A DNA stretch of 64,000 nucleotides. Origin: Streptomyces venezuelae. Lineage in GTDB: Bacteria > Actinomycetota > Actinomycetes > Streptomycetales > Streptomycetaceae. The stretch is taken from assembly GCF_008642315.1 (NCBI RefSeq), contig NZ_CP029192.1, positions 2,542,001 to 2,606,000 on the forward strand, given 5' to 3'. Made by a program: the position numbers and the translations under genes. This document shows, in pieces, positions 1 through 64,000 of this stretch. The notes under the pieces were generated by a model. It saw only the letters and a list, made by a program, of their open reading frames with translations, made no database searches and was not told the origin of the DNA. Every line of letters starts with the position of its first letter. The stretch's first letter is position 1.

Positions 1-87
1 GTTCGCGACCGGCTCGCGGTCGAGCACGGCGAGCGCGGCGTCGAGGTCACTCGGTTCGAGGACCCGGGTGGTGGTCTGAGTCAACAC
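1..87 (-). CDS. GNAT-family acetyltransferase, N-terminal fragment
   Basis: The first 29 codons read leftward off the window edge (MLTQTTTRVLEPSDLDAALA...). This matches my memory of the start of the GNAT acetyltransferase that follows ispG in other Streptomyces. No acetyl-CoA-binding motif is inside the window, so the family call rests on the N-terminus and on synteny. The GTG at 87 is preceded by GTGAGG about nine bases upstream. An in-frame ATG at 105 would add six residues and is a real alternative. The gene lies downstream of ispG in the same orientation but is separated by over 500 bases and a hairpin, so it probably has its own promoter. Confidence 0.6.
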   Translation of the reverse strand, partial: MLTQTTTRVLEPSDLDAALAVLDREPVAN

Positions 88-631
88 GTGCGGGGGCCTC
101 ACCATACGGTCTGCTGATCTCCGCACTGTACCTGGCGGGGGCGCCTTGTGCGGGGGCGCCTTTTGTCCGTTGGGGTGCCGTGCAGGGGGCGGGCTCCCCC
201 TCGGTGGGGGCCGGGGCCCCTTTCGCCGCTCCGCGGCGTCATACCCACCCACCCACGCGTTGCTCCGTGCCATCGCCCTGGGGTAGGACGACACAGCCGG
301 TACCCGGCCCTGCAGGGCGCGGTACGGGGTCCTCGGGCGGATCCGGGGGCTGAGACGTCCGGCGCGGGTACGGCCCCTACGGGGCGGGGCGGGGCGGGGC
401 GCACGGGTGGGTGGGAAGCATCCGCCGCGGAGCGGCGGGACAGGGCGGTGCGGCATTCGACGCCGGCCCGGGGGTGCGGGCCACGGCCCCTACGGGGCGG
501 GGCGGTGCCGGGTGCACGGGTGGGTGGGAGTGATCCGCCGCGGAGCGGCGGGGCAGTGTTGGGGGAAGTGCCGCATGCGCGGCCCCGCTGGTGCGGGGGG
601 GGCGGGGCCGCAGGAGCGGAGGTGTGTGGCG
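88..631. repeat. Non-coding spacer with REP-like GC-rich repeat units
   Basis: This 544-base gap between the acetyltransferase and ispG carries three copies of a GC-rich unit. Two are direct copies at about 371-441 and 483-556: GGCCCCTACGGGGCGGGGCGG, then CACGGGTGGGTGGGA, then a short perfect palindrome CCGCCGC-GGA-GCGGCGG at 422-438 and 535-551. A third, inverted and more diverged copy lies at about 205-270, with the palindrome core at 224-238. Each palindrome can fold as a hairpin. A shorter direct repeat (GCGGGGGCGCCTT, twice) lies at about 138-165. I see no gene here. Confidence 0.75.
579..611 (-). terminator. Hairpin downstream of ispG
   Basis: A perfect 10-bp stem (GCGGCCCCGC at 579-588 with GCGGGGCCGC at 602-611) with a 13-base loop sits about 20 bases past the ispG stop codon. 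It has no U-tract, as is usual in Streptomyces. It probably ends the dxr-protease-ispG transcript. Confidence 0.5.
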
Positions 632-1789
632 TCAGCCCGCCACGGAGATCGTCGGCTCGCCGGAGGCCACGCCGTCCTTCTCCATCTGCTCCGCGATCTT
701 CATCGCCTCATCGATGAGCGTCTCCACGATCTTCGACTCCGGCACCGTCTTGATGACCTCGCCCTTGACGAAGATCTGGCCCTTGCCGTTGCCGGAGGCG
801 ACGCCGAGGTCGGCCTCACGGGCCTCGCCCGGGCCGTTCACGACGCAGCCCATGACGGCGACGCGGAGCGGGACCTCCATGCCGTCGAGGCCGGCGGTGA
901 CCTCTTCGGCGAGCTTGTAGACGTCGACCTGGGCGCGGCCGCAGGACGGGCAGGAGACGATCTCCAGGCGGCGCTGGCGGAGATTCAGCGACTCCAGAAT
1001 CTGGATGCCGACCTTGATCTCCTCCGCGGGCGGCGCGGAGAGGGAGACGCGGATCGTGTCGCCGATGCCCTCGGAGAGCAGCGCGCCGAACGCGACGGCG
1101 GACTTGATCGTGCCCTGGAAGGCGGGGCCCGCCTCGGTCACGCCGAGGTGCAGGGGGTAGTCGCACTGGGCCGCGAGCTGGCGGTACGCGTTGACCATGA
1201 CGACCGGGTCGTTGTGCTTGACCGAGATCTTGATGTCGCGGAAGTCGTGCTCCTCGAAGAGGGACGCCTCCCAGAGGGCCGACTCGACGAGGGCCTCGGG
1301 GGTCGCCTTGCCGTACTTCTTGAGGAGGCGCGCGTCCAGGGAGCCCGCGTTGACGCCGATGCGGATCGGCGTACCCGCGTCCTTCGCGGCGCGCGCGATC
1401 TCCTTGACCTTGTCGTCGAACTGCTTGATGTTGCCCGGGTTGACGCGGACCGCCGCGCAGCCCGCGTCGATCGCCGCGAACACGTACTTCGGCTGGAAGT
1501 GGATGTCGGCGATCACCGGGATCTGCGACTTGCGCGCGATCGTGGCGAGCGCGTCCGCGTCGTCCTGCGTCGGGCAGGCGACGCGCACGATCTGACAGCC
1601 GGAAGCCGTCAGCTCCGCGATCTGCTGCAGCGTGGCGCCGATGTCGGACGTGCGCGTCGTCGTCATCGACTGGACCGAGACCGGTGCGTCCCCGCCCACG
1701 GCCACCGTGCCGACCTGGATCTTGCGGCTGACCCTTCGGTCGGCGAGCTTGGTCGGAACGGACGGGATTCCGAGCGATACGGCAGTCAT
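632..1789 (-). CDS. ispG: 4-hydroxy-3-methylbut-2-en-1-yl diphosphate synthase (flavodoxin)
   Basis: IspG (GcpE) converts methylerythritol cyclodiphosphate to HMBPP, the penultimate step of the MEP isoprenoid pathway, with a cytosolic [4Fe-4S] cluster. The 385-residue protein has the normal bacterial length. It has the MTTTRTSD phosphate-binding segment near residue 42, the VRVNPGN strand near 115, and the three cluster cysteines C280 and C283 (SCPSCGR) and C315 ([11 protein letters not shown]). The ATG at 1789 was chosen because the protein then begins [19 protein letters not shown] like its orthologues, with GGGGA upstream. A longer in-frame start at 1819 has no better support. It is the last gene of the dxr - site-2 protease - ispG set. 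Confidence 0.96.
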
Positions 1790-1980
1790 CTGGCGAGCAT
1801 CCCCAAGAGTGTGGATCACAGAGTGTCGAGCACAAGGTGTGCTTTCAGGTCCCGAGATCGGCGGGCTCCGGATTCGAGATTACGGCACCGCGCAGGGGCC
1901 GGGCACATCACGTCCGGAAGTCCACCCAATGGTGGGCGGCCCGTCACACAAGGTGCCGGGCCGCTGCAAACTTCCCGTAA

Positions 1981-3282
1981 TCAGGAGATTCTCACCGGAT
2001 TCACCACGTCCGCGATGAGCACGAGGATCGTGAAGCAGATGAAGATTCCCGCCACCACGTAGGCGACCGGCATCAGCTTGGCGACGTCGAACGGGCCCGG
2101 GTCGGGGCGGCGCAGGACCTTCGCCGCGTTGCGGCGCACGGACTCCCACAGCGCGCCGGCGATGTGGCCGCCGTCGAGCGGGAGCAGCGGCAGCATGTTG
2201 AAGAGGAAGAGCGAGAGGTTGAAGCCCGCGATGAGGAACAGCATCATCGCGATCTGGTTCTCCGGCGGGATGTCCAGGGTGAACACGTCGCCGCCCACGC
2301 GGGCCGCGCCGACGACGCCCATCGGGGAGTCCTGCTTGCGCTCGCCGTCGCCGAACGCCGCGTTCCACAGGTCGGGGATCTTGGACGGCAGGGCGATGAT
2401 CGACTCGACGCCGTTCTCCATCATGTCGCCCATGCGGTCGACGGAGTCGCCGAAGGACTGCCGCACGATGCCGGTGGCGGGGGTGAAGCCGAGGAAGCCC
2501 GCGGTGACGTACTTGCCCTCCACGTACGCACCGTCGCCGTCGGTCTTGGTGACCTGGTTCTTGATCAGGTTCGCGTGGAGGTCGAGCCGCTTGTCGTCGC
2601 GCTCGACCGTGATGGTGGCCGGGCCGATGGTGTCGCGGATCTTCGACTGGAGCGCGGACCAGTCGTCGACGGACTGCCCCTGGAAGGCGACGATCTTGTC
2701 GCCGGGCTTCAGGCCCGCCGCCTTGGCGGGCGCGGCCTTGTCGCCCTTCTCGCACTTCGCGCGGTTCTCGCTCTGCTGGATGACGCAGTCGGAGACCTTG
2801 CCGACCTGGGTGGTCTGGCTGCTGATGCCGAACGTCATCATCACGCCGAGGAAGATCGCCACGGCGAGGATCAGGTTCATGAACGGCCCGGCGAACATCA
2901 CGATGACGCGCTTCCAGGGCTTGCGCGTGTAGAAGAGGCGGGTCTCGTCGCCGGGCTTGAGCTCCTCGAACGCCGCCGAGCGCGCGTCCTCGATCATGCC
3001 GCGCCAGGGGGACGTGGACCGTGCCTCTATGCGGCCGTCGGCGCCCGGCGGGAACATGCCGATCATGCGGATGTACCCGCCGAGGGGGATCGCCTTGACG
3101 CCGTACTCGGTGTCGCCCTTCTTGCGCGAGAAGAGGGTCGGTCCGAAGCCGACCATGTACTGCGGCACGCGGATGCCGAACATCTTGGCGGTCGACAGGT
3201 GCCCCAGCTCGTGCCAGGCGATCGAGAAGAGCAGCCCGATCACGAAGACGACTATCCCGAGGATCATCATCAGTGTCGTCAT
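1981..3282 (-). CDS. RIP/site-2 family zinc metalloprotease (RseP/Rip1-like)
   Basis: This is a membrane-embedded protease of the S2P class that cuts substrates such as anti-sigma factors within the bilayer. The 433-residue protein starts [19 protein letters not shown], a transmembrane helix leading into the zinc motif HELGH. A PDZ domain follows in the middle ([15 protein letters not shown]). Near the C-terminus is the [15 protein letters not shown] segment, holding the LDG motif whose Asp is the third zinc ligand. The start ATG at 3282 overlaps the dxr stop by four bases (ATGA), so the two genes are probably translationally coupled. The protease between dxr and ispG is a conserved actinobacterial arrangement. 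Its substrate cannot be told from the sequence. Confidence 0.93.
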
Positions 3283-4547
3283 GCACGGGCCTCCGCGGTC
3301 GTCTTTGCTGCCAGTTCGCGTGCCCGAGCACGCGCCCAGGTCTCCGCTTCGAGGACGTCCGCGACGGTCAGGGAGGTTCCAGGCCCGCCGGTGACGGCGG
3401 TCTCGTGCTCCTCCACCGTCCTCGTGACGGTCTCCATGATGCCGTTGAAGGGCAGGGCGCCCTTCAGGAACGCGTCCACGCACTCCTCGTTGGCGGCATT
3501 GAACACTGCCGGAGCCGTGCCCGCGAGCTCCCCGACCCGCCGGGCGAGCCCGACCGACGGGAAAGCGTCGTTGTCGAGGGGGAAGAACTCCCAGCTCGAC
3601 GCCTTGGTCCAGTCGAAGGCGGGGGCGGCGTCGGGCACGCGCTCGGGCCAGCCGATGCCGATGGCGATGGGGCCGCGCATGTCGGGCGGGGTGGCCTGGG
3701 CGAGGGTGGAGCCGTCGGTGAACTCCACCATGGAGTGGACGTACGACTGCGGGTGGACGACGACCTCGATGCGGTCGAAGGGGATGTCGTAGAGCAGGTG
3801 TGCCTCGATGACCTCCAGCCCCTTGTTGACCAGCGTCGCGGAGTTGACGGTGATGACCGGGCCCATGGCCCAGGTGGGGTGCGCCAGCGCGTCCTCGGGG
3901 GTGACGTCCGCCAGATCGGCCTTCGTACGCCCCCGGAAGGGGCCGCCGGAGGCGGTGACGACCAGTTTGCGTACGTCCGCGCGCGTGCCGGCGGCCAGCG
4001 CCTGGAAGAGCGCGGCGTGCTCGGAGTCGACCGGGATGATCTGGCCGGGCTTGGCGAGCGCCTTGACGAGGGGGCCGCCGACGATGAGCGATTCCTTGTT
4101 GGCGAGCGCGAGGGTGCGGCCCGCTTCCAGGGCGGCGAGTGTCGGGGCCAGGCCGATGGAGCCGGTGATCCCGTTGAGGACGGTGTGGCAGTCGGACGCG
4201 GCGACCTGCGTCGCGGCGTCGGGTCCCGCCAGGATCTCGGGGAGCCGCTCCCCCGCGGCGTACTGCCCCTTCAGGGCCTCGCGCAGTGCCGGTACGGCGT
4301 TCTCGTCGGCGACCGCGACCGTCCCGACCCGCAGCTGCCGCGCCTGCTCGGCGAGGAGGCCCACGCGGCCGCCCGCGGCGGACAGCGCCGTGACGCGGAA
4401 GCGCTCGGGGTTGCGCTGGACGAGGTCGATGGCCTGGGTGCCGATCGAGCCCGTGGAGCCGAGGATCACGATGTCCCGCGGTCCGTCCCCCGTGAGAGGG
4501 TCGAAGACGAGATGCGGGTCGGCGAGGGGGGATGCGCTGTCGCTCAT
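3279..4547 (-). CDS. dxr: 1-deoxy-D-xylulose 5-phosphate reductoisomerase
   Basis: Dxr catalyses the NADPH-dependent rearrangement and reduction of DXP to MEP, the first committed step of the MEP pathway. The 422-residue protein has the NADPH-binding loop [11 protein letters not shown] near residue 28. It also has [12 protein letters not shown], the metal/substrate motif [10 protein letters not shown], the TASGGPF segment, and the C-terminal helical domain ([15 protein letters not shown]). The N-terminus is about 20 residues longer than in enterobacteria, as usual in Streptomyces. Its stop overlaps the start of the protease gene. The gene lies 55 bases downstream of the secA-family gene and may be read from it. 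Confidence 0.96.
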
Positions 4548-4602
4548 CCCCCTATTGTGGCCGTATCCCGGGTCCGGTCCGACAGGGCGTGCCCGATCGG
4601 GG

Positions 4603-7278
<2,676 letters not shown>

Positions 7279-7326
7279 GGCGACCCCTCCCTGGCTCGCC
7301 GACCGGTCCGCCCATTGTGGGCCGGG

Positions 7327-7854
7327 TCACACAGCGGCAGCAATGGTCCGCGCGCACTCCATCGACTCGGTGTGGGCGGTGTCGATCTCCAGGTCGTAGA
7401 CCATGCCGCGGTGCACCACCTCGGCCTGGGACGCGGCCATGCCGGCGGCCCGGTCGCCCCGTGCGATCCCGCGGGCCTCGGCGATCTCCGCGTCGCACCG
7501 CACGCCGACCCACAGCACCGGCAGCCCGTCCAGCGCCTTCTGCCAGCGCCGCTGCGACTCCCCGCCGCCCAGGAAGATCTCGTCGACGATGACCCGGGCG
7601 CCCGCGCGGGCCATCGCGGCGACCCCCTCGATCCACGCCGCCTCCAGGGTCCGGAACTCCTCCCCGACGCTCACCGTGCCGTCGGCCGCGAACTCGATGC
7701 CGCCGTCCGACGACCGCAGGGACGCGGGCATCGCGGCGACCAGCGTGTCGGCGCCGAAGCTCAGCCACGGCTCCGGCAGGACCGACTGCAGACACCGCAC
7801 GATCCCGGACTTCCCCGAGCTGGAACCACCGTTGAGGACGATCACCTGGGTCAT
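7327..7854 (-). CDS. Chloramphenicol 3-O-phosphotransferase-like kinase
   Basis: The 175-residue protein resembles, along its whole length, the chloramphenicol 3-O-phosphotransferase of the chloramphenicol producer S. venezuelae (178 residues, from memory). It shares the P-loop [25 protein letters not shown] at the N-terminus, an Asp in FGAD (residue 36, equivalent to the catalytic Asp37), [17 protein letters not shown], and [14 protein letters not shown]. The known reaction is ATP-dependent phosphorylation of the drug's primary hydroxyl. Related proteins act on other small alcohols, so the substrate is an inference. The start at 7854 puts the P-loop at the N-terminus as in the family. Longer readings lack sense. 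Confidence 0.85.
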
Positions 7855-7954
7855 CACCGGGCCACGGTAGGAGCACCGCTCCCCCGCGCCAAACGATTTC
7901 CCGGGGTTTGCGCCGGGCGGCGCGTCTTCCAGGCGGAATGCGCGACGGACGGCG

Positions 7955-8260
7955 GACGATCCCGGCGACGGCGACCGGATGCGGCGCACGGGCCGGGTGC
8001 GCGCGCTGGACGGCAGCAAGACGCTCGACTACGGCCTCGGTCTGACACGGATCGAGGGCCCGGGCGGCCGCGTGTACCGGGGGCACGAGGGCACGGTCCG
8101 GGGCGCCGGAACGACGTCCCTGACCAGTGCCGACGGACGGCGTCAGATGACCTTCGCCGTCAACCTCATGCGGTGGAACAAGCCGGACGCCTCGGGGAAG
8201 CCGCAGCCGCGCGCCATCGACGGCGCGCTCGCGGCCCTGCACCAGCCGGCGCTCGGCTGA
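7955..8260 (+). pseudogene. C-terminal remnant of a beta-lactamase/D-Ala-D-Ala carboxypeptidase-like serine hydrolase
   Basis: An open frame of about 100 codons (from 7979: [23 protein letters not shown]..., then RGHEGTVRGAGTTSL and MTFAVNLMRWN) reads like the last quarter of a secreted penicillin-recognising serine hydrolase of the class C/DD-carboxypeptidase family. The HEGT segment corresponds to the third catalytic motif region (H-x-G) of that family. The SxxK and YxN motifs and the signal peptide are absent. Upstream sequence in frame is not recognisable and is soon replaced by the start of the kinase gene on the other strand. I read this as a 5'-deleted remnant. The true left limit is uncertain. 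Confidence 0.6.
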
Positions 8261-8279
8261 CGGCTCCCCCCTTGCCCGG

Positions 8280-10223
8280 TCACCCTTCCTTGATCACCCT
8301 GCGCACATCCGGCCGCGGTGTGTCCGGCAGCGCGGTGTCCGCGATCCACGGACCGTCCCCCGAGGGATCGACGACCCCTTCCTCCAGCCAGGTGTACGTC
8401 CCCGAGAGGACGCCCTTGACGACCTTGCGGTCCAGGTCGTCGGTGTTGGTCCACAGCCGGCCGAAGAGCTCCTCGATCCGGATGCGGGACTGGCGGCAGA
8501 AGGCGTCGGCCAGTTGGTACGCCTCGCGGCCGTGGTCCTCGGTGGTGCGCAGGAGTTCGGCGCGCACGCACGCCGCGCTCATCGCGAACAGCTCGGCGCC
8601 GATGTCGACGACACGGCCGAGGAAGCCCTGCTTGGACTCCATCTTCCCCTGCCACCGGGACATGGCGTAGAAGGTGGAGCGGGCCAGCTTGCGGGCGCCC
8701 CGCTCCACGTAGCGCAGATGGCCGGAGAGGTCGGGGTGCCCGTCGGGGTGGAACTCGGCGTACGACCGCGGGAGTTGACCGGGCCCCGCCACCAGCTTCG
8801 GCAGCCACTTGGCGTAGAAGCCGCCCGCCCGCGCGCCCGCCTTCGCCTTGTCGGACAGGGTCTTGTCGGGGTCGATGAGGTCGCCCGCGACCTTCAGGTG
8901 GGCGTCCACCGCCTCGCGGGCGATCAGCAGGTGCATGATCTCGGTGGAGCCCTCGAAGATGCGGTTGATACGCAGGTCGCGCAGGATCTGCTCGGCGGGG
9001 ACGGCGCGTTCGCCGCGGGCCGCGAGGGACTCGGCGGTCTCGAAGCCGCGGCCGCCGCGGATCTGGACGAGCTCGTCGGCCATCAGACAGGCCATCTCGG
9101 AGCCGTACAGCTTGGCGAGGGCCGCCTCGATGCGGATGTCGTTGCGGTCCTCGTCGGCCATCTGCGAGGAGAGGTCGAGCACGGCCTCCAGCGCGAAGGT
9201 CGTCGCCGCGATGAAGGAGATCTTCGAGCCGACCGCCTCGTGGAACGCGACGGGCTTGCCCCACTGCTCACGCGCGGCCGACCACTCGCGGGCGATCTTC
9301 AGACACCACTTGCCCGCGCCCACGCACATGGCGGGCAGCGAGAGCCGCCCGGTGTTGAGCGTGGTCAGGGCGATCTTGAGGCCCGCACCCTCGGCTCCTA
9401 TGCGGTTCGCGGCGGGGACCCGCACGTTGTGGAAGCGGGTCACGCCGTTCTCCAGGCCGCGCAGCCCCATGAACGCGTTGCGGTTCTCCACCGTCACACC
9501 CTCGGACGCCGCCTCGACGACGAACGCGGTGATGCCGCCCTTGTGGCCATCGGACTTCGGCACCCGTGCCATGACGACGAGCAGATCCGCGACGACGCCG
9601 TTGGTGGTCCACAGCTTCACGCCGTCCAGCACGTAGTCGTCGCCGTCGGGCACCGCCGTCGTCGCGAGACGCGCCGGGTCCGAACCGACGTCGGGCTCGG
9701 TGAGCAGGAACGCGGTGATGTCGGTACGGGCACAGCGGGGCAGGAACGCGTCCTTCTGCTCCTGGGTGCCGAAGATCTTCAGGGGCTGCGGTACGCCGAT
9801 CGACTGATGCGCGGAGAGCAGCGCGCCGATCGCGGGGCTGGCGGAGCCGACCAGGGCAAGGGCCTTGTTGTAGTACACCTGCGTGAGACCGAGCCCGCCG
9901 TACTTCGTGTCGATCTTCATGCCGAGGGCGCCGAGCTCCTTGAGGCCGTTGAGGACCTCGTCGGGGATCTTCGCCTCGCGCTCGATGCGGGCCGCGTCGA
10001 TCTTCGTCTCGCAGAAGTCGCGGAGCTTGGCGAGGAACTCCTCGCCGCGCTGCGCGTCCTCGTCGGGCGGCATCGGGTGCGGGTGGACGAGGTCGAGACG
10101 GAATCGGCCGAGGAAGAGTTCCTTGGCGAAGCTCGGCTTGCGCCAGTCCTGTTCGCGGGCGGCCTCGGCGACCTGCCGGGCCTCGCGTTCGCTCACGGAC
10201 GGTTTGGGGGTTGGTGCGGACAT
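8280..10223 (-). CDS. Acyl-CoA dehydrogenase (FadE-type, long form)
   Basis: This FAD enzyme catalyses alpha,beta-dehydrogenation of an acyl-CoA, the first step of beta-oxidation. At 647 residues it is longer than the usual 380-400. The canonical ACAD fold (FAD-binding AFLLTEPDVGSDP, TRFHNVRVP, RINRIFEGSTEIMH with the family's catalytic-loop Glu) is followed by an extra helical C-terminal domain of about 200 residues, as in very-long-chain or fungal-like ACADs. An N-terminal extension rich in charged residues precedes the fold. The ATG at 10223 has GAGGTGAGC upstream. It converges on the serine-hydrolase remnant. The chain-length preference is not evident from the sequence. Confidence 0.92.
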   Translation of the reverse strand: MSAPTPKPSVSEREARQVAEAAREQDWRKPSFAKELFLGRFRLDLVHPHPMPPDEDAQRGEEFLAKLRDFCETKIDAARIEREAKIPDEVLNGLKELGALGMKIDTKYGGLGLTQVYYNKALALVGSASPAIGALLSAHQSIGVPQPLKIFGTQEQKDAFLPRCARTDITAFLLTEPDVGSDPARLATTAVPDGDDYVLDGVKLWTTNGVVADLLVVMARVPKSDGHKGGITAFVVEAASEGVTVENRNAFMGLRGLENGVTRFHNVRVPAANRIGAEGAGLKIALTTLNTGRLSLPAMCVGAGKWCLKIAREWSAAREQWGKPVAFHEAVGSKISFIAATTFALEAVLDLSSQMADEDRNDIRIEAALAKLYGSEMACLMADELVQIRGGRGFETAESLAARGERAVPAEQILRDLRINRIFEGSTEIMHLLIAREAVDAHLKVAGDLIDPDKTLSDKAKAGARAGGFYAKWLPKLVAGPGQLPRSYAEFHPDGHPDLSGHLRYVERGARKLARSTFYAMSRWQGKMESKQGFLGRVVDIGAELFAMSAACVRAELLRTTEDHGREAYQLADAFCRQSRIRIEELFGRLWTNTDDLDRKVVKGVLSGTYTWLEEGVVDPSGDGPWIADTALPDTPRPDVRRVIKEG

Positions 10224-10300
10224 GAGGAGCTCACCTCGCCGCGGAGTGGGGCCGTCGGGCCGGTCGGCCCGATCGTGACCCGGTCGGTTACTGACTGGTG

Positions 10301-11182
10301 CTACTGGATCGTTGGTACCCGATTCGCCCCGCTCCTACCAGTCCTCGCGCAGCCTTCGCTCCCCCGGCGGAGGCCGAGGAGACGGTGGGTCAGCTCCATC
10401 AGGCGGGCCCTGGCCCCGGTGTCGTACGCCTGCTCGTGGGCCCGGGCGTCGGTGTACTGGTCGAAGTAGCGGCCGGTCGTGCCGCCGAGTTCGGGGTCGA
10501 CGAGGAGCCGCACGGTGGGGCGCACCCCCTCGTCGACGCCGACGAGCGGGTCGAGGCCGTACGCCCGCACGCCCTCGGTGTCCATGAGGTGCGCCGGATG
10601 GAGGGCGTTCACGGTGACGCCGGTGCCCTCCAGCTCGACGGCGAGTTCGAAGGTCGCCATGATCATCGCGAGCTTGCTGCGGCAGTAGGCGCGCAGCCCT
10701 TCGTAGCCGTCCTCCAGCATGACGTCGTCGAAGTCGACCGCCTCCTGTCCGATCGAGGCGACGTTGACGACGCGGGCGGGCGCGGACGCGGTGAGCAGGG
10801 GCAGCAGTGCGCGGACGAGGGCGTAGGGGGCGAGGTGGTTCACGGCGAACCGCAGCTCGTGCCCCTGCGCGCTGAACTCCCGCCGGAGGGGTTCGGCACC
10901 GCCGCCCGCGACGGCGTTGTTGACGAGCCCGTCGAGCCGGGGTTCGGCGGCGGCGATCTCGGCGGCCAGCGCGCGCACCTGGTCGAGGTCGGCGAGATCG
11001 GCGAGGTAGGTGCGGACGGGGGCGCCCGGGGCGTGCTCCCGCACCTCGGCGGCGACGGCGTCCAGGCGGGCGCGGTCGCGGCCGTGCAGGAGGACGGCGT
11101 GGCCGCGGGCGGCGAGGTCGAGTGCGATGCCGCGGCCGAGGCCCTGGGTCGCGCCGGTGACGAGGGTGGTGTGTCGGTCCAT
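10301..11182 (-). CDS. Short-chain dehydrogenase/reductase
   Basis: This 293-residue classical SDR has the cofactor motif TGATQGLG at the N-terminus, the structural LVNNAV motif, NVASIG with the catalytic Ser, and the catalytic YCRSK pair. An Arg after the second beta strand (HGRDRARLD) suggests NADP(H). The ATG at 11182 gives the family's standard start (MDRHTTLVTGA). The C-terminal 20 residues, ending in NRVPTIQ, look unconserved. The C-terminal region (GGTTGRYFDQY) resembles retinol-dehydrogenase-like SDRs. The substrate is unknown. It lies about 150 bases from the aldehyde dehydrogenase, past a hairpin, so the two are probably not co-transcribed. Confidence 0.88.
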   Translation of the reverse strand: MDRHTTLVTGATQGLGRGIALDLAARGHAVLLHGRDRARLDAVAAEVREHAPGAPVRTYLADLADLDQVRALAAEIAAAEPRLDGLVNNAVAGGGAEPLRREFSAQGHELRFAVNHLAPYALVRALLPLLTASAPARVVNVASIGQEAVDFDDVMLEDGYEGLRAYCRSKLAMIMATFELAVELEGTGVTVNALHPAHLMDTEGVRAYGLDPLVGVDEGVRPTVRLLVDPELGGTTGRYFDQYTDARAHEQAYDTGARARLMELTHRLLGLRRGSEGCARTGRSGANRVPTIQ

Positions 11183-11280
11183 GCCCTCTACGGTGGCGGC
11201 GCGGTGCGGCGGGTGGGGAGAGCGTGCGGAGCCTGGTGTCACGACCACCAGGCAGGCCCTGGGGCCAGGGCGTACGACAA

Positions 11281-11313
11281 CGGCCGGAGCCCCCGCACAG
11301 TGGGCTCCGGCCG
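11281..11313 (-). terminator. Hairpin after the aldehyde dehydrogenase gene
   Basis: A perfect 12-bp stem, CGGCCGGAGCCC (11281-11292) with GGGCTCCGGCCG (11302-11313), and a nine-base loop sits 22 bases past the aldehyde dehydrogenase stop. It is a likely intrinsic terminator without a U-tract. Confidence 0.7.
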
Positions 11314-11334
11314 TCGGACTCGGGACGCTCTGTC

Positions 11335-12780
11335 CTACAGGGCGAGGCCCGTCAGGACCATGACGCGCTCGTACGTGTAGTCGTCCATCGCGAAGCGGAC
11401 GCCCTCGCGGCCCACGCCGGACTGCTTCACGCCGCCGTACGGCATCTGGTCGGCGCGGTAGGAGGGCGCGTCGCCGATGACCACGCCGCCGACCTCCAGG
11501 GCGCGGTGCGCGCGGAAGGCGGTCTGGAGGTCGTGCGTGAAGACGCCCGCCTGGAGGCCGTACTTGGAGTCGTTGACGGCGTCGAACGCCTCGGCCTCGC
11601 CGTCCACCTTCTTCAGGGTGAGGACGGGACCGAAGACCTCCTCGCAGGCGATGGTGACGTCGGCCGGTACGTCGGCGAGGACGGTCGGCGCGTAGGCGGC
11701 GCCGTCGCGCTTGCCGCCCGTGAGCACCTTGGCGCCCGCCTTCGCGGCCTCGTCGACCCAGGACTCCACGCGCTTGGCGGCGTCCTCGTTGACCAGCGGG
11801 CCGACCTCGGTCGCCGGGTCGGACGGGTCGCCGGTGACCTGGGCCTCGACGGCCTTGACCACGCGCGGCACGAGCCGGTCGTACACGGACGCGTCCGCGA
11901 TGACCCGCTGCACGGAGATGCAGGACTGGCCGCCCTGGTAGTTGGAGAACGTGGCGATGCGCGAGGCGGCCCAGTCGAGGTCCTCGTCGGAGGAGTAGTC
12001 GCCGAGGACGACGGCCGCGCCGTTGCCGCCGAGCTCCAGGGTGCAGTGCTTGCGCGGCACCGAGTCCATGATCGCGTAGCCGACCTTCTCGGAACCCGTG
12101 AAGGAGATGACCGGCATCCGCTCGTCCTGGACGAGGGCGGGCATCTTGTCGTTGGCGACCGGCAGAATGCTCCACGAACCGGCGGGCAGGTCGGTCTCGG
12201 CGAGCAGCTCGCCGAGGATCAGACCGGAGAGCGGGGTCGCCGGGGCCGGCTTGAGGATGATCGGCGCGCCGACGGCGATGGCCGGGGCGATCTTGTGCGC
12301 GCAGAGGTTCAGCGGGAAGTTGAACGGCGCGATGCCGAGGACGACGCCCTTGGGGAAGCGGCGGGTCAGGGCGAGGCGGCCCTGGCCGCCGGCGTCGGTG
12401 TCCAGACGCTGGGCCTCGCCGCCGTTGAAGCGGCGGGCTTCCTCCGCGGCGAACCGGAAGACGGAGACGGCGCGGCCGAGCTCGCCGCGGGCCCACTTGA
12501 TCGGCTTGCCGTTCTCGGCGGAGATCAGCTGGGCGATCTCCTCGGTGCGCTCGACCAGGCGGTTCGAGACGTGGGCGAGGGCGGCGGCGCGGACGTGGGC
12601 GGGGGTGGCGGCGAACTCGTCGCGCACGGCGTGGGCGGCGGCGACGGCTTCCTCGACCTGTGCGTCGGTCGGTACGGCGGCCTTGCCGACGACCCGGCCG
12701 TCCCAGGGCGAGGTGACGTCGAACGTGGTCTCGCCGGTGGTCTGGCGACCGGCGAGCCAGAAGGCGTGGATGGAAGTCAT
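11335..12780 (-). CDS. NAD(P)-dependent aldehyde dehydrogenase (candidate succinate-semialdehyde dehydrogenase)
   Basis: The 481-residue protein of the ALDH superfamily oxidises an aldehyde to its acid in the cytosol. It has APFNFPLNL, the cofactor motif FTGSEKVG, the general base Glu in LELGGNG, the nucleophile Cys in GGQSCISVQR, and EEVFGPVL. The gene is divergent from nothing and follows a PucR regulator on the same strand. gabT lies 5 kb away. In that context a role as succinate-semialdehyde dehydrogenase ending GABA breakdown is plausible. The sequence is also close to NADP-dependent glyceraldehyde-3-phosphate/lactaldehyde-type ALDHs, so the substrate remains inferred. Confidence 0.88.
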   Translation of the reverse strand: MTSIHAFWLAGRQTTGETTFDVTSPWDGRVVGKAAVPTDAQVEEAVAAAHAVRDEFAATPAHVRAAALAHVSNRLVERTEEIAQLISAENGKPIKWARGELGRAVSVFRFAAEEARRFNGGEAQRLDTDAGGQGRLALTRRFPKGVVLGIAPFNFPLNLCAHKIAPAIAVGAPIILKPAPATPLSGLILGELLAETDLPAGSWSILPVANDKMPALVQDERMPVISFTGSEKVGYAIMDSVPRKHCTLELGGNGAAVVLGDYSSDEDLDWAASRIATFSNYQGGQSCISVQRVIADASVYDRLVPRVVKAVEAQVTGDPSDPATEVGPLVNEDAAKRVESWVDEAAKAGAKVLTGGKRDGAAYAPTVLADVPADVTIACEEVFGPVLTLKKVDGEAEAFDAVNDSKYGLQAGVFTHDLQTAFRAHRALEVGGVVIGDAPSYRADQMPYGGVKQSGVGREGVRFAMDDYTYERVMVLTGLAL

Positions 12781-13193
12781 GTCGATTCCCGGCCCTTCCG
12801 CGGTGGTGTGTCTTGGGGGGGGTACGTACGTTCCTCACGGTAGGGGTACGTGGGGGCGGCGGCGTTTGTCCTACGCGGAGTACTGGCCGGGGGCCTTGTG
12901 CCGCTCTGTATGTGTCGCGGGGCGTCGGCCCGCCGGGGGCGTTCTTTGGCCGCGGGCCGGTGGGGGGTTTCGCGCAGTTCCCCGCGCCCCTGGGTAGGGG
13001 GGCCTTCGTCCTTGGCCGCGGGCCGGTGGGGGTTTTCGCGCAGTTCCCCGCGCCCCTGATCAGGCGCCCCCCGGCCTTTGCCGTTGCCCCGCACCGGGGC
13101 GGGTGTGTTCTCCTGCCGGCCGGTGGGGGCTTGGCGCGCCGTTCCTCGCGCCCCTGATCAGGCACCCCCGCCCCTGGCGAGGTGCGGGTGGCG
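12781..13193. repeat. Intergenic array of the Streptomyces GCGCAGTTCCCCGCGCCCC repeat
   Basis: This 413-base gap holds three direct copies of one unit: 12946-12992, 13012-13071 and 13116-13169. Each reads GGCCGGTGGGGG, then a TTCGCGCAGTTCCCCGCGCC core, then CCCTG. Copies 2 and 3 continue with ATCAGGC and a C-run. Copy 3 is more diverged in the core. The element is widespread in Streptomyces intergenic DNA (established, from memory). Open frames across it are GC artefacts. I see no gene, and any promoter for the aldehyde dehydrogenase is obscured. Confidence 0.85.
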
Positions 13194-14882
13194 TCAGTCC
13201 GTGTTTGTGGATGTTGCCTTGAGGGAGAGCCAGAGCTCCATGCGGACGTCTGGGTCGTCCAGGGAGCGGCCGAGGATTTCTTCCACTCGGCGCATGCGGT
13301 AGCGGAGGGTGTGGCGGTGGACGCCCAGGTCGGCCGCCGCCGCGTCCCACTGGCCGTGGCGGGAGAGCCAGGCGCGGAGGGAGGCGACCAGGTCGCCACG
13401 GCCCGTCGCGTCGTGTTCGTGCAGCGCGCGGAGGAGGCCGTCCGCGAACGCCCGCACCGCGTCGTCCGCGAGGAGCGGCAGGACGGACCCCGCGGCGAGT
13501 TCCTCGTGCTCGACGAGTGCCCGGCCGCGCCGCCGCGCGACGGACAGCGCCTGTTCCGCCTGCTTGTACGCCGTCGCCGCGGCGATCGGTCCGGCCGGGG
13601 CGGACAGGCCCATCACCAGTTCGCCCTCATCCCCGGAGGGGGTGGCGTCACGTCCCGCCGCTCCCCGGCCCGCCTCCAGCGCCGCCGCGTACTCCGCGCA
13701 CGCCCGCACACCCGCGCCGCCGTCCACGACGAGCAGCACGAGCCGCTCCCCGTACGGGACGACGAGCAGCGCTTCGCCGGAGCGCGCGGCCGCCGCCTCG
13801 ACGACGTCGACGAGTCCGGCGAGCGGGTCACCGTTCCCGGAGGCGTCGGCCACCGCGGCGAGCACCGCGGCGGACGCGGTGCCGGGCCGCGCATCGCCCG
13901 CTCCGTTGTCCTCCGCGCCCGCCCGCACCCGCGCCGCGGACGCGGACGCCACCTGCGCGACGACGAGGCGGAACGGTGCGTCGAGGAGGCCGCCGTACAG
14001 CTCGCCGGCCACGGTGCGTGCGTGGTCGGGTTCCCCGGCCAGCAGCATCCGCAGGACCGCCGCGCCGATCCGCTGTTCGGCGGCGTGCAGGGAGCGGGAG
14101 CGCTCGGTGGTGAGGGTGAGGAGGGCGATGGCGGAGTGGACCGCGTAGCGTTCGGCGGTGCCGAGGGTCGACGCCGTGCCGACGGCGAGCGCCGCGCGCG
14201 GCCTGCGTCCCGTGCCGAGCGAGTGCAGCTCCACGCGGTCCTCGGCGCCGGCGACGACGGAACTGGCGGGCGCCGGGCGCTCCCTGAGGCGCTCCACGTC
14301 GGCGGTGACCCGCGCGGCCCTGCGGTTGGCCCACTCGGGCGCGGCGGCGACGACGGCGCCCGACGCGTCGTACAGCGCGGCCCACCCGTCGACCTGCCCG
14401 GCGAGGGCGAGCAGCAGTCCCTCGGGACCGTCGCTCAGCGCCTGCTTCGTCAGCTCGCGCTGGGCGGCGAAGCCCGCCGTCACGGCGCGGTACTGCTCGG
14501 CGGCGATGGCGGCGGACACGGCCTTGCTGATGGCGAGGAACGGGGTGCGCCGCGGCACCTCGATGAGCGGCAGGTCCGCGTCGGTCGCGGCGTCGACGAG
14601 GGCGCGCGGGATGTCGGGGTAGTGGACGCCGACGGCGAAGCCGAGGCCGACGACCCCGGCGCCGGCCAGCCGCTTCACGTAGCGCCGCATGGCGTCCGGG
14701 TCCTCCGCGTCCAGCTTGAGCGCGGTGATCAGGAGGAGTTCCCCGCCCTCCATGTACGGCACGGGGTCGGCGAGCTCGCTGGCGTGCGCCCAGCGCACGG
14801 GGGCGTCCAGGCGTTCCTCGCCCGCGCGCACGGTCAGCTTGAGCGCGGAGTGGTGGACGAGCGAGGCGAGCGTGGGCGGCAT
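13194..14882 (-). CDS. PucR-family transcriptional regulator
   Basis: The 562-residue regulator has the PucR N-terminal sensory domain (residues about 1-130, including RWAHASELADPVPYMEGGELLLITA), a central GGDEF-like degenerate region, and a C-terminal PucR-type helix-turn-helix (AAADLGVHRHTLRYRMRRVEEILGRSLDDPD). Family members control purine, GABA and amine catabolism. It is transcribed towards the aldehyde dehydrogenase but is separated from it by a repeat array. It may control that gene and the nearby gabT, but no operator could be assigned. The start at 14882 is preceded by GAAGG. Confidence 0.92.
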   Translation of the reverse strand: MPPTLASLVHHSALKLTVRAGEERLDAPVRWAHASELADPVPYMEGGELLLITALKLDAEDPDAMRRYVKRLAGAGVVGLGFAVGVHYPDIPRALVDAATDADLPLIEVPRRTPFLAISKAVSAAIAAEQYRAVTAGFAAQRELTKQALSDGPEGLLLALAGQVDGWAALYDASGAVVAAAPEWANRRAARVTADVERLRERPAPASSVVAGAEDRVELHSLGTGRRPRAALAVGTASTLGTAERYAVHSAIALLTLTTERSRSLHAAEQRIGAAVLRMLLAGEPDHARTVAGELYGGLLDAPFRLVVAQVASASAARVRAGAEDNGAGDARPGTASAAVLAAVADASGNGDPLAGLVDVVEAAAARSGEALLVVPYGERLVLLVVDGGAGVRACAEYAAALEAGRGAAGRDATPSGDEGELVMGLSAPAGPIAAATAYKQAEQALSVARRRGRALVEHEELAAGSVLPLLADDAVRAFADGLLRALHEHDATGRGDLVASLRAWLSRHGQWDAAAADLGVHRHTLRYRMRRVEEILGRSLDDPDVRMELWLSLKATSTNTD

Positions 14883-15126
14883 GGGACCTTCAGGTCTGCG
14901 GCAGGCGGGGCGGGTCGGTTTCCCGGCCCCCGGTTCGCGGGCGCCGGATGTGGATCTTTTGGCCGGTCCGTATGAACGACCTGTGTCGATTCTGCCTCAC
15001 CGTACGGTGCCGCAGAGACCGAACTCCCCGTACGTGTGATCCGGGGACGTGTGGTCCGGCGCGTTCTCCGCGCCGGACCTTCCGGGTGCCCCGTCCACGC
15101 CGCTTCAGGCCGGGCCCCGCGCCGCT

Positions 15127-17301
15127 TCAGGAGCGCAGGTCCACCAGGAGCGGGGGCGCGTGCTCCCCGCGTACGTCCGTCAGGGACAGCACCGCGTGCC
15201 CCGGCGGCACCCCGTGTGCCAGCTCCGACGCGGACCAGCGTTCACGCTCGACCTGACGGACGGTGACGGCGCGGGCCGTCGGCGCGTTGCCGGTGATGAC
15301 ACGGCGCAGCATGTGCACGGTTTTGCCGAGTGGGGTCTCGGCGATGATCTGCCGGTCCGTCACATCGCGCGCTTCCGTCCACTCCTTGCCCCAGACCTCC
15401 GCGAAGTCCTGGCCGTCCCACGGCGTGAGCCCGGAGAGCGCCATGCGGCAGCCGATCGCGCCGAGCAGCGGTGTGCGCAGCGGACGGGGTACGTCGTCGA
15501 GCGTACGCAGGGTCATGACGACGCCCGCGTTGGCGGACCGCAGTCGCTGGACCCGGCGTACGGATTCCGGGGTGACCGTGCCCGACGCGTCGTCCAGGAC
15601 GAGGCAGGCGAAGAGCGAGCGGTCCTCGCGTCCGGCGGCGACCGCGGTGAACTGGGCGAGGACGAGCCGGGCCAGGATCCGCGAGGCGTCGGCGTGCCCG
15701 CGCTCGGGGAGGTCGATGCGGACCCGTACGGGGTGGTCGAGGGCGCGCAGCGAGAACGGGGTGCTGCGGCCCGAGGTGTCGAAGAACGGCGCGAAGGCGG
15801 GGCGGTCCAGGAGCGCGATGCGGTCGGCGAGGACCGCGCCCGGGTCGCCGGGGTGGCCCAACTGGCGTTCGCGGGCGTCGAGTTCCCTGATCATCGCGTC
15901 CTGCCCCGCCGACTGCAGTGCCTTGCGCAGGGCGGCGAGCGGGCCGGGCGACCCGTCGAGCAGGGCGCGCAGCTCCGGCACCGAGGGGAAGCGCCGGTGG
16001 ACGGCGAGGAAGGGGCCGAGGAGCTGGGCGAGGCAGGTCGTGGAGCGGCGGCTGTCACCGCTGGGGTGCGGGTCGACGAGGTCGCCGACGAGGGCCTCGG
16101 CGAGGACGGCCGCGGCCTCGTCCGGGTCGTTGGTGCCGCCGTACAGGTCGAGGTCGTACACGGAGTCGGGCTGCCCGATCCGTACCACCACGTCGTAGTC
16201 CTCGGCGGGCCCGAGCCCCGCGCCCGCCGCCCCGACGACCACCACGGCGGCCCGCCCGGCGAGTGCGCCCAGGCACAGCGACTCGGCGAGCGGCCACACC
16301 ACGCGGGCGGTCTTGCCGGAGCCGCCGGGGCCGACGGCGAGCAGGGAGGTGCCGAGCAGGTCGGGGCCGAGGGCGAGCCCGGTGCTCCGGTAGGCGTAGG
16401 GGTTGCGGGGGTCGTCGGCCGTCGTCCCGAGGCGCACCTGCGCCGTGGCGAGGTCGTGGCGGGCGGCCCGCGCGGGCAGGTCCCGGTCGCCCGAGGGGTG
16501 CGGGCAGGCGCGGGCGCCGTCGCGCACGACGGCGTCGGTGAAGACGTGCAGCGGGCTGCGCCCGGCGCGCACGGACCGCCAGGCCCGCGCGATCCGGGCG
16601 TGGTCCACGTCCCGCATCAGCCCGGCCCGCGCGTCGGCGGCGAGCCGGTCGGCGGCGGCCTCCGCACCCGCGGCCCGCAGCTGCGGCCAGCGGGCGGGGT
16701 CCTCCTCGGGGGCGGGCGGCGGTGGGGGCGCGTCCGGGCGGCGCAGCCGGGGGGCGACGAAGCGGCGCCAGACCTCGCCCCAGCGGCCGAGCCTGCCGAC
16801 GCCGATCATGATGGCGAACGCGATGAGGGTGTAGTAGCCGTACCAGACGACGGCGTTGCCGACCTTGTCGCCGGTGTACAGCCAGGCGTCGGGCAGGAAC
16901 AGCTCGATCGGCAGGACCCACCAGCCGCCGAGGTACCCGTTCCACAGCAGCGACCAGAGCAGCCAGCCGACCAGGAACGAGATCAGGGCGCCGCTCAGCA
17001 GCTGCCGCGTCGGGACCATCTCCGGCTCGAGCTCCGGCCGCGGCTTGTGCGCGAACCGCCAGATGCCGGGCAGGGCGGCGGGGCGCGGCGCGCGCAGCCA
17101 GGCGAGGAAGGCGGCTCCGTCGGGCAGCGGCGGCGCTCCGGGGGCCTGCGCGGGCCGGGGCGGCAGACCGGCCGCCGGGCCCGGCGCGCTCTGCGACCGC
17201 TGTGCGGGCGCGGGCGGTACGGCCCCCTGCGGAGGCGACGCCGGGCGCGGCACCGGCGTCGCATGCGTGCCCTGCGCGTCCTGCGTGCCGTCGGAATCCA
17301 C
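15127..17301 (-). CDS. Membrane-anchored VirD4/FtsK-like P-loop ATPase (orphan)
   Basis: The 724-residue protein starts with a long Pro/Ala-rich segment (about residues 10-65). Two transmembrane helices follow, about 101-124 (LISFLVGWLLWSLLW) and about 147-168 (VVWYGYYTLIAFAIMIGV). A cytosolic ATPase comes next, with Walker A AVGPGGSGKT near residue 325 and a hydrophobic strand ending CLVLDDAS as the likely Walker B. The layout, two helices then a large P-loop domain, resembles conjugation coupling proteins and other DNA- or protein-pumping ATPases. No relaxase, pilus or type VII genes are adjacent, so this is a stable chromosomal gene of unknown function. The start at 17301 keeps the helices intact. 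Confidence 0.8.
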   Translation of the reverse strand: MDSDGTQDAQGTHATPVPRPASPPQGAVPPAPAQRSQSAPGPAAGLPPRPAQAPGAPPLPDGAAFLAWLRAPRPAALPGIWRFAHKPRPELEPEMVPTRQLLSGALISFLVGWLLWSLLWNGYLGGWWVLPIELFLPDAWLYTGDKVGNAVVWYGYYTLIAFAIMIGVGRLGRWGEVWRRFVAPRLRRPDAPPPPPAPEEDPARWPQLRAAGAEAAADRLAADARAGLMRDVDHARIARAWRSVRAGRSPLHVFTDAVVRDGARACPHPSGDRDLPARAARHDLATAQVRLGTTADDPRNPYAYRSTGLALGPDLLGTSLLAVGPGGSGKTARVVWPLAESLCLGALAGRAAVVVVGAAGAGLGPAEDYDVVVRIGQPDSVYDLDLYGGTNDPDEAAAVLAEALVGDLVDPHPSGDSRRSTTCLAQLLGPFLAVHRRFPSVPELRALLDGSPGPLAALRKALQSAGQDAMIRELDARERQLGHPGDPGAVLADRIALLDRPAFAPFFDTSGRSTPFSLRALDHPVRVRIDLPERGHADASRILARLVLAQFTAVAAGREDRSLFACLVLDDASGTVTPESVRRVQRLRSANAGVVMTLRTLDDVPRPLRTPLLGAIGCRMALSGLTPWDGQDFAEVWGKEWTEARDVTDRQIIAETPLGKTVHMLRRVITGNAPTARAVTVRQVERERWSASELAHGVPPGHAVLSLTDVRGEHAPPLLVDLRS

Positions 17302-17542
17302 GATTCTTGCCCCCTGGCCTGCCGCTCTCCTGGTTCGCGGGTCAATCTAGTGCCCCTGCGGGGCGAGCTCACCGGATACGCGCCCGGCGATGAGCCCTCC
17401 GCTATGTCCACCACGGACAACCGCCACGCCGAACGACTCCCCCATGGAGCATGCCCACCCCCTGGCGCCGCCCCTAACCTGCGAAGAAAGCAGTAGAGCG
17501 TCCGTATCGTCGCCCCACCCCCGTCAGCAACAGGAGCCCCTC

Positions 17543-18877
17543 ATGACTGCCCTTCCGCAGGAGCGCCGCGTCGTCACCGCCATCCCCGGTCCGAAGTCGC
17601 AGGAGCTGCAGGCCCGCCGTACCGCCGTGGTCGCCGGTGGCGTGGGCTCCGTGCTGCCCGTGTTCGCCGCGCGCGCGGGCGGCGGCATCATCGAGGACGT
17701 CGACGGCAACCGTCTGATCGACTTCGGTTCCGGTATCGCCGTGACGTCCGTCGGCGCCTCCGCCGAGGCCGTCGTGCGCCGGGCCTCCGCCCAGCTCCAG
17801 GACTTCACCCACACCTGTTTCATGGTCACGCCGTACGAGGGCTACGTCGCCGTCGCCGAGGCGCTGGCGGAGCTCACGCCGGGTGACCACGAGAAGAAGT
17901 CGGCGCTGTTCAACTCCGGTGCCGAGGCCGTCGAGAACGCCGTCAAGATCGCCCGTGCGCACACCAAGCGCCAGGCCGTCGTCGTCTTCGACCACGGCTA
18001 CCACGGCCGCACCAACCTGACGATGGCGCTGACCGCCAAGAACATGCCGTACAAGCACGGCTTCGGCCCGTTCGCCCCCGAGGTCTACCGCGTGCCGGTG
18101 GCGTACGGCTACCGCTGGCCGACGGGTGCCGAGAACGCCGGCCCCGAGGCCGCCAAGCAGGCCATCGACATGATCGCCAAGCAGGTCGGCGCCGAGAACG
18201 TCGCCGCGATCATCATCGAGCCGGTGCTCGGCGAGGGCGGCTTCATCGAGCCGGCCAAGGGCTTCCTGCCCGAGATCGTGAAGTTCGCCAACGACAACGG
18301 CATCGTCTTCGTGGCCGACGAGATCCAGTCCGGCTTCTGCCGTACGGGCCAGTGGTTCGCCTGTGAGGACGAGGGCATCGTCCCGGACCTCATCACCACC
18401 GCCAAGGGCATCGCGGGCGGTCTGCCGCTCGCCGCCGTGACGGGCCGCGCCGAGATCATGGACGCCGCGCACGCGGGCGGCCTCGGCGGCACCTACGGCG
18501 GCAACCCGGTGGCCTGCGCCGGTGCGCTCGGCGCCATCGAGACCATGAAGGAGCTCGACCTCAACGCCAAGGCGAAGCACATCGAGTCGGTCATGAAGAC
18601 CCGGCTGACCGCCATGGCGGAGAAGTTCGACATCGTCGGCGACATCCGCGGTCGCGGCGCGATGATCGCCATCGAGCTGGTCAAGGACCGTACGACCAAG
18701 GAGCCGAACCCCGAGGCGACCGCCGCGCTGGCCAAGGCCTGCCACGCCGAGGGCCTGCTCGTGCTGACCTGCGGCACGTACGGCAACGTGCTGCGCTTCC
18801 TGCCGCCGCTGGTCATCGGCGAGGACCTGCTGAACGAGGGCCTGGACATCATCGAGGGTGCGTTCGCCCGCGTCTGA
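17543..18877 (+). CDS. gabT: 4-aminobutyrate--2-oxoglutarate transaminase
   Basis: GabT is a cytosolic class III PLP aminotransferase that turns GABA and 2-oxoglutarate into succinic semialdehyde and glutamate. The 444-residue protein has NSGAEAVENAVKIAR for phosphate binding, FDHGYHGRT for ring stacking, IIEPVLGEGG, the cofactor Asp in VADEIQSGF, and the Schiff-base Lys288 in TTAKGIAGG. The ATG at 17543 has CAGGAG upstream and yields the normal N-terminus. Longer in-frame starts are unsupported. It would receive GABA made by the polyamine genes found 10-25 kb to the right. Confidence 0.94.
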   Translation: MTALPQERRVVTAIPGPKSQELQARRTAVVAGGVGSVLPVFAARAGGGIIEDVDGNRLIDFGSGIAVTSVGASAEAVVRRASAQLQDFTHTCFMVTPYEGYVAVAEALAELTPGDHEKKSALFNSGAEAVENAVKIARAHTKRQAVVVFDHGYHGRTNLTMALTAKNMPYKHGFGPFAPEVYRVPVAYGYRWPTGAENAGPEAAKQAIDMIAKQVGAENVAAIIIEPVLGEGGFIEPAKGFLPEIVKFANDNGIVFVADEIQSGFCRTGQWFACEDEGIVPDLITTAKGIAGGLPLAAVTGRAEIMDAAHAGGLGGTYGGNPVACAGALGAIETMKELDLNAKAKHIESVMKTRLTAMAEKFDIVGDIRGRGAMIAIELVKDRTTKEPNPEATAALAKACHAEGLLVLTCGTYGNVLRFLPPLVIGEDLLNEGLDIIEGAFARV

Positions 18878-18888
18878 GCGGCCGCGAT

Positions 18889-18918
18889 CGCCCGGAGGGA
18901 CGCCTCCCGCACCGGGCG
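18889..18918 (+). terminator. Putative terminator after gabT
   Basis: CGCCCGG (18889-18895) pairs with CCGGGCG (18912-18918). An alternative inner pairing of GGAGG with CCTCC is also possible. The hairpin starts about 12 bases past the gabT stop. Confidence 0.5.
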
Positions 18919-19013
18919 TGACCGTCGGGGCGTGTGAAGAAGGTGTGCGGGCCCCATGACGGGTTGCTGTTCCGTCTGTCGGCCCGCCATCCGCTGCCGT
19001 ACGGTTTCTGCAG

Positions 19014-19094
19014 ATGAGAGAAACACCCGCTCACAGGGGACTGTGGGCGGCACCACGACGGAGCCTCCCCAGCCTCGTCCTGGTCGTGCCCTAG
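19014..19094 (+). CDS. Possible leaderless 26-residue ORF in a hairpin-rich leader
   Basis: The 462-base gap between gabT and the PAP2 gene contains an ATG at 19014 that follows a TACGGT hexamer (19000-19005) by about eight bases. This arrangement is typical of leaderless transcripts. The frame encodes 26 residues (MRETPAHRGLWAAPRRSLPS then LVLVVP). A 7-bp hairpin CCGGAGC-TCTTG-GCTCCGG follows at 19104-19122. I recognise no family. Its codon use is not Streptomyces-like at the start (AGA, ACA, GGA). It could be a leader peptide or simply fortuitous. Confidence 0.2.
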   Translation: MRETPAHRGLWAAPRRSLPSLVLVVP

Positions 19095-19261
19095 CGCACA
19101 CACCCGGAGCTCTTGGCTCCGGAACTCCTCACCGATCGGACGGCCGCTCGCCCCACACCCCCCGGGGCGCGCGGACCCCCGATCCGGAAGACCGCTTCGG
19201 AGACTCCCCCCGACGGACCCGCGTGAGCAGGTCCCCTCGGACAGTCCGGGCCGGTCGGCCA

Positions 19262-19303
19262 CCGAAGGGCCGGCACACTCCCCCCCTTGTGCCGGCCCTT
19301 CGG
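19262..19303 (+). terminator. Strong 16-bp hairpin upstream of the PAP2 gene
   Basis: CCGAAGGGCCGGCACA (19262-19277) is perfectly complementary to 19288-19303 with a ten-base pyrimidine-rich loop. It ends 36 bases before the PAP2 start. It either ends transcripts entering from the left or attenuates the PAP2 gene. Confidence 0.65.
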
Positions 19304-19339
19304 CATGTCCGGACCTCGTGCCGTGTCAGGCTGTGGCGC

Positions 19340-20020
19340 ATGTCCGCAACCCCGGCCCCGCGGCGGCCGGCCCTCGCCCTCTCGCTGTGCGTGGTCCTCT
19401 TCGCGCTGCTCACCTGGCAGGTCGTCGTCGAAGGACCGCTGCGCCGCGCCGACGAGCGTGCGGCGCGCGCCCTCGCCGGGAGTCGACTGCCGGACGGTGC
19501 CGCCGAGTTCCTCGCCGACCTCGGCAACGCCACGGTGGCCGTGCCGGTGCTGGTCGCCGTGGCCGTGTACACCGCGTGGCGCGCGCGGCGCGGCGGTGCG
19601 TTCCGGTGGTGGCTGCCCGCGGTCGCCGCGCTCGTCGCGATGGCCGCGGTGCCCGTGCTCGTCGCACCGCTGAAGGCGGTCATCGACCGCCCCGGCCCGC
19701 CCGGCATGGCGGGCGACGGCGGCTTCTACCCCTCCGGCCACGCGGCGACGGCCGCCGTCGCCTACGGAGTGGCGGCGCTGCTCCTGCTGCCGCTGCTCCG
19801 TGGCGCGTACGGCCGCCGCGAACTGGTCATCGGATGCTGCCTGTTGAACGTGGCGGTCGGGTTCGGGCTCGTGCGGCGCGGCTACCACTGGCCGCTGGAC
19901 GTGGTGGCGAGCTGGTGCCTGGCCGCGGTGCTGCTGCTGGCGATGGTGCTGTTGGTCGGCCGGACGGCGCCGGTCAGCCGAAGTACCGGTCGAAGTTCTT
20001 CGAGAACTCCCAGTTGTTGA
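19340..20020 (+). CDS. PAP2-family membrane phosphatase
   Basis: The 226-residue integral membrane protein has about six hydrophobic helices and the three-part acid phosphatase signature: KAVIDRP (C1, K-x-x-x-x-R-P), YPSGHAAT (C2, PSGH), and RRGYHWPLD (C3, R-x3-H-x3-D). Such enzymes dephosphorylate phosphatidic acid, undecaprenyl diphosphate or related lipids at the outer face of the membrane. The last 15 codons or so run 47 bases into the convergent chitinase gene and look unconserved. The ATG at 19340 directly precedes the first helix. The substrate is not evident. Confidence 0.88.
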   Translation: MSATPAPRRPALALSLCVVLFALLTWQVVVEGPLRRADERAARALAGSRLPDGAAEFLADLGNATVAVPVLVAVAVYTAWRARRGGAFRWWLPAVAALVAMAAVPVLVAPLKAVIDRPGPPGMAGDGGFYPSGHAATAAVAYGVAALLLLPLLRGAYGRRELVIGCCLLNVAVGFGLVRRGYHWPLDVVASWCLAAVLLLAMVLLVGRTAPVSRSTGRSSSRTPSC

Positions 20021-21155
20021 AGCGGTCCCAGTTGATCGACCACGTCATGAGGCCGCGCAGGTCCGGCCAGGTGCCGTGGGGCTTGTACGAACCGCAGTTG
20101 CTGCCCTTGGTGAGGCAGTCCAGGGCCTTGTTGACCTCGCCCGTGGACACGTGGCCGTTGCCCGCGTTGACGGAGGCGGGCATGCCGATGGCGACTTTCT
20201 GGGGCGGCAGCGGCGGGAAGACGTTGTTCTTGTCACCCGCCACGGGGAAGCCGGTGAGCAGCATGTCGGTCATCGCGATGTGGAAGTCCGCGCCGCCCAT
20301 GAAGTGGTACTGGTTGTCGAGGCCCATGATCGGGCCCGAGTTGTAGTCCTGGACGTGGAGCAGCGTCAGGTCGTCGCGCAGGGCGTGGATGACGGGCAGG
20401 TACGCGCCCGCGCGCGGGTCCTGACCGCCCCATTTGCCGGTGCCGTAGAACTGGTACCCGAGCTGCACGAAGAAGGTCTCGGGCGCCATGGTGAGCGTGA
20501 AGCCGGCGCCGTACTTGGCCTTGAGGGTCTTCACCGCGGAGATGAGGTTGACGACCACCGGGGTCTTCGGGTTCTTGAAGTCGGTGTCGTTGGCGTCGAG
20601 CGAGAGCGAGTGGCCCTCGAAGTCGATGTCCAGGCCGTCGAGCCCGTACTCGTCGATGATCTTCGAGACCGAGGCGACGAAGGTGTCGCGGGCCTGCGCC
20701 GTCTTGAGCTGGACCTGGCCGTTCTGGCCGCCGATGGATATCAGGACCTTCTTGCCCGCGGCCTGCTTGGCCTTCACCGCGGCCTTGAACTCGTCCTTCG
20801 TCTCGACGTTCGGGCACTCCGTCCTGGGACAGAGGCCGAAGCGGATGTCACCGGAGGTCGCGGAGGTCGGTTCGCCGAAGGCGAGGTCGATGATGTCCCA
20901 GCTGTCGGGGGTGTCGGCGAGCCGGGTGTAGCCGGAGCCGTTGGCGAAGCTGGTGTGCAGATAGCCGACGAGGGCGTGGTCGGCGGCGACGGACGGTCCC
21001 GCGGCCCGTGGTCCGGCGTCCCGGGGTTCGGGGGCCGCCGTCGCACGGGTCGAGAGCAGGCCGGACGCGGCGAGCGCGCAGGCCGCGACGGCGACCACTG
21101 CGGCACGTCTCACGCGGCTCGCGGGGCTGGTTCGGGGCAACGAAGAGCGATCCAC
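19974..21155 (-). CDS. Secreted GH18 chitinase
   Basis: The 393-residue protein has a basic N-terminus and hydrophobic core (RVRRAAVVAVAACALAASGLL) with a likely cleavage near ATA-AP at about residue 40. A single GH18 TIM-barrel domain follows. The catalytic motif DGLDIDFE lies at residues 173-180 with acid/base Glu180. KVLISIGGQNG forms the preceding strand. It hydrolyses chitin outside the cell by substrate-assisted catalysis. There is no binding or FnIII domain, so it is one of the small chitinases. The start is the GTG at 21155, with a perfect GGAGG six bases upstream, not the longer ATG frame. Confidence 0.93.
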   Translation of the reverse strand: MDRSSLPRTSPASRVRRAAVVAVAACALAASGLLSTRATAAPEPRDAGPRAAGPSVAADHALVGYLHTSFANGSGYTRLADTPDSWDIIDLAFGEPTSATSGDIRFGLCPRTECPNVETKDEFKAAVKAKQAAGKKVLISIGGQNGQVQLKTAQARDTFVASVSKIIDEYGLDGLDIDFEGHSLSLDANDTDFKNPKTPVVVNLISAVKTLKAKYGAGFTLTMAPETFFVQLGYQFYGTGKWGGQDPRAGAYLPVIHALRDDLTLLHVQDYNSGPIMGLDNQYHFMGGADFHIAMTDMLLTGFPVAGDKNNVFPPLPPQKVAIGMPASVNAGNGHVSTGEVNKALDCLTKGSNCGSYKPHGTWPDLRGLMTWSINWDRFNNWEFSKNFDRYFG

Positions 21156-21201
21156 AACTGCCTCCGGGCATGGGGGGATTGGAGGGCGGGTCGCGCATAA
21201 C

Positions 21202-21227
21202 TTGGTCCAGACCAATTGAGTTGTCAA
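21202..21227 (-). promoter_or_regulatory. Chitinase promoter with DasR-type operator
   Basis: The palindrome TTGGTCTGGACCAA (minus strand, 21215-21202) closely fits the DasR responsive element described for chitinase and GlcNAc genes of Streptomyces (consensus near ACTGGTCTAGACCAGT). It lies just downstream of a TTGACA -35 box (21227-21222) and overlaps the -10 region (about AAGTTA). This fits repression by DasR and release by glucosamine-6-phosphate. It is about 47 bases before the start codon. Confidence 0.8.
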
Positions 21228-21240
21228 GGTTTCCGGCAGC

Positions 21241-21717
21241 TCACGTCCCGCCGTCGTGACCGTCGCCCGCCAGCCGTGCGGCCGCCTCGTGCATCGCGAG
21301 TTCGAGCACCCCGGGGTCGGTCAGCGTCCCCGAGCCGTCCGGCGGGACCAGCCAGCGGACGCCGCCCGCGGCCCGGCCCGGATAGGGCACGACCACCCAG
21401 GTGCCGCGCCCCGCTCCCCGCACCCCCGTGCCGAGCCACCGCGAGACCGTGCCCGGCGGCACGAAGAACCCCATGCGTTCGTCGCCGAAGTCGGCGAGCA
21501 CGGGGCCGGGCCGGTCGACGCAGCGGGTCAGCACGTCGAGCGTGGGGTAGCCGAGCTCACCGGGCAGGATCAGCACGTCCCAGCGCCTCCCCGCCGGCAG
21601 GAGCGCGACCCCCAAGGGGTTGCGCTCCCACTCCCAGCGGCAGGCGTCCGGTTCCGGTGCCACCGACACCAGCCAGTCGATCGCCGACCTCTCCCCCGAG
21701 TCACCCGAGCCAGTCAT
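21241..21717 (-). CDS. Conserved hypothetical protein
   Basis: This is a 158-residue soluble protein with no signal peptide or membrane segment. It contains WDVLILPGELGYPTLDVL, a second hydrophobic strand GPVLADFGDERMGFFVPPGT, and GTWVVVPYPGRAAGGVRWLVPP. The pattern of strands recalls the small Streptomyces proteins annotated as bifunctional primase/polymerase N-terminal-like, but I cannot see catalytic residues and do not assign a function. It lies 108 bases downstream of the amine oxidoreductase gene on the same strand and may be the last gene of the polyamine operon. Confidence 0.75.
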   Translation of the reverse strand: MTGSGDSGERSAIDWLVSVAPEPDACRWEWERNPLGVALLPAGRRWDVLILPGELGYPTLDVLTRCVDRPGPVLADFGDERMGFFVPPGTVSRWLGTGVRGAGRGTWVVVPYPGRAAGGVRWLVPPDGSGTLTDPGVLELAMHEAAARLAGDGHDGGT

Positions 21718-21824
21718 GGCAGGACCTTCCTTCCCTGTGCGGCAACATGCGCGTCACAGGGGAGAGAGGCCACGGGCCGGAGCATTACGCGGGTTTCGGC
21801 GGCCAGTTGTCACGGCCGCACGCC

Positions 21825-23243
21825 TCAGCTGTCGAAGCCGAGGCCCAGCTTGTCCATCGTCTTCAGCCAGAGGTTCCGCCTGCCGCCGTTCGCGTCGGAG
21901 CGGGCCAGCGACCACTTGGTCAGCGCGACACCGGTCCACGCGAACGGCTCGGGCGGAAACGGCAGCGGCTTCGTCCGCACCATCTCCAGCTCGGTGCGCT
22001 CCGTCCGCTCGCCCGCGAGCAGGTCGAGCATCACGTCGGCGCCGAACCGCGAGGCACCGACGCCGAGGCCCGTGTAGCCCGCCGCGTACGCGACGCGCCC
22101 CTTGTGGGCCGTGCCGAAGAACGCCGAGAACCGCGAGCACGTGTCGATCGCGCCGCCCCACGCATGGGTGAAACGGACCCCCTCCAGCTGCGGGAAGCAG
22201 GTGAAGAAGTGCCCGGCCAGCTTCGCGTACGTCGCGGGCCTGTCGTCGTACTCGGCGCGCACCTTCCCGCCGAACGGGTAGATCGCGTCGTAGCCGCCCC
22301 ACAGGATGCGGTTGTCGGCGGAGAGCCGGAAGTAGTGGAACTGGTTGGCGCTGTCGCCGAGGCCCTGGCGGTTCTTCCAGCCGATCGCCGCCAGCTGCTC
22401 GTCGGTCAGCGGCTCGGTCATCAGCGCGTAGTCGTAGACCGGCACGGTGTACGGGCGCAGGCGCTTGACCAGCGAGGGGAAGATGTTCGTCGCGAGGGCG
22501 ACGTGGCGGGCGAAGACCCGGCCGTACGGCGTGCGGATGGCCATGCCCGCGCCCGAGGAGGCCAGTTCCAGCGCGGGCGTGTGCTCGTAAACGCGTACGC
22601 CCTTCTCCAGGCAGGCCCGCTTCAGGCCCCACGCCAGCTTCGCCGGGTGCAGCATGGCGACGCCCTCGCGGTCCCAGAGGCCGCCGAGGAAGGTCGGCGA
22701 GTCGACGTGTTCGCGCAGCGCGTCCGCGTCCAGGAGCTCGGCGCCCCCGGCCAGTCCGTGCTCCGCCATCTCCTCGTACATCTCGCGGAGTTCGGCCATC
22801 TGGTGCGGCTCGGTGGCGACATCGATCTCGCCGGTGCGCTCGAAGTCGCAGTCGATGGAGTACCGCTTGACGGCCGCCTCGATCTCGTCGAGGTTGCGGG
22901 CGCCGAGCTCCTCCAGCTGCGCGATCTCGCCGGGCCAGCGGGACAGGCCGTTGGCGATGCCGTGGGTGAGGGAGGCGGCGCAGAAGCCGCCGTTGCGGCC
23001 GGACGCGGCCCAGCCCACCTCGCGGCCCTCGACGAGGACGACGTCGCGCTCCGGGTCGCGCTCCTTGGCGATGAGCGCGGTCCACAGGCCGCTGTACCCG
23101 CCGCCGACGACGAGCAGGTCGCAGCGCTCGTCGCCGGTGAGGGCGGGCTCGGGGGCGGGCCTGCCGGGGTCGTCCAGCCAGAACGACACCGGCTTGGCGC
23201 CGGAGAGGGACTCGGTGAAACGGGTCATGGCACCAGGGGCCAT
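21825..23243 (-). CDS. FAD-dependent amine oxidoreductase (PuuB/DadA-like)
   Basis: The 472-residue protein has the dinucleotide-binding motif LLVVGGGYSGLWTALIAKE near residue 42, GWAASGRNGGF, and a C-terminal GYTGLGVGASRFGADVMLDLL flavin loop. It is of the DadA/PuuB family, which oxidises primary or secondary amines to imines or aldehydes with H2O2 release. Downstream position in a PotDABC operon suggests gamma-glutamylputrescine or another polyamine as substrate. That is an inference, as no glutamylputrescine synthetase is in the window. The ATG at 23243 has AAGGAG upstream. The GTG at 23252 overlaps that ribosome-binding site and is unlikely. Confidence 0.87.
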   Translation of the reverse strand: MAPGAMTRFTESLSGAKPVSFWLDDPGRPAPEPALTGDERCDLLVVGGGYSGLWTALIAKERDPERDVVLVEGREVGWAASGRNGGFCAASLTHGIANGLSRWPGEIAQLEELGARNLDEIEAAVKRYSIDCDFERTGEIDVATEPHQMAELREMYEEMAEHGLAGGAELLDADALREHVDSPTFLGGLWDREGVAMLHPAKLAWGLKRACLEKGVRVYEHTPALELASSGAGMAIRTPYGRVFARHVALATNIFPSLVKRLRPYTVPVYDYALMTEPLTDEQLAAIGWKNRQGLGDSANQFHYFRLSADNRILWGGYDAIYPFGGKVRAEYDDRPATYAKLAGHFFTCFPQLEGVRFTHAWGGAIDTCSRFSAFFGTAHKGRVAYAAGYTGLGVGASRFGADVMLDLLAGERTERTELEMVRTKPLPFPPEPFAWTGVALTKWSLARSDANGGRRNLWLKTMDKLGLGFDS

Positions 23244-23283
23244 GATTTCCACTCCTTCAGGTGTTACCGGGCAGTGCCGGGTA

Positions 23284-24087
23284 TTACCGGGGCTGCTTGT
23301 TGCGGCGTTTGCCGATGAGCATTCCGGAGAGCACGAGCAGGACGGCGACGAGGAACATCGCCGTACCGATCACATTGATCTGAACGGGCGTGCCCCGCTG
23401 TGCCGATCCCCAGACGAACATGGGGAAGGTCACAGTCGAGCCCGCGTTGAAATTCGTGATGATGAAATCGTCGAAGGAGAGCGCGAAGGCGAGCAGCGCG
23501 CCCGCCGCGATGCCGGGTGCGGCGATCGGCAGCGTCACCCGCAGGAACGTCTGCACGGGACCGGCGTAAAGGTCCTGGGCGGCCTGTTCCAGGCGCGGGT
23601 CCATCGACATGACGCGCGCCTTGACGGCGGTCACCACGAAGCTGAGGCAGAACATGATGTGGGCGATGAGGACCGTCCAGAAGCCGAGCTGCGCGCCCAT
23701 GTTGAGGAACAGCGTGAGCAGCGAGGCGGCCATGACGACCTCCGGCATCGCCATCGGCAGGAAGATCAGCGAGTTGATGGCGCCGCGCGCGCGGAACCGG
23801 TAGCGCACGAGCGCGAAGGCGATCATCGTGCCGAGCACGGTCGCGCCGATCGTCGCCCAGGTGGCGATCTGCAGGCTCAGCGAAAGCGATCCGCACATGT
23901 CGGCGACACCGCACGGGTCCTGCCACGCGTCGAGCGAGAATTCCTGCCACGAGTAATTGAAACGGCCCTTGGGTTTGTTGAAGGAGAAGACCGTGACGAC
24001 GATGTTCGGAAGGAGCAGGTACGCGAGCGTCAGCAGGCCCGCGATGACGATGGCATTGCGCCGGAGCCAGCGGAAGAAGGCGGCCAT
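23284..24087 (-). CDS. potC: Polyamine ABC transporter permease (PotC-like)
   Basis: The 267-residue inner membrane protein has six hydrophobic helices and the EAA loop (EQAAQDLYAGPVQTFLRVTLPIAAPGI) that docks on the ATPase. Length and sequence (FSFNKPKGRFNYSWQEFSL, FALSFDDFIITNF) are typical of PotC/PotI permeases for spermidine and putrescine. The start shares one base with the potB stop (TGATG), indicating translational coupling. Confidence 0.9.
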   Translation of the reverse strand: MAAFFRWLRRNAIVIAGLLTLAYLLLPNIVVTVFSFNKPKGRFNYSWQEFSLDAWQDPCGVADMCGSLSLSLQIATWATIGATVLGTMIAFALVRYRFRARGAINSLIFLPMAMPEVVMAASLLTLFLNMGAQLGFWTVLIAHIMFCLSFVVTAVKARVMSMDPRLEQAAQDLYAGPVQTFLRVTLPIAAPGIAAGALLAFALSFDDFIITNFNAGSTVTFPMFVWGSAQRGTPVQINVIGTAMFLVAVLLVLSGMLIGKRRNKQPR

Positions 24088-25022
24088 CAGACGAGATCCT
24101 CCGTCCCCGACTTGCGGATGTAGAAGGTCACCATGAAGAGGATGGCGGCCATGAGGATGAAGGAGAGTGCGGCGGCCGTCGGGTAATCCAGAATGCGCAG
24201 GAACTGCGTCTGGATGACGTTGCCGACCATGCGGGTGTCGGTGGATCCGAGCAGGTCGGCGTTGACGTAGTCACCGGCCGCCGGAATGAAGGTGAGCAGC
24301 GTTCCGGAGACGACGCCCGGCATGGAGAGCGGGAACGTCACCTTGCGGAACGTGGTGGACGGCTTGGCGTAGAGGTCGCCCGCGGCCTCGTGCAGCCTGC
24401 TGTCGATGCGCTCCAGCGAGGTGTAGAGCGGCAGGATCATGAACGGCAGGAAGTTGTACGTGAGTCCGCAGATCACCGCCAGCGGTGTGGCGAGGACCCG
24501 GTCGCCGGCCGTGATGCCGAGCCAGCTGGTGACGTCGAGGACGTGCAGGGAGTTGAGGGCGCCCACGACCGGGCCGCCGTCGGCGAGGATCGTCTTCCAC
24601 GCCAGCGTACGGATCAGGAAGCTGGTGAAGAACGGCGCGATGACCAGCACGAGGATGACGTTGCGCCAGCGGCCCGCGCGGAACGCGATGAGGTAGGCGA
24701 GCGGGTAGCCGAGCAGCAGGCACAGGACGGTGGCGGCGCCCGCGTAGAGCACCGAGCGCAGGAACTGCGGCCAGTAGTCGGTCAGGGCGTCCCAGTAGGT
24801 GGCGAAGTGCCAGGTGACCTTGAAGCCCTCTTCGAGGGAGCCGGTCTGCACGGAGGTCGACGCCTGGTAGACGAGCGGCAGCGCGAAGAAGACGATCAGC
24901 CAGAGGATGCCGGGGAGCAGCAGCCAGTAGGGGACGAGCCGCCCTCGCCTGCGCGGCTTGCGCGCGGGTGGCTCCTCGGGAGCGGGCGCCGTCGGCGGTG
25001 GTGCGTCGGTCACGGTGGTCAT
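24087..25022 (-). CDS. potB: Polyamine ABC transporter permease (PotB-like)
   Basis: The 311-residue permease has a Pro/Arg-rich cytosolic N-terminus, six helices (LPGILWLIVFFALPLVY first), and the EAA loop LHEAAGDLYAKPSTTFRKVTFPLSMPGV. It forms the heterodimeric channel with PotC. The start overlaps the potA stop by four bases (ATGA). Confidence 0.9.
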   Translation of the reverse strand: MTTVTDAPPPTAPAPEEPPARKPRRRGRLVPYWLLLPGILWLIVFFALPLVYQASTSVQTGSLEEGFKVTWHFATYWDALTDYWPQFLRSVLYAGAATVLCLLLGYPLAYLIAFRAGRWRNVILVLVIAPFFTSFLIRTLAWKTILADGGPVVGALNSLHVLDVTSWLGITAGDRVLATPLAVICGLTYNFLPFMILPLYTSLERIDSRLHEAAGDLYAKPSTTFRKVTFPLSMPGVVSGTLLTFIPAAGDYVNADLLGSTDTRMVGNVIQTQFLRILDYPTAAALSFILMAAILFMVTFYIRKSGTEDLV

Positions 25023-26179
25023 GCGGAGGCGTCCTCCTCGACCTTCTCGACGCCCGCCGCGACGTCCTGGGAGGCGTCGAGGCCGAAGGTGTGGGCGGGG
25101 TTCCAGTGCAGGACGACCTCGGCGCCGGGGACGAGGCGGGTGTCGCGCTCGATGTTCTGCGCGTACACCTCGAAGGAGGGGCAGACGGGGCTGCGGACGA
25201 CGTACTGCGTCGATACGCCGATGAAGCTGCTGTCGGCTATGCGTCCGGTGATGCGGTTGCGGCCCCCGGGGATCTGTCCGGCGTCGTCGGCGTGGCTGAG
25301 GGAGATCTTCTCCGGGCGCACACCGACGAGGACCTTGCCGCCCGTGGCGGTGGGGCCGCTACATCGTGCGACGGGCAGCGTCAGCTTGCAGTCGCCCGCC
25401 TTGACGACCATGTCGTCACCGCTGCGCGCATCGACATCCGCCTCGATGAAGTTCGACGTGCCGAGGAAGTTCGCGACGAACGTCGTGCGCGGGTTCTCGT
25501 ACAGGTCGGCGGGGGCGCCGAGCTGCTCGACGCGGCCGCCGTTCATCACGGCCACGGTGTCGGCCATGGTCATGGCCTCCTCCTGGTCGTGCGTGACGTG
25601 CACGAAGGTGATGCCGACCTCGGTCTGGATGCGCTTGAGCTCCAGCTGCATCTGACGGCGCAGCTTCAGGTCGAGGGCGCCGAGCGGCTCGTCGAGGAGG
25701 AGCACCTTGGGGTGGTTGATGAGGGCGCGGGCGACGGCGACGCGCTGCTGCTGGCCGCCGGAGAGCTGGTGCGGCTTCTTGCGGGCGTGCTCGCCGAGCT
25801 GCACCAGGTCGAGCATGTCGCCGACCTGGCCCTTCACGGACTTGATGCCGCGCCGGCGCAGCCCGAAGGCGACGTTCTCGAAGATGTCCAGGTGCGGGAA
25901 GAGCGCGTACGACTGGAAGACCGTGTTCACGGGCCGCTTGTACGGCGGCAGGGCCGTGACGTCCTGGTCGCCGAGGTGCACGGTCCCCGAACTGGGCTCC
26001 TCCAGGCCCGCGATCATGCGGAGCGTGGTGGTCTTGCCGCAGCCGGACGCGCCGAGCAGGGCGAAGAACGAGCCCTGCGGCACGGTGAGGTCGAGCGGCC
26101 GCACGGCGGTGAAGGAGCCGTAGGTCTTGCTGATCCCGGCGAGACGGACGTCGCCGCCGGTTTCTTGAGCAGAGGTCAT
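25019..26179 (-). CDS. potA: Polyamine ABC transporter ATP-binding protein (PotA-like)
   Basis: This is a 386-residue cytosolic ATPase. Its motifs are Walker [10 protein letters not shown], the Q-loop [11 protein letters not shown], the signature [15 protein letters not shown], Walker [13 protein letters not shown], and the switch His in [10 protein letters not shown]-terminal TOBE regulatory domain follows ([25 protein letters not shown]). The ATG at 26179 gives the standard start before [10 protein letters not shown]. The gap to potD holds a tandem 20-base duplication, so expression relative to the binding protein may differ. Confidence 0.92.
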
Positions 26180-26278
26180 GGTGTGGTCCAGGGGGGAGTC
26201 GAGGGGCAACGGGAGGTGCCGTTCAGGGGCGCGGGGCTGTGACATGTGCGGCTCCGCCGTGGGGCGCGACGAGCCACG

Positions 26279-26318
26279 ACGGGCCCGCAGGCAAGAAGAC
26301 GGGCCCGCAGGCAAGAAG
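26279..26318. repeat. Perfect 20-bp tandem duplication between potD and potA
   Basis: ACGGGCCCGCAGGCAAGAAG occurs twice head to tail (26279-26298 and 26299-26318) in the 159-base gap between the potD stop and the potA start. Just beside it (about 26221-26275) is a diverged relative of the GGGGCGCGGGG repeat common in Streptomyces intergenic DNA. Confidence 0.9.
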
Positions 26319-26338
26319 CGGCCTCGTCCGCCGGAGCG

Positions 26339-27589
26339 TCACGCGCCGGTCAGCTTCGCGAACTTCTCTTCGTACGCCGTCTCTTCCTTCGGCGTGAGCG
26401 ACCGGAACGCCCGGGACTTCTCCTTCATCTCCTTGTCGGGGATGATCAGCGGATTCGACGCGGCGTCCGCGTCGATCCTCGCGAGCGCGTCCCGTACCCC
26501 GTCGACCGGGCAGACGTAGTTGATGTACGCGGCGAGGCGGGCCGCGGGCTCGGGCTCGTAGTAGTAGTCGATGAGCCGCTCGGCGTTCTTCTTGTGCCGT
26601 GCCTTGTTCGGGACCAGCAGGTTGTCCGTGGACGTGATGTAGCCCTGGTCGGGGATGTGGAAGCCGACGTCGGGGCTGTCGGCCTGGAGCTGCACGATGT
26701 CGCCGGCCCAGCCGAGGCAGGCCGCCATGTCGCCCTTGGCGAGGTCGGACGTGTAGTCGTTGCCGGTGAAGCGCCGGATCTGCTTCTTGTCGACGGCCTT
26801 CTGGAGGCGGGCGATGGCCGCGTCGAAGTCGTCGTCGGTGAAGTCCGCGGGGTCCTTGCCCATGTCGATGAGCGTCATGCCGACGGTGTCGCGCATCTCG
26901 GAGAGGAACCCGACGCGCCCCTTCAGCTTCGGGTCATCGAGCAGCTGCGACACCGACGTGATCTCTCTGCCGCCGGTCGCCTTCTTGTTGTACGCGATGA
27001 CGGTGGAGATGCCGGTCCAGGGATACGAGTACGACCTGCCGGGGTCCCAGTCCGGGTCACGGAACTGGGCGGAGAGATTCGTGTACGCGTGCGGCAGGTT
27101 GGCCGGGTCCAGTTTCTGGACCCACCCGAAGCGGATGAGCCGGGCGGCCAGCCAGTCGGTGACGCAGATGAGGTCGCGTCCGGTCTCCTGGCCCGCGGCG
27201 AGCTGCGGTTTGATCTTGCCGAAGAACTCGACGTTGTCGTTGATGTCCTCGGTGTACTTGACCGTGATCCCGGTGCGTTTCGTGAACGCGTCCAGGGTGG
27301 GCCGCCGGTTCTCGTCCTTCTCGTCGACGTCCATGTACTCGGTCCAGTTGGAGAAGCTGACGCGCTTCTCCTTCGCCGAGTGGTCGTCGGACGAGACCTC
27401 GCCCTGGCTCTTGCCCGCCGCGGGGATGCCGCAGGCGCTGAGTGCCCCGAGGCCGCCGATCGCGAGCGCGCCGCCCGTGGAGGCGCGCAGCAGGGTACGG
27501 CGGGTCAGGGCGGCCCTGCCGTTCCGGTAGCTGCGGTGCATGGCGGCCAGTTGGGCCGGACTGAGGCGGTGTGGCTCGTACTGCTCCAT
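26339..27589 (-). CDS. potD: Polyamine-binding lipoprotein (PotD-like), Tat-exported
   Basis: The 416-residue substrate-binding protein has a twin-arginine signal (LTRRTLLRASTGGALAIGG) and a lipobox LSACG, so it is probably exported folded and lipidated on the outer face of the membrane. The mature part begins with VSFSNWTEYMD and contains YTEDINDNVEFFGKI, WTGISTVIAYN and CLGWAGDIVQLQAD, the pattern of PotD/PotF proteins. ATG at 27589 is preferred over 27631. It lies 69 bases downstream of the aldehyde dehydrogenase gene. Confidence 0.9.
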   Translation of the reverse strand: MEQYEPHRLSPAQLAAMHRSYRNGRAALTRRTLLRASTGGALAIGGLGALSACGIPAAGKSQGEVSSDDHSAKEKRVSFSNWTEYMDVDEKDENRRPTLDAFTKRTGITVKYTEDINDNVEFFGKIKPQLAAGQETGRDLICVTDWLAARLIRFGWVQKLDPANLPHAYTNLSAQFRDPDWDPGRSYSYPWTGISTVIAYNKKATGGREITSVSQLLDDPKLKGRVGFLSEMRDTVGMTLIDMGKDPADFTDDDFDAAIARLQKAVDKKQIRRFTGNDYTSDLAKGDMAACLGWAGDIVQLQADSPDVGFHIPDQGYITSTDNLLVPNKARHKKNAERLIDYYYEPEPAARLAAYINYVCPVDGVRDALARIDADAASNPLIIPDKEMKEKSRAFRSLTPKEETAYEEKFAKLTGA

Positions 27590-27658
27590 GCGCGTGGTTG
27601 CCCTTTCGGGAGGAAGGCGGCCGCCGGTCACGCGGCCCGCGACGACGTGGCTGCGTGA

Positions 27659-29161
27659 CTACCGGTCCCCGAAGATCGTGCGGTGCCAGTCCTTGCGGAC
27701 GACCGCGGTGTTGTCGAACATGACGTGCTTGACCTGCGTGTACTCCTCGAAGGAGTACGCGGACATGTCCTTTCCGTAGCCGGACGCCTTGTAACCGCCG
27801 TGCGGCATCTCGCTGAGGATCGGGATGTGGTCGTTGACCCACACGCAGCCCGCCTTGATGTCGCGGGTCGCGCGGTTGGCGCGGAACACGTCGCGGCTCC
27901 AGGCGGAGGCGGCGAGACCGTAGGGGGTGTCGTTGGCGAGCCGGATGCCCTCGTCGTCGCTGTCGAAGGGCAGCACCACGAGGACGGGGCCGAAGATCTC
28001 CGACTGCACGATCTCGCTGTCCTGGGCGGCGTCGGCGATCAGGGTCGGCTTGTAGTACGCGCCGGGGTGCTGGAGCGCCTCGCCGCCGGTCACCACGCGC
28101 GCGTAGGAGCGGGCCCGGTCCACGAACCCGGCGACGCGGTCGCGGTGCGCGTGCGAGATGAGCGGCCCCATGTCGGTGCTCGGGTCGAACGGGTCACCGA
28201 GCCGCACGCTCTCCATGAGGTCGGCGACGCCCTGCACGAAGGCCTCGTAGAGGGGGCGCTGCACGTACGCGCGCGTGGCGGCCGTGCAGTCCTGCCCGGA
28301 GTTGATGAGCGCGCCGGCGACCGCGCCGTGCACGGCGGCGTCGAGGTCGGCGTCGTCGAAGACGACGAAGGGCGCCTTGCCGCCGAGCTCCAGGTGCAGC
28401 CGCTTGACGGTGGCGGTGGCGATCTCGGCGACGCGCTTGCCGACGCCGGTGGACCCGGTGAAGGACGTCATGGCGACGTCGGGGTGCCCGACGAGGTGCT
28501 CACCGGCGTCCTTCCCGGCGCCCGTGACGATGTTGACGACGCCGTCGGGGATGCCGGCCTCGGTGGCGGCCTGCGCGAAGAGGAGGGAGGTGAAGGGGGT
28601 GAGCTCGGCGGGCTTGAGGACGATGGTGTTGCCCGCGGCGATCGCCGGGAGGACCTTCCAGGCGGCCATCTGGAGGGGGTAGTTCCAGGGGGCGATGGAC
28701 CCGACGACGCCGATGGGCTCACGGCGTACGTACGAGGTGTGGTCGCCGGTGTACTCCCCGGCCGACTGGCCCTGGAGGTGCCGGGCCGCGCCCGCGAAGA
28801 AGGCTGCGTTGTCGACGGTCCCGGGGACGTCGAACTCGCGGCTCAGCTTGATCGGCTTGCCGCACTGCAGCGACTCGGCCTGCGCGATCTCCTCGGCACG
28901 CTCCGCGAGGACGCCGGCGAACCGGTGCAGGGCGTCGGAACGCTCGCCCGGGGTGGCGCCCGCCCAGCCGGGGAACGCCTCGGCGGCCGCGGCGACGGCG
29001 GCGTCGACGTCGTCGGCCCCGGCCAGCTCGTACGTGTAGACCTCGTCGCCCGTGGCGGGGTCGACGACCGCGTGGGAGGCGCCGGACGTCCCCTTGGTCA
29101 GCCGCCCGGCGATGTACTGCGCACCGTCCGCGAAGTGGTCCCGCGCCTGGAAGTTGTGCAT
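27659..29161 (-). CDS. Gamma-aminobutyraldehyde dehydrogenase-like ALDH
   Basis: The 500-residue ALDH has APWNYPLQMAAWK, FTGSTGVGKRV, the base Glu in HLELGGKAPF, the nucleophile in NSGQDCTAATR and SEIFGPVL. The motif set is that of aminoaldehyde/betaine-aldehyde-type dehydrogenases (PuuC/PatD). It is the first gene of the potDABC - amine oxidoreductase operon. The natural role would be oxidation of 4-aminobutanal, or its gamma-glutamyl form, to the GABA level. A CAACAA-N9-TTGTTG inverted repeat lies about 100 bases upstream. Confidence 0.88.
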   Translation of the reverse strand: MHNFQARDHFADGAQYIAGRLTKGTSGASHAVVDPATGDEVYTYELAGADDVDAAVAAAAEAFPGWAGATPGERSDALHRFAGVLAERAEEIAQAESLQCGKPIKLSREFDVPGTVDNAAFFAGAARHLQGQSAGEYTGDHTSYVRREPIGVVGSIAPWNYPLQMAAWKVLPAIAAGNTIVLKPAELTPFTSLLFAQAATEAGIPDGVVNIVTGAGKDAGEHLVGHPDVAMTSFTGSTGVGKRVAEIATATVKRLHLELGGKAPFVVFDDADLDAAVHGAVAGALINSGQDCTAATRAYVQRPLYEAFVQGVADLMESVRLGDPFDPSTDMGPLISHAHRDRVAGFVDRARSYARVVTGGEALQHPGAYYKPTLIADAAQDSEIVQSEIFGPVLVVLPFDSDDEGIRLANDTPYGLAASAWSRDVFRANRATRDIKAGCVWVNDHIPILSEMPHGGYKASGYGKDMSAYSFEEYTQVKHVMFDNTAVVRKDWHRTIFGDR

Positions 29162-29252
29162 GACGCTCTCCTCCGCCGCCCGCCCCGTCCCGCGGGGGTC
29201 GGCGTAGCTCCGGATCGATTTGAGTGCCGATCCTGACAGAGCAGTGATAGTC

Positions 29253-29273
29253 CAACAAGTGATTCCGTTGTTG
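29253..29273 (-). promoter_or_regulatory. Inverted repeat upstream of the polyamine operon
   Basis: CAACAA-N9-TTGTTG lies in the 207-base gap between the divergent aldehyde dehydrogenase and NADAR genes, in a locally AT-rich stretch. It is a candidate regulator site, possibly for an Lrp/AsnC protein. No bound factor is known from the sequence. Confidence 0.35.
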
Positions 29274-29368
29274 CCTTTTGGTTACGCGACGGAATCTGTC
29301 GACCAGGTGTCGAGTCGACCCCGAAAACCCAGGACGGAATGTCAGTGGTGCGTGCCAGACTCGCGTGC

Positions 29369-29917
29369 ATGACGAAGATCGACTCGGTGGAGGCGCTGGT
29401 CGGCGCGGTGCGCGCGGGCGAGAAGGTGACGTACCTGCGCTTCTGGGGCCACACCCCGCGGCGGGACGGCACGCTCGGCCCGAGCTGCCTGAGTCAGTGG
29501 TGGCCGTCGCCGTTCACGGTGGACGGCGTGGAGTACGCGACGGCGGAGCACTGGATGATGGCGGCCAAGGCCCGCCTCTTCGACGACGCGGACGCGGAGC
29601 GGGCGGCCCTCGCGGCCCGCACGGCTGCCGAGGCGAAGAAGGCGGGACGGCTCGTCCGGGGCTTCGACGACGCGATATGGGCACGCGAGCGCTTCGGCAT
29701 CGTGGTCGAGGGCAGCACGCACAAGTTCGCGTCGGACCCCGCGCTGCGGGACTTCCTCGTGGGCACGGGTGAGCGCGTCCTGGTCGAGGCGAGCCCCATG
29801 GACCGCGTCTGGGGCATCGGCCTGGCGGCCGACGACCCCCGCGCGGAGGACCCCGAGAAGTGGCGGGGGCCGAACTTGCTGGGATTCGCGCTGATGGAGG
29901 CGCGGGGCCGGATCTGA
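29369..29917 (+). CDS. NADAR-family protein (RibX/YbiA-like)
   Basis: The 182-residue protein contains the NADAR fold motifs. TYLRFWGHTP and SQWWPSPFTVDGVEYATAEHWM are near the N-terminus, followed by AKARLF, the C-terminal ASPMDRVWGIGL with NLLGFALMEAR. Characterised members hydrolyse the N-glycosidic bond of riboflavin-pathway intermediates (YbiA) or remove ADP-ribose from nucleobases. The gene stands alone, divergent from the polyamine operon and convergent with the MFS gene, without riboflavin or defence partners. The start at 29369 (MTKIDSVEAL) is preferred over 29339. Confidence 0.85.
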   Translation: MTKIDSVEALVGAVRAGEKVTYLRFWGHTPRRDGTLGPSCLSQWWPSPFTVDGVEYATAEHWMMAAKARLFDDADAERAALAARTAAEAKKAGRLVRGFDDAIWARERFGIVVEGSTHKFASDPALRDFLVGTGERVLVEASPMDRVWGIGLAADDPRAEDPEKWRGPNLLGFALMEARGRI

Positions 29918-29930
29918 GGGACGGGGCTGC

Positions 29931-31247
29931 TCATCTGGTGCGCGGGGCCACCACGGCGTCCTCCGCCACGGACTCGCCCGCCCCGGCCCCGTCGCCCTGC
30001 CGGTCAAGCCGCCTCCGTACGAGACGGCTCTGCGCCGCCACCGTCACGATCACCCCGGCGCCGAGGACCGGCCAGGCGAGCGGGCCCGCCGCGATCACCG
30101 CGGTGACCAGGAGCGGCCCGCCGCTGCGCTGGGCCGACGAGGACAGGCCGTGGACCCCGAGGTAGGCGCCCTGGGCGTCGCCGGGCGCGAGCGCGATCGA
30201 GAGCTCCCAGGACGCGACGGCGTGGAGTATCTCCGCGAAGGTCAGGGCGATGGCGGCGACCGTGAGGGCGGCGACGGCGAGCCCCGTGCCGCCGAGCGTG
30301 GAGGCGGTCAGGGCGGCGCAGCCGACGACGAAGCACGCCGCGAGGGGGACCAGGAGCGCGCGGGCCCGCTCCGGAGTGCTGCCGAACCGGGACAGCGGGA
30401 CCTGACAGCAGACGACCAGCACGCAGTTGAGCACCATGAGGAGCGGCGCGAGGCCGTGCGGGGCGTCCGTGGCGTGCACGATCCACAGCGGGATGCCGAC
30501 CTGGAGGACCGCGTCGTCGAGGAAGAGGGCCGCCTCGGTCACGGTGAAGAGCAGGTAGGAGCGGTCGCGCCACGGGTTGGAGGGCGGGGTGCCAGGGGCG
30601 GCTCTCGGTCCGCGTGCGGTCGTGGAGGCGGTGACCACGCGGGACGGCGACGGAGGTTCGGCGCAGCGCGGGGTGAGGGCCGCGGCGGCGAGGAAGCTGA
30701 CCACGTTGCCGAGGAGCAGCGCCTGGTAGGCGTGGGTGGTGCCGACGGCGAGGGCCAGCGCGCCGGCCAGACCGCCGATGGCCCAGCCCGCGTTGGAGAC
30801 GGTGCGCTGGACGGCCTGGTACCTGGTGCGGTCCGGGCCCGCGATGCGGGCGGCGTACAGCTTGGTGAGGACGTTGGCGCCGCGGTCGGCGAGGCTGTTG
30901 ACGGCGGAGTACAGCAGGAGCAGCGCGAAGTCGTCCGTCGTGAGCAGCGCCAACAGCGCGACTGCTTGCTGGAGTTGGGCGCCGATGAGGATGCGGGTGA
31001 CCGGGAAGCGGTCGGCGAGGTGACCCGCGAGCGGCGCGCCCGCGATGCCGACGGCGCCCGAGACCCCCAGGAGCACGCCGACCTCGGCGACGGAGAGCCC
31101 GGTGATCAGGGTGAAGTAGAGGGCGGCCGCCCCCATCCAGAGACCGGTACCCATCTTGTTGATCAGGGCGATCCAGAGCATGCGGCGGCCGTCGGCACCT
31201 CCCGGTATGCGTGCGTACAGCGCGGACCGCTTACGAGTGAGGCTCAC
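29931..31247 (-). CDS. MFS transporter
   Basis: This is a 438-residue integral membrane protein with about 12 hydrophobic helices and the loop 2-3 motif GHLADRFPVTRI of the major facilitator superfamily. A long basic linker in the middle (TPRCAEPPSPSRVVTAS...) separates the two halves. It looks like a drug-efflux type. It is divergent from the MocR regulator, whose operator lies between them, so that regulator probably controls it. The GTG at 31247 is preceded by a G-rich ribosome-binding site. The longer frame to 31313 runs through the operator. Confidence 0.85.
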   Translation of the reverse strand: MSLTRKRSALYARIPGGADGRRMLWIALINKMGTGLWMGAAALYFTLITGLSVAEVGVLLGVSGAVGIAGAPLAGHLADRFPVTRILIGAQLQQAVALLALLTTDDFALLLLYSAVNSLADRGANVLTKLYAARIAGPDRTRYQAVQRTVSNAGWAIGGLAGALALAVGTTHAYQALLLGNVVSFLAAAALTPRCAEPPSPSRVVTASTTARGPRAAPGTPPSNPWRDRSYLLFTVTEAALFLDDAVLQVGIPLWIVHATDAPHGLAPLLMVLNCVLVVCCQVPLSRFGSTPERARALLVPLAACFVVGCAALTASTLGGTGLAVAALTVAAIALTFAEILHAVASWELSIALAPGDAQGAYLGVHGLSSSAQRSGGPLLVTAVIAAGPLAWPVLGAGVIVTVAAQSRLVRRRLDRQGDGAGAGESVAEDAVVAPRTR

Positions 31248-31286
31248 CCATCCCCCTTGTCCGGCAGACGACTTGGCGACGTCGAC

Positions 31287-31324
31287 TTGACGCGAAATTT
31301 TGTACCGGTACATAATTGTTTACG
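31287..31324 (+). promoter_or_regulatory. Leaderless promoter and palindromic operator of the MocR gene
   Basis: TTGACG (31287-31292), an 18-base spacer and CATAAT (31311-31316) form a sigma-70-type promoter. The expected start site is within a base or two of the GTG codon at 31324, so the mRNA is probably leaderless. A perfect 12-bp palindrome TGTACCGGTACA (31301-31312) sits on the -10 box and is a likely autoregulatory operator that also faces the divergent MFS gene. Confidence 0.65.
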
Positions 31325-32643
31325 TGGCAGCACAATATGTGATCAGTGGCTCGACCGCCAAGGGAATCACCGCATCGGTCGAACAGGCCGTGGCCGACGG
31401 CGGCTTGGCGCCGGGCGCCGCGCTGCCTCCGGTGCGCAGGCTCGCCGACGAACTGGGAGTCAGCGCGGGCACGGTGGCGACGGCCTACAAGGAACTGCGG
31501 CAGCGCGGCATCGTCGTGACGCGCGGCCGGGGCGGAACGGTCGTGGCGCAGGCCCCCGCTGTCGGGACCCGCAGGCCGCCGAAGGCGCCGCCGGGGGTGC
31601 GCGACCTGGCGGGCGGGCATCCGGATCCGGAACTGCTGCCGGTCCTGCTGCCGCCCGCCAGGGTGGAGCCGGTGAACGGCTCGCACCGCGGGTCGCCGCG
31701 CCTCGCCGGCCTTGAGGAACGGACCCGGGAGTGGTTCGCGCGGGACGGAGTCCCCGACTCCGGCGTGACCTTCGCGCACGGCGCGCTCGACTGCATGGCC
31801 CGGCTGCTCTCGGTGGAGCTGAAACCCGGCGACACGGTGGCCGTGGAGGACCCCGGCTTCCACCATCTCCTGGACCTCGTACCGGCGTTGGGGCTGCGCA
31901 TGGTGCCGGTGGCCGTCGACGACGAGGGCATCAGGCCGGAGGCGCTGCGCGGGGCGCTGCGGGCGGGCGCGCGGGCGCTGGTGTGCAGTCCCCGGGGGCA
32001 GAACCCGGTGGGCGGCCACTTCACCGCCGAGCGGCGGGACGCGCTGCTCGACGCCCTCGCGGGGCATCCGGACGTGCTCGTGGTGGAGGACGACCACAAC
32101 GCGGAGATCGCGGGGGCGGCCCCGTACTCACTGGCCACGGGCGGGCTCCCGCGCTGGGCGCAGGTGCGGACCGTCTCCAAGCACCTGAGCGTCGACCTGC
32201 GGTGGGCGGCCCTCGCGTGCGACCCCACCACGCTGGCCAGGCACGAGGGGCGGATGCTGCTCACCTCGGGGTGGGTCAGCCACGTACTGCAGGAGACGGT
32301 CGAGCGGACGATGGCCGACCCGGCGGCCCGTGAGGTGGTGCACCGGGCCGAGCGTGTCTACGGCGAGCGGCGCGAGGCGCTGATCCGCGAGCTCGCGGGG
32401 CACGGGATCGCGGCGCGGGGGGCGAGCGGGATGAACGTGTGGGTGCCCGTGCGGGACGAGTCCGCGGTGGTCAACGGGTTGCGGTCGCGCGGGTGGTGGG
32501 TGGCCGCGGGGGCGCGGTTCCGCATCGCCGCGCCCACCGCCGTGCGCATCACCACGTCCGCGCTCGGGGCGGCGGACGCCGGGCGTCTCGCCGCGGACTT
32601 CGCCGCGGTGCTCGGCGAGTCGGAGGCTACGTACGGGGGGTGA
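31324..32643 (+). CDS. MocR/PdxR-type GntR regulator with aminotransferase domain
   Basis: The 439-residue protein fuses an N-terminal GntR winged helix (about residues 10-75: LPPVRRLADELGVSAGTVATAYKEL) to a class I aminotransferase-like domain. That domain carries EDPGFHHLLDLV, SPRGQNPVGG, VEDDHNAEI and the PLP-lysine segment TVSKHLSVDLRW. Members sense PLP or an amino compound. The start is taken as GTG 31324. An upstream in-frame ATG at 31300 would be transcribed only from a different promoter. The 3' end overlaps the convergent DUF4190 gene by 17 bases. Confidence 0.9.
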   Translation: MAAQYVISGSTAKGITASVEQAVADGGLAPGAALPPVRRLADELGVSAGTVATAYKELRQRGIVVTRGRGGTVVAQAPAVGTRRPPKAPPGVRDLAGGHPDPELLPVLLPPARVEPVNGSHRGSPRLAGLEERTREWFARDGVPDSGVTFAHGALDCMARLLSVELKPGDTVAVEDPGFHHLLDLVPALGLRMVPVAVDDEGIRPEALRGALRAGARALVCSPRGQNPVGGHFTAERRDALLDALAGHPDVLVVEDDHNAEIAGAAPYSLATGGLPRWAQVRTVSKHLSVDLRWAALACDPTTLARHEGRMLLTSGWVSHVLQETVERTMADPAAREVVHRAERVYGERREALIRELAGHGIAARGASGMNVWVPVRDESAVVNGLRSRGWWVAAGARFRIAAPTAVRITTSALGAADAGRLAADFAAVLGESEATYGG

Positions 32644-33457
32644 TTCCGACGGTTCCGGTGGCCGAACCGGCCGAATAGCCCGAGTCGTCCCGATCGTTCC
32701 GCGTGGACCCCGCGCCGGAGTCCTCGTCCGGCACCACGATGAGGATCACCAGCAGCGCCACGCCCAGGACGATGCCCGCGGCTCCGCAGATGATCCCGGC
32801 GAGGGCCTGCCCGCCGTTGGTCGCCTCGCCCCGCCGCGCCTTGCCGCGTCCCACCGCGCCGAAGATCACCGCGAGGATGCCGAGGACGATCGCCAGCGGC
32901 CACAGGCAGAAACCGACGGCGGCGACGATCCCGAGGACGAGTGCGCTCACGCCCATGCCGTTCGCGGGGGTCATGGGCATGGCGGGCCAGCCGTACCCGG
33001 GATAGCCCTGGAAGCCCTGATATCCCTGGCCTTGATACCCCTGGCCCTGGTATCCCGGCCCCTGATAGCCCTGGCCCGGGTACCCGTAGGGCATCTGCCC
33101 CGGTGGCCCGTACGGCATCTGCCCGGGCCCGTCCGGCGAGACGGGCGGCGGCGGCACGGGCTCGCCGGGCGCCGCGAAGGGGTTGCCCATGCCGGGCGGC
33201 ACACCCGGCGGAACACCGGGCTGCCCACCGGCCATCGGAGGCGCGGGCGGCTGCGGCACGGCCCCCGGCATCGACGTCACCGTCCACTGGTCATGCACCG
33301 AAGGCGGCGGCCCGAGCGGAGCTCCGGGCGCACTCCGCGCGTCCTTCGCCGACCCGTCCTCCGCGGGCGGCGCCCAGGGATCGCGTTCCTCCGGCGCCCC
33401 CGCGCCATCCGCGCCACCCACCCCGGGCACGGAGTCGTCCTCGGACTTCGCGGACAT
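32627..33457 (-). CDS. DUF4190 membrane protein with Gly/Gln/Tyr-rich repeats
   Basis: The 276-residue protein has a low-complexity N-terminal half. Near residues 127-150 a YQGQG/YQGPG-type pentapeptide repeats about five times, and MPYGPPGQ/MPYGYPGQ repeats lie just before it. Two hydrophobic segments follow (GMGVSALVLGIVAAVGFCLWPLAIVLGILAVIF and GIICGAAGIVLGVALLVILIVV). A short acidic tail ends the protein. DUF4190 proteins are common in actinobacteria and have no established role. The start has GAGGTGA upstream. Convergent overlap with the MocR gene is 17 bases. Confidence 0.85.
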   Translation of the reverse strand: MSAKSEDDSVPGVGGADGAGAPEERDPWAPPAEDGSAKDARSAPGAPLGPPPSVHDQWTVTSMPGAVPQPPAPPMAGGQPGVPPGVPPGMGNPFAAPGEPVPPPPVSPDGPGQMPYGPPGQMPYGYPGQGYQGPGYQGQGYQGQGYQGFQGYPGYGWPAMPMTPANGMGVSALVLGIVAAVGFCLWPLAIVLGILAVIFGAVGRGKARRGEATNGGQALAGIICGAAGIVLGVALLVILIVVPDEDSGAGSTRNDRDDSGYSAGSATGTVGITPRT

Positions 33458-33581
33458 GACGGGTCACCTCTTTCGTACGTTCCGTCATGCTACGGCCCCC
33501 GCTTTACCCGCGCCGACCGCCGCCTACGATGATCCCCGACCCATCGATCAGCCGATCAAACCCGTTCCTGGGGAGGAAACC

Positions 33582-34643
33582 GTGACCGAGCAGCAGAACG
33601 CAGCCGCGCCCGCCAGAGACCCGCACGCCTTCATCGCAGGACTGCCCAAGGCGGAACTGCACGTGCACCACGTCGGCTCGGCCTCCCCCCGGATCGTCTC
33701 CGAGCTGGCCGCCCGGCACCCCGACTCCTCGGTGCCGACCGACCCCGAGGCGCTCGCCGACTACTTCACGTTCACGGACTTCGCGCACTTCATCAAGGTC
33801 TACCTGTCCGTCGTGGACCTGATCCGCACCCCCGAGGACGTGCGCCTCCTCACTTACGAGGTGGCCCGCGACATGGCGCGGCAGAACGTCCGCTACGCCG
33901 AGCTGACCATCACCCCGTTCTCCTCCGTGCGCCGCGGCATCGACGACCGCGCGTTCATGGCGGCCATCGAGGACGCCCGCAAGGCCGCGGAGGCCGAGTT
34001 CGGCACCGTGCTGCGCTGGTGCTTCGACATCCCCGGCGAGGCCGGGCTCGAGTCGGCCGAAGAGACGTTGCGGCTCGCCGTCACCGACGGCCTGCGCCCC
34101 GAGGGCCTGGTCTCCTTCGGGCTCGGCGGGCCCGAGATCGGCGTGCCGCGCCCGCAGTTCAAGCCGTACTTCGACCGGGCGATCGCGGCGGGCCTGCACT
34201 CGGTCCCGCACGCCGGCGAGACGACGGGCCCCGAGACCGTCTGGGACGCCCTGATCCACCTGGGCGCCGAGCGCATCGGCCACGGCACGACCTCCGCACA
34301 GGACCCGGGGCTCCTCGCCCACCTGGCCGAGCACGGCATCCCGCTGGAGGTCTGCCCGACCTCGAACATCGCGACCCGCGCGGTCAGCACCCTCGACGAG
34401 CACCCGATCAAGCAGTTCGTCGAGGCCGGGGTGACGGTCACGATCAACTCCGACGACCCGCCCATGTTCGGCACGGACCTGAACAACGAGTACGCCGTCG
34501 CGGCCCGTCTCCTCGGCCTCGACGAGCGCGGTATCGCGGCCCTCGCGAAGAACGCCGTCGAGGCGTCCTTCCTCGATCCGGCGGGCAAGGCGCGGATCGC
34601 CGCCGAGATCGACACGTACACGGACACGTGGCTCGCGCCGTAA
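33582..34643 (+). CDS. Adenosine deaminase family; probable aminodeoxyfutalosine deaminase
   Basis: The 353-residue cytosolic metalloenzyme has ELHVHHVGSASP (metal-binding H-x-H), VPHAGETTGPE with the catalytic Glu region, RIGHGT and NSDDPPMFGT. The HVHHVGS variant differs from the HxHLDG of true adenosine deaminases. The syntenic S. avermitilis protein was, to my recollection, shown to deaminate 6-aminodeoxyfutalosine in the futalosine route to menaquinone, so that role is the better guess. The GTG at 33582 follows GGGGAGG closely. Adenosine remains an alternative substrate. Confidence 0.85.
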   Translation: MTEQQNAAAPARDPHAFIAGLPKAELHVHHVGSASPRIVSELAARHPDSSVPTDPEALADYFTFTDFAHFIKVYLSVVDLIRTPEDVRLLTYEVARDMARQNVRYAELTITPFSSVRRGIDDRAFMAAIEDARKAAEAEFGTVLRWCFDIPGEAGLESAEETLRLAVTDGLRPEGLVSFGLGGPEIGVPRPQFKPYFDRAIAAGLHSVPHAGETTGPETVWDALIHLGAERIGHGTTSAQDPGLLAHLAEHGIPLEVCPTSNIATRAVSTLDEHPIKQFVEAGVTVTINSDDPPMFGTDLNNEYAVAARLLGLDERGIAALAKNAVEASFLDPAGKARIAAEIDTYTDTWLAP

Positions 34644-34682
34644 TTCACGCACCTGTCCGCATCCCGTGACCACAATGGGCCC

Positions 34683-35357
34683 ATGCGCACCGTGACTGCT
34701 GTGGCCCACCGAGGCGATCCCTACCGCGTCCGCGAGAACACCCTCCCGTCCCTGCGCTCCGCGTTCGACCGGGGCGCGGACGCGGTGGAGATCGACGTCC
34801 GCCTGAGCGGCGACGGCGTACCCGTCCTGCTGCACGACCCGACCCTCAAGCGCCTGTGGGGGTACGAGCGACCGCTCGCCGCCCTGTCGTCGGCGGAGGT
34901 CGAGGGCCTCACCGAGGGTGGCATCCCGACCCTCGCGGCGGCCCTCGCGGCCACCGAGGGGCACCGGCTCATGATCGACCTGCCGGGGGCGACGTACGAC
35001 GCCGTGCGCACGGTCATCGGGGTCGTCGCCGAGTGCGGGGCGACGGAGCGGGTGTACTACTGCGCGGGCGGGCGGACGATGCTCGCCGTGCGCGAGGCGG
35101 ACCCGGCCGCGGAGATCGCGCTGACCTGGACGACCACCGCCCCGCCCCGCCCCGTCCTGCTGGACGCGGTGAAGCCGCGCTGGCTCAACCTCCGCTTCCC
35201 GCTGGTCGACCGCGAACTGACCCTCCACGTGCACCGGCAGGGCCTGCTCGTCTCCGCCTGGACCCCGGACACGCGCCGCTCGATGCGGCGCCTGATCGAC
35301 ACGGGCGTCGACGCGATCACCACGAACCGCATCGACGTCCTGCACGGTCTTCGCTGA
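34683..35357 (+). CDS. Glycerophosphodiester phosphodiesterase
   Basis: This 224-residue GDPD-family TIM barrel has HRGDPYRVRENTLPSL (catalytic HRG and metal-binding E-N-T), EIDVRLSGDGVPVLLHDPTL (E-x-D and the general acid His) and TGVDAITTNRID at the C-terminus. It cleaves glycerophosphodiesters to glycerol-3-phosphate and an alcohol. There is no signal peptide, so it is probably cytosolic. It follows the deaminase gene by 39 bases on the same strand and may share its transcript. Confidence 0.9.
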   Translation: MRTVTAVAHRGDPYRVRENTLPSLRSAFDRGADAVEIDVRLSGDGVPVLLHDPTLKRLWGYERPLAALSSAEVEGLTEGGIPTLAAALAATEGHRLMIDLPGATYDAVRTVIGVVAECGATERVYYCAGGRTMLAVREADPAAEIALTWTTTAPPRPVLLDAVKPRWLNLRFPLVDRELTLHVHRQGLLVSAWTPDTRRSMRRLIDTGVDAITTNRIDVLHGLR

Positions 35358-35395
35358 TCTCACGACAACCCCTGGGGGCCGCTGACGCAGCGCGT

Positions 35396-35576
35396 CATCA
35401 GGGCCGCACCAAGGGCATGCGGCTCGCGGACCTCGGGCAGCGCGGGTTCGCGTTCACCGCGGCGGGCCACGCGGCCCGGCTCAACGGCGCCCTGACGTTC
35501 GTCACGTGGCCCGCCGAGGACATCCGGGAGGCGGTGCACAACCACCGCCGCGGACGCCGCCGCTCCGGCCAGCCTG
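35396..35576 (+). pseudogene. Short coding-like fragment, possible gene remnant
   Basis: Between the GDPD stop and the convergent potD-like gene is a frame reading GRTKGMRLADLGQRGFAFT, then HAARLNGALTFVTWP and EDIREAVHNHRRGRR. From 35417 to about 35560 almost every third base is G or C. The pattern then breaks into CCT GCT ACA where the opposite gene begins. There is no clear ribosome-binding site. I do not recognise the family. It may be the tail of a decayed gene or a small novel protein. Confidence 0.35.
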
Positions 35577-36761
35577 CTACAACCCCGCCAACGCGTTCCA
35601 CCGCTTCGCGAACTCCGTGCGCTCCTTCGACGTGATGTCCCGCGCGATGACGAGCCGCTTGCGCATCGCGTCGTCGGGGAAGATCAGCGGGTCCTCGGCG
35701 AGGGCGGCGCGTTCCTTGTCCTTGGAGGAGGCGAGGACGTCGCGGGCGGCGGGGACGGGGCAGACGTAGTTGACCCAGGCGGCGAGCTCCGCGGCGACCT
35801 CGGGGTCGTAGTAGTGGTCGATGAGCCGCTCGGCGTTCTGCTTGTGGCGGGCCAGGTTGGGCACCATCAGGGACTCCGCCCACAGCTCCGCGCCCTCCTC
35901 GGGGACGACGAACTCGATGTCCGGGTCGTCCGCCTGGAGCTGGATGACGTCGCCGCTGTAGGCCTGGCAGGCGAGGACGTCGCCGCTGGAGAGGTCCTTG
36001 ATGTAGTCGTTGCCGGTGAAGCGGCGGATGTGATGGCTGTTCACCATCTTCTCGACCTTGTCGCACATCCGGTGGAAGTCGTCCGCCGTCCACTTCCTGA
36101 TGTCGACGCCGTCGCCCTGGAGGAGCAGCGCGAACGCCTCGTCGAGGCCGGAGAGGAGGGTGACGCGGCCCTTGAGGTCATCGGCCCACAGGTCGGAGAC
36201 CTGCTTGAGCTCGCGGCCGACCTTGCGCTTGTTGTAAGCGATGCCGGTGATGCCCGACTGCCACGGGACGGTGTACTTGCGCCCCGGATCGAAGTGCGGC
36301 GACCGCAGGAGCGGGTCCAGGTACTTGGTCACGTTGGGCTGGCGGGCACGGTCCATCTCCTGGACCCAGCCGAGCCGGACGAAGCGGGCGCACATCCAGT
36401 CGCTGATGACGATGAGGTCGCGGCCGGTCTCCTGGTGGTTCATCAAAGACGGGCTGATCTTGCCGAAGAACTCGTCGTTGTCGTTGATCTCCTCCGTGTA
36501 GCGGACGTCGATCCCGGTCCGCTTCTCGAAGGCGTCCAGCGAGGGCCGCTTCGTCTTGTCGTTGTCGTCGGTGTCGATGTACAGCGGCCAGTTGGCGAAG
36601 GCCAGCGTCCTGTCCCTGCGCGAGTCGTCGCTCGCCGCCCGCTCCCCCGGCTCGATGTACGCGGCGGGCACCCCGCATCCGGCGAGCGCGCCGACGGCCG
36701 CACCGCCGCCCAGGACGCGGAGCAGGGAACGGCGGGACACGGAGGAGGTCATGGAGGTCAT
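35577..36761 (-). CDS. Second polyamine-binding lipoprotein (PotD-like), Tat-exported
   Basis: The 394-residue substrate-binding protein is paralogous to the one at 26339-27589. It has a twin-arginine signal (SRRSLLRVLGGG) and lipobox LAGCG. The mature part has FANWPLYIDTDD, YTEEINDNDEFFGKI, WQSGITGIAYN, RRFTGNDYIKDL and CQAYSGDVIQLQAD. It has no permease or ATPase genes next to it, so it may feed the PotABC system 9 kb away with a different polyamine preference. ATG 36761 is used; 36752 is possible. Confidence 0.88.
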   Translation of the reverse strand: MTSMTSSVSRRSLLRVLGGGAAVGALAGCGVPAAYIEPGERAASDDSRRDRTLAFANWPLYIDTDDNDKTKRPSLDAFEKRTGIDVRYTEEINDNDEFFGKISPSLMNHQETGRDLIVISDWMCARFVRLGWVQEMDRARQPNVTKYLDPLLRSPHFDPGRKYTVPWQSGITGIAYNKRKVGRELKQVSDLWADDLKGRVTLLSGLDEAFALLLQGDGVDIRKWTADDFHRMCDKVEKMVNSHHIRRFTGNDYIKDLSSGDVLACQAYSGDVIQLQADDPDIEFVVPEEGAELWAESLMVPNLARHKQNAERLIDHYYDPEVAAELAAWVNYVCPVPAARDVLASSKDKERAALAEDPLIFPDDAMRKRLVIARDITSKERTEFAKRWNALAGL

Positions 36762-36881
36762 GGGGTTCGCTCGCACCCCGGCAGCATGCGCCCTCGTCCG
36801 TCGGCGCGGCAATGGACGCAGCGTCGAGCCCCGCCGCGAGGAGCCGACACCTTGTCGATCACCCCGGGCGTACGCACTCAC

Positions 36882-39482
36882 TCACGCGGGCTCCAGCCAC
36901 CCCGCCAGGTCCCCGGCGGTGACCCGCTCCGGCGCCGCCTCGTCCACCGGCCCCGGGTAGAGGCGGTACGCCGTGCCGGACGCCGCGTCCTGCGCGCCCG
37001 GCAGGTCGCCGTGCACCAGCGCGAGCAGGGCGGTCCGGTCCGTCAACTCCGCCTCCGCGCACAGCGCGTCCGGCTCCCAGCCGTCCCGTATGCGCAGCGC
37101 GAAGTCGGCGCGCGGCTCGCCCTGCGCACGGCGGTAGCCCCACAGGACGTGGCCGCGTCCGCGCACGTACACGTCGCCGTCGGTGCGGGCCGCCGCCGTC
37201 CAGCAGGCCAGGTCCCACAGCGTGGCCCGGCCGCACGGCTGGAAGGTGTCGAGCAGGTCGTTGCCCATGCGGCCGATCTGCTCGCGGTAGCGCCACACGG
37301 CGTGGTGGGTGCCGGTCGTGGCGAGGGTGACGTCCGTCCACCAGGCGCGCCGCGCCCGCAGGTCGACGATCATGGGCACGGTCAGCTTCGCGTCGCCCGC
37401 GAGGTCGAAGCGCTGCCGGACCGTGCGCGGGTCGTAGACGGCCCGGTCCTTGCCCGTGACCGCCATGAACCCCGTGAAGGCGTCCGGGAGTTCGTCGAAG
37501 GGGATGTCGTTGTACGAGAACACCGCGGGCACCACGAACCGCACCCCGGTGTGCGCGAGCCGCGGCAGGTCGAGGTCCAGGTACTCGGTGGCGCCCTGCG
37601 GGGCGGGCGCGGAGGTGAGGTCCCCGGAGTGCCGGGCGGCGCCGCCCGCGTACTCCAGCTGTGTGTAGTCGCAGAGGCCGATGAAGCGCCACAGGTCGTC
37701 GTAGAGCGCGACGGACAGGTCGAGGTCGACGCGGACGCCCTTGGGCTGCGTCCAGTGCAGGAAGAGACGCACGGTCTCGCTGTCCGCGGGCACGGGCAGG
37801 GAGCTGCCGCGCGGCACGGCGACCAGCGAGGCGGCCGACGCCCGCTCGGCGAACGGTACGGGCAGGTCGGCGAGCGCGGCGTCCAGGACGGCCACGTCGT
37901 ACCGCTCGCCGTCGCGTTCGGCGAGGCGGCGCACCGCCTCCGCCTCGATGAGCTCACCGGCGCGGCCCGCCACCCGGGCGGGCAGCGGCGGCCGGTGGTC
38001 CTCGACCGCGTACGCCTGGGTGACGCGGCCGCGCGGGAAGAAGACGCGGCGGTGTCCCGGCACGGCACGGACCTTCATGCGGCCGTACGCGCCGAGCAGC
38101 GGCCCGGGGCCCGAGTGCGGCAGGGCGGCGGCGAGCGCCTCGGCGACGGCGTCCGGGAGCGTCGCCGAGCCGGAGCGGGCGAGCAGCAGGTCGAGGCGGC
38201 GCAGGAGCTCGCCGGGCCGCTCGCGGAGCAGGCGCACCGCGGCCTCGACGTCCCAGCGGCCGAGCGCCTCCTCGACGCGTGCCTGCCAGGTGACGACGCG
38301 CAGCCGGTCGCCGGCGAGGCGGACGTCGTCGTGCCGGGCCGCCTCGGCGAGCAGTATCTCGCCGAGCGCGCCGTCGTCGACGCGGGTGCCGCGCAGGGCG
38401 GCGAAGGCGAGGGCCACGCGCGCGTGGCGGCGGGCGTGCTCGAAGGGGTGCAGGATTTCACCGACGTGCTTCCACGCGCGCGGGTGGCGTGCCATGTCCT
38501 CGGCGAGGCGCCGGAACTCGAACCCGTCGAGCAGGGCGAGGAGTTCGCGGCGTACGGGGCGCGGCAGGCCGCGCAGGCGCGGGATTTCGAGCAGGTCGGG
38601 GTCGCCCCCGGAGCGTACGACGAGGAGGCGCAGCACGTCGGTGGCCGTGTCCGCGTACCGTCCGATCAGCGGGCGCACGGCGGACAGGTCGAGGAGCGGC
38701 GCGAGGGCGAGGGCCTTGCTCTCGCGCAGCGGAATGACGGGCGGAAGCCACTCCGCGGCCGCCGCCGGGTCCAGGTTGCCGAGGAGCAGGACGAGGTCGT
38801 CGTGGTCCTGCGGGTTCAGGGGGGTGCGGCGGGCGAGCAGCGCGGCGAGTTCGGCGGCGGCGTCGCCGGGCGCGCCCAGGCGCAGGGCACGCAGGACGGG
38901 GCCGCCGTCACCGTCGAGACCGGCGCCGGTGTCGAGCCAGGGGTCGACGGGGCCGTCCGTCTCGTAGCGCTTGTCGCAGATCGGGCACTCGTACCACTCG
39001 CAGCACTGGTCGCAGCAGTTCCAGGGGACGATCTTCGTGCCGAGGCAATCGTCGCACAGGAGGTGGGCGCACGGGTCGAGCGCGCGCACGCTCGACGTGG
39101 TGCCCGCGCAGTTCATGCAGGGCTGGTGCTTCTGCGCGGCGAGATGCTCGGCGACGACGGTGGTGTACCGCTCGTACGCGGGCTGGTAGGCGGTCTCGGC
39201 GGGGAACCGCGCGAACAGCGGGGCGTGGTGCCGGTCGGAGCCCATCAGGGCGTCGACGTCGGCGAGCAGCTTCCGCCCGGTCGCCGCGAGGCCGTCGGCG
39301 GACAGCGCGGTCAGCGCGCGGCGCAGCGGGGCGGTCAGCAGGTGGCCGCGGTCGGCGAGTTCGGCTTCGAGGACGACGACGCCGGCGGTGGTCACGGCGG
39401 ACGGTCCGGGTCCCTCGGGGACGTACACGCTCTGCCGACGGCGCAGCAGCATCCCCAGGAGGTCGTCGTTCGTCGTCGTCAT
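36882..39482 (-). CDS. RING-finger protein with TerD-like C-terminal region (MXAN_6230/SCO0854-type)
   Basis: This is an 866-residue cytosolic protein. A C3HC4 RING-like cluster is clear at residues 122-169: C122-x2-C125, C138-x-H140, C143-x2-C146, C157-x2-C160, then a further C166-x2-C169. A helical middle of about 350 residues follows. A C-terminal half resembles the TerD stress-protein fold (FLHWTQPKGVRVDLDLSVALYDD, YLDLDLPRLAHTGVRFVVPAVFSYND). The layout corresponds to a protein family I know as MXAN_6230/SCO0854 RING-domain proteins. Function is unknown. It sits between polyamine genes on the same strand. Confidence 0.85.
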   Translation of the reverse strand: MTTTNDDLLGMLLRRRQSVYVPEGPGPSAVTTAGVVVLEAELADRGHLLTAPLRRALTALSADGLAATGRKLLADVDALMGSDRHHAPLFARFPAETAYQPAYERYTTVVAEHLAAQKHQPCMNCAGTTSSVRALDPCAHLLCDDCLGTKIVPWNCCDQCCEWYECPICDKRYETDGPVDPWLDTGAGLDGDGGPVLRALRLGAPGDAAAELAALLARRTPLNPQDHDDLVLLLGNLDPAAAAEWLPPVIPLRESKALALAPLLDLSAVRPLIGRYADTATDVLRLLVVRSGGDPDLLEIPRLRGLPRPVRRELLALLDGFEFRRLAEDMARHPRAWKHVGEILHPFEHARRHARVALAFAALRGTRVDDGALGEILLAEAARHDDVRLAGDRLRVVTWQARVEEALGRWDVEAAVRLLRERPGELLRRLDLLLARSGSATLPDAVAEALAAALPHSGPGPLLGAYGRMKVRAVPGHRRVFFPRGRVTQAYAVEDHRPPLPARVAGRAGELIEAEAVRRLAERDGERYDVAVLDAALADLPVPFAERASAASLVAVPRGSSLPVPADSETVRLFLHWTQPKGVRVDLDLSVALYDDLWRFIGLCDYTQLEYAGGAARHSGDLTSAPAPQGATEYLDLDLPRLAHTGVRFVVPAVFSYNDIPFDELPDAFTGFMAVTGKDRAVYDPRTVRQRFDLAGDAKLTVPMIVDLRARRAWWTDVTLATTGTHHAVWRYREQIGRMGNDLLDTFQPCGRATLWDLACWTAAARTDGDVYVRGRGHVLWGYRRAQGEPRADFALRIRDGWEPDALCAEAELTDRTALLALVHGDLPGAQDAASGTAYRLYPGPVDEAAPERVTAGDLAGWLEPA

Positions 39483-39654
39483 CAGGTTCCACCCCCATGG
39501 TGCAGAGAAGAGCGGGGGCGGGGAGTGGGTGCGCTACGGATCTTTTGCAGAGAAGAAAAAGAAGGAAGCACACCGCGGAGCCGCCCCCGCGTACGCGACG
39601 GTACGCGAGGGCGGCGGGGCCGGGCACCTCAATAAGGCCCAGGCCAGAGCAGTA

Positions 39655-41094
39655 CTAGCCCTCGATGGACGTCATCACGTGCTTGATGCGCGTGTAGTCG
39701 TCGAAGCCGTACGCCGAGAGGTCCTTGCCGTAGCCGGACTTCTTGAAGCCGCCGTGCGGCATCTCCGCGACCAGCGGGATGTGCGTGTTGATCCAGACGC
39801 AGCCGAAGTCGAGGACCTTGGACATGCGCATCGCGCGCGCGTGGTCCTTCGTCCAGACGGAGGAGGCGAGCGCGTATTCGACGCCGTTCGCGTACTCGAC
39901 GGCCTGCGCCTCGTCCGTGAAGGACTGGACGGTGATGACCGGGCCGAAGACCTCGTTCTGGATGATCTCGTCGTCCTGCTTGAGGCCGGAGACGACGGTC
40001 GGGGCGTAGAAGTAGCCCTTCTCGCCGACCCGCTGGCCGCCGGCCTCGACCTTGGCGTGCGCGGGCAGCCGGTCGATGAAGCCGGAGACCTGCTTCAACT
40101 GGTTGGCGTTGTTCAGCGGGCCGTAGAGCACGTCCTCGTCGTCCGGCTGACCGGTCTTCGTGTCGGCGGCCGCCTTGGCGAGCGCGGTCACGAAGTCGTC
40201 GTGGATGGACTCGTGGACGAGCACGCGCGTGGCGGCCGTACAGTCCTGGCCCGCGTTGAAGAAGCCCGCCATGGAGATGTCCTCGACGGCCTTGGCGATG
40301 TCGGTGTCCTCGAAGACGACGACGGGCGCCTTGCCGCCGAGCTCCAGGTGGACGCGCTTGAGGTCCTTGGAGGCGGACTCGGCGACCTGCATGCCCGCAC
40401 GCACCGACCCGGTGATGGAGGCCATCGCCGGGGTGGGGTGCTCGACCATGGCACGGCCGGTGTCGCGGTCGCCCGTGACGACGTTGAAGACGCCGGGCGG
40501 CACGATGGAGCCGATGATCTCGGCCATCAGGACGGTCGACGCGGGGGTCGTGTCGGACGGCTTGAGGACGACCGTGTTGCCCGCCGCGAGCGCCGGGGCG
40601 AACTTCCAGACGGCCATCATCATCGGGTAGTTCCACGGCGCGACCTGCGCGCAGACGCCGATCGGCTCGCGGCGGATGATGGAGGTCAGACCCTCCATGT
40701 ACTCACCCGCGGCGCGCCCTTCGAGCATCCGGGCCGCGCCCGCGAAGAAGCGGATCTGGTCGACCATGGGCGGGATTTCCTCGGACCGGGTCAGTCCGGT
40801 CGGCTTGCCCGTGTTCTCGACCTCGGCGGCGATGAGGTCCTCGGCCCGCTCCTCGAACGCGTCGGCGATCTTGAGCAGGGCCTTCTGCCGCTCGGCGGGG
40901 GTGAGGTCGCGCCAGGCGGGGAACGCGTCGGCGGCGGCCTTCATGGCGGCGTCCACGTCGGCCTGGGCGGACAGCGGCGCGGTCGCGTAGGCCTCGCCGG
41001 TCGCCGGGTTGATGACCTCGGTGGTCCGTCCGTCGGCCGCGTCCCGGAATTCTCCGTTGATGTAGTTGCGCAGACGGCGCAGCTCGGTGGTCAC
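39655..41094 (-). CDS. Aminobutyraldehyde/betaine-aldehyde-type dehydrogenase
   Basis: The 479-residue ALDH is closely similar to the one at 27659-29161: APWNYPMMMAVWK, ITGSVRAGMQV, HLELGGKAPV, FNAGQDCTAATR and EVFGPVI. The GTG at 41094 has GGAGG ten bases upstream. Frames reaching 41694 run through the neighbouring regulator and are not real. It is divergent from the Lrp/AsnC regulator. The aminotransferase downstream of that regulator would produce an aminoaldehyde for this enzyme. Confidence 0.88.
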   Translation of the reverse strand: MTTELRRLRNYINGEFRDAADGRTTEVINPATGEAYATAPLSAQADVDAAMKAAADAFPAWRDLTPAERQKALLKIADAFEERAEDLIAAEVENTGKPTGLTRSEEIPPMVDQIRFFAGAARMLEGRAAGEYMEGLTSIIRREPIGVCAQVAPWNYPMMMAVWKFAPALAAGNTVVLKPSDTTPASTVLMAEIIGSIVPPGVFNVVTGDRDTGRAMVEHPTPAMASITGSVRAGMQVAESASKDLKRVHLELGGKAPVVVFEDTDIAKAVEDISMAGFFNAGQDCTAATRVLVHESIHDDFVTALAKAAADTKTGQPDDEDVLYGPLNNANQLKQVSGFIDRLPAHAKVEAGGQRVGEKGYFYAPTVVSGLKQDDEIIQNEVFGPVITVQSFTDEAQAVEYANGVEYALASSVWTKDHARAMRMSKVLDFGCVWINTHIPLVAEMPHGGFKKSGYGKDLSAYGFDDYTRIKHVMTSIEG

Positions 41095-41202
41095 TTCCGC
41101 GGCCCTCCAAGTCAGATGTCCAGTGGATGAGACACCCACCCTAGTCGCTGCACCGACGCTTTCAACATACCCAGCCGCCCAGAACTGCGGAATCCGTGAG
41201 TA

Positions 41203-41228
41203 TTGAAGTTCGAAACAACGAATTTCAA
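41203..41228. promoter_or_regulatory. 26-bp palindrome, candidate Lrp/AsnC operator
   Basis: TTGAAGTTCG-N6-CGAATTTCAA is an inverted repeat with one mismatch pair, in the 165-base gap between the divergent aldehyde dehydrogenase and the Lrp/AsnC gene. A further TTTCAAC half-site lies at about 41159-41165. The DNA here is AT-rich relative to its surroundings. The position fits autoregulation and control of both transcription units. Confidence 0.65.
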
Positions 41229-41259
41229 CGGTTGAGCCTTGCGGAAGTGACGAGACGTC

Positions 41260-41805
41260 GTGCAGAGTGAGGTCGTGGCCAGTCGCAGCGCAGACCCCAG
41301 CACCCCTCGCAGCTCCCGCACCGGAAACCCTGGCGGAAGCGGCGGTGGGAACGGCACCCCTCCCGTGGACGCCGTATCTCTGGCGATCATCGAACAGCTC
41401 CAGGAGGACGGACGCCGTCCGTACGCCGCCATCGGCAAGGCCGTCGGCCTGTCCGAGGCAGCCGTGCGCCAACGCGTCCAGAAGCTGCTCGACCAGGGCG
41501 TGATGCAGATCGTCGCCGTCACGGACCCGCTCACCGTGGGCTTCCGCAGGCAGGCGATGGTCGGTATCGACGTCGAGGGCGATGTGGACCCGGTCGCGGA
41601 CGCCGTGGCCGCCATGCCGGAGGCCGAGTACGTGGTGATGACCGCGGGCTCGCACGACCTCCTCGTGGAGATCGTCTGCGAAGACGACGACCACCTGCTC
41701 GAAGTCATCAACAAGCGCATCCGCGCCCTCCCCGGCGTGCGCTCCACCGAGAGCTTCGTCTACCTCAAGCTCAAGAAGCAGACCTATATGTGGGGAACCC
41801 GATAG
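41260..41805 (+). CDS. Lrp/AsnC-family regulator (EpuRI-like)
   Basis: The 181-residue regulator has an unusual 35-residue Ser/Pro/Gly-rich N-terminal arm. A winged helix follows (SLAIIEQLQEDGRRPYAAIGKAVGLSEAAVRQRVQKLLDQG), then a RAM effector domain (AMVGIDVEGDVDPVADAV, VVMTAGSHDLLVEIVCED). The S. coelicolor gene in this position is, as I recall, the polyamine/ethanolamine regulator EpuRI. Polyamines or their products are therefore the likely effector. The start is the GTG at 41260; GTG 41275 is possible. The stop lies two bases before the aminotransferase start. Confidence 0.87.
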   Translation: MQSEVVASRSADPSTPRSSRTGNPGGSGGGNGTPPVDAVSLAIIEQLQEDGRRPYAAIGKAVGLSEAAVRQRVQKLLDQGVMQIVAVTDPLTVGFRRQAMVGIDVEGDVDPVADAVAAMPEAEYVVMTAGSHDLLVEIVCEDDDHLLEVINKRIRALPGVRSTESFVYLKLKKQTYMWGTR

Positions 41806-41807
41806 CC

Positions 41808-43169
41808 GTGAGCAAGGACCTCAGCCAAACCGCCTACGACCACCTGTGGATGCACTTCACCCGCATGTCGTCGTACGAGAACGCGCCCGTCCCCACCATC
41901 GTGCGTGGCGAGGGCACCTACATCTACGACGACAAGGGCAAGAAGTACCTGGACGGCCTGTCCGGCCTCTTCGTCGTCAACGCGGGCCACGGCCGTCACG
42001 AGCTCGCCGAGACCGCCTACAAGCAGGCGCAGGAGCTGGCCTTCTTCCCGGTGTGGAGCTACGCCCACCCGAAGGCCGTCGAGCTGGCGGAACGTTTGGC
42101 CGACTACGCGCCGGGCGACCTCAACAAGGTCTTCTTCACCACCGGCGGCGGCGAGGCCGTCGAGACCGCGTGGAAGCTGGCGAAGCAGTACCACAAGCTC
42201 AACGGCAACCACACGAAGTACAAGGTCATCTCGCGCGCGGTCGCCTACCACGGCACCCCGCAGGGCGCCCTGTCCATCACCGGTCTGCCCGCCCTGAAGG
42301 CCCCCTTCGAGCCGCTGGTCCCGGGCGCGCACAAGGTGCCGAACACCAACATCTACCGCGCCCCGATCCACGGCGACGACCCCGAGGCCTTCGGCCGCTG
42401 GGCCGCCGACCAGATCGAGCAGGAGATCCTCTTCGAGGGCCCGGAGACGGTCGCCGCCGTCTTCCTGGAGCCGGTGCAGAACGCGGGCGGCTGCTTCCCG
42501 CCCCCGCCCGGCTACTTCCAGCGCGTGCGCGAGATCTGCGACCGGTACGACGTGCTGCTCGTCTCCGACGAGGTCATCTGCGCCTTCGGTCGCCTCGGCA
42601 CGATGTTCGCCTGCGACAAGTTCGGCTACGTCCCGGACATGATCACCTGCGCCAAGGGCATGACCTCGGGCTACTCCCCGATCGGCGCGTGCATCATCTC
42701 GGACCGCATCGCCGAGCCGTTCTACAAGGGCGACAACACCTTCCTGCACGGCTACACCTTCGGCGGCCACCCCGTCTCGGCCGCGGTCGGCATCGCCAAC
42801 CTCGACATCTTCGAGAAGGAGGGCCTGAACCAGCACGTCCTCGACAACGAGGACGCGTTCCACCAGACCCTCCGCAAGCTGCTCGACCTGCCGATCGTCG
42901 GCGACGTCCGCGGCAACGGCTTCTTCTACGGCATCGAGCTCGTGAAGGACAAGGCCACCAAGGAGACGTTCAACGACGAGGAGACGGAGCGCGTCCTGTA
43001 CGGCTTCCTCTCCAAGGCGCTGTACGACAACGGCCTGTACTGCCGTGCCGACGACCGCGGCGACCCGGTCGTCCAGCTCGCCCCGCCGCTGATCTCCACC
43101 CAGGAGACCTTCGACGAGATCGAGGGCATCCTGCGGCAGGTCCTCACCGAGGCGTGGACGAAGCTCTGA
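41808..43169 (+). CDS. Class III aminotransferase, probable polyamine (putrescine-type) transaminase
   Basis: The 453-residue PLP enzyme has TTGGGEAVETAWKLAKQYH, YHGTPQGAL, FLEPVQNAGG, the cofactor Asp in VSDEVICAFG and the Schiff-base Lys in ITCAKGMTSGY. It resembles omega-amine/pyruvate aminotransferases. The context supports transfer of an amino group from putrescine or another polyamine to give an aminoaldehyde for the ALDH across the divergent promoter. GTG 41808 follows GGGGAA and directly abuts the regulator stop. The frame from 41790 would overlap it. Confidence 0.88.
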   Translation: MSKDLSQTAYDHLWMHFTRMSSYENAPVPTIVRGEGTYIYDDKGKKYLDGLSGLFVVNAGHGRHELAETAYKQAQELAFFPVWSYAHPKAVELAERLADYAPGDLNKVFFTTGGGEAVETAWKLAKQYHKLNGNHTKYKVISRAVAYHGTPQGALSITGLPALKAPFEPLVPGAHKVPNTNIYRAPIHGDDPEAFGRWAADQIEQEILFEGPETVAAVFLEPVQNAGGCFPPPPGYFQRVREICDRYDVLLVSDEVICAFGRLGTMFACDKFGYVPDMITCAKGMTSGYSPIGACIISDRIAEPFYKGDNTFLHGYTFGGHPVSAAVGIANLDIFEKEGLNQHVLDNEDAFHQTLRKLLDLPIVGDVRGNGFFYGIELVKDKATKETFNDEETERVLYGFLSKALYDNGLYCRADDRGDPVVQLAPPLISTQETFDEIEGILRQVLTEAWTKL

Positions 43170-43197
43170 TCGGTTCGTAACAGGTTGTGATCAACAC

Positions 43198-43243
43198 CGG
43201 CCCGGGGGCCGCCGTTCGAGTGAGAACGGCGGCCCCCGGGCCG
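43198..43243 (+). terminator. 19-bp-stem terminator after the aminotransferase
   Basis: The left arm (43198-43216, CGGCCCGGGGGCCGCCGTT) is perfectly complementary to the right arm (43225-43243) with an eight-base loop. It lies 28 bases past the stop codon. Confidence 0.85.
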
Positions 43244-43355
43244 CGTCGTTTCCGGACGGGTCCGCCCGTATCCCTACCGTGCCCAGTGACCGATCGGCCC
43301 CGCCTTCGTTCCCCCGTACGGGGGAGTCGAGCTGATCTGAACCGAGGTGTACGCC

Positions 43356-44479
<1,124 letters not shown>

Positions 44480-44498
<19 letters not shown>

Positions 44499-45745
44499 CC
44501 CGGGGCGCCCACCCCGTCGTCCAGCTCCGACGGCTCCTCGTCGCCGCCGCCTCCGCCGGCACCGGCTTCCTGCTGCTCTGCACCCTGGCGTACGCGATGG
44601 AGCGCCCCGGAGCGGGCGCCGGGCTGCGCCTCGCGTGGTGTGTCGCGCCGATCGCCGCCACCGTCTACTTCGCCGTCGCCGTCGCCCGTACCGACCCCGG
44701 CACCCGCCCCCGCAGCGGGCTCTCCGCGGTGGGCCTCGGCCCCGGCCGGCTGATGATGCTCGCCGCCGTCTCCACGGCCGTCGCCTGCACGCTCGGCTCC
44801 ATGCTCGCGCTGCTCTTCTTCCTGCACCTGCGCGGCGATGTCTCGGGCCTCCCCTTCGACGGGTCGGCGGCCGATCTGCTCGCCGCCGACCAGCCGCTGC
44901 CGGTCGCCGCCGCGCTCACCCTGCTCGCACTGGTGCCGATCGCCGCGTCCGCGGCGAGCGCCTTCGTACTGCGACCGCGCGCCACGAAGACCACGGCCAG
45001 GGCCGGGGGCATCACGCGCGGGGCCAAGGCCGGTCCCGCGACCGCGACCGCGTCCCGGCCCGGCACCGAGGCGGAGACCGAGTCCGAGCCCCCGGCCCGC
45101 GCGGAGCCCGGGACCGAACCCGCCGCCCCCACACCACCTCCGAGCGGCCTCCCCTGGGGCGTCGCCCTGCTCGCCGCCGGCCTCGCCGTGGAGACGTACA
45201 CGAGCCGCTCGGGCACCGCTCCGAACACCGGCTTCCCCCTGCCCGGCAGCGCCGACGGCAGTCCCGCGGGCGTGCTCGCGGGATGGGCGCTGACCGCGCT
45301 CGGCCTCGTCCTCGCGGGCCCCGGCCTCACCTACCTCTGCGGGCGGCTGCTGCAGGCGGTCAGGCCCGGTGCGCTGCGCCTGCTCGCGGGGCGCGTCCTG
45401 CAGGAGGAGGCGCGGCGCATCGGACGCCCGCTCGGCGTGCTGTGCGCGGTGGCGTCGGGCGCGTACGCGTCGATCGTGCTGTACGCGGGGCCGCGCCCCG
45501 AGGCCGGTCCGCTGACCACGCTCGGCGCGCTGCTCGTCGCGGGATGCGCGGTATTGACGCTGGCCACGGCCTCCGTGGAGGCACGGCAGGCGCGCTCGGA
45601 CACGACGTCCGCGCTGCTGCGGCTCGGGGCGCCCGCGACGATGCTGCGCGGTTCGGCGGCGCTCCGCGCGGGCGCGCTGTTCGCCGTGTTCGGCCCGTTG
45701 ACCTGGGTCGTCGCACAGCTGGCAGCGCTGCCGTTGACCCGGTGA
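44480..45745 (+). CDS. Multi-pass membrane protein, partner of the ABC ATPase
   Basis: The 421-residue protein has about eight hydrophobic segments. An N-terminal set of four (LLVAAASAGTGFLLLCTLAYAM, VAPIAATVYFAVAVA, MMLAAVSTAVACTLGSMLALLFF, AAALTLLALVPIAASAASAFVL) precedes an Ala/Thr/Glu/Pro-rich loop of about 55 residues, and a C-terminal set follows. The layout resembles FtsX/MacB-type permeases, without a recognisable FtsX signature. The GTG start lies inside the ATPase gene. The transported molecule is unknown. Confidence 0.8.
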
Positions 45746-45846
45746 GAAAAAAGTTCGCGACGAGCGATGAGTTCCGGGTCGAACGCATGTCTATCCCTCC
45801 GTAAGCAGACGCGCTGACCGCGCACACACACCGGGAGAGACACACC

Positions 45847-46251
45847 ATGTACCAGCAGATGATCTTCGTGAACCTGGCCGTGTCCGACGTCGCCGCGTCG
45901 AAGAAGTTTTTCACGGAGCTCGGTTACACGCTCAACGCACAGTTCTCGACCGACGATTGCGCGTGCGTGACGATCAGCGACACCATCGTCGCGATGATGC
46001 TGAGCAAGGAGCACTACGCGAACTTCACGCAGAAGGAGATCGCGGACGCCACGAAGGTCAGCGAGACGCTGATCTGTCTGAGCGCCGAGAGCCGCGAGAA
46101 GGTCGACGAGCTCGTCGACAGAGCGATCGCCGCGGGCGGCACGGCGGGCAAGGTCCAGGACTACGGAACGATGTACGGCCGCGGCTTCGACGACCTGGAC
46201 GGCCACACCTGGGAGGTCATGTGGATGGACCCGTCCGAGGTCCAGGGCTGA
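45847..46251 (+). CDS. VOC (glyoxalase/bleomycin-resistance) family protein
   Basis: The 134-residue single-domain protein has the paired beta-alpha-beta-beta-beta modules of the VOC superfamily. They begin IFVNLAVSDVAASKKFFTELGY and end GHTWEVMWMDPSEV, with the usual metal-ligand Glu position in the last strand. It is close to the extradiol dioxygenase/lactoylglutathione lyase-like proteins that Streptomyces carries in many copies. The substrate is unknown. GGGAGAG lies nine bases before the start. Confidence 0.85.
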   Translation: MYQQMIFVNLAVSDVAASKKFFTELGYTLNAQFSTDDCACVTISDTIVAMMLSKEHYANFTQKEIADATKVSETLICLSAESREKVDELVDRAIAAGGTAGKVQDYGTMYGRGFDDLDGHTWEVMWMDPSEVQG

Positions 46252-46288
46252 CCGAGGCGCCGGTGGCCGCCCTGCTTAGCATGGGCGG

Positions 46289-47434
46289 ATGCATCCGACA
46301 CCCCAGTCCGACCCGCAACCCCCCGGCGAGGACCGCGAGATCGAGACCCTCGCCGAGTTCGACGAGGCCTCCGGACGCGGCGCCCTCGCCGGGTGCCGCG
46401 TCCAGGCCGTCGACCTGACGGAGCGCACCTCCGCCCTCCTCGCGGCGGACGTGGCGGGCGCCGTCTTCCTCGGCTGCCCGATGCGGGAGGACGCGGCGGC
46501 GAGGGTGCGGGCGGGCGGCGCGCTGGTCTTCCCGCCCGTCCCCGGACTGCCGTTCAACCCGTACCGCGGGCTGCTCTACTCCGCCGACGACCTGTTCGTC
46601 GGCCTCGCCGAGGGCGGGTACGACGCGACGCCGGACGCGCACGCGTACGACTGGTTCCAGCGGACCAAGGCCGACGGGGACGTCTTCTCCTCGATGCTGC
46701 GCGCCATACACGACGACTCCATCTCGGACGCCCTCGACGAGCTCCTCGTCGGGTCCGGGGTCGTCGGTGTCATGGGCGGGCACGCGATGGCCCGCGGCAC
46801 GGACGCCTACGCGGGAGCGGCCCGGCTCGGCCGCGCGCTGGCCCGCGCGGGGTTCACCGTCGCGACGGGCGGCGGCCCGGGCGCCATGGAGGCCGCGAAC
46901 CTCGGTGCCTACGCGGCGCCGTTCGACGACGTCATGCTGGACGAGTCCCTCGAACTCCTCGCCAAGGCCCCGTCGTTCACGCCCTCCGTCACGGAGTGGG
47001 CGCGGGCGGCCTTCGCGGTCCGGGAGCGGTGGCCCGACGGCGGCGCCTCCGTGGGCATCCCCACATGGTTCTACGGCCACGAGCCCCCGAACGCGTTCGC
47101 CTCGCACCTGGCCAAGTACTTCGCCAACGCCACCCGCGAGGACGGCCTCCTCGCCCGCTCGAACGCGGGCGTCATCTTCCTCCCCGGCGCGGCGGGCACC
47201 GTCCAGGAGGTCTTCGACAACGCCACCCCCAACTACTACGAGTCCCGCGGCGAACCCACCCCCATGGTCCTGGTCGACCGCGCCCACTGGACCGACCACC
47301 TGCCGGTGTGGCCGCTGCTCCGGTCGCTGGCCCGCGACCGCCCGATGGAGTCCCGGATCGCCCTGGTGGACCGCGTGGAGGACGCCCCGGACGCCCTGCG
47401 GGGGCTCGGCGCGACGCCGTCCCGCACGGCCTGA
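46289..47434 (+). CDS. LOG-family Rossmann protein (TIGR00725/lysine-decarboxylase-like)
   Basis: The 381-residue protein has a nucleotide-binding core with VGVMGGHAMARG, ATGGGPGAMEAANLGAYA and FLPGAAGTVQEVFDNA. These correspond to the GGGxxGLM and PGGxGTxxE motifs of LOG proteins. Characterised LOG enzymes release the free base from nucleoside monophosphates. Here the second motif has Ala in place of the second Gly, and the protein carries a 150-residue N-terminal extension, so catalysis on cytokinin nucleotides cannot be assumed. Confidence 0.82.
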   Translation: MHPTPQSDPQPPGEDREIETLAEFDEASGRGALAGCRVQAVDLTERTSALLAADVAGAVFLGCPMREDAAARVRAGGALVFPPVPGLPFNPYRGLLYSADDLFVGLAEGGYDATPDAHAYDWFQRTKADGDVFSSMLRAIHDDSISDALDELLVGSGVVGVMGGHAMARGTDAYAGAARLGRALARAGFTVATGGGPGAMEAANLGAYAAPFDDVMLDESLELLAKAPSFTPSVTEWARAAFAVRERWPDGGASVGIPTWFYGHEPPNAFASHLAKYFANATREDGLLARSNAGVIFLPGAAGTVQEVFDNATPNYYESRGEPTPMVLVDRAHWTDHLPVWPLLRSLARDRPMESRIALVDRVEDAPDALRGLGATPSRTA

Positions 47435-47459
47435 GCGCATACGCCGTAACCGCGTCGGC

Positions 47460-48250
47460 TCACCCGAACGAAGCCCGCTCCAGCCAGAAGTCCAGCACCT
47501 CCCGCTCCCCCACGACCTCCACGCGCCCGCTGTCAAGGGACCGTCGCCGGTAGAAGGCGAGCAGCACCTCCGTGAGCGGCCCGCGCAGCGCGACCGTCGC
47601 CTTCGCGTGGCCGCGCCGCCAGGTGAACCCGTCGTCGCCGAACTCGACGAGCCACTCGGCGTCCAGGCCCTGCGGCGCGTCGGTCGCGTGCAGGTGGATG
47701 CTGCGTCCGCCGCCCTTGAGCTCCGCCGCGCTGTCGTCCGGGTCGGTGCGCTGCGCGAGGGCGACGAGGTCGAGCCACTCGTCGATGGCGTCCGCGGCGA
47801 CCTCCGGGTCGACCTCGTACGGGACACCGGCGGCGATGGCCGCGTCCGCGCGGTGCACGACCAGCTCGTGCGTCATGCGGCGCGCCCAGAACGCGGCGCT
47901 GTGGTCGTCGGCCCACGACCACACGGTGGCGTCGGGGCCCGCGGCGCGGAACGTGGTCGCGCCGAGCTCCGCGGTGCGGGCCAGCCAGGCGTCGAGGGCG
48001 GCGGGGCGTCGTCCTCGGGGCCTTCGAGCTCCGGGATGTCCTCCTCCGGAATGTCCTGTCCGGCGCGCGTGGCGACCAGGCGTTCGCTCCAGCGCACCGC
48101 GCCGCCCGTGTGCCGCACGAGCCGGGCCAGTGTCCAGTCGGGGCAGGTCGGCACGGTGACCGTGAGGTCCGCGCCGGTCAGCGTCGCGCGCAGGAGGTCG
48201 AGTTGCCGGGCGACTTCGTCGCAGTACCGCTCGTGGCCGAGTGTCGTCAT
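47460..48250 (-). pseudogene. Maleylpyruvate isomerase-family (mycothiol-dependent, DinB-like) gene with a frameshift
   Basis: The first 85 or so codons from 48250 (MTTLGHERYCDEVARQLDLL, then CPDWTLARLVRHTGGAVRW) read in one frame. The rest (ALDAWLARTAELG..., VWSWADDHSAAFWARRMTHELVVHRADA, to the stop at 47460) reads in another. Together they make a standard protein of about 263 residues. The break is at a run of four G (plus strand 48003-48006). One additional base would restore the frame, giving GPEDDAPAALDAWLA. It is either a sequencing error in a homopolymer or a recent loss. Members use mycothiol in isomerisation or conjugation. Confidence 0.8.
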
Positions 48251-48335
48251 GGCCGAACAGTAGAGCGACGCCTGCGCCGCGACACCTGGTTTTCGGCGCC
48301 GCGCGCGGCCGCGCACACGCATCCCGAGGCGCCCC

Positions 48336-49364
48336 TCAGCCCAGCACCACCACGTCCTCCGCGTCGAACCCGACGCCCACCGTCTCCCCCACCTCCGGCG
48401 CCCGGCGCAACGCACACGCCGCCTCCAGGCGCGGCCCGTCCTTCGGCTGCAGGTGTACGGCGACATGCGTGCCCCGGAAGGTGCGCGCCGTGACCAGGCA
48501 CGGCAGCCCCTCCTCGGCAGGCACGAGCCGCACCCCGGCCGGTCGCACCAGGATCGTGCACGGTCCGGCCGAAGTGCCCTCCTGGACCGGGATCTTGCCC
48601 CACACCGTGTCGGCGGCCCCGCCCGCCACCGTCGCCGGCACCACGTTGTCGAAGCCGAGGAACCGCGCCACGAACTCGTCGGCCGGGTGCTGCCACACCT
48701 CCAGCGGCGTGCCGGACTGGGCGATCCGCCCGTCCCGCATGACGACGACGCGGTCGGCGAGCGCGAAGGCCTCGCCCTGGTCGTGCGTGACGGCGAGGAC
48801 GGTCGTACCCAACTCGTCGAAGAGTTCCCTGAGTTCGACGACCAGACGCTCCCGCAGCGAGCGGTCGAGCTGGCCGAGGGGCTCGTCGAGCATCAGCAGG
48901 CGGGGCCGCGGCGCGAGCGCCCGCGCCAGCGCCACGCGCTGCTGCTCGCCGCCGGACAGCGCGGCCACCGCACGCCGCTGTGCCTTGGGGAGGCCGACGA
49001 GTTCCAGCAACTCGGCGACCCGGTCGACCTGTTCGCCGCGCGACGCGCCGTGCATGCGCAGCCCGAAGGCGACGTTGCCCGCCACGTCCCGCTGCGGGAA
49101 GAGCTGGTGGTCCTGGAACATGAGGCCGACGCCCCGCTTGTGCGCGGGCACCCCGCGCTGGTCGCGTCCGTCGAGGACGACCCGCCCCGAGTCGAGCCCC
49201 TGGAGCCCGGCGACCGCGCGCAGCAGCGTCGACTTGCCGCTGCCGCTCGGCCCGAGCACGCAGACGATCTCGTGCTCGGCGACGTCGAGGTCCACGGCGT
49301 CGAGCGCGGCCCGCGCCCCGAAACGTACCGTCGCCTCCCGCAGACTCAGCAGCGCGTCCGTCAT
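48336..49364 (-). CDS. Thiamine-type ABC transporter ATP-binding protein
   Basis: This is a 342-residue ATPase with Walker A LGPSGSGKST, signature LSGGEQQRVALARAL, Walker B LLMLDEPLGQLD and switch His in VTHDQGEA. A C-terminal TOBE-like domain follows (ILVRPAGVRLVPAEEG, RTFRGTHVAVHL). It energises the permease encoded just upstream. The stop of the permease gene and this ATG share a base (TGATG). The TPP riboswitch in front of the operon marks thiamine or a thiamine precursor as cargo. Confidence 0.9.
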   Translation of the reverse strand: MTDALLSLREATVRFGARAALDAVDLDVAEHEIVCVLGPSGSGKSTLLRAVAGLQGLDSGRVVLDGRDQRGVPAHKRGVGLMFQDHQLFPQRDVAGNVAFGLRMHGASRGEQVDRVAELLELVGLPKAQRRAVAALSGGEQQRVALARALAPRPRLLMLDEPLGQLDRSLRERLVVELRELFDELGTTVLAVTHDQGEAFALADRVVVMRDGRIAQSGTPLEVWQHPADEFVARFLGFDNVVPATVAGGAADTVWGKIPVQEGTSAGPCTILVRPAGVRLVPAEEGLPCLVTARTFRGTHVAVHLQPKDGPRLEAACALRRAPEVGETVGVGFDAEDVVVLG

Positions 49365-51067
49365 CAGAACTCCCCCGCGGTGCGCTCGGTCCGGACGCGT
49401 TCCAGGAGCAGCAGGGACACCGCGCACACCACCATCAGAATCGTCGAGAGGGCCATCGCCTGGCCGTAGTTGAGGTCGCCCGCGCGTCCGAGCAGGCGGG
49501 CCACGGCGACCGGCAGCGTCGGATTGTCGGGCCGCGCGATGAAGACCGTCGCCCCGAACTCGCCGAGCGAGACGGCGAAGGCGAACCCGGCGGCGATCAG
49601 CAGCGCCCGCCACACCATCGGCAGGTCGACCTCGCGCCACGCCCGCAGCGGCGACGCCCCGAGCACGGCAGCCGCCTCGCGGAGCCTGCCGTCCACCGCG
49701 CGCAGGACGGGCAGCATGGTGCGTACGACGAACGGCACGCCGACCAGGGCCTGGGCGAGTGGCACCAGGATCCAGGAGGACCGCAGATCGAGGGGTGGCT
49801 TGTCGAGCGTGATCAGGAACCCGAAGCCCACGGTCACCGCGGAGACGCCGAGCGGCAGCATGAGCAGCGCGTCGAAGCCGCGCACGAGCCGGCCCGCGCG
49901 CCGGGTGAGTGCGGCGGCGGCGAGCCCTCCGATCAGCACGGCGATGGCCGTGGCCACCACCGCGTACTGCAGCGAGTTCCCGATCGCCTCGATGGGCGGT
50001 ACGAGGAAGGCGCCGCCGTCCGCCGAGGTCAGCTCCTTGTAGTACGCGAACCCGAATCCTTCGGGCCCGTCGAAGGACCGCTGCACCAGCACACCCAGCG
50101 GCAGCAGGATCAACAGCACGACCGTCGCCATGACGAACCCGAGCAGCGTCCACTGCCCGGCGCCGCGCGGCCTGCGCGCCGCGGCCGAGGCGTCGACGAG
50201 CTTCAGCGCGCTCTCGCGCCGCCGCACCGTCCACGCGTGGATCGCCAGGATCAGGCCGACCGCGGCGAACTGCACGAGGGTCAGGACGGCGGCCGTCGGC
50301 AGGTCGAGGAGCTGGGCGGTCTGCCGGTAGATCTCGACTTCGAGCGTCGAGTACGCGGGTCCGCCGAGGATCTGCACCACACCGAAGGAGGTGAAGGTGA
50401 AGAGGAAGACCATGAGCGCGGCGGCGGCGACGGCGGGCGAGAGCGCGGGCAGCGTCACCGTCCGCCACGCCTTCCACCGGGAGGCGCCGAGCATCCGCGC
50501 GGCCTCCTCCTGCCGCGGATCGAGCTGCGACCAGAGCCCGCCCACGGTCCGCACGACAACTGCGTAGTTGAAGAAGACGTGCGCGAGCAGAATCGCCCAC
50601 ACCGTGGTGTCCAGGCGCACGCCCCACAGCTCGTCGAAGAGCCCGCCCCGCCCGATCAGCGCGAGGAACGCCGTGCCGACGACGACCGTCGGAAGCACGA
50701 AGGGCACCGTGACGACGGCCCGCAGCACCCGCTTCCCCGGAAAGTCGAAGCGCGCGAAGACGTACGCGCCGGGGAGCGCGATCAGCAGCGTGAGCGCCGT
50801 CGACGCGAGCGCCTGCCAGGTGGTGAACCACAGCACGTGCCGGATGTCGGACTGCCCGAGCACGTCGGTGATCCGCCCGAACCGCCACACGCCGTCGATG
50901 TGCAGCCCGCGCGCGACGATCGCCGTGACCGGATAGGCGAAGAAGAGCGCGAAGAACGCGACGGGCACGGCCATCAGACCGAGCCGCGCCGCGCTCCCGC
51001 GCCGGGATCCCGCGCGTGGCCGGGGTTTCGCTACTTCAGTACGAGCGAGGTCCACGACTTGATCCAC
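49364..51067 (-). CDS. Thiamine-type ABC transporter permease (ThiP-like, fused double permease)
   Basis: The 567-residue protein fuses two permease halves with about 12 helices. Each half has an EAA loop: EEAARMLGASRWKAWRTVTLPALSPA near residue 185 and REAAAVLGASPLRAWREVDLPMVWRA near 450. The architecture is that of ThiP and related iron permeases. The frame overlaps the 3' end of the binding-protein gene by up to 37 bases. The exact start (GTG 51067, or GTG 51052) is unclear as no good ribosome-binding site is visible, consistent with coupled translation. Confidence 0.88.
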   Translation of the reverse strand: MDQVVDLARTEVAKPRPRAGSRRGSAARLGLMAVPVAFFALFFAYPVTAIVARGLHIDGVWRFGRITDVLGQSDIRHVLWFTTWQALASTALTLLIALPGAYVFARFDFPGKRVLRAVVTVPFVLPTVVVGTAFLALIGRGGLFDELWGVRLDTTVWAILLAHVFFNYAVVVRTVGGLWSQLDPRQEEAARMLGASRWKAWRTVTLPALSPAVAAAALMVFLFTFTSFGVVQILGGPAYSTLEVEIYRQTAQLLDLPTAAVLTLVQFAAVGLILAIHAWTVRRRESALKLVDASAAARRPRGAGQWTLLGFVMATVVLLILLPLGVLVQRSFDGPEGFGFAYYKELTSADGGAFLVPPIEAIGNSLQYAVVATAIAVLIGGLAAAALTRRAGRLVRGFDALLMLPLGVSAVTVGFGFLITLDKPPLDLRSSWILVPLAQALVGVPFVVRTMLPVLRAVDGRLREAAAVLGASPLRAWREVDLPMVWRALLIAAGFAFAVSLGEFGATVFIARPDNPTLPVAVARLLGRAGDLNYGQAMALSTILMVVCAVSLLLLERVRTERTAGEF

Positions 51068-52131
51068 GGCTCGCGGTTGTCGGCGATCTTCTTCGGGTCC
51101 ATGGTCTCGGGCTTGTCGACCGTCACGCCGTGCTCGGTGAACAGCTTCGGCAGCGTGGCACCCTCACGGACCGGGTTCACGAACATGTTGAGCGGCATGT
51201 CCTCCTGGAACTCCTGACTCGCGAGGAAGTCGAGGAGCGCCTTGCCGCCCTTCTCGTTGCCGGCGTTGCTGAGCAGGCCCGCGTACTCGACCTGACGGAA
51301 GCAGGTGCCGGTCGCGACGCCGGTCGGCGCCTGCTTCGGCTGCGGCTTGCCGTACAGCACCTCGACGGGCGGCGAGGAGGCATAGGAGACGACGAGCGGC
51401 CGGTCCCCCTTGGCCTTCTTGCCCCCCGCGGACCCGGAGAACTCCTCGTTGTAGGCCTGCTCCCAGCCGTCGACGACCTTGACGCCGTTGGCCTTGAGCT
51501 TCTTCCAGTAGCTTTCCCACCCGTCGTCCCCGTACTTGGCGGCGGTGCCGAGCAGGAAGCCGAGGCCGGGCGACGAGGTCGAGGCGTTCTCGGTGACGAG
51601 CAGATCCTTGTAAGCGGGCTTGGTCAGGTCCTCGAAGGACTTCGGCGGCGCGAGCTTCTTGTCGGCGAAGTACTTCTTGTCGTAGTTGACGCAGATGTCA
51701 CCGCTGTCGACGGGCGTCACCCGGCTCCTGTCCCCGTCGGCCAGGAACTCCGGCTTGATCTTCTCCGCACCCTTGACCCGGTACGACTGGAAGAGCCCGT
51801 TGTCGACGGCCCGCGAGAGCAGCGTGTTGTCGACGCCGAAGAAGACGTCGCCCTGAGGGTTGTCCTTGGACAGGATCGCCTTGTTCACGGCGGCGCCCGC
51901 GTCACCGTCCTTGAGGACCTTGACCTTGTATCCGGACCGCTTCTCGAAGTCCTTCAACACGTCCTTCGAGACATTGAAGGAGTCATGACTGACGAGCGTG
52001 ACGCTCTTCGAGTCGGCCTTCCCGGACCCGCCGTCGGAGCTGCCGCACGCGGAGACGGCGACGAGCCCGATGCCCACTGCCACGGCGGTGAACGCGACCT
52101 TCTTGGTGCTCCCTGACTTGGTGGTGCTCAC
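51031..52131 (-). CDS. Thiamine-type ABC transporter substrate-binding lipoprotein (ThiB-like)
   Basis: The 366-residue lipoprotein has a hydrophobic signal (VAFTAVAVGIGLVAVSACG) ending in a lipobox. The mature protein begins VTLVSHDSFNVSKDVLKDFEKRSGYKV and contains DVFFGVDNTLLSRAVD and VDSGDICVNYDKKYF, the pattern of ThiB-type solute-binding proteins. The GTG at 52131 has AGGAGG eight bases upstream. That ribosome-binding site sits in the arm of a hairpin controlled by the TPP riboswitch. It is the first gene of the operon. Confidence 0.9.
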   Translation of the reverse strand: MSTTKSGSTKKVAFTAVAVGIGLVAVSACGSSDGGSGKADSKSVTLVSHDSFNVSKDVLKDFEKRSGYKVKVLKDGDAGAAVNKAILSKDNPQGDVFFGVDNTLLSRAVDNGLFQSYRVKGAEKIKPEFLADGDRSRVTPVDSGDICVNYDKKYFADKKLAPPKSFEDLTKPAYKDLLVTENASTSSPGLGFLLGTAAKYGDDGWESYWKKLKANGVKVVDGWEQAYNEEFSGSAGGKKAKGDRPLVVSYASSPPVEVLYGKPQPKQAPTGVATGTCFRQVEYAGLLSNAGNEKGGKALLDFLASQEFQEDMPLNMFVNPVREGATLPKLFTEHGVTVDKPETMDPKKIADNREPWIKSWTSLVLK

Positions 52132-52138
52132 TGACTTT

Positions 52139-52195
52139 CCTCCTGGGTGACCAGGAGAAGACGCGGCCCCGCCCGCGCACCGACGGCACGCGGGC
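52139..52195 (-). promoter_or_regulatory. Expression platform: hairpins that can mask the thiB ribosome-binding site
   Basis: CTCCTGG (minus, 52157-52151) pairs with CCAGGAG (52146-52140) across a four-base loop. The AGGAGG Shine-Dalgarno (minus, 52144-52139) lies in and beside the right arm. A second hairpin, GCCCGCG/CGCGGGC (52171-52177 with 52189-52195), precedes it. The arrangement points to control of translation initiation rather than, or besides, termination. Confidence 0.75.
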
Positions 52196-52223
52196 AGGGC
52201 GCTACAGCTTGAGTGATGCCCGA

Positions 52224-52317
52224 ACTTCCTACCCAGAATGACCTGGGCGAGGTTCAGAGGGTCTGCGGCCCACCTGTCCAAGTGGCCGCACTCTCAGCGC
52301 TGTGGCGCTCCCCTGTC
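52224..52317 (-). ncRNA. TPP riboswitch (THI element)
   Basis: The minus strand reads, in order, ACAGGGGAGC, GCTGAGAG, CAGACCCTCTGAACCT, then GGTCATTCTGGGTAGGAAG. These are the conserved P1/P2/J3-2/P4-P5 elements of thiamine pyrophosphate aptamers. In particular CUGAGA binds the pyrimidine ring and the ACC/CUGAUCUGG-type segment the pyrophosphate. The aptamer ends about 90 bases before the thiB start. TPP binding is expected to lower expression of the transporter. Confidence 0.93.
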
Positions 52318-52396
52318 GGAATATGCAGATGTGTGTACTCGTACGAGCCGTACGCCCGCCAGACTACCTCTCGCCCAGCGCTCGCCTACTGCTCGC

Positions 52397-53503
52397 CTAC
52401 CGCTCGGCGGCGGCGAGCTGGCCGCACGCCCCGTCGATCTCCTGCCCCCGGGTGTCCCGGATCGTGACGGGCACACCGTGGGCGGCGATGGCCTCCACGA
52501 ACGCCTTCTCGTCCTCGGGCCGCGAGGCGGTCCACTTCGAGCCCGGCGTAGGGTTCAGCGGAATCAGGTTCACGTGCACGGGCTTGCCCTTGAGCAGCCG
52601 CCCGAGCCGGTCACCACGCCAGGCTTGGTCGTTGATGTCGCGGATCAGCGCGTACTCGATGGAGAGCCGGCGTCCGGACTTCGCGGCGTACTCCCACCCC
52701 GCGTCCAGCACCTCCCGCACCTTCCACCGCGTGTTCACCGGCACGAGGGTGTCGCGCAGCTCGTCGTCCGGCGCGTGCAGCGAGATCGCGAGCCGGCACT
52801 TGAAGCCCTCGTCGGAGAACCGGTGAATGGCGGGCACGAGCCCCACCGTCGACACGGTGATCCCCCGCTGCGAGAGCCCGAGGCCGTCCGGCTCGGGGTC
52901 GGTGAGGCGGCGAATGGCCCCTGTCACACGGTTGTAGTTGGCGAGCGGCTCGCCCATCCCCATGAAGACGATGTTGGAAAGCCGAGCCGGACCCCCCGGA
53001 ATCTCGCCGTCCCTCAGCGCCCGCATGCCATCAACAATCTGATGCACGATCTCGCCGGTCGACAGATTCCGGTCGAGACCGGCCTGCCCCGTGGCACAGA
53101 ACGGACAGTTCATGCCGCAGCCCGCCTGGGAGCTGATGCACATGGTGACCCGGTCGGGGTACCGCATGAGCACCGACTCGACGAGCGTCCCGTCGAAGAG
53201 CCGCCACAGCGTCTTGCGCGTCGTGTCGTCGTCACAGCTGATGTGCCGCACCACGGACATCAGCTCGGGCAGCAACGCCTCACGCAGCTTCTCCCGCGCC
53301 CCGGCCGGGATGTCGGTCCACTCCGCCGGATCGTGCGCGTACCGCGCGAAGTAGTGCTGCGAGAGCTGCTTGGCACGGAACGGCTTCTCGCCGATGGCGG
53401 CGACGGCTTCCTTGCGCTCGGCGGGCGTGAGGTCGGCGAGGTGCCGCGGCGGCTTCTTGGCACCGCGCGGCGCGACGAAAGTGAGTTCTCCGGGTACAGG
53501 CAT
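52397..53503 (-). CDS. rlmN: 23S rRNA (adenine2503-C2)-methyltransferase RlmN
   Basis: RlmN is a radical SAM enzyme that methylates C2 of A2503 in 23S rRNA and A37 of some tRNAs. The 368-residue protein has the cluster motif [12 protein letters not shown] (C-x3-C-x2-C), [25 protein letters not shown], and the C-terminal catalytic Cys in DGACGQL. The protein is complete at both ends. rlmN is, as I recall, the integration locus of the S. venezuelae phage SV1, and here foreign DNA begins just upstream of its start codon. Confidence 0.96.
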
Positions 53504-54009
53504 GGTCCTTCCAGTGTCGCAGACGCACAGACGTCGACCAGGTCACCGCGCATTGATGGGGGTCGTCATTGGTCGTCGGTGGTCGCTGTGGGTCGCCCTT
53601 CGACGGCCCACAGACGGCCCGGCGCTATCCCGCTTGAGCTGGGCAAAGGGCCGGACTCACCCGCTTGAACGCTCGCCCCTACAGCTGCCAGAACGCACAA
53701 ACCGGTGGCCTGCTGCGTGTACGTGGTGACAGGCGTCTCAGCGGGGGAGGACAGAGGGTGCACGAATGGTCGCGGTTCCGCACTGCACTTGACCTGCCAG
53801 AACCCCGCCTCCGCATCAAAGGGATCGCCGCTCGCGCTCTCCTGAGCGACACACCCGAGTGCGCACTCTTGAGATACGAGGAGTTTCGACCCCTGACGCA
53901 CTGTAGACATCGGCAAAGACGGTCGAGACAATCTTGGTTCGCAAGGGAGGGCGTGGGGGGCAATGTGCGCTGACAGTCGACCCCACCAGGCATGGCAGGG
54001 GACTTACGT
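53504..54009. other. Boundary region between rlmN and the foreign module; no gene recognised
   Basis: This 506-base gap separates the rlmN start from the nuclease gene. It must hold the rlmN promoter (minus) and the ham promoter (plus). The base composition becomes visibly less GC-rich from about 53.8 kb. Several frames are open on both strands but have weak codon bias and no recognisable product. I could not find an att core or a tRNA. Confidence 0.5.
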
Positions 54010-54816
54010 ATGGCGCAGCAATCCTCGCCGCGCATTCGTGCCGGCGAATCTGCTTTCGCAGGAGCTCAGGGCGACGTCGCCTGGTCAGGCGTTCGGTTAA
54101 CGCCTGAGGTGATGGTCGAGTTAGGAGACGGTCCGTGGGCCGAGAGAGTGGGCGACTTAGAGTCCAGCGCTGCAATAATTGAGGAGCTTCGCGCACTGGC
54201 GACCACAGAGATGGCTGTGGAGACTGTGGGTGACCTCCTTGCGAGTGAAGCTGAACCGTTGCCTTGGGAGGTGGGCGAAGCCCTTGCAGAGGTTCTGCTG
54301 GAGCACTGGCACTCAGTAGTGTGGGTCTGGAACAACGCTCGGGATAGGCGTACCAGAAGAGCCAGCCTCCCTGGCGCGGACCTAGTTGGTCTTAGCGTCA
54401 TAGACGGTGCGGCCACACTGCTGTTTGGCGAGGTCAAGTCATCTGCGGACGCATCTGCACCACCAAACGTCGTGTACGGCCGTTCGGGGCTGATCCAACA
54501 ACTGGAGCGACTGACGGACAAGCACGCCGACCACTGGACGTTGATCAAGTGGCTTCGCGCCCGATGCTCCACGCAAGAGCACAGAGAGCTTTACAAGGCC
54601 GCTGCGTCCCGGTACGTCCAGTCTCAAGGACGCGACATCCGTCTCGTAGGCTGTCTCATTCGGGACACGAGTCCGAACGAAAGGGATGTCAGCGTGCGCG
54701 GAGCGGCCCTTGCCCGCACGGTTGTGGAGCCGATGAAGGCGCTACTGACTGCCTGGTATCTGCCAGTCACCATGGCCAGTTGGCCCTCACACGTGGGGCT
54801 TGAGAACAGTGCATGA
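54010..54816 (+). CDS. HamA-like (DUF1837-type) PD-(D/E)xK nuclease of a Hachiman/AbpAB-type defence pair
   Basis: The 268-residue protein has a helical N-terminal part and a nuclease-like core. The core includes EVGEALAEVLLEHW, then PGADLVGLSV with Asp124, and LLFGEVKSS with Glu141 and Lys143. This D...ExK spacing with GE-x-K is the active site expected of HamA/DUF1837 effectors. A helix with IQQLERLTDKHADHW follows. ATG 54010 has GGGGA eight bases upstream. The gene overlaps the helicase gene at its 3' end. Codon use is far less G/C-biased than in its neighbours, indicating transfer. An unrelated PD-(D/E)xK partner is the main alternative. Confidence 0.72.
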   Translation: MAQQSSPRIRAGESAFAGAQGDVAWSGVRLTPEVMVELGDGPWAERVGDLESSAAIIEELRALATTEMAVETVGDLLASEAEPLPWEVGEALAEVLLEHWHSVVWVWNNARDRRTRRASLPGADLVGLSVIDGAATLLFGEVKSSADASAPPNVVYGRSGLIQQLERLTDKHADHWTLIKWLRARCSTQEHRELYKAAASRYVQSQGRDIRLVGCLIRDTSPNERDVSVRGAALARTVVEPMKALLTAWYLPVTMASWPSHVGLENSA

Positions 54817-57800
54817 CCTCTCGTGGCTCGACGGATCACTCGACCCCGGCCTTGTCGAGCGCGTGAGCGCGCAAGCCCAACAGAGCCTGATCACCTCCGC
54901 TCTCAAGCCGGTACTGGCTGAGGGCTTTCTCCCTAACTCGGAAACTTCGGGCGATGCAGCCGACGACGTAAAGTTTGCTATGCAGTCGCTCGACCTCCTC
55001 GCATGGGACGCGATCATGGAGGACCCGAAAAGCGAGGAAGCACGAAAGCTGTGCGGTCAGGCATTTGGCATCGCGCGCACGCAGGTAGATTCCGGAATTT
55101 CAGCGGAATCGAGAATCTTCCTACTCAGGACTGCCTGTATCGGCTGGCTCTCTGATGAGACACCCCTTGCGGCACGCCTTCTTGCAGAGGTTGAAATCCC
55201 TACCCCCATACCGAACAGTGCCGGATGGGAGGAACGAATTGTCAATGGCACGGTTGATGTCTGGCTGCTCCTGCTACGCAAGCGAGGCTGGGCAGACCTT
55301 GACGCCTTGGCTTCAAGTATTTCCGCACTTCGTCGCGACCAGGAAGAATTCGAGGGTAGCTTCCTCGAAGCGGAAGGGGCTGATGCTAGGCCCGCCGCAT
55401 GGGAACTGGTCTGCTATTACCATCTAATTCGATGTGGCGAATTGATTGCAGAGTTCATTGAGACAGGCTCTGTCCTAACGGACGTGCGCGGAGAGCGACG
55501 CTTCGACGTCAAGGAACGAGCCGAAACTCACTGTGATCGAGCCTTGGAAGCAGCCATTTCATCCGGGAATGTCGACCTCGAAGAGCTAGTGCGCTTGCTA
55601 TCCGTTACTGGCAGTCAAATTATCGATAATAGCCTGTGGACAGTTTCTCGGGCAGTCAGCCCAGAAGTCACCAGCTTTGTCGAGTCTTTGGTTTCACGAG
55701 GGGCGGAGCGGCCCATTTTCGAGGCACTGCCACCCCAGCGTGCAGCACTCGCGGAAGAGGGCCTTATTCGATCCTCATTCCGAAGTGTCGTCGTCAGCCT
55801 CCCGACGAGTGCTGGCAAGACACTGATCGCACAGTTTCGCATCTTGCAGGCACTTAATACCTACCGACAGCAAGCAGGTTGGGTCGCTTACGTTGCCCCC
55901 AGCCGAGCCCTGGTGAACCAAGTGACGCGTCGACTGCGACGGGACCTGGGGCCGCTTAATATCAACGTAGAGCGAGTTAGCCCAGCCCTGGAAGTGGACG
56001 GCCTTGAAGCTGAAATGCTTCATGACTCTGGGGAGTCGCAGTTTGATGTACTAGTTTCAACACCCGAAAAACTTGATCTACTGCTTCGCTCAGGCTGGCA
56101 GGAAGAGATCGGTCGGCCGTTGTGCCTAGTCGTGGTCGACGAAGCACACAATATCTCTGACCCTAACCGCGGAATCAAACTAGAGCTTCTACTTGCAGGC
56201 ATCAACCGCGAAGCCCGGGATGCGGCATTCTTGCTCCTAACGCCATTCATCGACAATGGCGACACCGTAGCTAAGTGGCTAGACAGCACCAGTCAGCAAT
56301 CCATTAAAATGTCGCTGGACTGGACGCCAAATGATCGAATTATCGCACTAGCTTGCCACCAACCGGGCACGCGCGGCAATTACAGCATCCGGCTCGATCC
56401 ACTCGTCACAACAAAAAACACTTTGAGCACAAGGACTAGTCTGCCGATCGGCGGCAACCGGCCGTTGGGATTCACCAGTTCGGCAGCGAAGGCACAAGGA
56501 AAGTTGGCGGCTGCGACAGCCTCAGTACTTGAGCTCCGCGGGCAGACCATAACTCTCGCACAACAGCCAGGGTACGCATGGACCGTCGCCCAGCAGATCG
56601 GTGAGCCCCGCCGGGAACTACCAGAGCCGAGCCCCGACCTACAAGCTGTCGCTGCGGTAGTGGGCCAGGAGTTCGGCGCGGATTTCCCCCTCGTTGGACT
56701 GCTCAAGCGAGGTGTGGGTGTCCATCACGCAGGACTACCCGATGAGATTCGAGCCTTGACGGAATACTTGATGGAGTCCGGCGAGCTCGACCATCTCGTG
56801 TCCACTACTACTATCGCTCAAGGCGTAAATTTCCCAGTTGCCAATGTCGTCATGGCATCCCACCAGTTCCCCTACGGGGAAGATATGCCAGCGCAAGACT
56901 TCTGGAACCTTGCCGGGAGGGCTGGGCGAATCGAACAGGGTCAGGTTGGCGTCGTAGCGCTGGCGGCGTCAGACCGAGCGAAGGAAACAAAGCTACGATC
57001 TTTCGTTGGGCGGAAGGTCGCAGATCTCAACTCGACCCTGATCGACATGGTGCGAATCGCCATGGCTCAGTACGGTGAGCTAAATCTGCATCAGCTATCC
57101 TACCAACCAACTTGGTCCTCCTTCGTCCAGTTCTTGGCTCACACCTATCGCCAGATCGGCGATCACGCCGAGTTCGCAAATGAGGTAGAGCAGATCCTGC
57201 GAGGCACCCTAGGATTCCAAAGCCTTCGAAGTAGTCAACCTTCGTGGGCTGCGCAACTAACTCAAGGCGTTCGCGAATATTCGGAAAGAATCACTGGAAA
57301 GCCTCTTAGCTTGGTCGACAGCACAGGCTTCTCGTGGGAAAGCGTGTCTAGCGCCCTACGAAGGCTCAGCGAAGCTCGCATTAGTGCTCAAGTTTGGGAC
57401 CAGTCTCTGTATGAGGGAAGCCCTCGCCCCCTAGCGGGACTCGTGGGGGTAATGCTGGAAGTACCAGAACTACGGGAAAACTTAGTTCCCATTATCGAAG
57501 ATCACCAAGATCGAACTGGTGATTTCATTTCGCGAGTAATCCAAGATTGGGTTAATGGCGCTTCCATCCCCACCCTGGCGGCACAGTACTTCAAGAAGGA
57601 AAGAGACACTGACCTAGTCGCCGTGACGAAGTGCTGTCAGCGTCTCTTCAAGATGGCACCCACCGTCGCCTGGGGGCTTTCAGCACTTCAGTCTATGACT
57701 TTGGGTGAGGATTTTGAGCGTATGAGCGACGCACGTAGACGAGAACTTCGAAATTTCCCCTCATACGCCTTCTACGGTGTTGCAAACGAGCGGGAAATCT

Positions 57801-57994
57801 CCATGCGACTGCTGGGCGTTCCACGCTCTGCTTCTCCGCTTATCGCTGATGCAATCCTCGGCGGAAGCACCACGTCACTGCGCGAGGCTAGGTCTCGGCT
57901 TGCCGCCCAGGGCGAAGCCACGTGGAGTCGCGCCCTTGGGTCCGTAGGTAGCTCGTACTACCGCGTGTGGCGAATCCTAGATGGCGTTAACTGA
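54809..57994 (+). CDS. HamB-like superfamily 2 (Ski2-type) helicase of a Hachiman/AbpAB-type defence pair
   Basis: The roughly 1061-residue protein has a helical N-terminal region of about 300 residues and then a full SF2 core. The core motifs are PTSAGKT near 338, YVAPSRALVNQV, VSTPEKLD, VVDEAHN near 447, LLTPF, RGVGVHHAGLP near 637 (a Ski2-like hallmark), TTTIAQGVNFP, and NLAGRAGRIEQG near 703. A further 350-residue C-terminal region follows. Codons ending in A or T are frequent. The GTG at 54809 overlaps the nuclease stop by eight bases; TTG 54800 is possible. In Hachiman the helicase senses damaged or foreign DNA and holds HamA in check (known for the family). Confidence 0.78.
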   Translation: MHDLSWLDGSLDPGLVERVSAQAQQSLITSALKPVLAEGFLPNSETSGDAADDVKFAMQSLDLLAWDAIMEDPKSEEARKLCGQAFGIARTQVDSGISAESRIFLLRTACIGWLSDETPLAARLLAEVEIPTPIPNSAGWEERIVNGTVDVWLLLLRKRGWADLDALASSISALRRDQEEFEGSFLEAEGADARPAAWELVCYYHLIRCGELIAEFIETGSVLTDVRGERRFDVKERAETHCDRALEAAISSGNVDLEELVRLLSVTGSQIIDNSLWTVSRAVSPEVTSFVESLVSRGAERPIFEALPPQRAALAEEGLIRSSFRSVVVSLPTSAGKTLIAQFRILQALNTYRQQAGWVAYVAPSRALVNQVTRRLRRDLGPLNINVERVSPALEVDGLEAEMLHDSGESQFDVLVSTPEKLDLLLRSGWQEEIGRPLCLVVVDEAHNISDPNRGIKLELLLAGINREARDAAFLLLTPFIDNGDTVAKWLDSTSQQSIKMSLDWTPNDRIIALACHQPGTRGNYSIRLDPLVTTKNTLSTRTSLPIGGNRPLGFTSSAAKAQGKLAAATASVLELRGQTITLAQQPGYAWTVAQQIGEPRRELPEPSPDLQAVAAVVGQEFGADFPLVGLLKRGVGVHHAGLPDEIRALTEYLMESGELDHLVSTTTIAQGVNFPVANVVMASHQFPYGEDMPAQDFWNLAGRAGRIEQGQVGVVALAASDRAKETKLRSFVGRKVADLNSTLIDMVRIAMAQYGELNLHQLSYQPTWSSFVQFLAHTYRQIGDHAEFANEVEQILRGTLGFQSLRSSQPSWAAQLTQGVREYSERITGKPLSLVDSTGFSWESVSSALRRLSEARISAQVWDQSLYEGSPRPLAGLVGVMLEVPELRENLVPIIEDHQDRTGDFISRVIQDWVNGASIPTLAAQYFKKERDTDLVAVTKCCQRLFKMAPTVAWGLSALQSMTLGEDFERMSDARRRELRNFPSYAFYGVANEREISMRLLGVPRSASPLIADAILGGSTTSLREARSRLAAQGEATWSRALGSVGSSYYRVWRILDGVN

Positions 57995-58081
57995 GGCAGT
58001 TGACCGTGGACGGGCAGTTCGTCGGCACGACGAATACCCGGAGCCGCCTGCCCTGAGCACAGCCGCAGACGGCTCGCCGCT

Positions 58082-58136
58082 GTGCCCGATGACATGGGCC
58101 CCGGACACTTCGTCCGGGGCCCATGTCATCGGGCAC
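58082..58136. terminator. Very strong 25-bp-stem bidirectional terminator
   Basis: A stem of 25 perfect base pairs (left arm 58082-58106, right arm 58112-58136) encloses a five-base loop. It lies 87 bases past the helicase stop and about 70 bases past the convergent Nudix gene's stop. It closes both transcription units and marks the end of the AT-rich defence module. Confidence 0.85.
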
Positions 58137-58205
58137 CTCAGTTGGGCAGACGTAGGGCGCTGATGTCCGACCTGGACAACGCGGCACCCGCACCCGTACT
58201 CAGCT

Positions 58206-58688
58206 TCACTGCCCGGGCGGCACGCCATGCTCCAAGTACGCCACCGCGCCTTCATGGCGAGCGACCGCAGCGGCACGGATGCGGCGCGCTAGTCGGGGGA
58301 TCGTGAGATCGTCCACAGCCTCAAGGGGATGAAAGTCATACGCCTTGATCTCAGAGGCTTGCAGCTTGATCTGCGCCTGAAGCTGACTTGCGAGGGTGCC
58401 GCCATCGAAGAGATACAGCACCTTGTCCCCCTCGGAAGGGCTAGGTGCCCAGTCGACGACGAGTAGGCGCCCGATCTCCGGCGCGATGCCGAGTTCCTCC
58501 TGAACCTCACGGACGCACGCCTGTAGCGGCGACTCGCCGGCATCCACGTACCCTCCTGGGATGTCCCGGTAGTCCTTGTACGTGGGCTCCAGGAGCATGA
58601 CGCGGCCGTGGTCATCAAAGAAGAGCGCACCCGAGGCCATCCGCGGGCGCGCCATCTTCGCTTCGTGTTCGTTCTCGGTCTCGCTCAC
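58206..58688 (-). CDS. Nudix hydrolase (Pif-like position in AICE)
   Basis: The 160-residue protein has a complete Nudix box, GGYVDAGESPLQACVREVQEELGI (G-x5-E-x7-R-E-U-x-E-E-x-G-U). Members hydrolyse nucleoside diphosphate derivatives. On the AICE pSAM2 a Nudix protein (Pif) prevents redundant transfer between donors, and its place beside AICE regulators here suggests a similar role; that is an inference. GTG 58688 follows the XRE gene by 19 bases. MARP at 58655 is an alternative start. Confidence 0.85.
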   Translation of the reverse strand: MSETENEHEAKMARPRMASGALFFDDHGRVMLLEPTYKDYRDIPGGYVDAGESPLQACVREVQEELGIAPEIGRLLVVDWAPSPSEGDKVLYLFDGGTLASQLQAQIKLQASEIKAYDFHPLEAVDDLTIPRLARRIRAAAVARHEGAVAYLEHGVPPGQ

Positions 58689-58707
58689 ATGACCGAGCCT
58701 AACCAGC

Positions 58708-59931
58708 TCACACCACTCGAAGCCTCTCGGCCAGGTCGGCCACGGAGCGGCTCGGCCGCCCACGAGTACCGCGGACCCAGCCGAGCACGATCTCTCGCGC
58801 CATGTAGTGGTGTCGGACTTGCTCCGGCGCCAGCTCTTCCGCGCCCAGGACCACGCTGAGCGCGTCGTCGATGCGGTTCCGAGCCGTTAGTGCCCGCGCC
58901 GTTTCGAGGTCGTGCCGCACTCTGCGTTCGACAGGAAGCCCGCTCGTATCGACCTGAGCCCCTAAATCCGCTGCGACCTGGAAATCTCCGAGCTCACCAG
59001 CGGTAGCCACCTTGTGGATCGCGACGTTGGTGGGGCCGAAGGCCGTCCACATGTGGTTTCCGTCCGTCCCGAGGCGTGTTGCCGTCGCCTCCGCCTCACG
59101 GAGGAAGGCTTGTGTTGTCGCACGGTCCTCTGCGCGAGCTGCGGCCATTGAGCCCGTCAGGAAGAGGGTTCCGTAGACGGACAAGTACGCGGGGGTCGCC
59201 TCCCCCAGCCCAGGCTCAAGGAACCCGACGGCATCGCTCACGAGCTGCACTGCGGTCTCGAAGCGTCCAGTGGACAGCAGGCAGTGCGTCACCGACCGGA
59301 AGAGCGATCCGATGACGACGTTGTTCCCGCTCTGCTGTGCAGCGGCGAGACCGCGATCCGCAGCCATCCAAGCAAGCTCGCTTTCCCCCAACTTGCCGAG
59401 GACCATCGCCGCCCCCTGGTACGTCAAAGCGAGCAGCGCGCTCGCTTCCTCCCGCTCCCCCCCGACGCAGGTGCGCACGGCGAGCAGGGCATCCGAGAGG
59501 ATCAGGGGCAACTGGCGGGTGGCGAAGCCGTATTGGGACCCCTGGTAGGCGTCCCACACCTCGCTCACGTCGGATCGCAGCGCGGTCAGACTCGGGGGTT
59601 CGCCATCCGCCGGCGCGCCAAGGAGTGGGGTCAACTGCCGGTAGTCCATGAGCGCTTCGCGTAGGGCAGGGACCGTGCGTCGCCCGCTGTCTGCGGACCA
59701 CTCCAACAGCGTCGGTTCGCCAATGAGGTCACCGATGGACACGTCCAACGCGTGAGCCAGTGCCCGGATGACAGAGAGTCTGTCGAGCTCGATGCGGTTG
59801 TTCTCCGCTTTGCCGAGCCAATCGGCAGTGCGCCCAACCAGTCCGGCCAGCACTTCTTGGGACACGCCTCGGCGATGGCGGTACCACGCGACCCGCTCAC
59901 CGATCGTCAGTTGCTGCGTCATTCCTCGCAT
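58708..59931 (-). CDS. XRE-family regulator with helical repeat C-terminus
   Basis: The 407-residue protein has an N-terminal helix-turn-helix (IGERVAWYRHRRGVSQEVLAGLVGRTADWLGKAENNRIEL) followed by about 330 residues of helical, TPR-like sequence. This type is common in Streptomyces mobile elements and chromosomes. It is co-directional with the Nudix gene, 19 bases apart, so the two form an operon. ATG 59931 is used; 59922 is possible. Codon use is closer to the host than that of the defence genes. Confidence 0.85.
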   Translation of the reverse strand: MRGMTQQLTIGERVAWYRHRRGVSQEVLAGLVGRTADWLGKAENNRIELDRLSVIRALAHALDVSIGDLIGEPTLLEWSADSGRRTVPALREALMDYRQLTPLLGAPADGEPPSLTALRSDVSEVWDAYQGSQYGFATRQLPLILSDALLAVRTCVGGEREEASALLALTYQGAAMVLGKLGESELAWMAADRGLAAAQQSGNNVVIGSLFRSVTHCLLSTGRFETAVQLVSDAVGFLEPGLGEATPAYLSVYGTLFLTGSMAAARAEDRATTQAFLREAEATATRLGTDGNHMWTAFGPTNVAIHKVATAGELGDFQVAADLGAQVDTSGLPVERRVRHDLETARALTARNRIDDALSVVLGAEELAPEQVRHHYMAREIVLGWVRGTRGRPSRSVADLAERLRVV

Positions 59932-59960
59932 GACTTCAGCGTCACCTCAGTTGGCATGAG

Positions 59961-59985
59961 GACCCCGGAAGGATTTTCCGGGGTC
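59961..59985. promoter_or_regulatory. 10-bp-stem palindrome between the divergent XRE gene and the small ORF
   Basis: GACCCCGGAA (59961-59970) and TTCCGGGGTC (59976-59985) form a perfect inverted repeat with a five-base centre. It lies 30 bases upstream of the XRE start and may be its operator, or a hairpin limiting read-through. Confidence 0.5.
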
Positions 59986-60058
59986 AGTTCAGGGTCGCGC
60001 CATAGCGTCATGGGTGTCGAGATCGAGACGCCAACGACGGTGGCAAGGAGGCGCGGCT

Positions 60059-60253
60059 ATGTCTCTGACGACTAAGGAACGGCACCAGGTGATGGTGGCC
60101 CTTGCGGAGCTCTCCATGGAAGTGGGCACCCTTGCGCAGAGGGCGCAACGGTTGGCATCGCCCGTCACCCCTCCCTGCCCTGCTCCTCCAGCTGTTGCAG
60201 GCGTCCGTCCAAGCGGCCCAGATGCTCACGCATCGATTCGATCTCCCGCATGA
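60059..60253 (+). CDS. Small protein, AICE region
   Basis: This 64-residue frame has an excellent AAGGAGG seven bases before the ATG at 60059. The first 34 residues (MSLTTKERHQVMVALAELSM, then EVGTLAQRAQRLAS) form an amphipathic helix. The Pro/Ala-rich remainder overlaps the 3' end of the convergent GntR gene by 89 bases. No family is recognised. The ribosome-binding site is the main support for it being real. Confidence 0.5.
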   Translation: MSLTTKERHQVMVALAELSMEVGTLAQRAQRLASPVTPPCPAPPAVAGVRPSGPDAHASIRSPA

Positions 60254-60533
60254 TCGCGGTGAACTCGGCACTTGGGGCCGATACTTCCTGATCTTCGGGG
60301 CTGCGAGCGCTCACGAAGTAGCCGCGAGTTGAGTCCGGCGCAACCAATCCCCACTTCGTGAGTAGCTGGACAGCCTTTGTCGCTGTCCCTGGAGCTACCT
60401 CAAAGCGTTCAGCGATCGCACGGACCGAAGGCAGTTTCTCCCCGATCTTCACCTTGCCGGTATTGATCTCCTCCCGCAGGGCCTCAGCGATCTGCTCGTT
60501 CACCCGTCGCGCGTCGTCAGCAGTCGGCGTCAT
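60165..60533 (-). CDS. GntR-family regulator (KorSA-like)
   Basis: The 122-residue protein has a GntR winged helix (REEINTGKVKIGEKLPSVRAIAERFEVAPGTATKAVQLLTKWG) and a short helical tail with no effector domain (REIESMREHLGRLDGRLQQLEEQ, probably a coiled coil). This is the KorSA type that represses transfer and replication genes in pSAM2-like elements. An upstream region rich in AGCACGA/TAGCAC half-sites is its probable operator. Confidence 0.87.
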   Translation of the reverse strand: MTPTADDARRVNEQIAEALREEINTGKVKIGEKLPSVRAIAERFEVAPGTATKAVQLLTKWGLVAPDSTRGYFVSARSPEDQEVSAPSAEFTAIMREIESMREHLGRLDGRLQQLEEQGREG

Positions 60534-60556
60534 GCGTCGATGCTAACGCCCTCTGA

Positions 60557-60616
60557 TCTAGCACAGCCAGCACGAACAACACGGACTCTTGTACTGGTTG
60601 TATTAGTCGTGCTAGA
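60557..60616. promoter_or_regulatory. Candidate KorSA-type operator region
   Basis: An outer inverted repeat, TCTAGCAC (60557-60564) and GTGCTAGA (60609-60616), flanks an AT-rich core. The core contains further half-sites AGCACGAAC and TAGTCGTGC and the TTGTACTGGTTGTATTAG segment. It begins about 24 bases upstream of the GntR start codon and could also face a rightward promoter. Confidence 0.5.
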
Positions 60617-61366
60617 ACAGAGTCAGTTGCTCGCCGTAGAGGCAGAGCACACGTAAGACCTGTTTGACCTGCGCAAACGCCCGGAGAGGTCCGTACTGGC
60701 GGGTCGCCTCGAAGGAAGCGATAGCGGTTTGAGAACTGAAGAGTGATCGTGCGGGGCTGACGCGAGAGCGGCGGTAACGGTAGGTGCCTAGGGCGAGGGT
60801 CCGGGGGCAAACCGCCGTGATGAACGTGGCTCTCCCCCTACGCGCCTGGCTGGCGCTGCCCGGGTTCGGGTGTGGGGATGTATAGCGGGGCCCCAACGCA
60901 CGTGGCGGCAAGAGTGAGACCGCCCCCGCGACGACCGGGTGATGTCGTCGGCGGTAACGCCAAGCCCACCGGCTCCGGAGAACGCCCCCGCATCTTGGGG
61001 CGCCGCCCGGTGTGGGCCGCCCTGCTGGCGTCGAGCAGTAACGAGACGCACCCGACTATCCCGGCTCGGGGCCGGTACGCCGTGGCAACGGCGTGCTGGT
61101 GAAAGCCGTGTTCTTTCGTCTGCAAGGGGGCGGTGTGAACCGACGACATACCCCGGCATCGCCGTCATCGACCGGCGCGGCGATGCCGTCTCACCTTTAA
61201 CCCGTCAGCAGCGCAGGACGCTGCGGGCGACCGGTCATCTCCAGCTGCTTTCGCGGCGGCTAGCGCCGCGCCGGCTGCCTCCTCCGTCCGTCCGGGCCGC
61301 TCTTCGGGGCGGGCCCGTACGGACGGAGTCGAGGGGAGCTGGAGCCGAGTTCTGTTGGGAGTTCTC
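60617..61366. other. Long non-coding stretch of the AICE
   Basis: About 750 bases have no convincing gene. A near-perfect inverted repeat (CTCCGTCCGT...ACGGACGGAG, 61282-61328) lies just before the next small gene and may be a terminator or attenuator. In related elements such spacers carry the conjugal transfer locus or a regulatory RNA, but I see no signature that proves either. Confidence 0.4.
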
Positions 61367-61576
61367 ATGCCTGAGATGCCGTATCTGCAACAGCGCATCC
61401 TCGTTCGCGCTGCCCAGCGTGACGATCACGCGGTGACGTCGAAGAACGCCGACGCCTTGATGAGCCTGTACGCGGCCGATCTGGTCGACCGCGGCGCGCT
61501 CACGCCTTCCGGGCTTGCCGTAGCCCGGGGCCTGTTGGCCGGCGAGTCCGTTGAAGCCGTCTCGCCGCTGGTCTAA
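61367..61576 (+). CDS. Small hypothetical protein, AICE region
   Basis: This 69-residue frame (MPEMPYLQQRILVRAAQRDD...) has TTGGGAG five bases upstream. Codon use is normal for the host. It is not recognised. It reads into a hairpin at 61587-61617 whose loop resembles a tRNA T-arm. Confidence 0.6.
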   Translation: MPEMPYLQQRILVRAAQRDDHAVTSKNADALMSLYAADLVDRGALTPSGLAVARGLLAGESVEAVSPLV

Positions 61577-61586
61577 CCGCACCACT

Positions 61587-61617
61587 GCCCCGGCTGGGTT
61601 CGACTCCCAACCGGGGT
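61587..61617 (+). terminator. Hairpin after the small ORF
   Basis: GCCCCGGCTGGG pairs with CCCAACCGGGGT (one internal mismatch, one wobble) around a TTCGACT loop. It starts 11 bases past the stop codon. Confidence 0.55.
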
Positions 61618-61675
61618 GCTCCGGTCGCCCTTCCGGCGGCTGTGCCGTCGTGAGGCGGCCGTTCATTCATGCGGC

Positions 61676-61707
61676 GGCGCCCCCGGAGCGGCTACTCCGG
61701 GGGCGCC
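61676..61707 (+). terminator. 13-bp-stem hairpin upstream of the transfer-gene chain
   Basis: GGCGCCCCCGGAG (61676-61688) pairs perfectly with CTCCGGGGGCGCC (61695-61707). It ends 44 bases before the next start codon and may terminate or attenuate entry into the coupled gene chain. Confidence 0.6.
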
Positions 61708-61751
61708 ATTGGGCCGTCTGCATCCCATCTGACCTCAGAGGAGTACGACCC

Positions 61752-62078
61752 ATGAATTGCATCGTTGCTGGTCATACCGCCGTTACCGCGAAGGAGTTCG
61801 CGGAACTGGCGCTGGGCCTGACTGAGTACGCGCCGGGGTTCGACCCCGAGCTGTTCACCGGCACGGCCAACGAGTTGGAGGAGGACCGGGCGGCACGGCT
61901 GGCCGTGGCCCGCGACGTGCTCGCGGACCTGCGGCAGGTCGACCCGGCGGCCGCGGCTTACGCCCGCGCCCTGCTGAAGGTGAGCGACCTGCCGACGCCG
62001 GCGCCCCGCACGCGTCGGGCTCGCCGGGGACGGCGGGCGCCGGTGTGCACCGCGCTGGGTCAGGCGGTGGCGGCATGA
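61752..62078 (+). CDS. Small hypothetical protein, first gene of a coupled AICE chain
   Basis: The 108-residue protein (MNCIVAGHTAVTAKEFAELA...) has an acidic helical middle (ELEEDRAARLAVARDVLADLRQVDP) and a basic tail (RTRRARRGRRAP). AGAGGAG lies nine bases upstream. The stop overlaps the GGDEF gene start by four bases (ATGA). Its family is not recognised. Confidence 0.75.
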   Translation: MNCIVAGHTAVTAKEFAELALGLTEYAPGFDPELFTGTANELEEDRAARLAVARDVLADLRQVDPAAAAYARALLKVSDLPTPAPRTRRARRGRRAPVCTALGQAVAA

Positions 62079-62740
62079 GCCAGACCTTGACGGCCCTGTC
62101 CGTCGCCCTGCCGCTCACGGCCGGATGGTCCCTGAACAGCCTGTGGCTGCGACGCCGGATCAAGGACACACGCCACGACCCACTGACGGGCCTGTGGACA
62201 CGCGCAGAGTTCGAGAAGCGCGCCTGCAAGAGCCTGGCCCGAGGGAAGCAGCGGGCGGTGCTCCTGCTGGATCTCAACTGGTTCAAGCAGATCAACGACA
62301 CCTACGGCCACGCGACCGGGGATGCGGTCCTTCGCGCGACCGGCCTGCGCCTGGGCGCGTGGGCGGACGCGCATCACGGCGTGGCTGGCCGACTGGGCGG
62401 AGACGAGTTCGCCGCCCTCGTCGACGTGGGCGGCACGAGCGACACCGGGACCGGCAACCTCAACGCGAAGCTGCTGAACCTGATCGGCCGACTCGAACAG
62501 CCCGTCATCTTCGAGGGGCGCGTGATCGACGTGCACGTGTCGATCGGGGCGGCCCGCTCCGGGCGGGCTGATCTGTCAGCGCTGCTGCGGCTGGCCGATG
62601 AGCACATGTACCGAATCAAGCAGGAAGGCGGCGGTTTCAGCATCGCCCCCGCACGCGAGCACGGCCCGGCGCTGGGCACGGTGAACGGCCGCCGCGCGGG
62701 ACGCCCTGGTACCCACTGCACAACGGAGGTGACCGCATGA
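62075..62740 (+). CDS. GGDEF-domain diguanylate cyclase
   Basis: The 221-residue protein has an N-terminal hydrophobic segment (LSVALPLTAGWSLNSLWL) that may anchor it to the membrane. A complete GGDEF domain follows: DPLTGLWTRAEFE, LLLDLNWFKQINDTYGHATGDAVL, and an intact active site RLGGDEFAALVD at 107-116. The inhibitory RxxD site that normally lies five residues before GGDEF is absent. It should make cyclic di-GMP, which in Streptomyces controls BldD and development. Coupled by ATGA overlaps to the genes on both sides. Confidence 0.9.
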   Translation: MSQTLTALSVALPLTAGWSLNSLWLRRRIKDTRHDPLTGLWTRAEFEKRACKSLARGKQRAVLLLDLNWFKQINDTYGHATGDAVLRATGLRLGAWADAHHGVAGRLGGDEFAALVDVGGTSDTGTGNLNAKLLNLIGRLEQPVIFEGRVIDVHVSIGAARSGRADLSALLRLADEHMYRIKQEGGGFSIAPAREHGPALGTVNGRRAGRPGTHCTTEVTA

Positions 62741-63078
62741 ACTACGCCGACACGGTGCAGGACCTCTCGCCTGCCCTGACCGCGCTGCGGTTGCTGGCCG
62801 TGGACTTCGCCCAGCTGCCCGCGCCGACCGAGCGTATCTCGCCGATCGTCCCGAAGGAGCTGGATCTTTCCCTGCACGGCGACTTGGGGGCGTTCGAGCC
62901 GTGGCGGGCGGCGCTCGGCATCGCCCGCGAAGACATCGACTTCCACACGCAGGGCGACGGTCAGACGTGGGTGCTGTGCGCCGACACGGACTACGCCGGT
63001 GCCCGCGTGACCTTGTACGCCTACGGCGACGTGCTGCGTCGCACCCTCACCCTGGTAGGAGGCTGCCATGCGGCGTAA
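62737..63078 (+). CDS. Small hypothetical protein, AICE chain
   Basis: This 113-residue protein (MNYADTVQDLSPALTALRLL, then LPAPTERISPIVPKELDLSLHG...) has no signal or membrane segment. Its C-terminal half is predicted beta strand (QTWVLCADTDYAGARVTLYAYG). Its start overlaps the GGDEF stop by four bases and its end overlaps the next gene by 11. Its family is not recognised. Confidence 0.75.
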   Translation: MNYADTVQDLSPALTALRLLAVDFAQLPAPTERISPIVPKELDLSLHGDLGAFEPWRAALGIAREDIDFHTQGDGQTWVLCADTDYAGARVTLYAYGDVLRRTLTLVGGCHAA

Positions 63079-64000
63079 GACATCACCCGAACCGGCCCAG
63101 GGGACGCGCACCTCGCGCGCGCTGGACAGGGCCCGGGGCATCAACCCGTTCGCTGTGGTCGAGAAGCTGCTGACGCTGGCGGCACTGACGGTCGTGGCGG
63201 TCACCGTCGGCAGCCAGCTCGCCCCGATCCTCGGCCTGCACGGGCGCTTCGGCACCGCCGCGGCCTGGTTCATCGCCCTGGTCTTTGACGCGTTGTGGAT
63301 CGGCGCGCTGAAGATGAGCGAGCAGGCCATCCGCCAGCGCAGCATCCTGGGCATGGCCGTGATGCTGTCCGTGGCCGCCCTCTCAATGGCTGGGTCGGTC
63401 GCGATCCTGCTGCTGATGGGCCATGCCCGCGTCTTCGCCCTGGTGCCGGTGGCCGCCGCCGTGTTCATGGGGCTGAGGATCTTCGCTGACCACATGCTCG
63501 CGGACGACGCGACCTCGCGCGTCATCGCCGAGCAGTCCGCCGCCGCCCGCAACACCCTGGCCCTCACCTACGCCGACGCACGCCAGCTCAAGGCCGGCGC
63601 GGAGAACGAGGTCGTCGTCGAGACGGCCGAGACGCTCGCGCGGGCACATCGGCAGGCGGTTCAGGCGAAGGCGCTGACCGGCATGCAAAAGAAGATCAAC
63701 AAGGCACGTGCCAAGGCTGAAGAGAAGCTGCAGTCCTCCGAGAGTGAGCACGGGGCAGCGGCCCGGGCCTTCACCGCCCGCGAACTGCACGTCCTCACCG
63801 CGCCCTCGGACGGAGTCCCCGCCATCGAGGCGCCCCCGCAACCGGCCCCTGCGGCGCCCGGCATGGGCGAGGCGGTGCCCTCGGAATCCTCGGAATGCCC
63901 TGACCTGCTCGAACACCCCGCCGGACGTGTGTCCTCGGAATTCGGTTCCGAGGATTCCGAGGGGCCCTCGGATCTTTCCGAGGGTCCGGGGCGCAAGCCC
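63068..64000 (+). CDS. DUF2637/SpdB-like membrane protein, C-terminus beyond window
   Basis: An open frame of 311 codons starts at ATG 63068 and runs off the right edge. Four hydrophobic helices lie between about residues 30 and 140 (VEKLLTLAALTVVAVTVGSQLAP, AAAWFIALVFDALWIGAL, ILGMAVMLSVAALSMAGSVAILLL, VFALVPVAAAVFMGLRIFADHML). An Ala-rich helical region and a Pro/Ser/Glu-rich region follow, in which SSE and SED units repeat. The family occurs in AICEs and plasmids next to transfer genes and is thought to help plasmid spread between mycelial compartments. Confidence 0.8.
   Translation, partial: MRRKTSPEPAQGTRTSRALDRARGINPFAVVEKLLTLAALTVVAVTVGSQLAPILGLHGRFGTAAAWFIALVFDALWIGALKMSEQAIRQRSILGMAVMLSVAALSMAGSVAILLLMGHARVFALVPVAAAVFMGLRIFADHMLADDATSRVIAEQSAAARNTLALTYADARQLKAGAENEVVVETAETLARAHRQAVQAKALTGMQKKINKARAKAEEKLQSSESEHGAAARAFTARELHVLTAPSDGVPAIEAPPQPAPAAPGMGEAVPSESSECPDLLEHPAGRVSSEFGSEDSEGPSDLSEGPGRKP

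Follow-up and report, generated by a model that had tools for sequence, protein, structure and literature searches.

A candidate Hachiman-like nuclease–helicase pair inside an integrated element at rlmN of Streptomyces venezuelae

Two overlapping genes in a 64,000-nt stretch of the Streptomyces venezuelae genome (contig NZ_CP029192.1; the whole stretch is the window) raise the question of whether they form an anti-phage module of the Hachiman (HamAB) kind, serve the mobile DNA that carries them, or act in DNA repair. An earlier sequence-only reading had placed a nuclease gene followed by a helicase gene here, and both ORFs were found intact, overlapping by 17 bp. Both products are members of the PADLOC candidate PDC-M23, scoring 316.8 bits (nuclease) and 1333.4 bits (helicase).

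Nuclease and helicase

The pair and its sequence features are as follows (aa numbering from the first start codon):

53992..54816, + strand: HamA-like PD-(D/E)xK nuclease (PDC-M23A), 274-aa ORF; profile, alignment and structure evidence
54277..54279, + strand: E96 (GE of WEVGEALAE), paired by hhalign with E83 of a Streptomyces HamA (GDLGEILA)
54379..54381, + strand: predicted catalytic D130 (GADLVG), paired with HamA D117 (GDDVL) by alignment and hhalign
54430..54438, + strand: predicted catalytic E147-V-K149 (GEVK), paired by hhalign with HamA E135-A-K137 (GEAK)
54800..57994, + strand: HamB-like Ski2-family helicase (PDC-M23B), 1064 aa from TTG (alternatively 1061 aa from a GTG at 54809)
55805..55822, + strand: Walker A TSAGKT (residues 336–341), motif reading
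56138..56149, + strand: DEAH box (447–450), motif reading
56717..56737, + strand: GVHHAGL (640–646), motif reading
56915..56929, + strand: GRAGR, motif VI (706–710), motif reading

The residues first read as Asp124, Glu141 and Lys143 are present and correspond to D130, E147 and K149 counted from the first ATG, the numbers differing because the sequence-only reading started at an internal ATG (54010). Together with E96 and E100, they are invariant in 39 of 39 aligned sequences, i.e. the window's nuclease and 38 others hand-picked from 120 listed proteins without the use of motif patterns; residue counts across a set of 82 loci are not independent, since these loci were retrieved by patterns containing those same residues. 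The D-GExK catalytic motif of Hachiman is kept in D130, E147 and K149 and aligns with HamA.

Comparison with HamA/DUF1837 profiles, proposed earlier as a check, gave a divided outcome: the matches listed for the window's nuclease up to E 10 included neither PF08878 (DUF1837/HamA) nor a PADLOC HamA model, in a search whose meaning is limited by HMMER filters that remove most matches above E 0.1, whereas 10 of the 39 family members matched Pfam HamA (E up to 1; best 1.3e-5), or 11 of 39 in a second HamA profile count (E up to 1). PF08878 searches of 1 and 296 genomes were silent even for controls and thus say nothing on absence. Profile–profile comparison of the nuclease family with HamA yielded a modest probability, and PDB searches by sequence, with the nuclease alone or with the family alignment or profile, retrieved no HamA. 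In the structural comparison proposed alongside, the predicted nuclease has the HamA fold, with HamA ranking first and the next family far behind, and aligns to HamA starting at residue 13 with 12–14% identity. As its nuclease lacks a HamA/DUF1837 profile match, the pair was not classed as canonical Hachiman. These results suggest that HamA profiles overlook a branch whose active site is intact, and Hachiman may consequently be undercounted.

In the helicase, the previously noted Ski2-like motifs DEAH, GVHHAGL and GRAGR were all recovered. Residues 1 to ~275 are all-helical in the model and match the N-terminal part of HamB. HamB alignments begin at residue 3–4 and those of Hel308 and Pol-theta at 272 or later; six of the 50 structural alignments, all with Brr2, begin before residue 124 (31–123; 569–589 residues aligned). 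The predicted structure includes a HamB-like N-terminal helical (NAH) domain, which the sections of PMC12278908 used here describe as present in all HamBs and missing from close Ski2 relatives. Compared over whole models, the helicase stops opposite HamB ~1090, with no strand beyond residue 723, and the C-terminal ~85 residues of HamB are unmatched. The same sections give the HamB C terminus a barrel-like OB-type fold, and it may be this barrel that the modelled helicase lacks.

Clustering of the helicase with housekeeping Ski2/Lhr-type proteins had been named as evidence against a HamB-like identity. In a first tree, with at least one mistranslated row (branch length 6), low-support nodes mixed HamB rows with outgroup rows, Lhr among them. 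A second tree, built by a 'quick' method with 10 of 50 rows omitted (near-duplicates among them) and with long branches flagged (Lhr 4.7, AbpB 4.32, others), set HamB and M23B apart from four outgroup rows with a support of only 87; in it the helicase did not group with Lhr or with three Streptomyces helicases whose housekeeping status is our own label. The separation is thus seen in the second tree but not in the first, flawed one. A HamB-alone topology was not rejected (p-AU 0.098); judged by these sequences, M23B may branch either among or outside HamB, both placements being compatible with the tree.

The integrated element and the spread of the pair

In 2-kb windows, GC content reaches its minimum on the pair (0.56–0.59), compared with 0.65–0.67 over the regulator genes immediately to the right, ~0.70 past 61 kb and 0.66–0.76 across most of the window. 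Both the lower GC content and acquisition by transfer, as read from the sequence, held up; the low-GC genes are cargo of an inserted element, with which they were presumably transferred:

52397..53503, − strand: rlmN, host gene with the attachment site in its 5′ end (TIGR00048, 318.9 bits; cut-off 290)
53483..53524, no strand: attL, one copy of a perfect 42-bp direct repeat covering the rlmN start, from repeat search
58206..58763, − strand: NUDIX protein of the element (Pfam NUDIX)
58708..59931, − strand: helix-turn-helix regulator of the element; the G207 element has a counterpart of 38% identity
60165..60533, − strand: GntR regulator of the element (Pfam GntR)
62045..62740, + strand: GGDEF protein of the element, with a counterpart also in the G207 element
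76645-78243 (extended coordinates): 532-aa ORF
80708-80749 (extended coordinates; G000:C1:2622708-2622749), no strand: second copy of the 42-bp repeat, right of the window

The direct repeats enclose the pair, which therefore lies inside the element and not, as previously proposed, beside an AICE. Searching the strain's own genome with rlmN revealed two copies of the repeat stretch, at the same two sites. The element encodes a tyrosine integrase (PF00589) and an HTH_17 protein that is probably its excisionase; in a relative (L070), the right flank runs on into the rlmN site without interruption (87%). Integrase, putative excisionase, direct repeats and this empty site are the hallmarks of an AICE. 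FtsK/SpoIIIE and TraB profiles matched within the element, all below cut-off, a candidate for the TraB/Rep test (L050:17785-18765) matched no profile, and a tRNA search of the window and two stretches to its right found none. A second AICE-like element, at tRNA-Pro in genome G207, holds its own M23 pair between its direct repeats (helicases 38% and nucleases 28% identical to those of the window).

M23-type pairs are spread over many bacteria and some archaea, and pairing is near-invariant: the nuclease gene adjoins and precedes the helicase gene in 81 of 82 loci and in all seven genomes of the genus with a full-length helicase (7 of 392 genomes). Actinomycetota contribute 10 of the 80 genome loci, on which the 'divergent actinobacterial branch' envisaged earlier was rejected; since many of these loci come from metagenome bins, the taxonomic assignment of any one of them may be incorrect. 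Among 296 Actinomycetota genomes, PDC-M23A had three matches, of which one was that of the window itself, another was partial (E 6.9e-10) and the third had E 5.3e-4, and tblastn with the window's helicase over genome contigs found no relative. Comparison of related copies revealed purifying selection on the pair, with dS between the window's copies and others near saturation and with nuclease starts in G007, G256 and G306 probably placed upstream of the true ones, so that some nuclease values may be too high. Type I restriction genes lie near 26 of the 82 loci (27 if one seed unchecked against PADLOC is kept), a raw count with no background rate. A plasmid home was rejected: the nuclease matched none of 72,556 plasmid records and the helicase 167, just one of them across 80% or more of the helicase's length; five of eight inspected plasmid helicase matches adjoin a gene annotated HamA or DUF1837.

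Proposed function and its rivals

We consider the pair to be a two-gene Hachiman-like anti-phage module acting by a helicase-controlled nuclease mechanism, with a probability of roughly 0.77. By analogy with HamAB as described by Tuck et al. (2024), its proteins would form a complex, sense DNA damage, destroy DNA and defend against phage. The helicase would keep the nuclease inactive via its N-terminal helical domain while scanning DNA; ssDNA ends and damaged or recombining DNA, as from phage replication, would be the trigger, upon which the helicase would hydrolyse ATP and release or activate its partner. The latter would act as a metal-dependent DNase (E96, D130, E147, K149), so that DNA is destroyed and infection aborted.

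The same chemistry might instead work for the mobile element, destroying rival plasmid, phage or element DNA or killing element-losing cells. Divergent M23 pairs within the repeats of two different AICE-like elements fit this idea, which we nevertheless regard as unlikely: the genus's five other full-length copies were not placed in such elements, two of them have other PADLOC-type genes in their vicinity (G003/L097, G256/L099), and mobile elements often carry defence systems. More doubtful still is a non-immune role in DNA repair or recombination resembling that of Hel308 or Pol-theta, even though structural Z values for these helicases (22–25; Hel308 up to 25.4) nearly equal those for HamB (24–27; 24.0–27.3) and the top NCBIfam matches are Hel308-type helicases, far below their cut-offs. 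Against it stand the patchy presence in the genus, the location inside a mobile element, a HamA-fold partner at nearly every locus, an N-terminal region uncovered by Hel308 and Pol-theta alignments and the defence-candidate status in PADLOC.

For the Hachiman-like module, a broader interpretation seems slightly favoured, namely that PDC-M23 is a third deep Hachiman branch found in many bacterial phyla and archaea, with an intact HamA beyond HamA profiles, a HamB-like sensor without the HamB C-terminal part and different M23 pairs as cargo of different AICEs. If so, the essentials of genome-integrity sensing (NAH domain, helicase core, E/D/E/K site) would be separable from dispensable parts. 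HamB-type helicases that keep or lack the C-terminal end offer a natural comparison for asking which parts sense DNA integrity, and a widespread candidate listed without function gains a testable mechanism.

Comparison with known systems

Least probable of all is that the pair is a canonical HamAB or AbpAB system: gene order, overlap and motifs are shared and HamB models match the helicase at up to 200 bits, but PDC-M23 wins at 1333 bits and no HamA model matches the nuclease. The initial description as a Hachiman/AbpAB-type pair survives for its Hachiman-type nuclease and Ski2-like helicase and fails for AbpAB on architecture. In E. coli K-12, AbpA has an extra N-terminal domain and a catalytically dead HamA part, according to the sections of PMC12278908 used; the window's 274-aa nuclease has its HamA-like D/E/K site intact and alone, and its model matches AbpA over residues 232–537 only. 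E. coli AbpB measures 729 aa vs. 1064 aa for the helicase.

PDC-M23, of which both proteins are very high-scoring members, is already a database candidate, listed without functional description, which speaks against the 'undescribed variant' for which the pair was named the best candidate; the label itself was not found in the literature searched. As to the element, the part of PMC9513070 used describes the AICE03 family, a Streptomyces AICE likewise integrated at rlmN (in strain RLB3-6), with repeats of 11 nt; those of the window's element are 42 bp and enclose the HamA/HamB-like cargo pair.

From HamAB, the pair differs by a nuclease diverged below HamA profile detection and by a helicase ~110 residues shorter than E. 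coli HamB (locus L087), with nothing opposite its C-terminal end. It shares with E. coli HamAB (PDB 8vx9, 8vxa, 8vxy), as far as described in those sections of PMC12278908, the two-gene order, the HamA fold, the aligned E/D/E/K residues, the Ski2 motifs and a helicase N-terminal helical region resembling the NAH domain.

Overlapping genes for a nuclease and a helicase

The gene pair claimed by the sequence-only reading is present in the window, as two ORFs sharing a 17 bp overlap:

53992–54816, ORF of the HamA-like nuclease
54800–57994, ORF of the HamB-like helicase

The helicase is 992 aa long in its database record (P0123), with its nearest relatives listed at 993–1062 aa. As relatives of 1053–1077 aa (e.g. 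P0130, P0144, P0148) share the L-x-W-L beginning of the window helicase when read from TTG, the 1064-aa form is likely the right one.

Comparison to PADLOC models revealed the nuclease as PDC-M23A (E 2.2e-95) and the helicase as PDC-M23B (1333 bits; next best HamB, ≤200 bits). The pair, named from sequence alone as the best candidate for an undescribed variant, is thus an already listed PADLOC candidate, PDC-M23. This label was not found in the literature searched, nor was a description of the branch in the listed titles and abstract beginnings on Hachiman, its subtypes and its occurrence in Streptomyces (a limited search of open papers).

Resemblance to HamA and proposed mechanism

A Pfam search detected helicase domains in the helicase and no domain above cut-off in the nuclease, and at E values up to 10 the latter matched no PADLOC models other than those of PDC-M23A. 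The HamA profile match proposed earlier as a check was therefore lacking for the window nuclease, and canonical Hachiman was set aside as the class of the pair.

Within the nuclease family alignment (the window protein plus 38 relatives chosen from 120 listed), Pfam HamA was matched by 10 and the PADLOC HamA1 model by 11 of the 39 members at E up to 1 (best 1.3e-5 and 1.1e-4, respectively), and precomputed PF08878 occurred on 8 of the 120 relatives among the matches listed. In the reverse direction, E. coli HamA weakly matched a PDC-M23A model (E 0.013). Profile comparison with a 27-row HamA alignment (E 4.3e-5, probability 69%) paired E96/D130/E147/K149 with E83/D117/E135/K137 of a Streptomyces HamA. 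HamA is reported to have a D-E(X)K motif and to lose defence upon E138A,K140A mutation (Tuck et al. 2024, PMC12278908).

Foldseek with an AlphaFold2 model built on the family alignment (pLDDT 87.7, pTM 0.86) returned two matches below E 0.001, both E. coli HamA. VIA-align gave 15.8 for HamA (238 residues, rmsd 4.4, identity 13%), 13.7 for a HamA mutant and 12.1 for AbpA residues 232–537; the remaining matches, other nucleases among them, reached at most 6.5.

By analogy to HamAB, the pair probably works by a Hachiman-like mechanism (roughly three chances in four): nuclease and helicase would form a complex, the N-terminal helical domain of the helicase would restrain the nuclease, ssDNA ends with ATP would activate the system, and the active system would destroy DNA. 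Purifying selection was evident among five related copies of the pair, relative to which the window copies showed dS near saturation.

Distribution and mobile carriers

Among 84,980 species genomes, the nuclease alignment detected 149 relatives, and viral contigs yielded another two; the best 80 of the 149 and both viral loci were analysed (82 loci). In 81 of these, the helicase match starts –7 to +72 nt from the nuclease frame end on the same strand, the exception (L133) having it 1.7 kb further on. The best 80 of the 149 genome loci comprise 72 bacterial and eight archaeal ones, many of them metagenome bins. Genes related to type I restriction genes that PADLOC confirmed flank 26 of the 82 loci, 20 of which have at least two kinds (raw, uncontrolled counts). 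Full-length PDC-M23B occurs in seven of 392 genomes of the genus, the S. venezuelae genome included, always accompanied by PDC-M23A; G350 retains remnant helicase fragments only (L043:8610–9896).

Two viral-collection contigs, L095 (IMGVR_UViG_2846856033_000001) and L096 (IMGVR_UViG_3300029892_000179; partial helicase match, 164 bits), encode PDC-M23B downstream of PDC-M23A, so the pair may be carried by phages or proviruses.

In the window genome, a 42-bp perfect direct repeat lies over the rlmN start (53483–53524; TIGR00048 match above cut-off) and, with window numbering continued rightward, at 80708–80749 (contig positions 2622708–2622749), where a tyrosine integrase and an HTH_17 protein adjoin it. 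At the related locus L070, the rlmN site continues without gap into the sequence right of the element (87% identity). Together, these observations indicate that a 27.3-kb element is inserted at rlmN, a known AICE integration site (PMC9513070), with the pair as its cargo next to attL rather than beside an AICE, as initially read. The right-hand sequence lies 0–809 bases from the rlmN match in 14 of 24 same-genus rlmN loci (1.5 kb flanks), is absent within this flank in ten, and is present at four of five same-order loci. In two genomes the rlmN 5′ repeat has a second, partial copy, at a distance from rlmN of about 12.9 kb (G005:C1:5569639–5569678) and 4.4 kb (G007:C1:7887143–7887182), which suggests other elements at the same site.

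A related element is present in G207, where 45-bp repeats enclose 26.0 kb; one repeat lies at the 3′ end of a gene for tRNA-Pro, which is adjoined by an integrase-like match (27% identity). Both AICE-like elements contain an HTH regulator (38% identical) and a GGDEF gene for a diguanylate cyclase (62045–62740 and L031:7832–8482; 46% identical), and the G207 element has its own PDC-M23 pair (helicase 38%, nuclease 28% identical to those of the window). The low GC content noted earlier holds for the window pair (0.56–0.59; GC3 0.65 for the nuclease, 0.58 for the helicase), but not for the family: GC3 is 0.82–0.95 in five of the six other full-length genus copies and 0.51–0.54 in G207, making low GC a trait of the window and G207 copies.

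Other helicase loci and Hachiman type II

In the helicase tree, Streptomyces-genus helicases at L048 (6271–10655, G269), L013, L019, L022 and L023 group in a separate clade close to HamB and Lhr. The 1172-aa L048 helicase adjoins a 293-aa gene without any PADLOC match, possibly another candidate pair. On Rhizobium etli plasmid pRetMIM1e (L085:1575–5547), downstream of ThiF and Mov34-type genes, a PDC-M23B-like helicase (591 bits) is accompanied by a 284-aa protein that matches no PADLOC model and bears QVK in place of the PDC-M23A EVK. On a Bradyrhizobium barranii plasmid (L094:1–5121), multiubiquitin, ThiF and DUF6527 genes precede a helicase whose core is HamB-like and which has no annotated HamA.

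Whereas PADLOC Hachiman type II is defined by HamC, a DUF3223 gene (PMC8565338), the window pair has a NUDIX gene next downstream.
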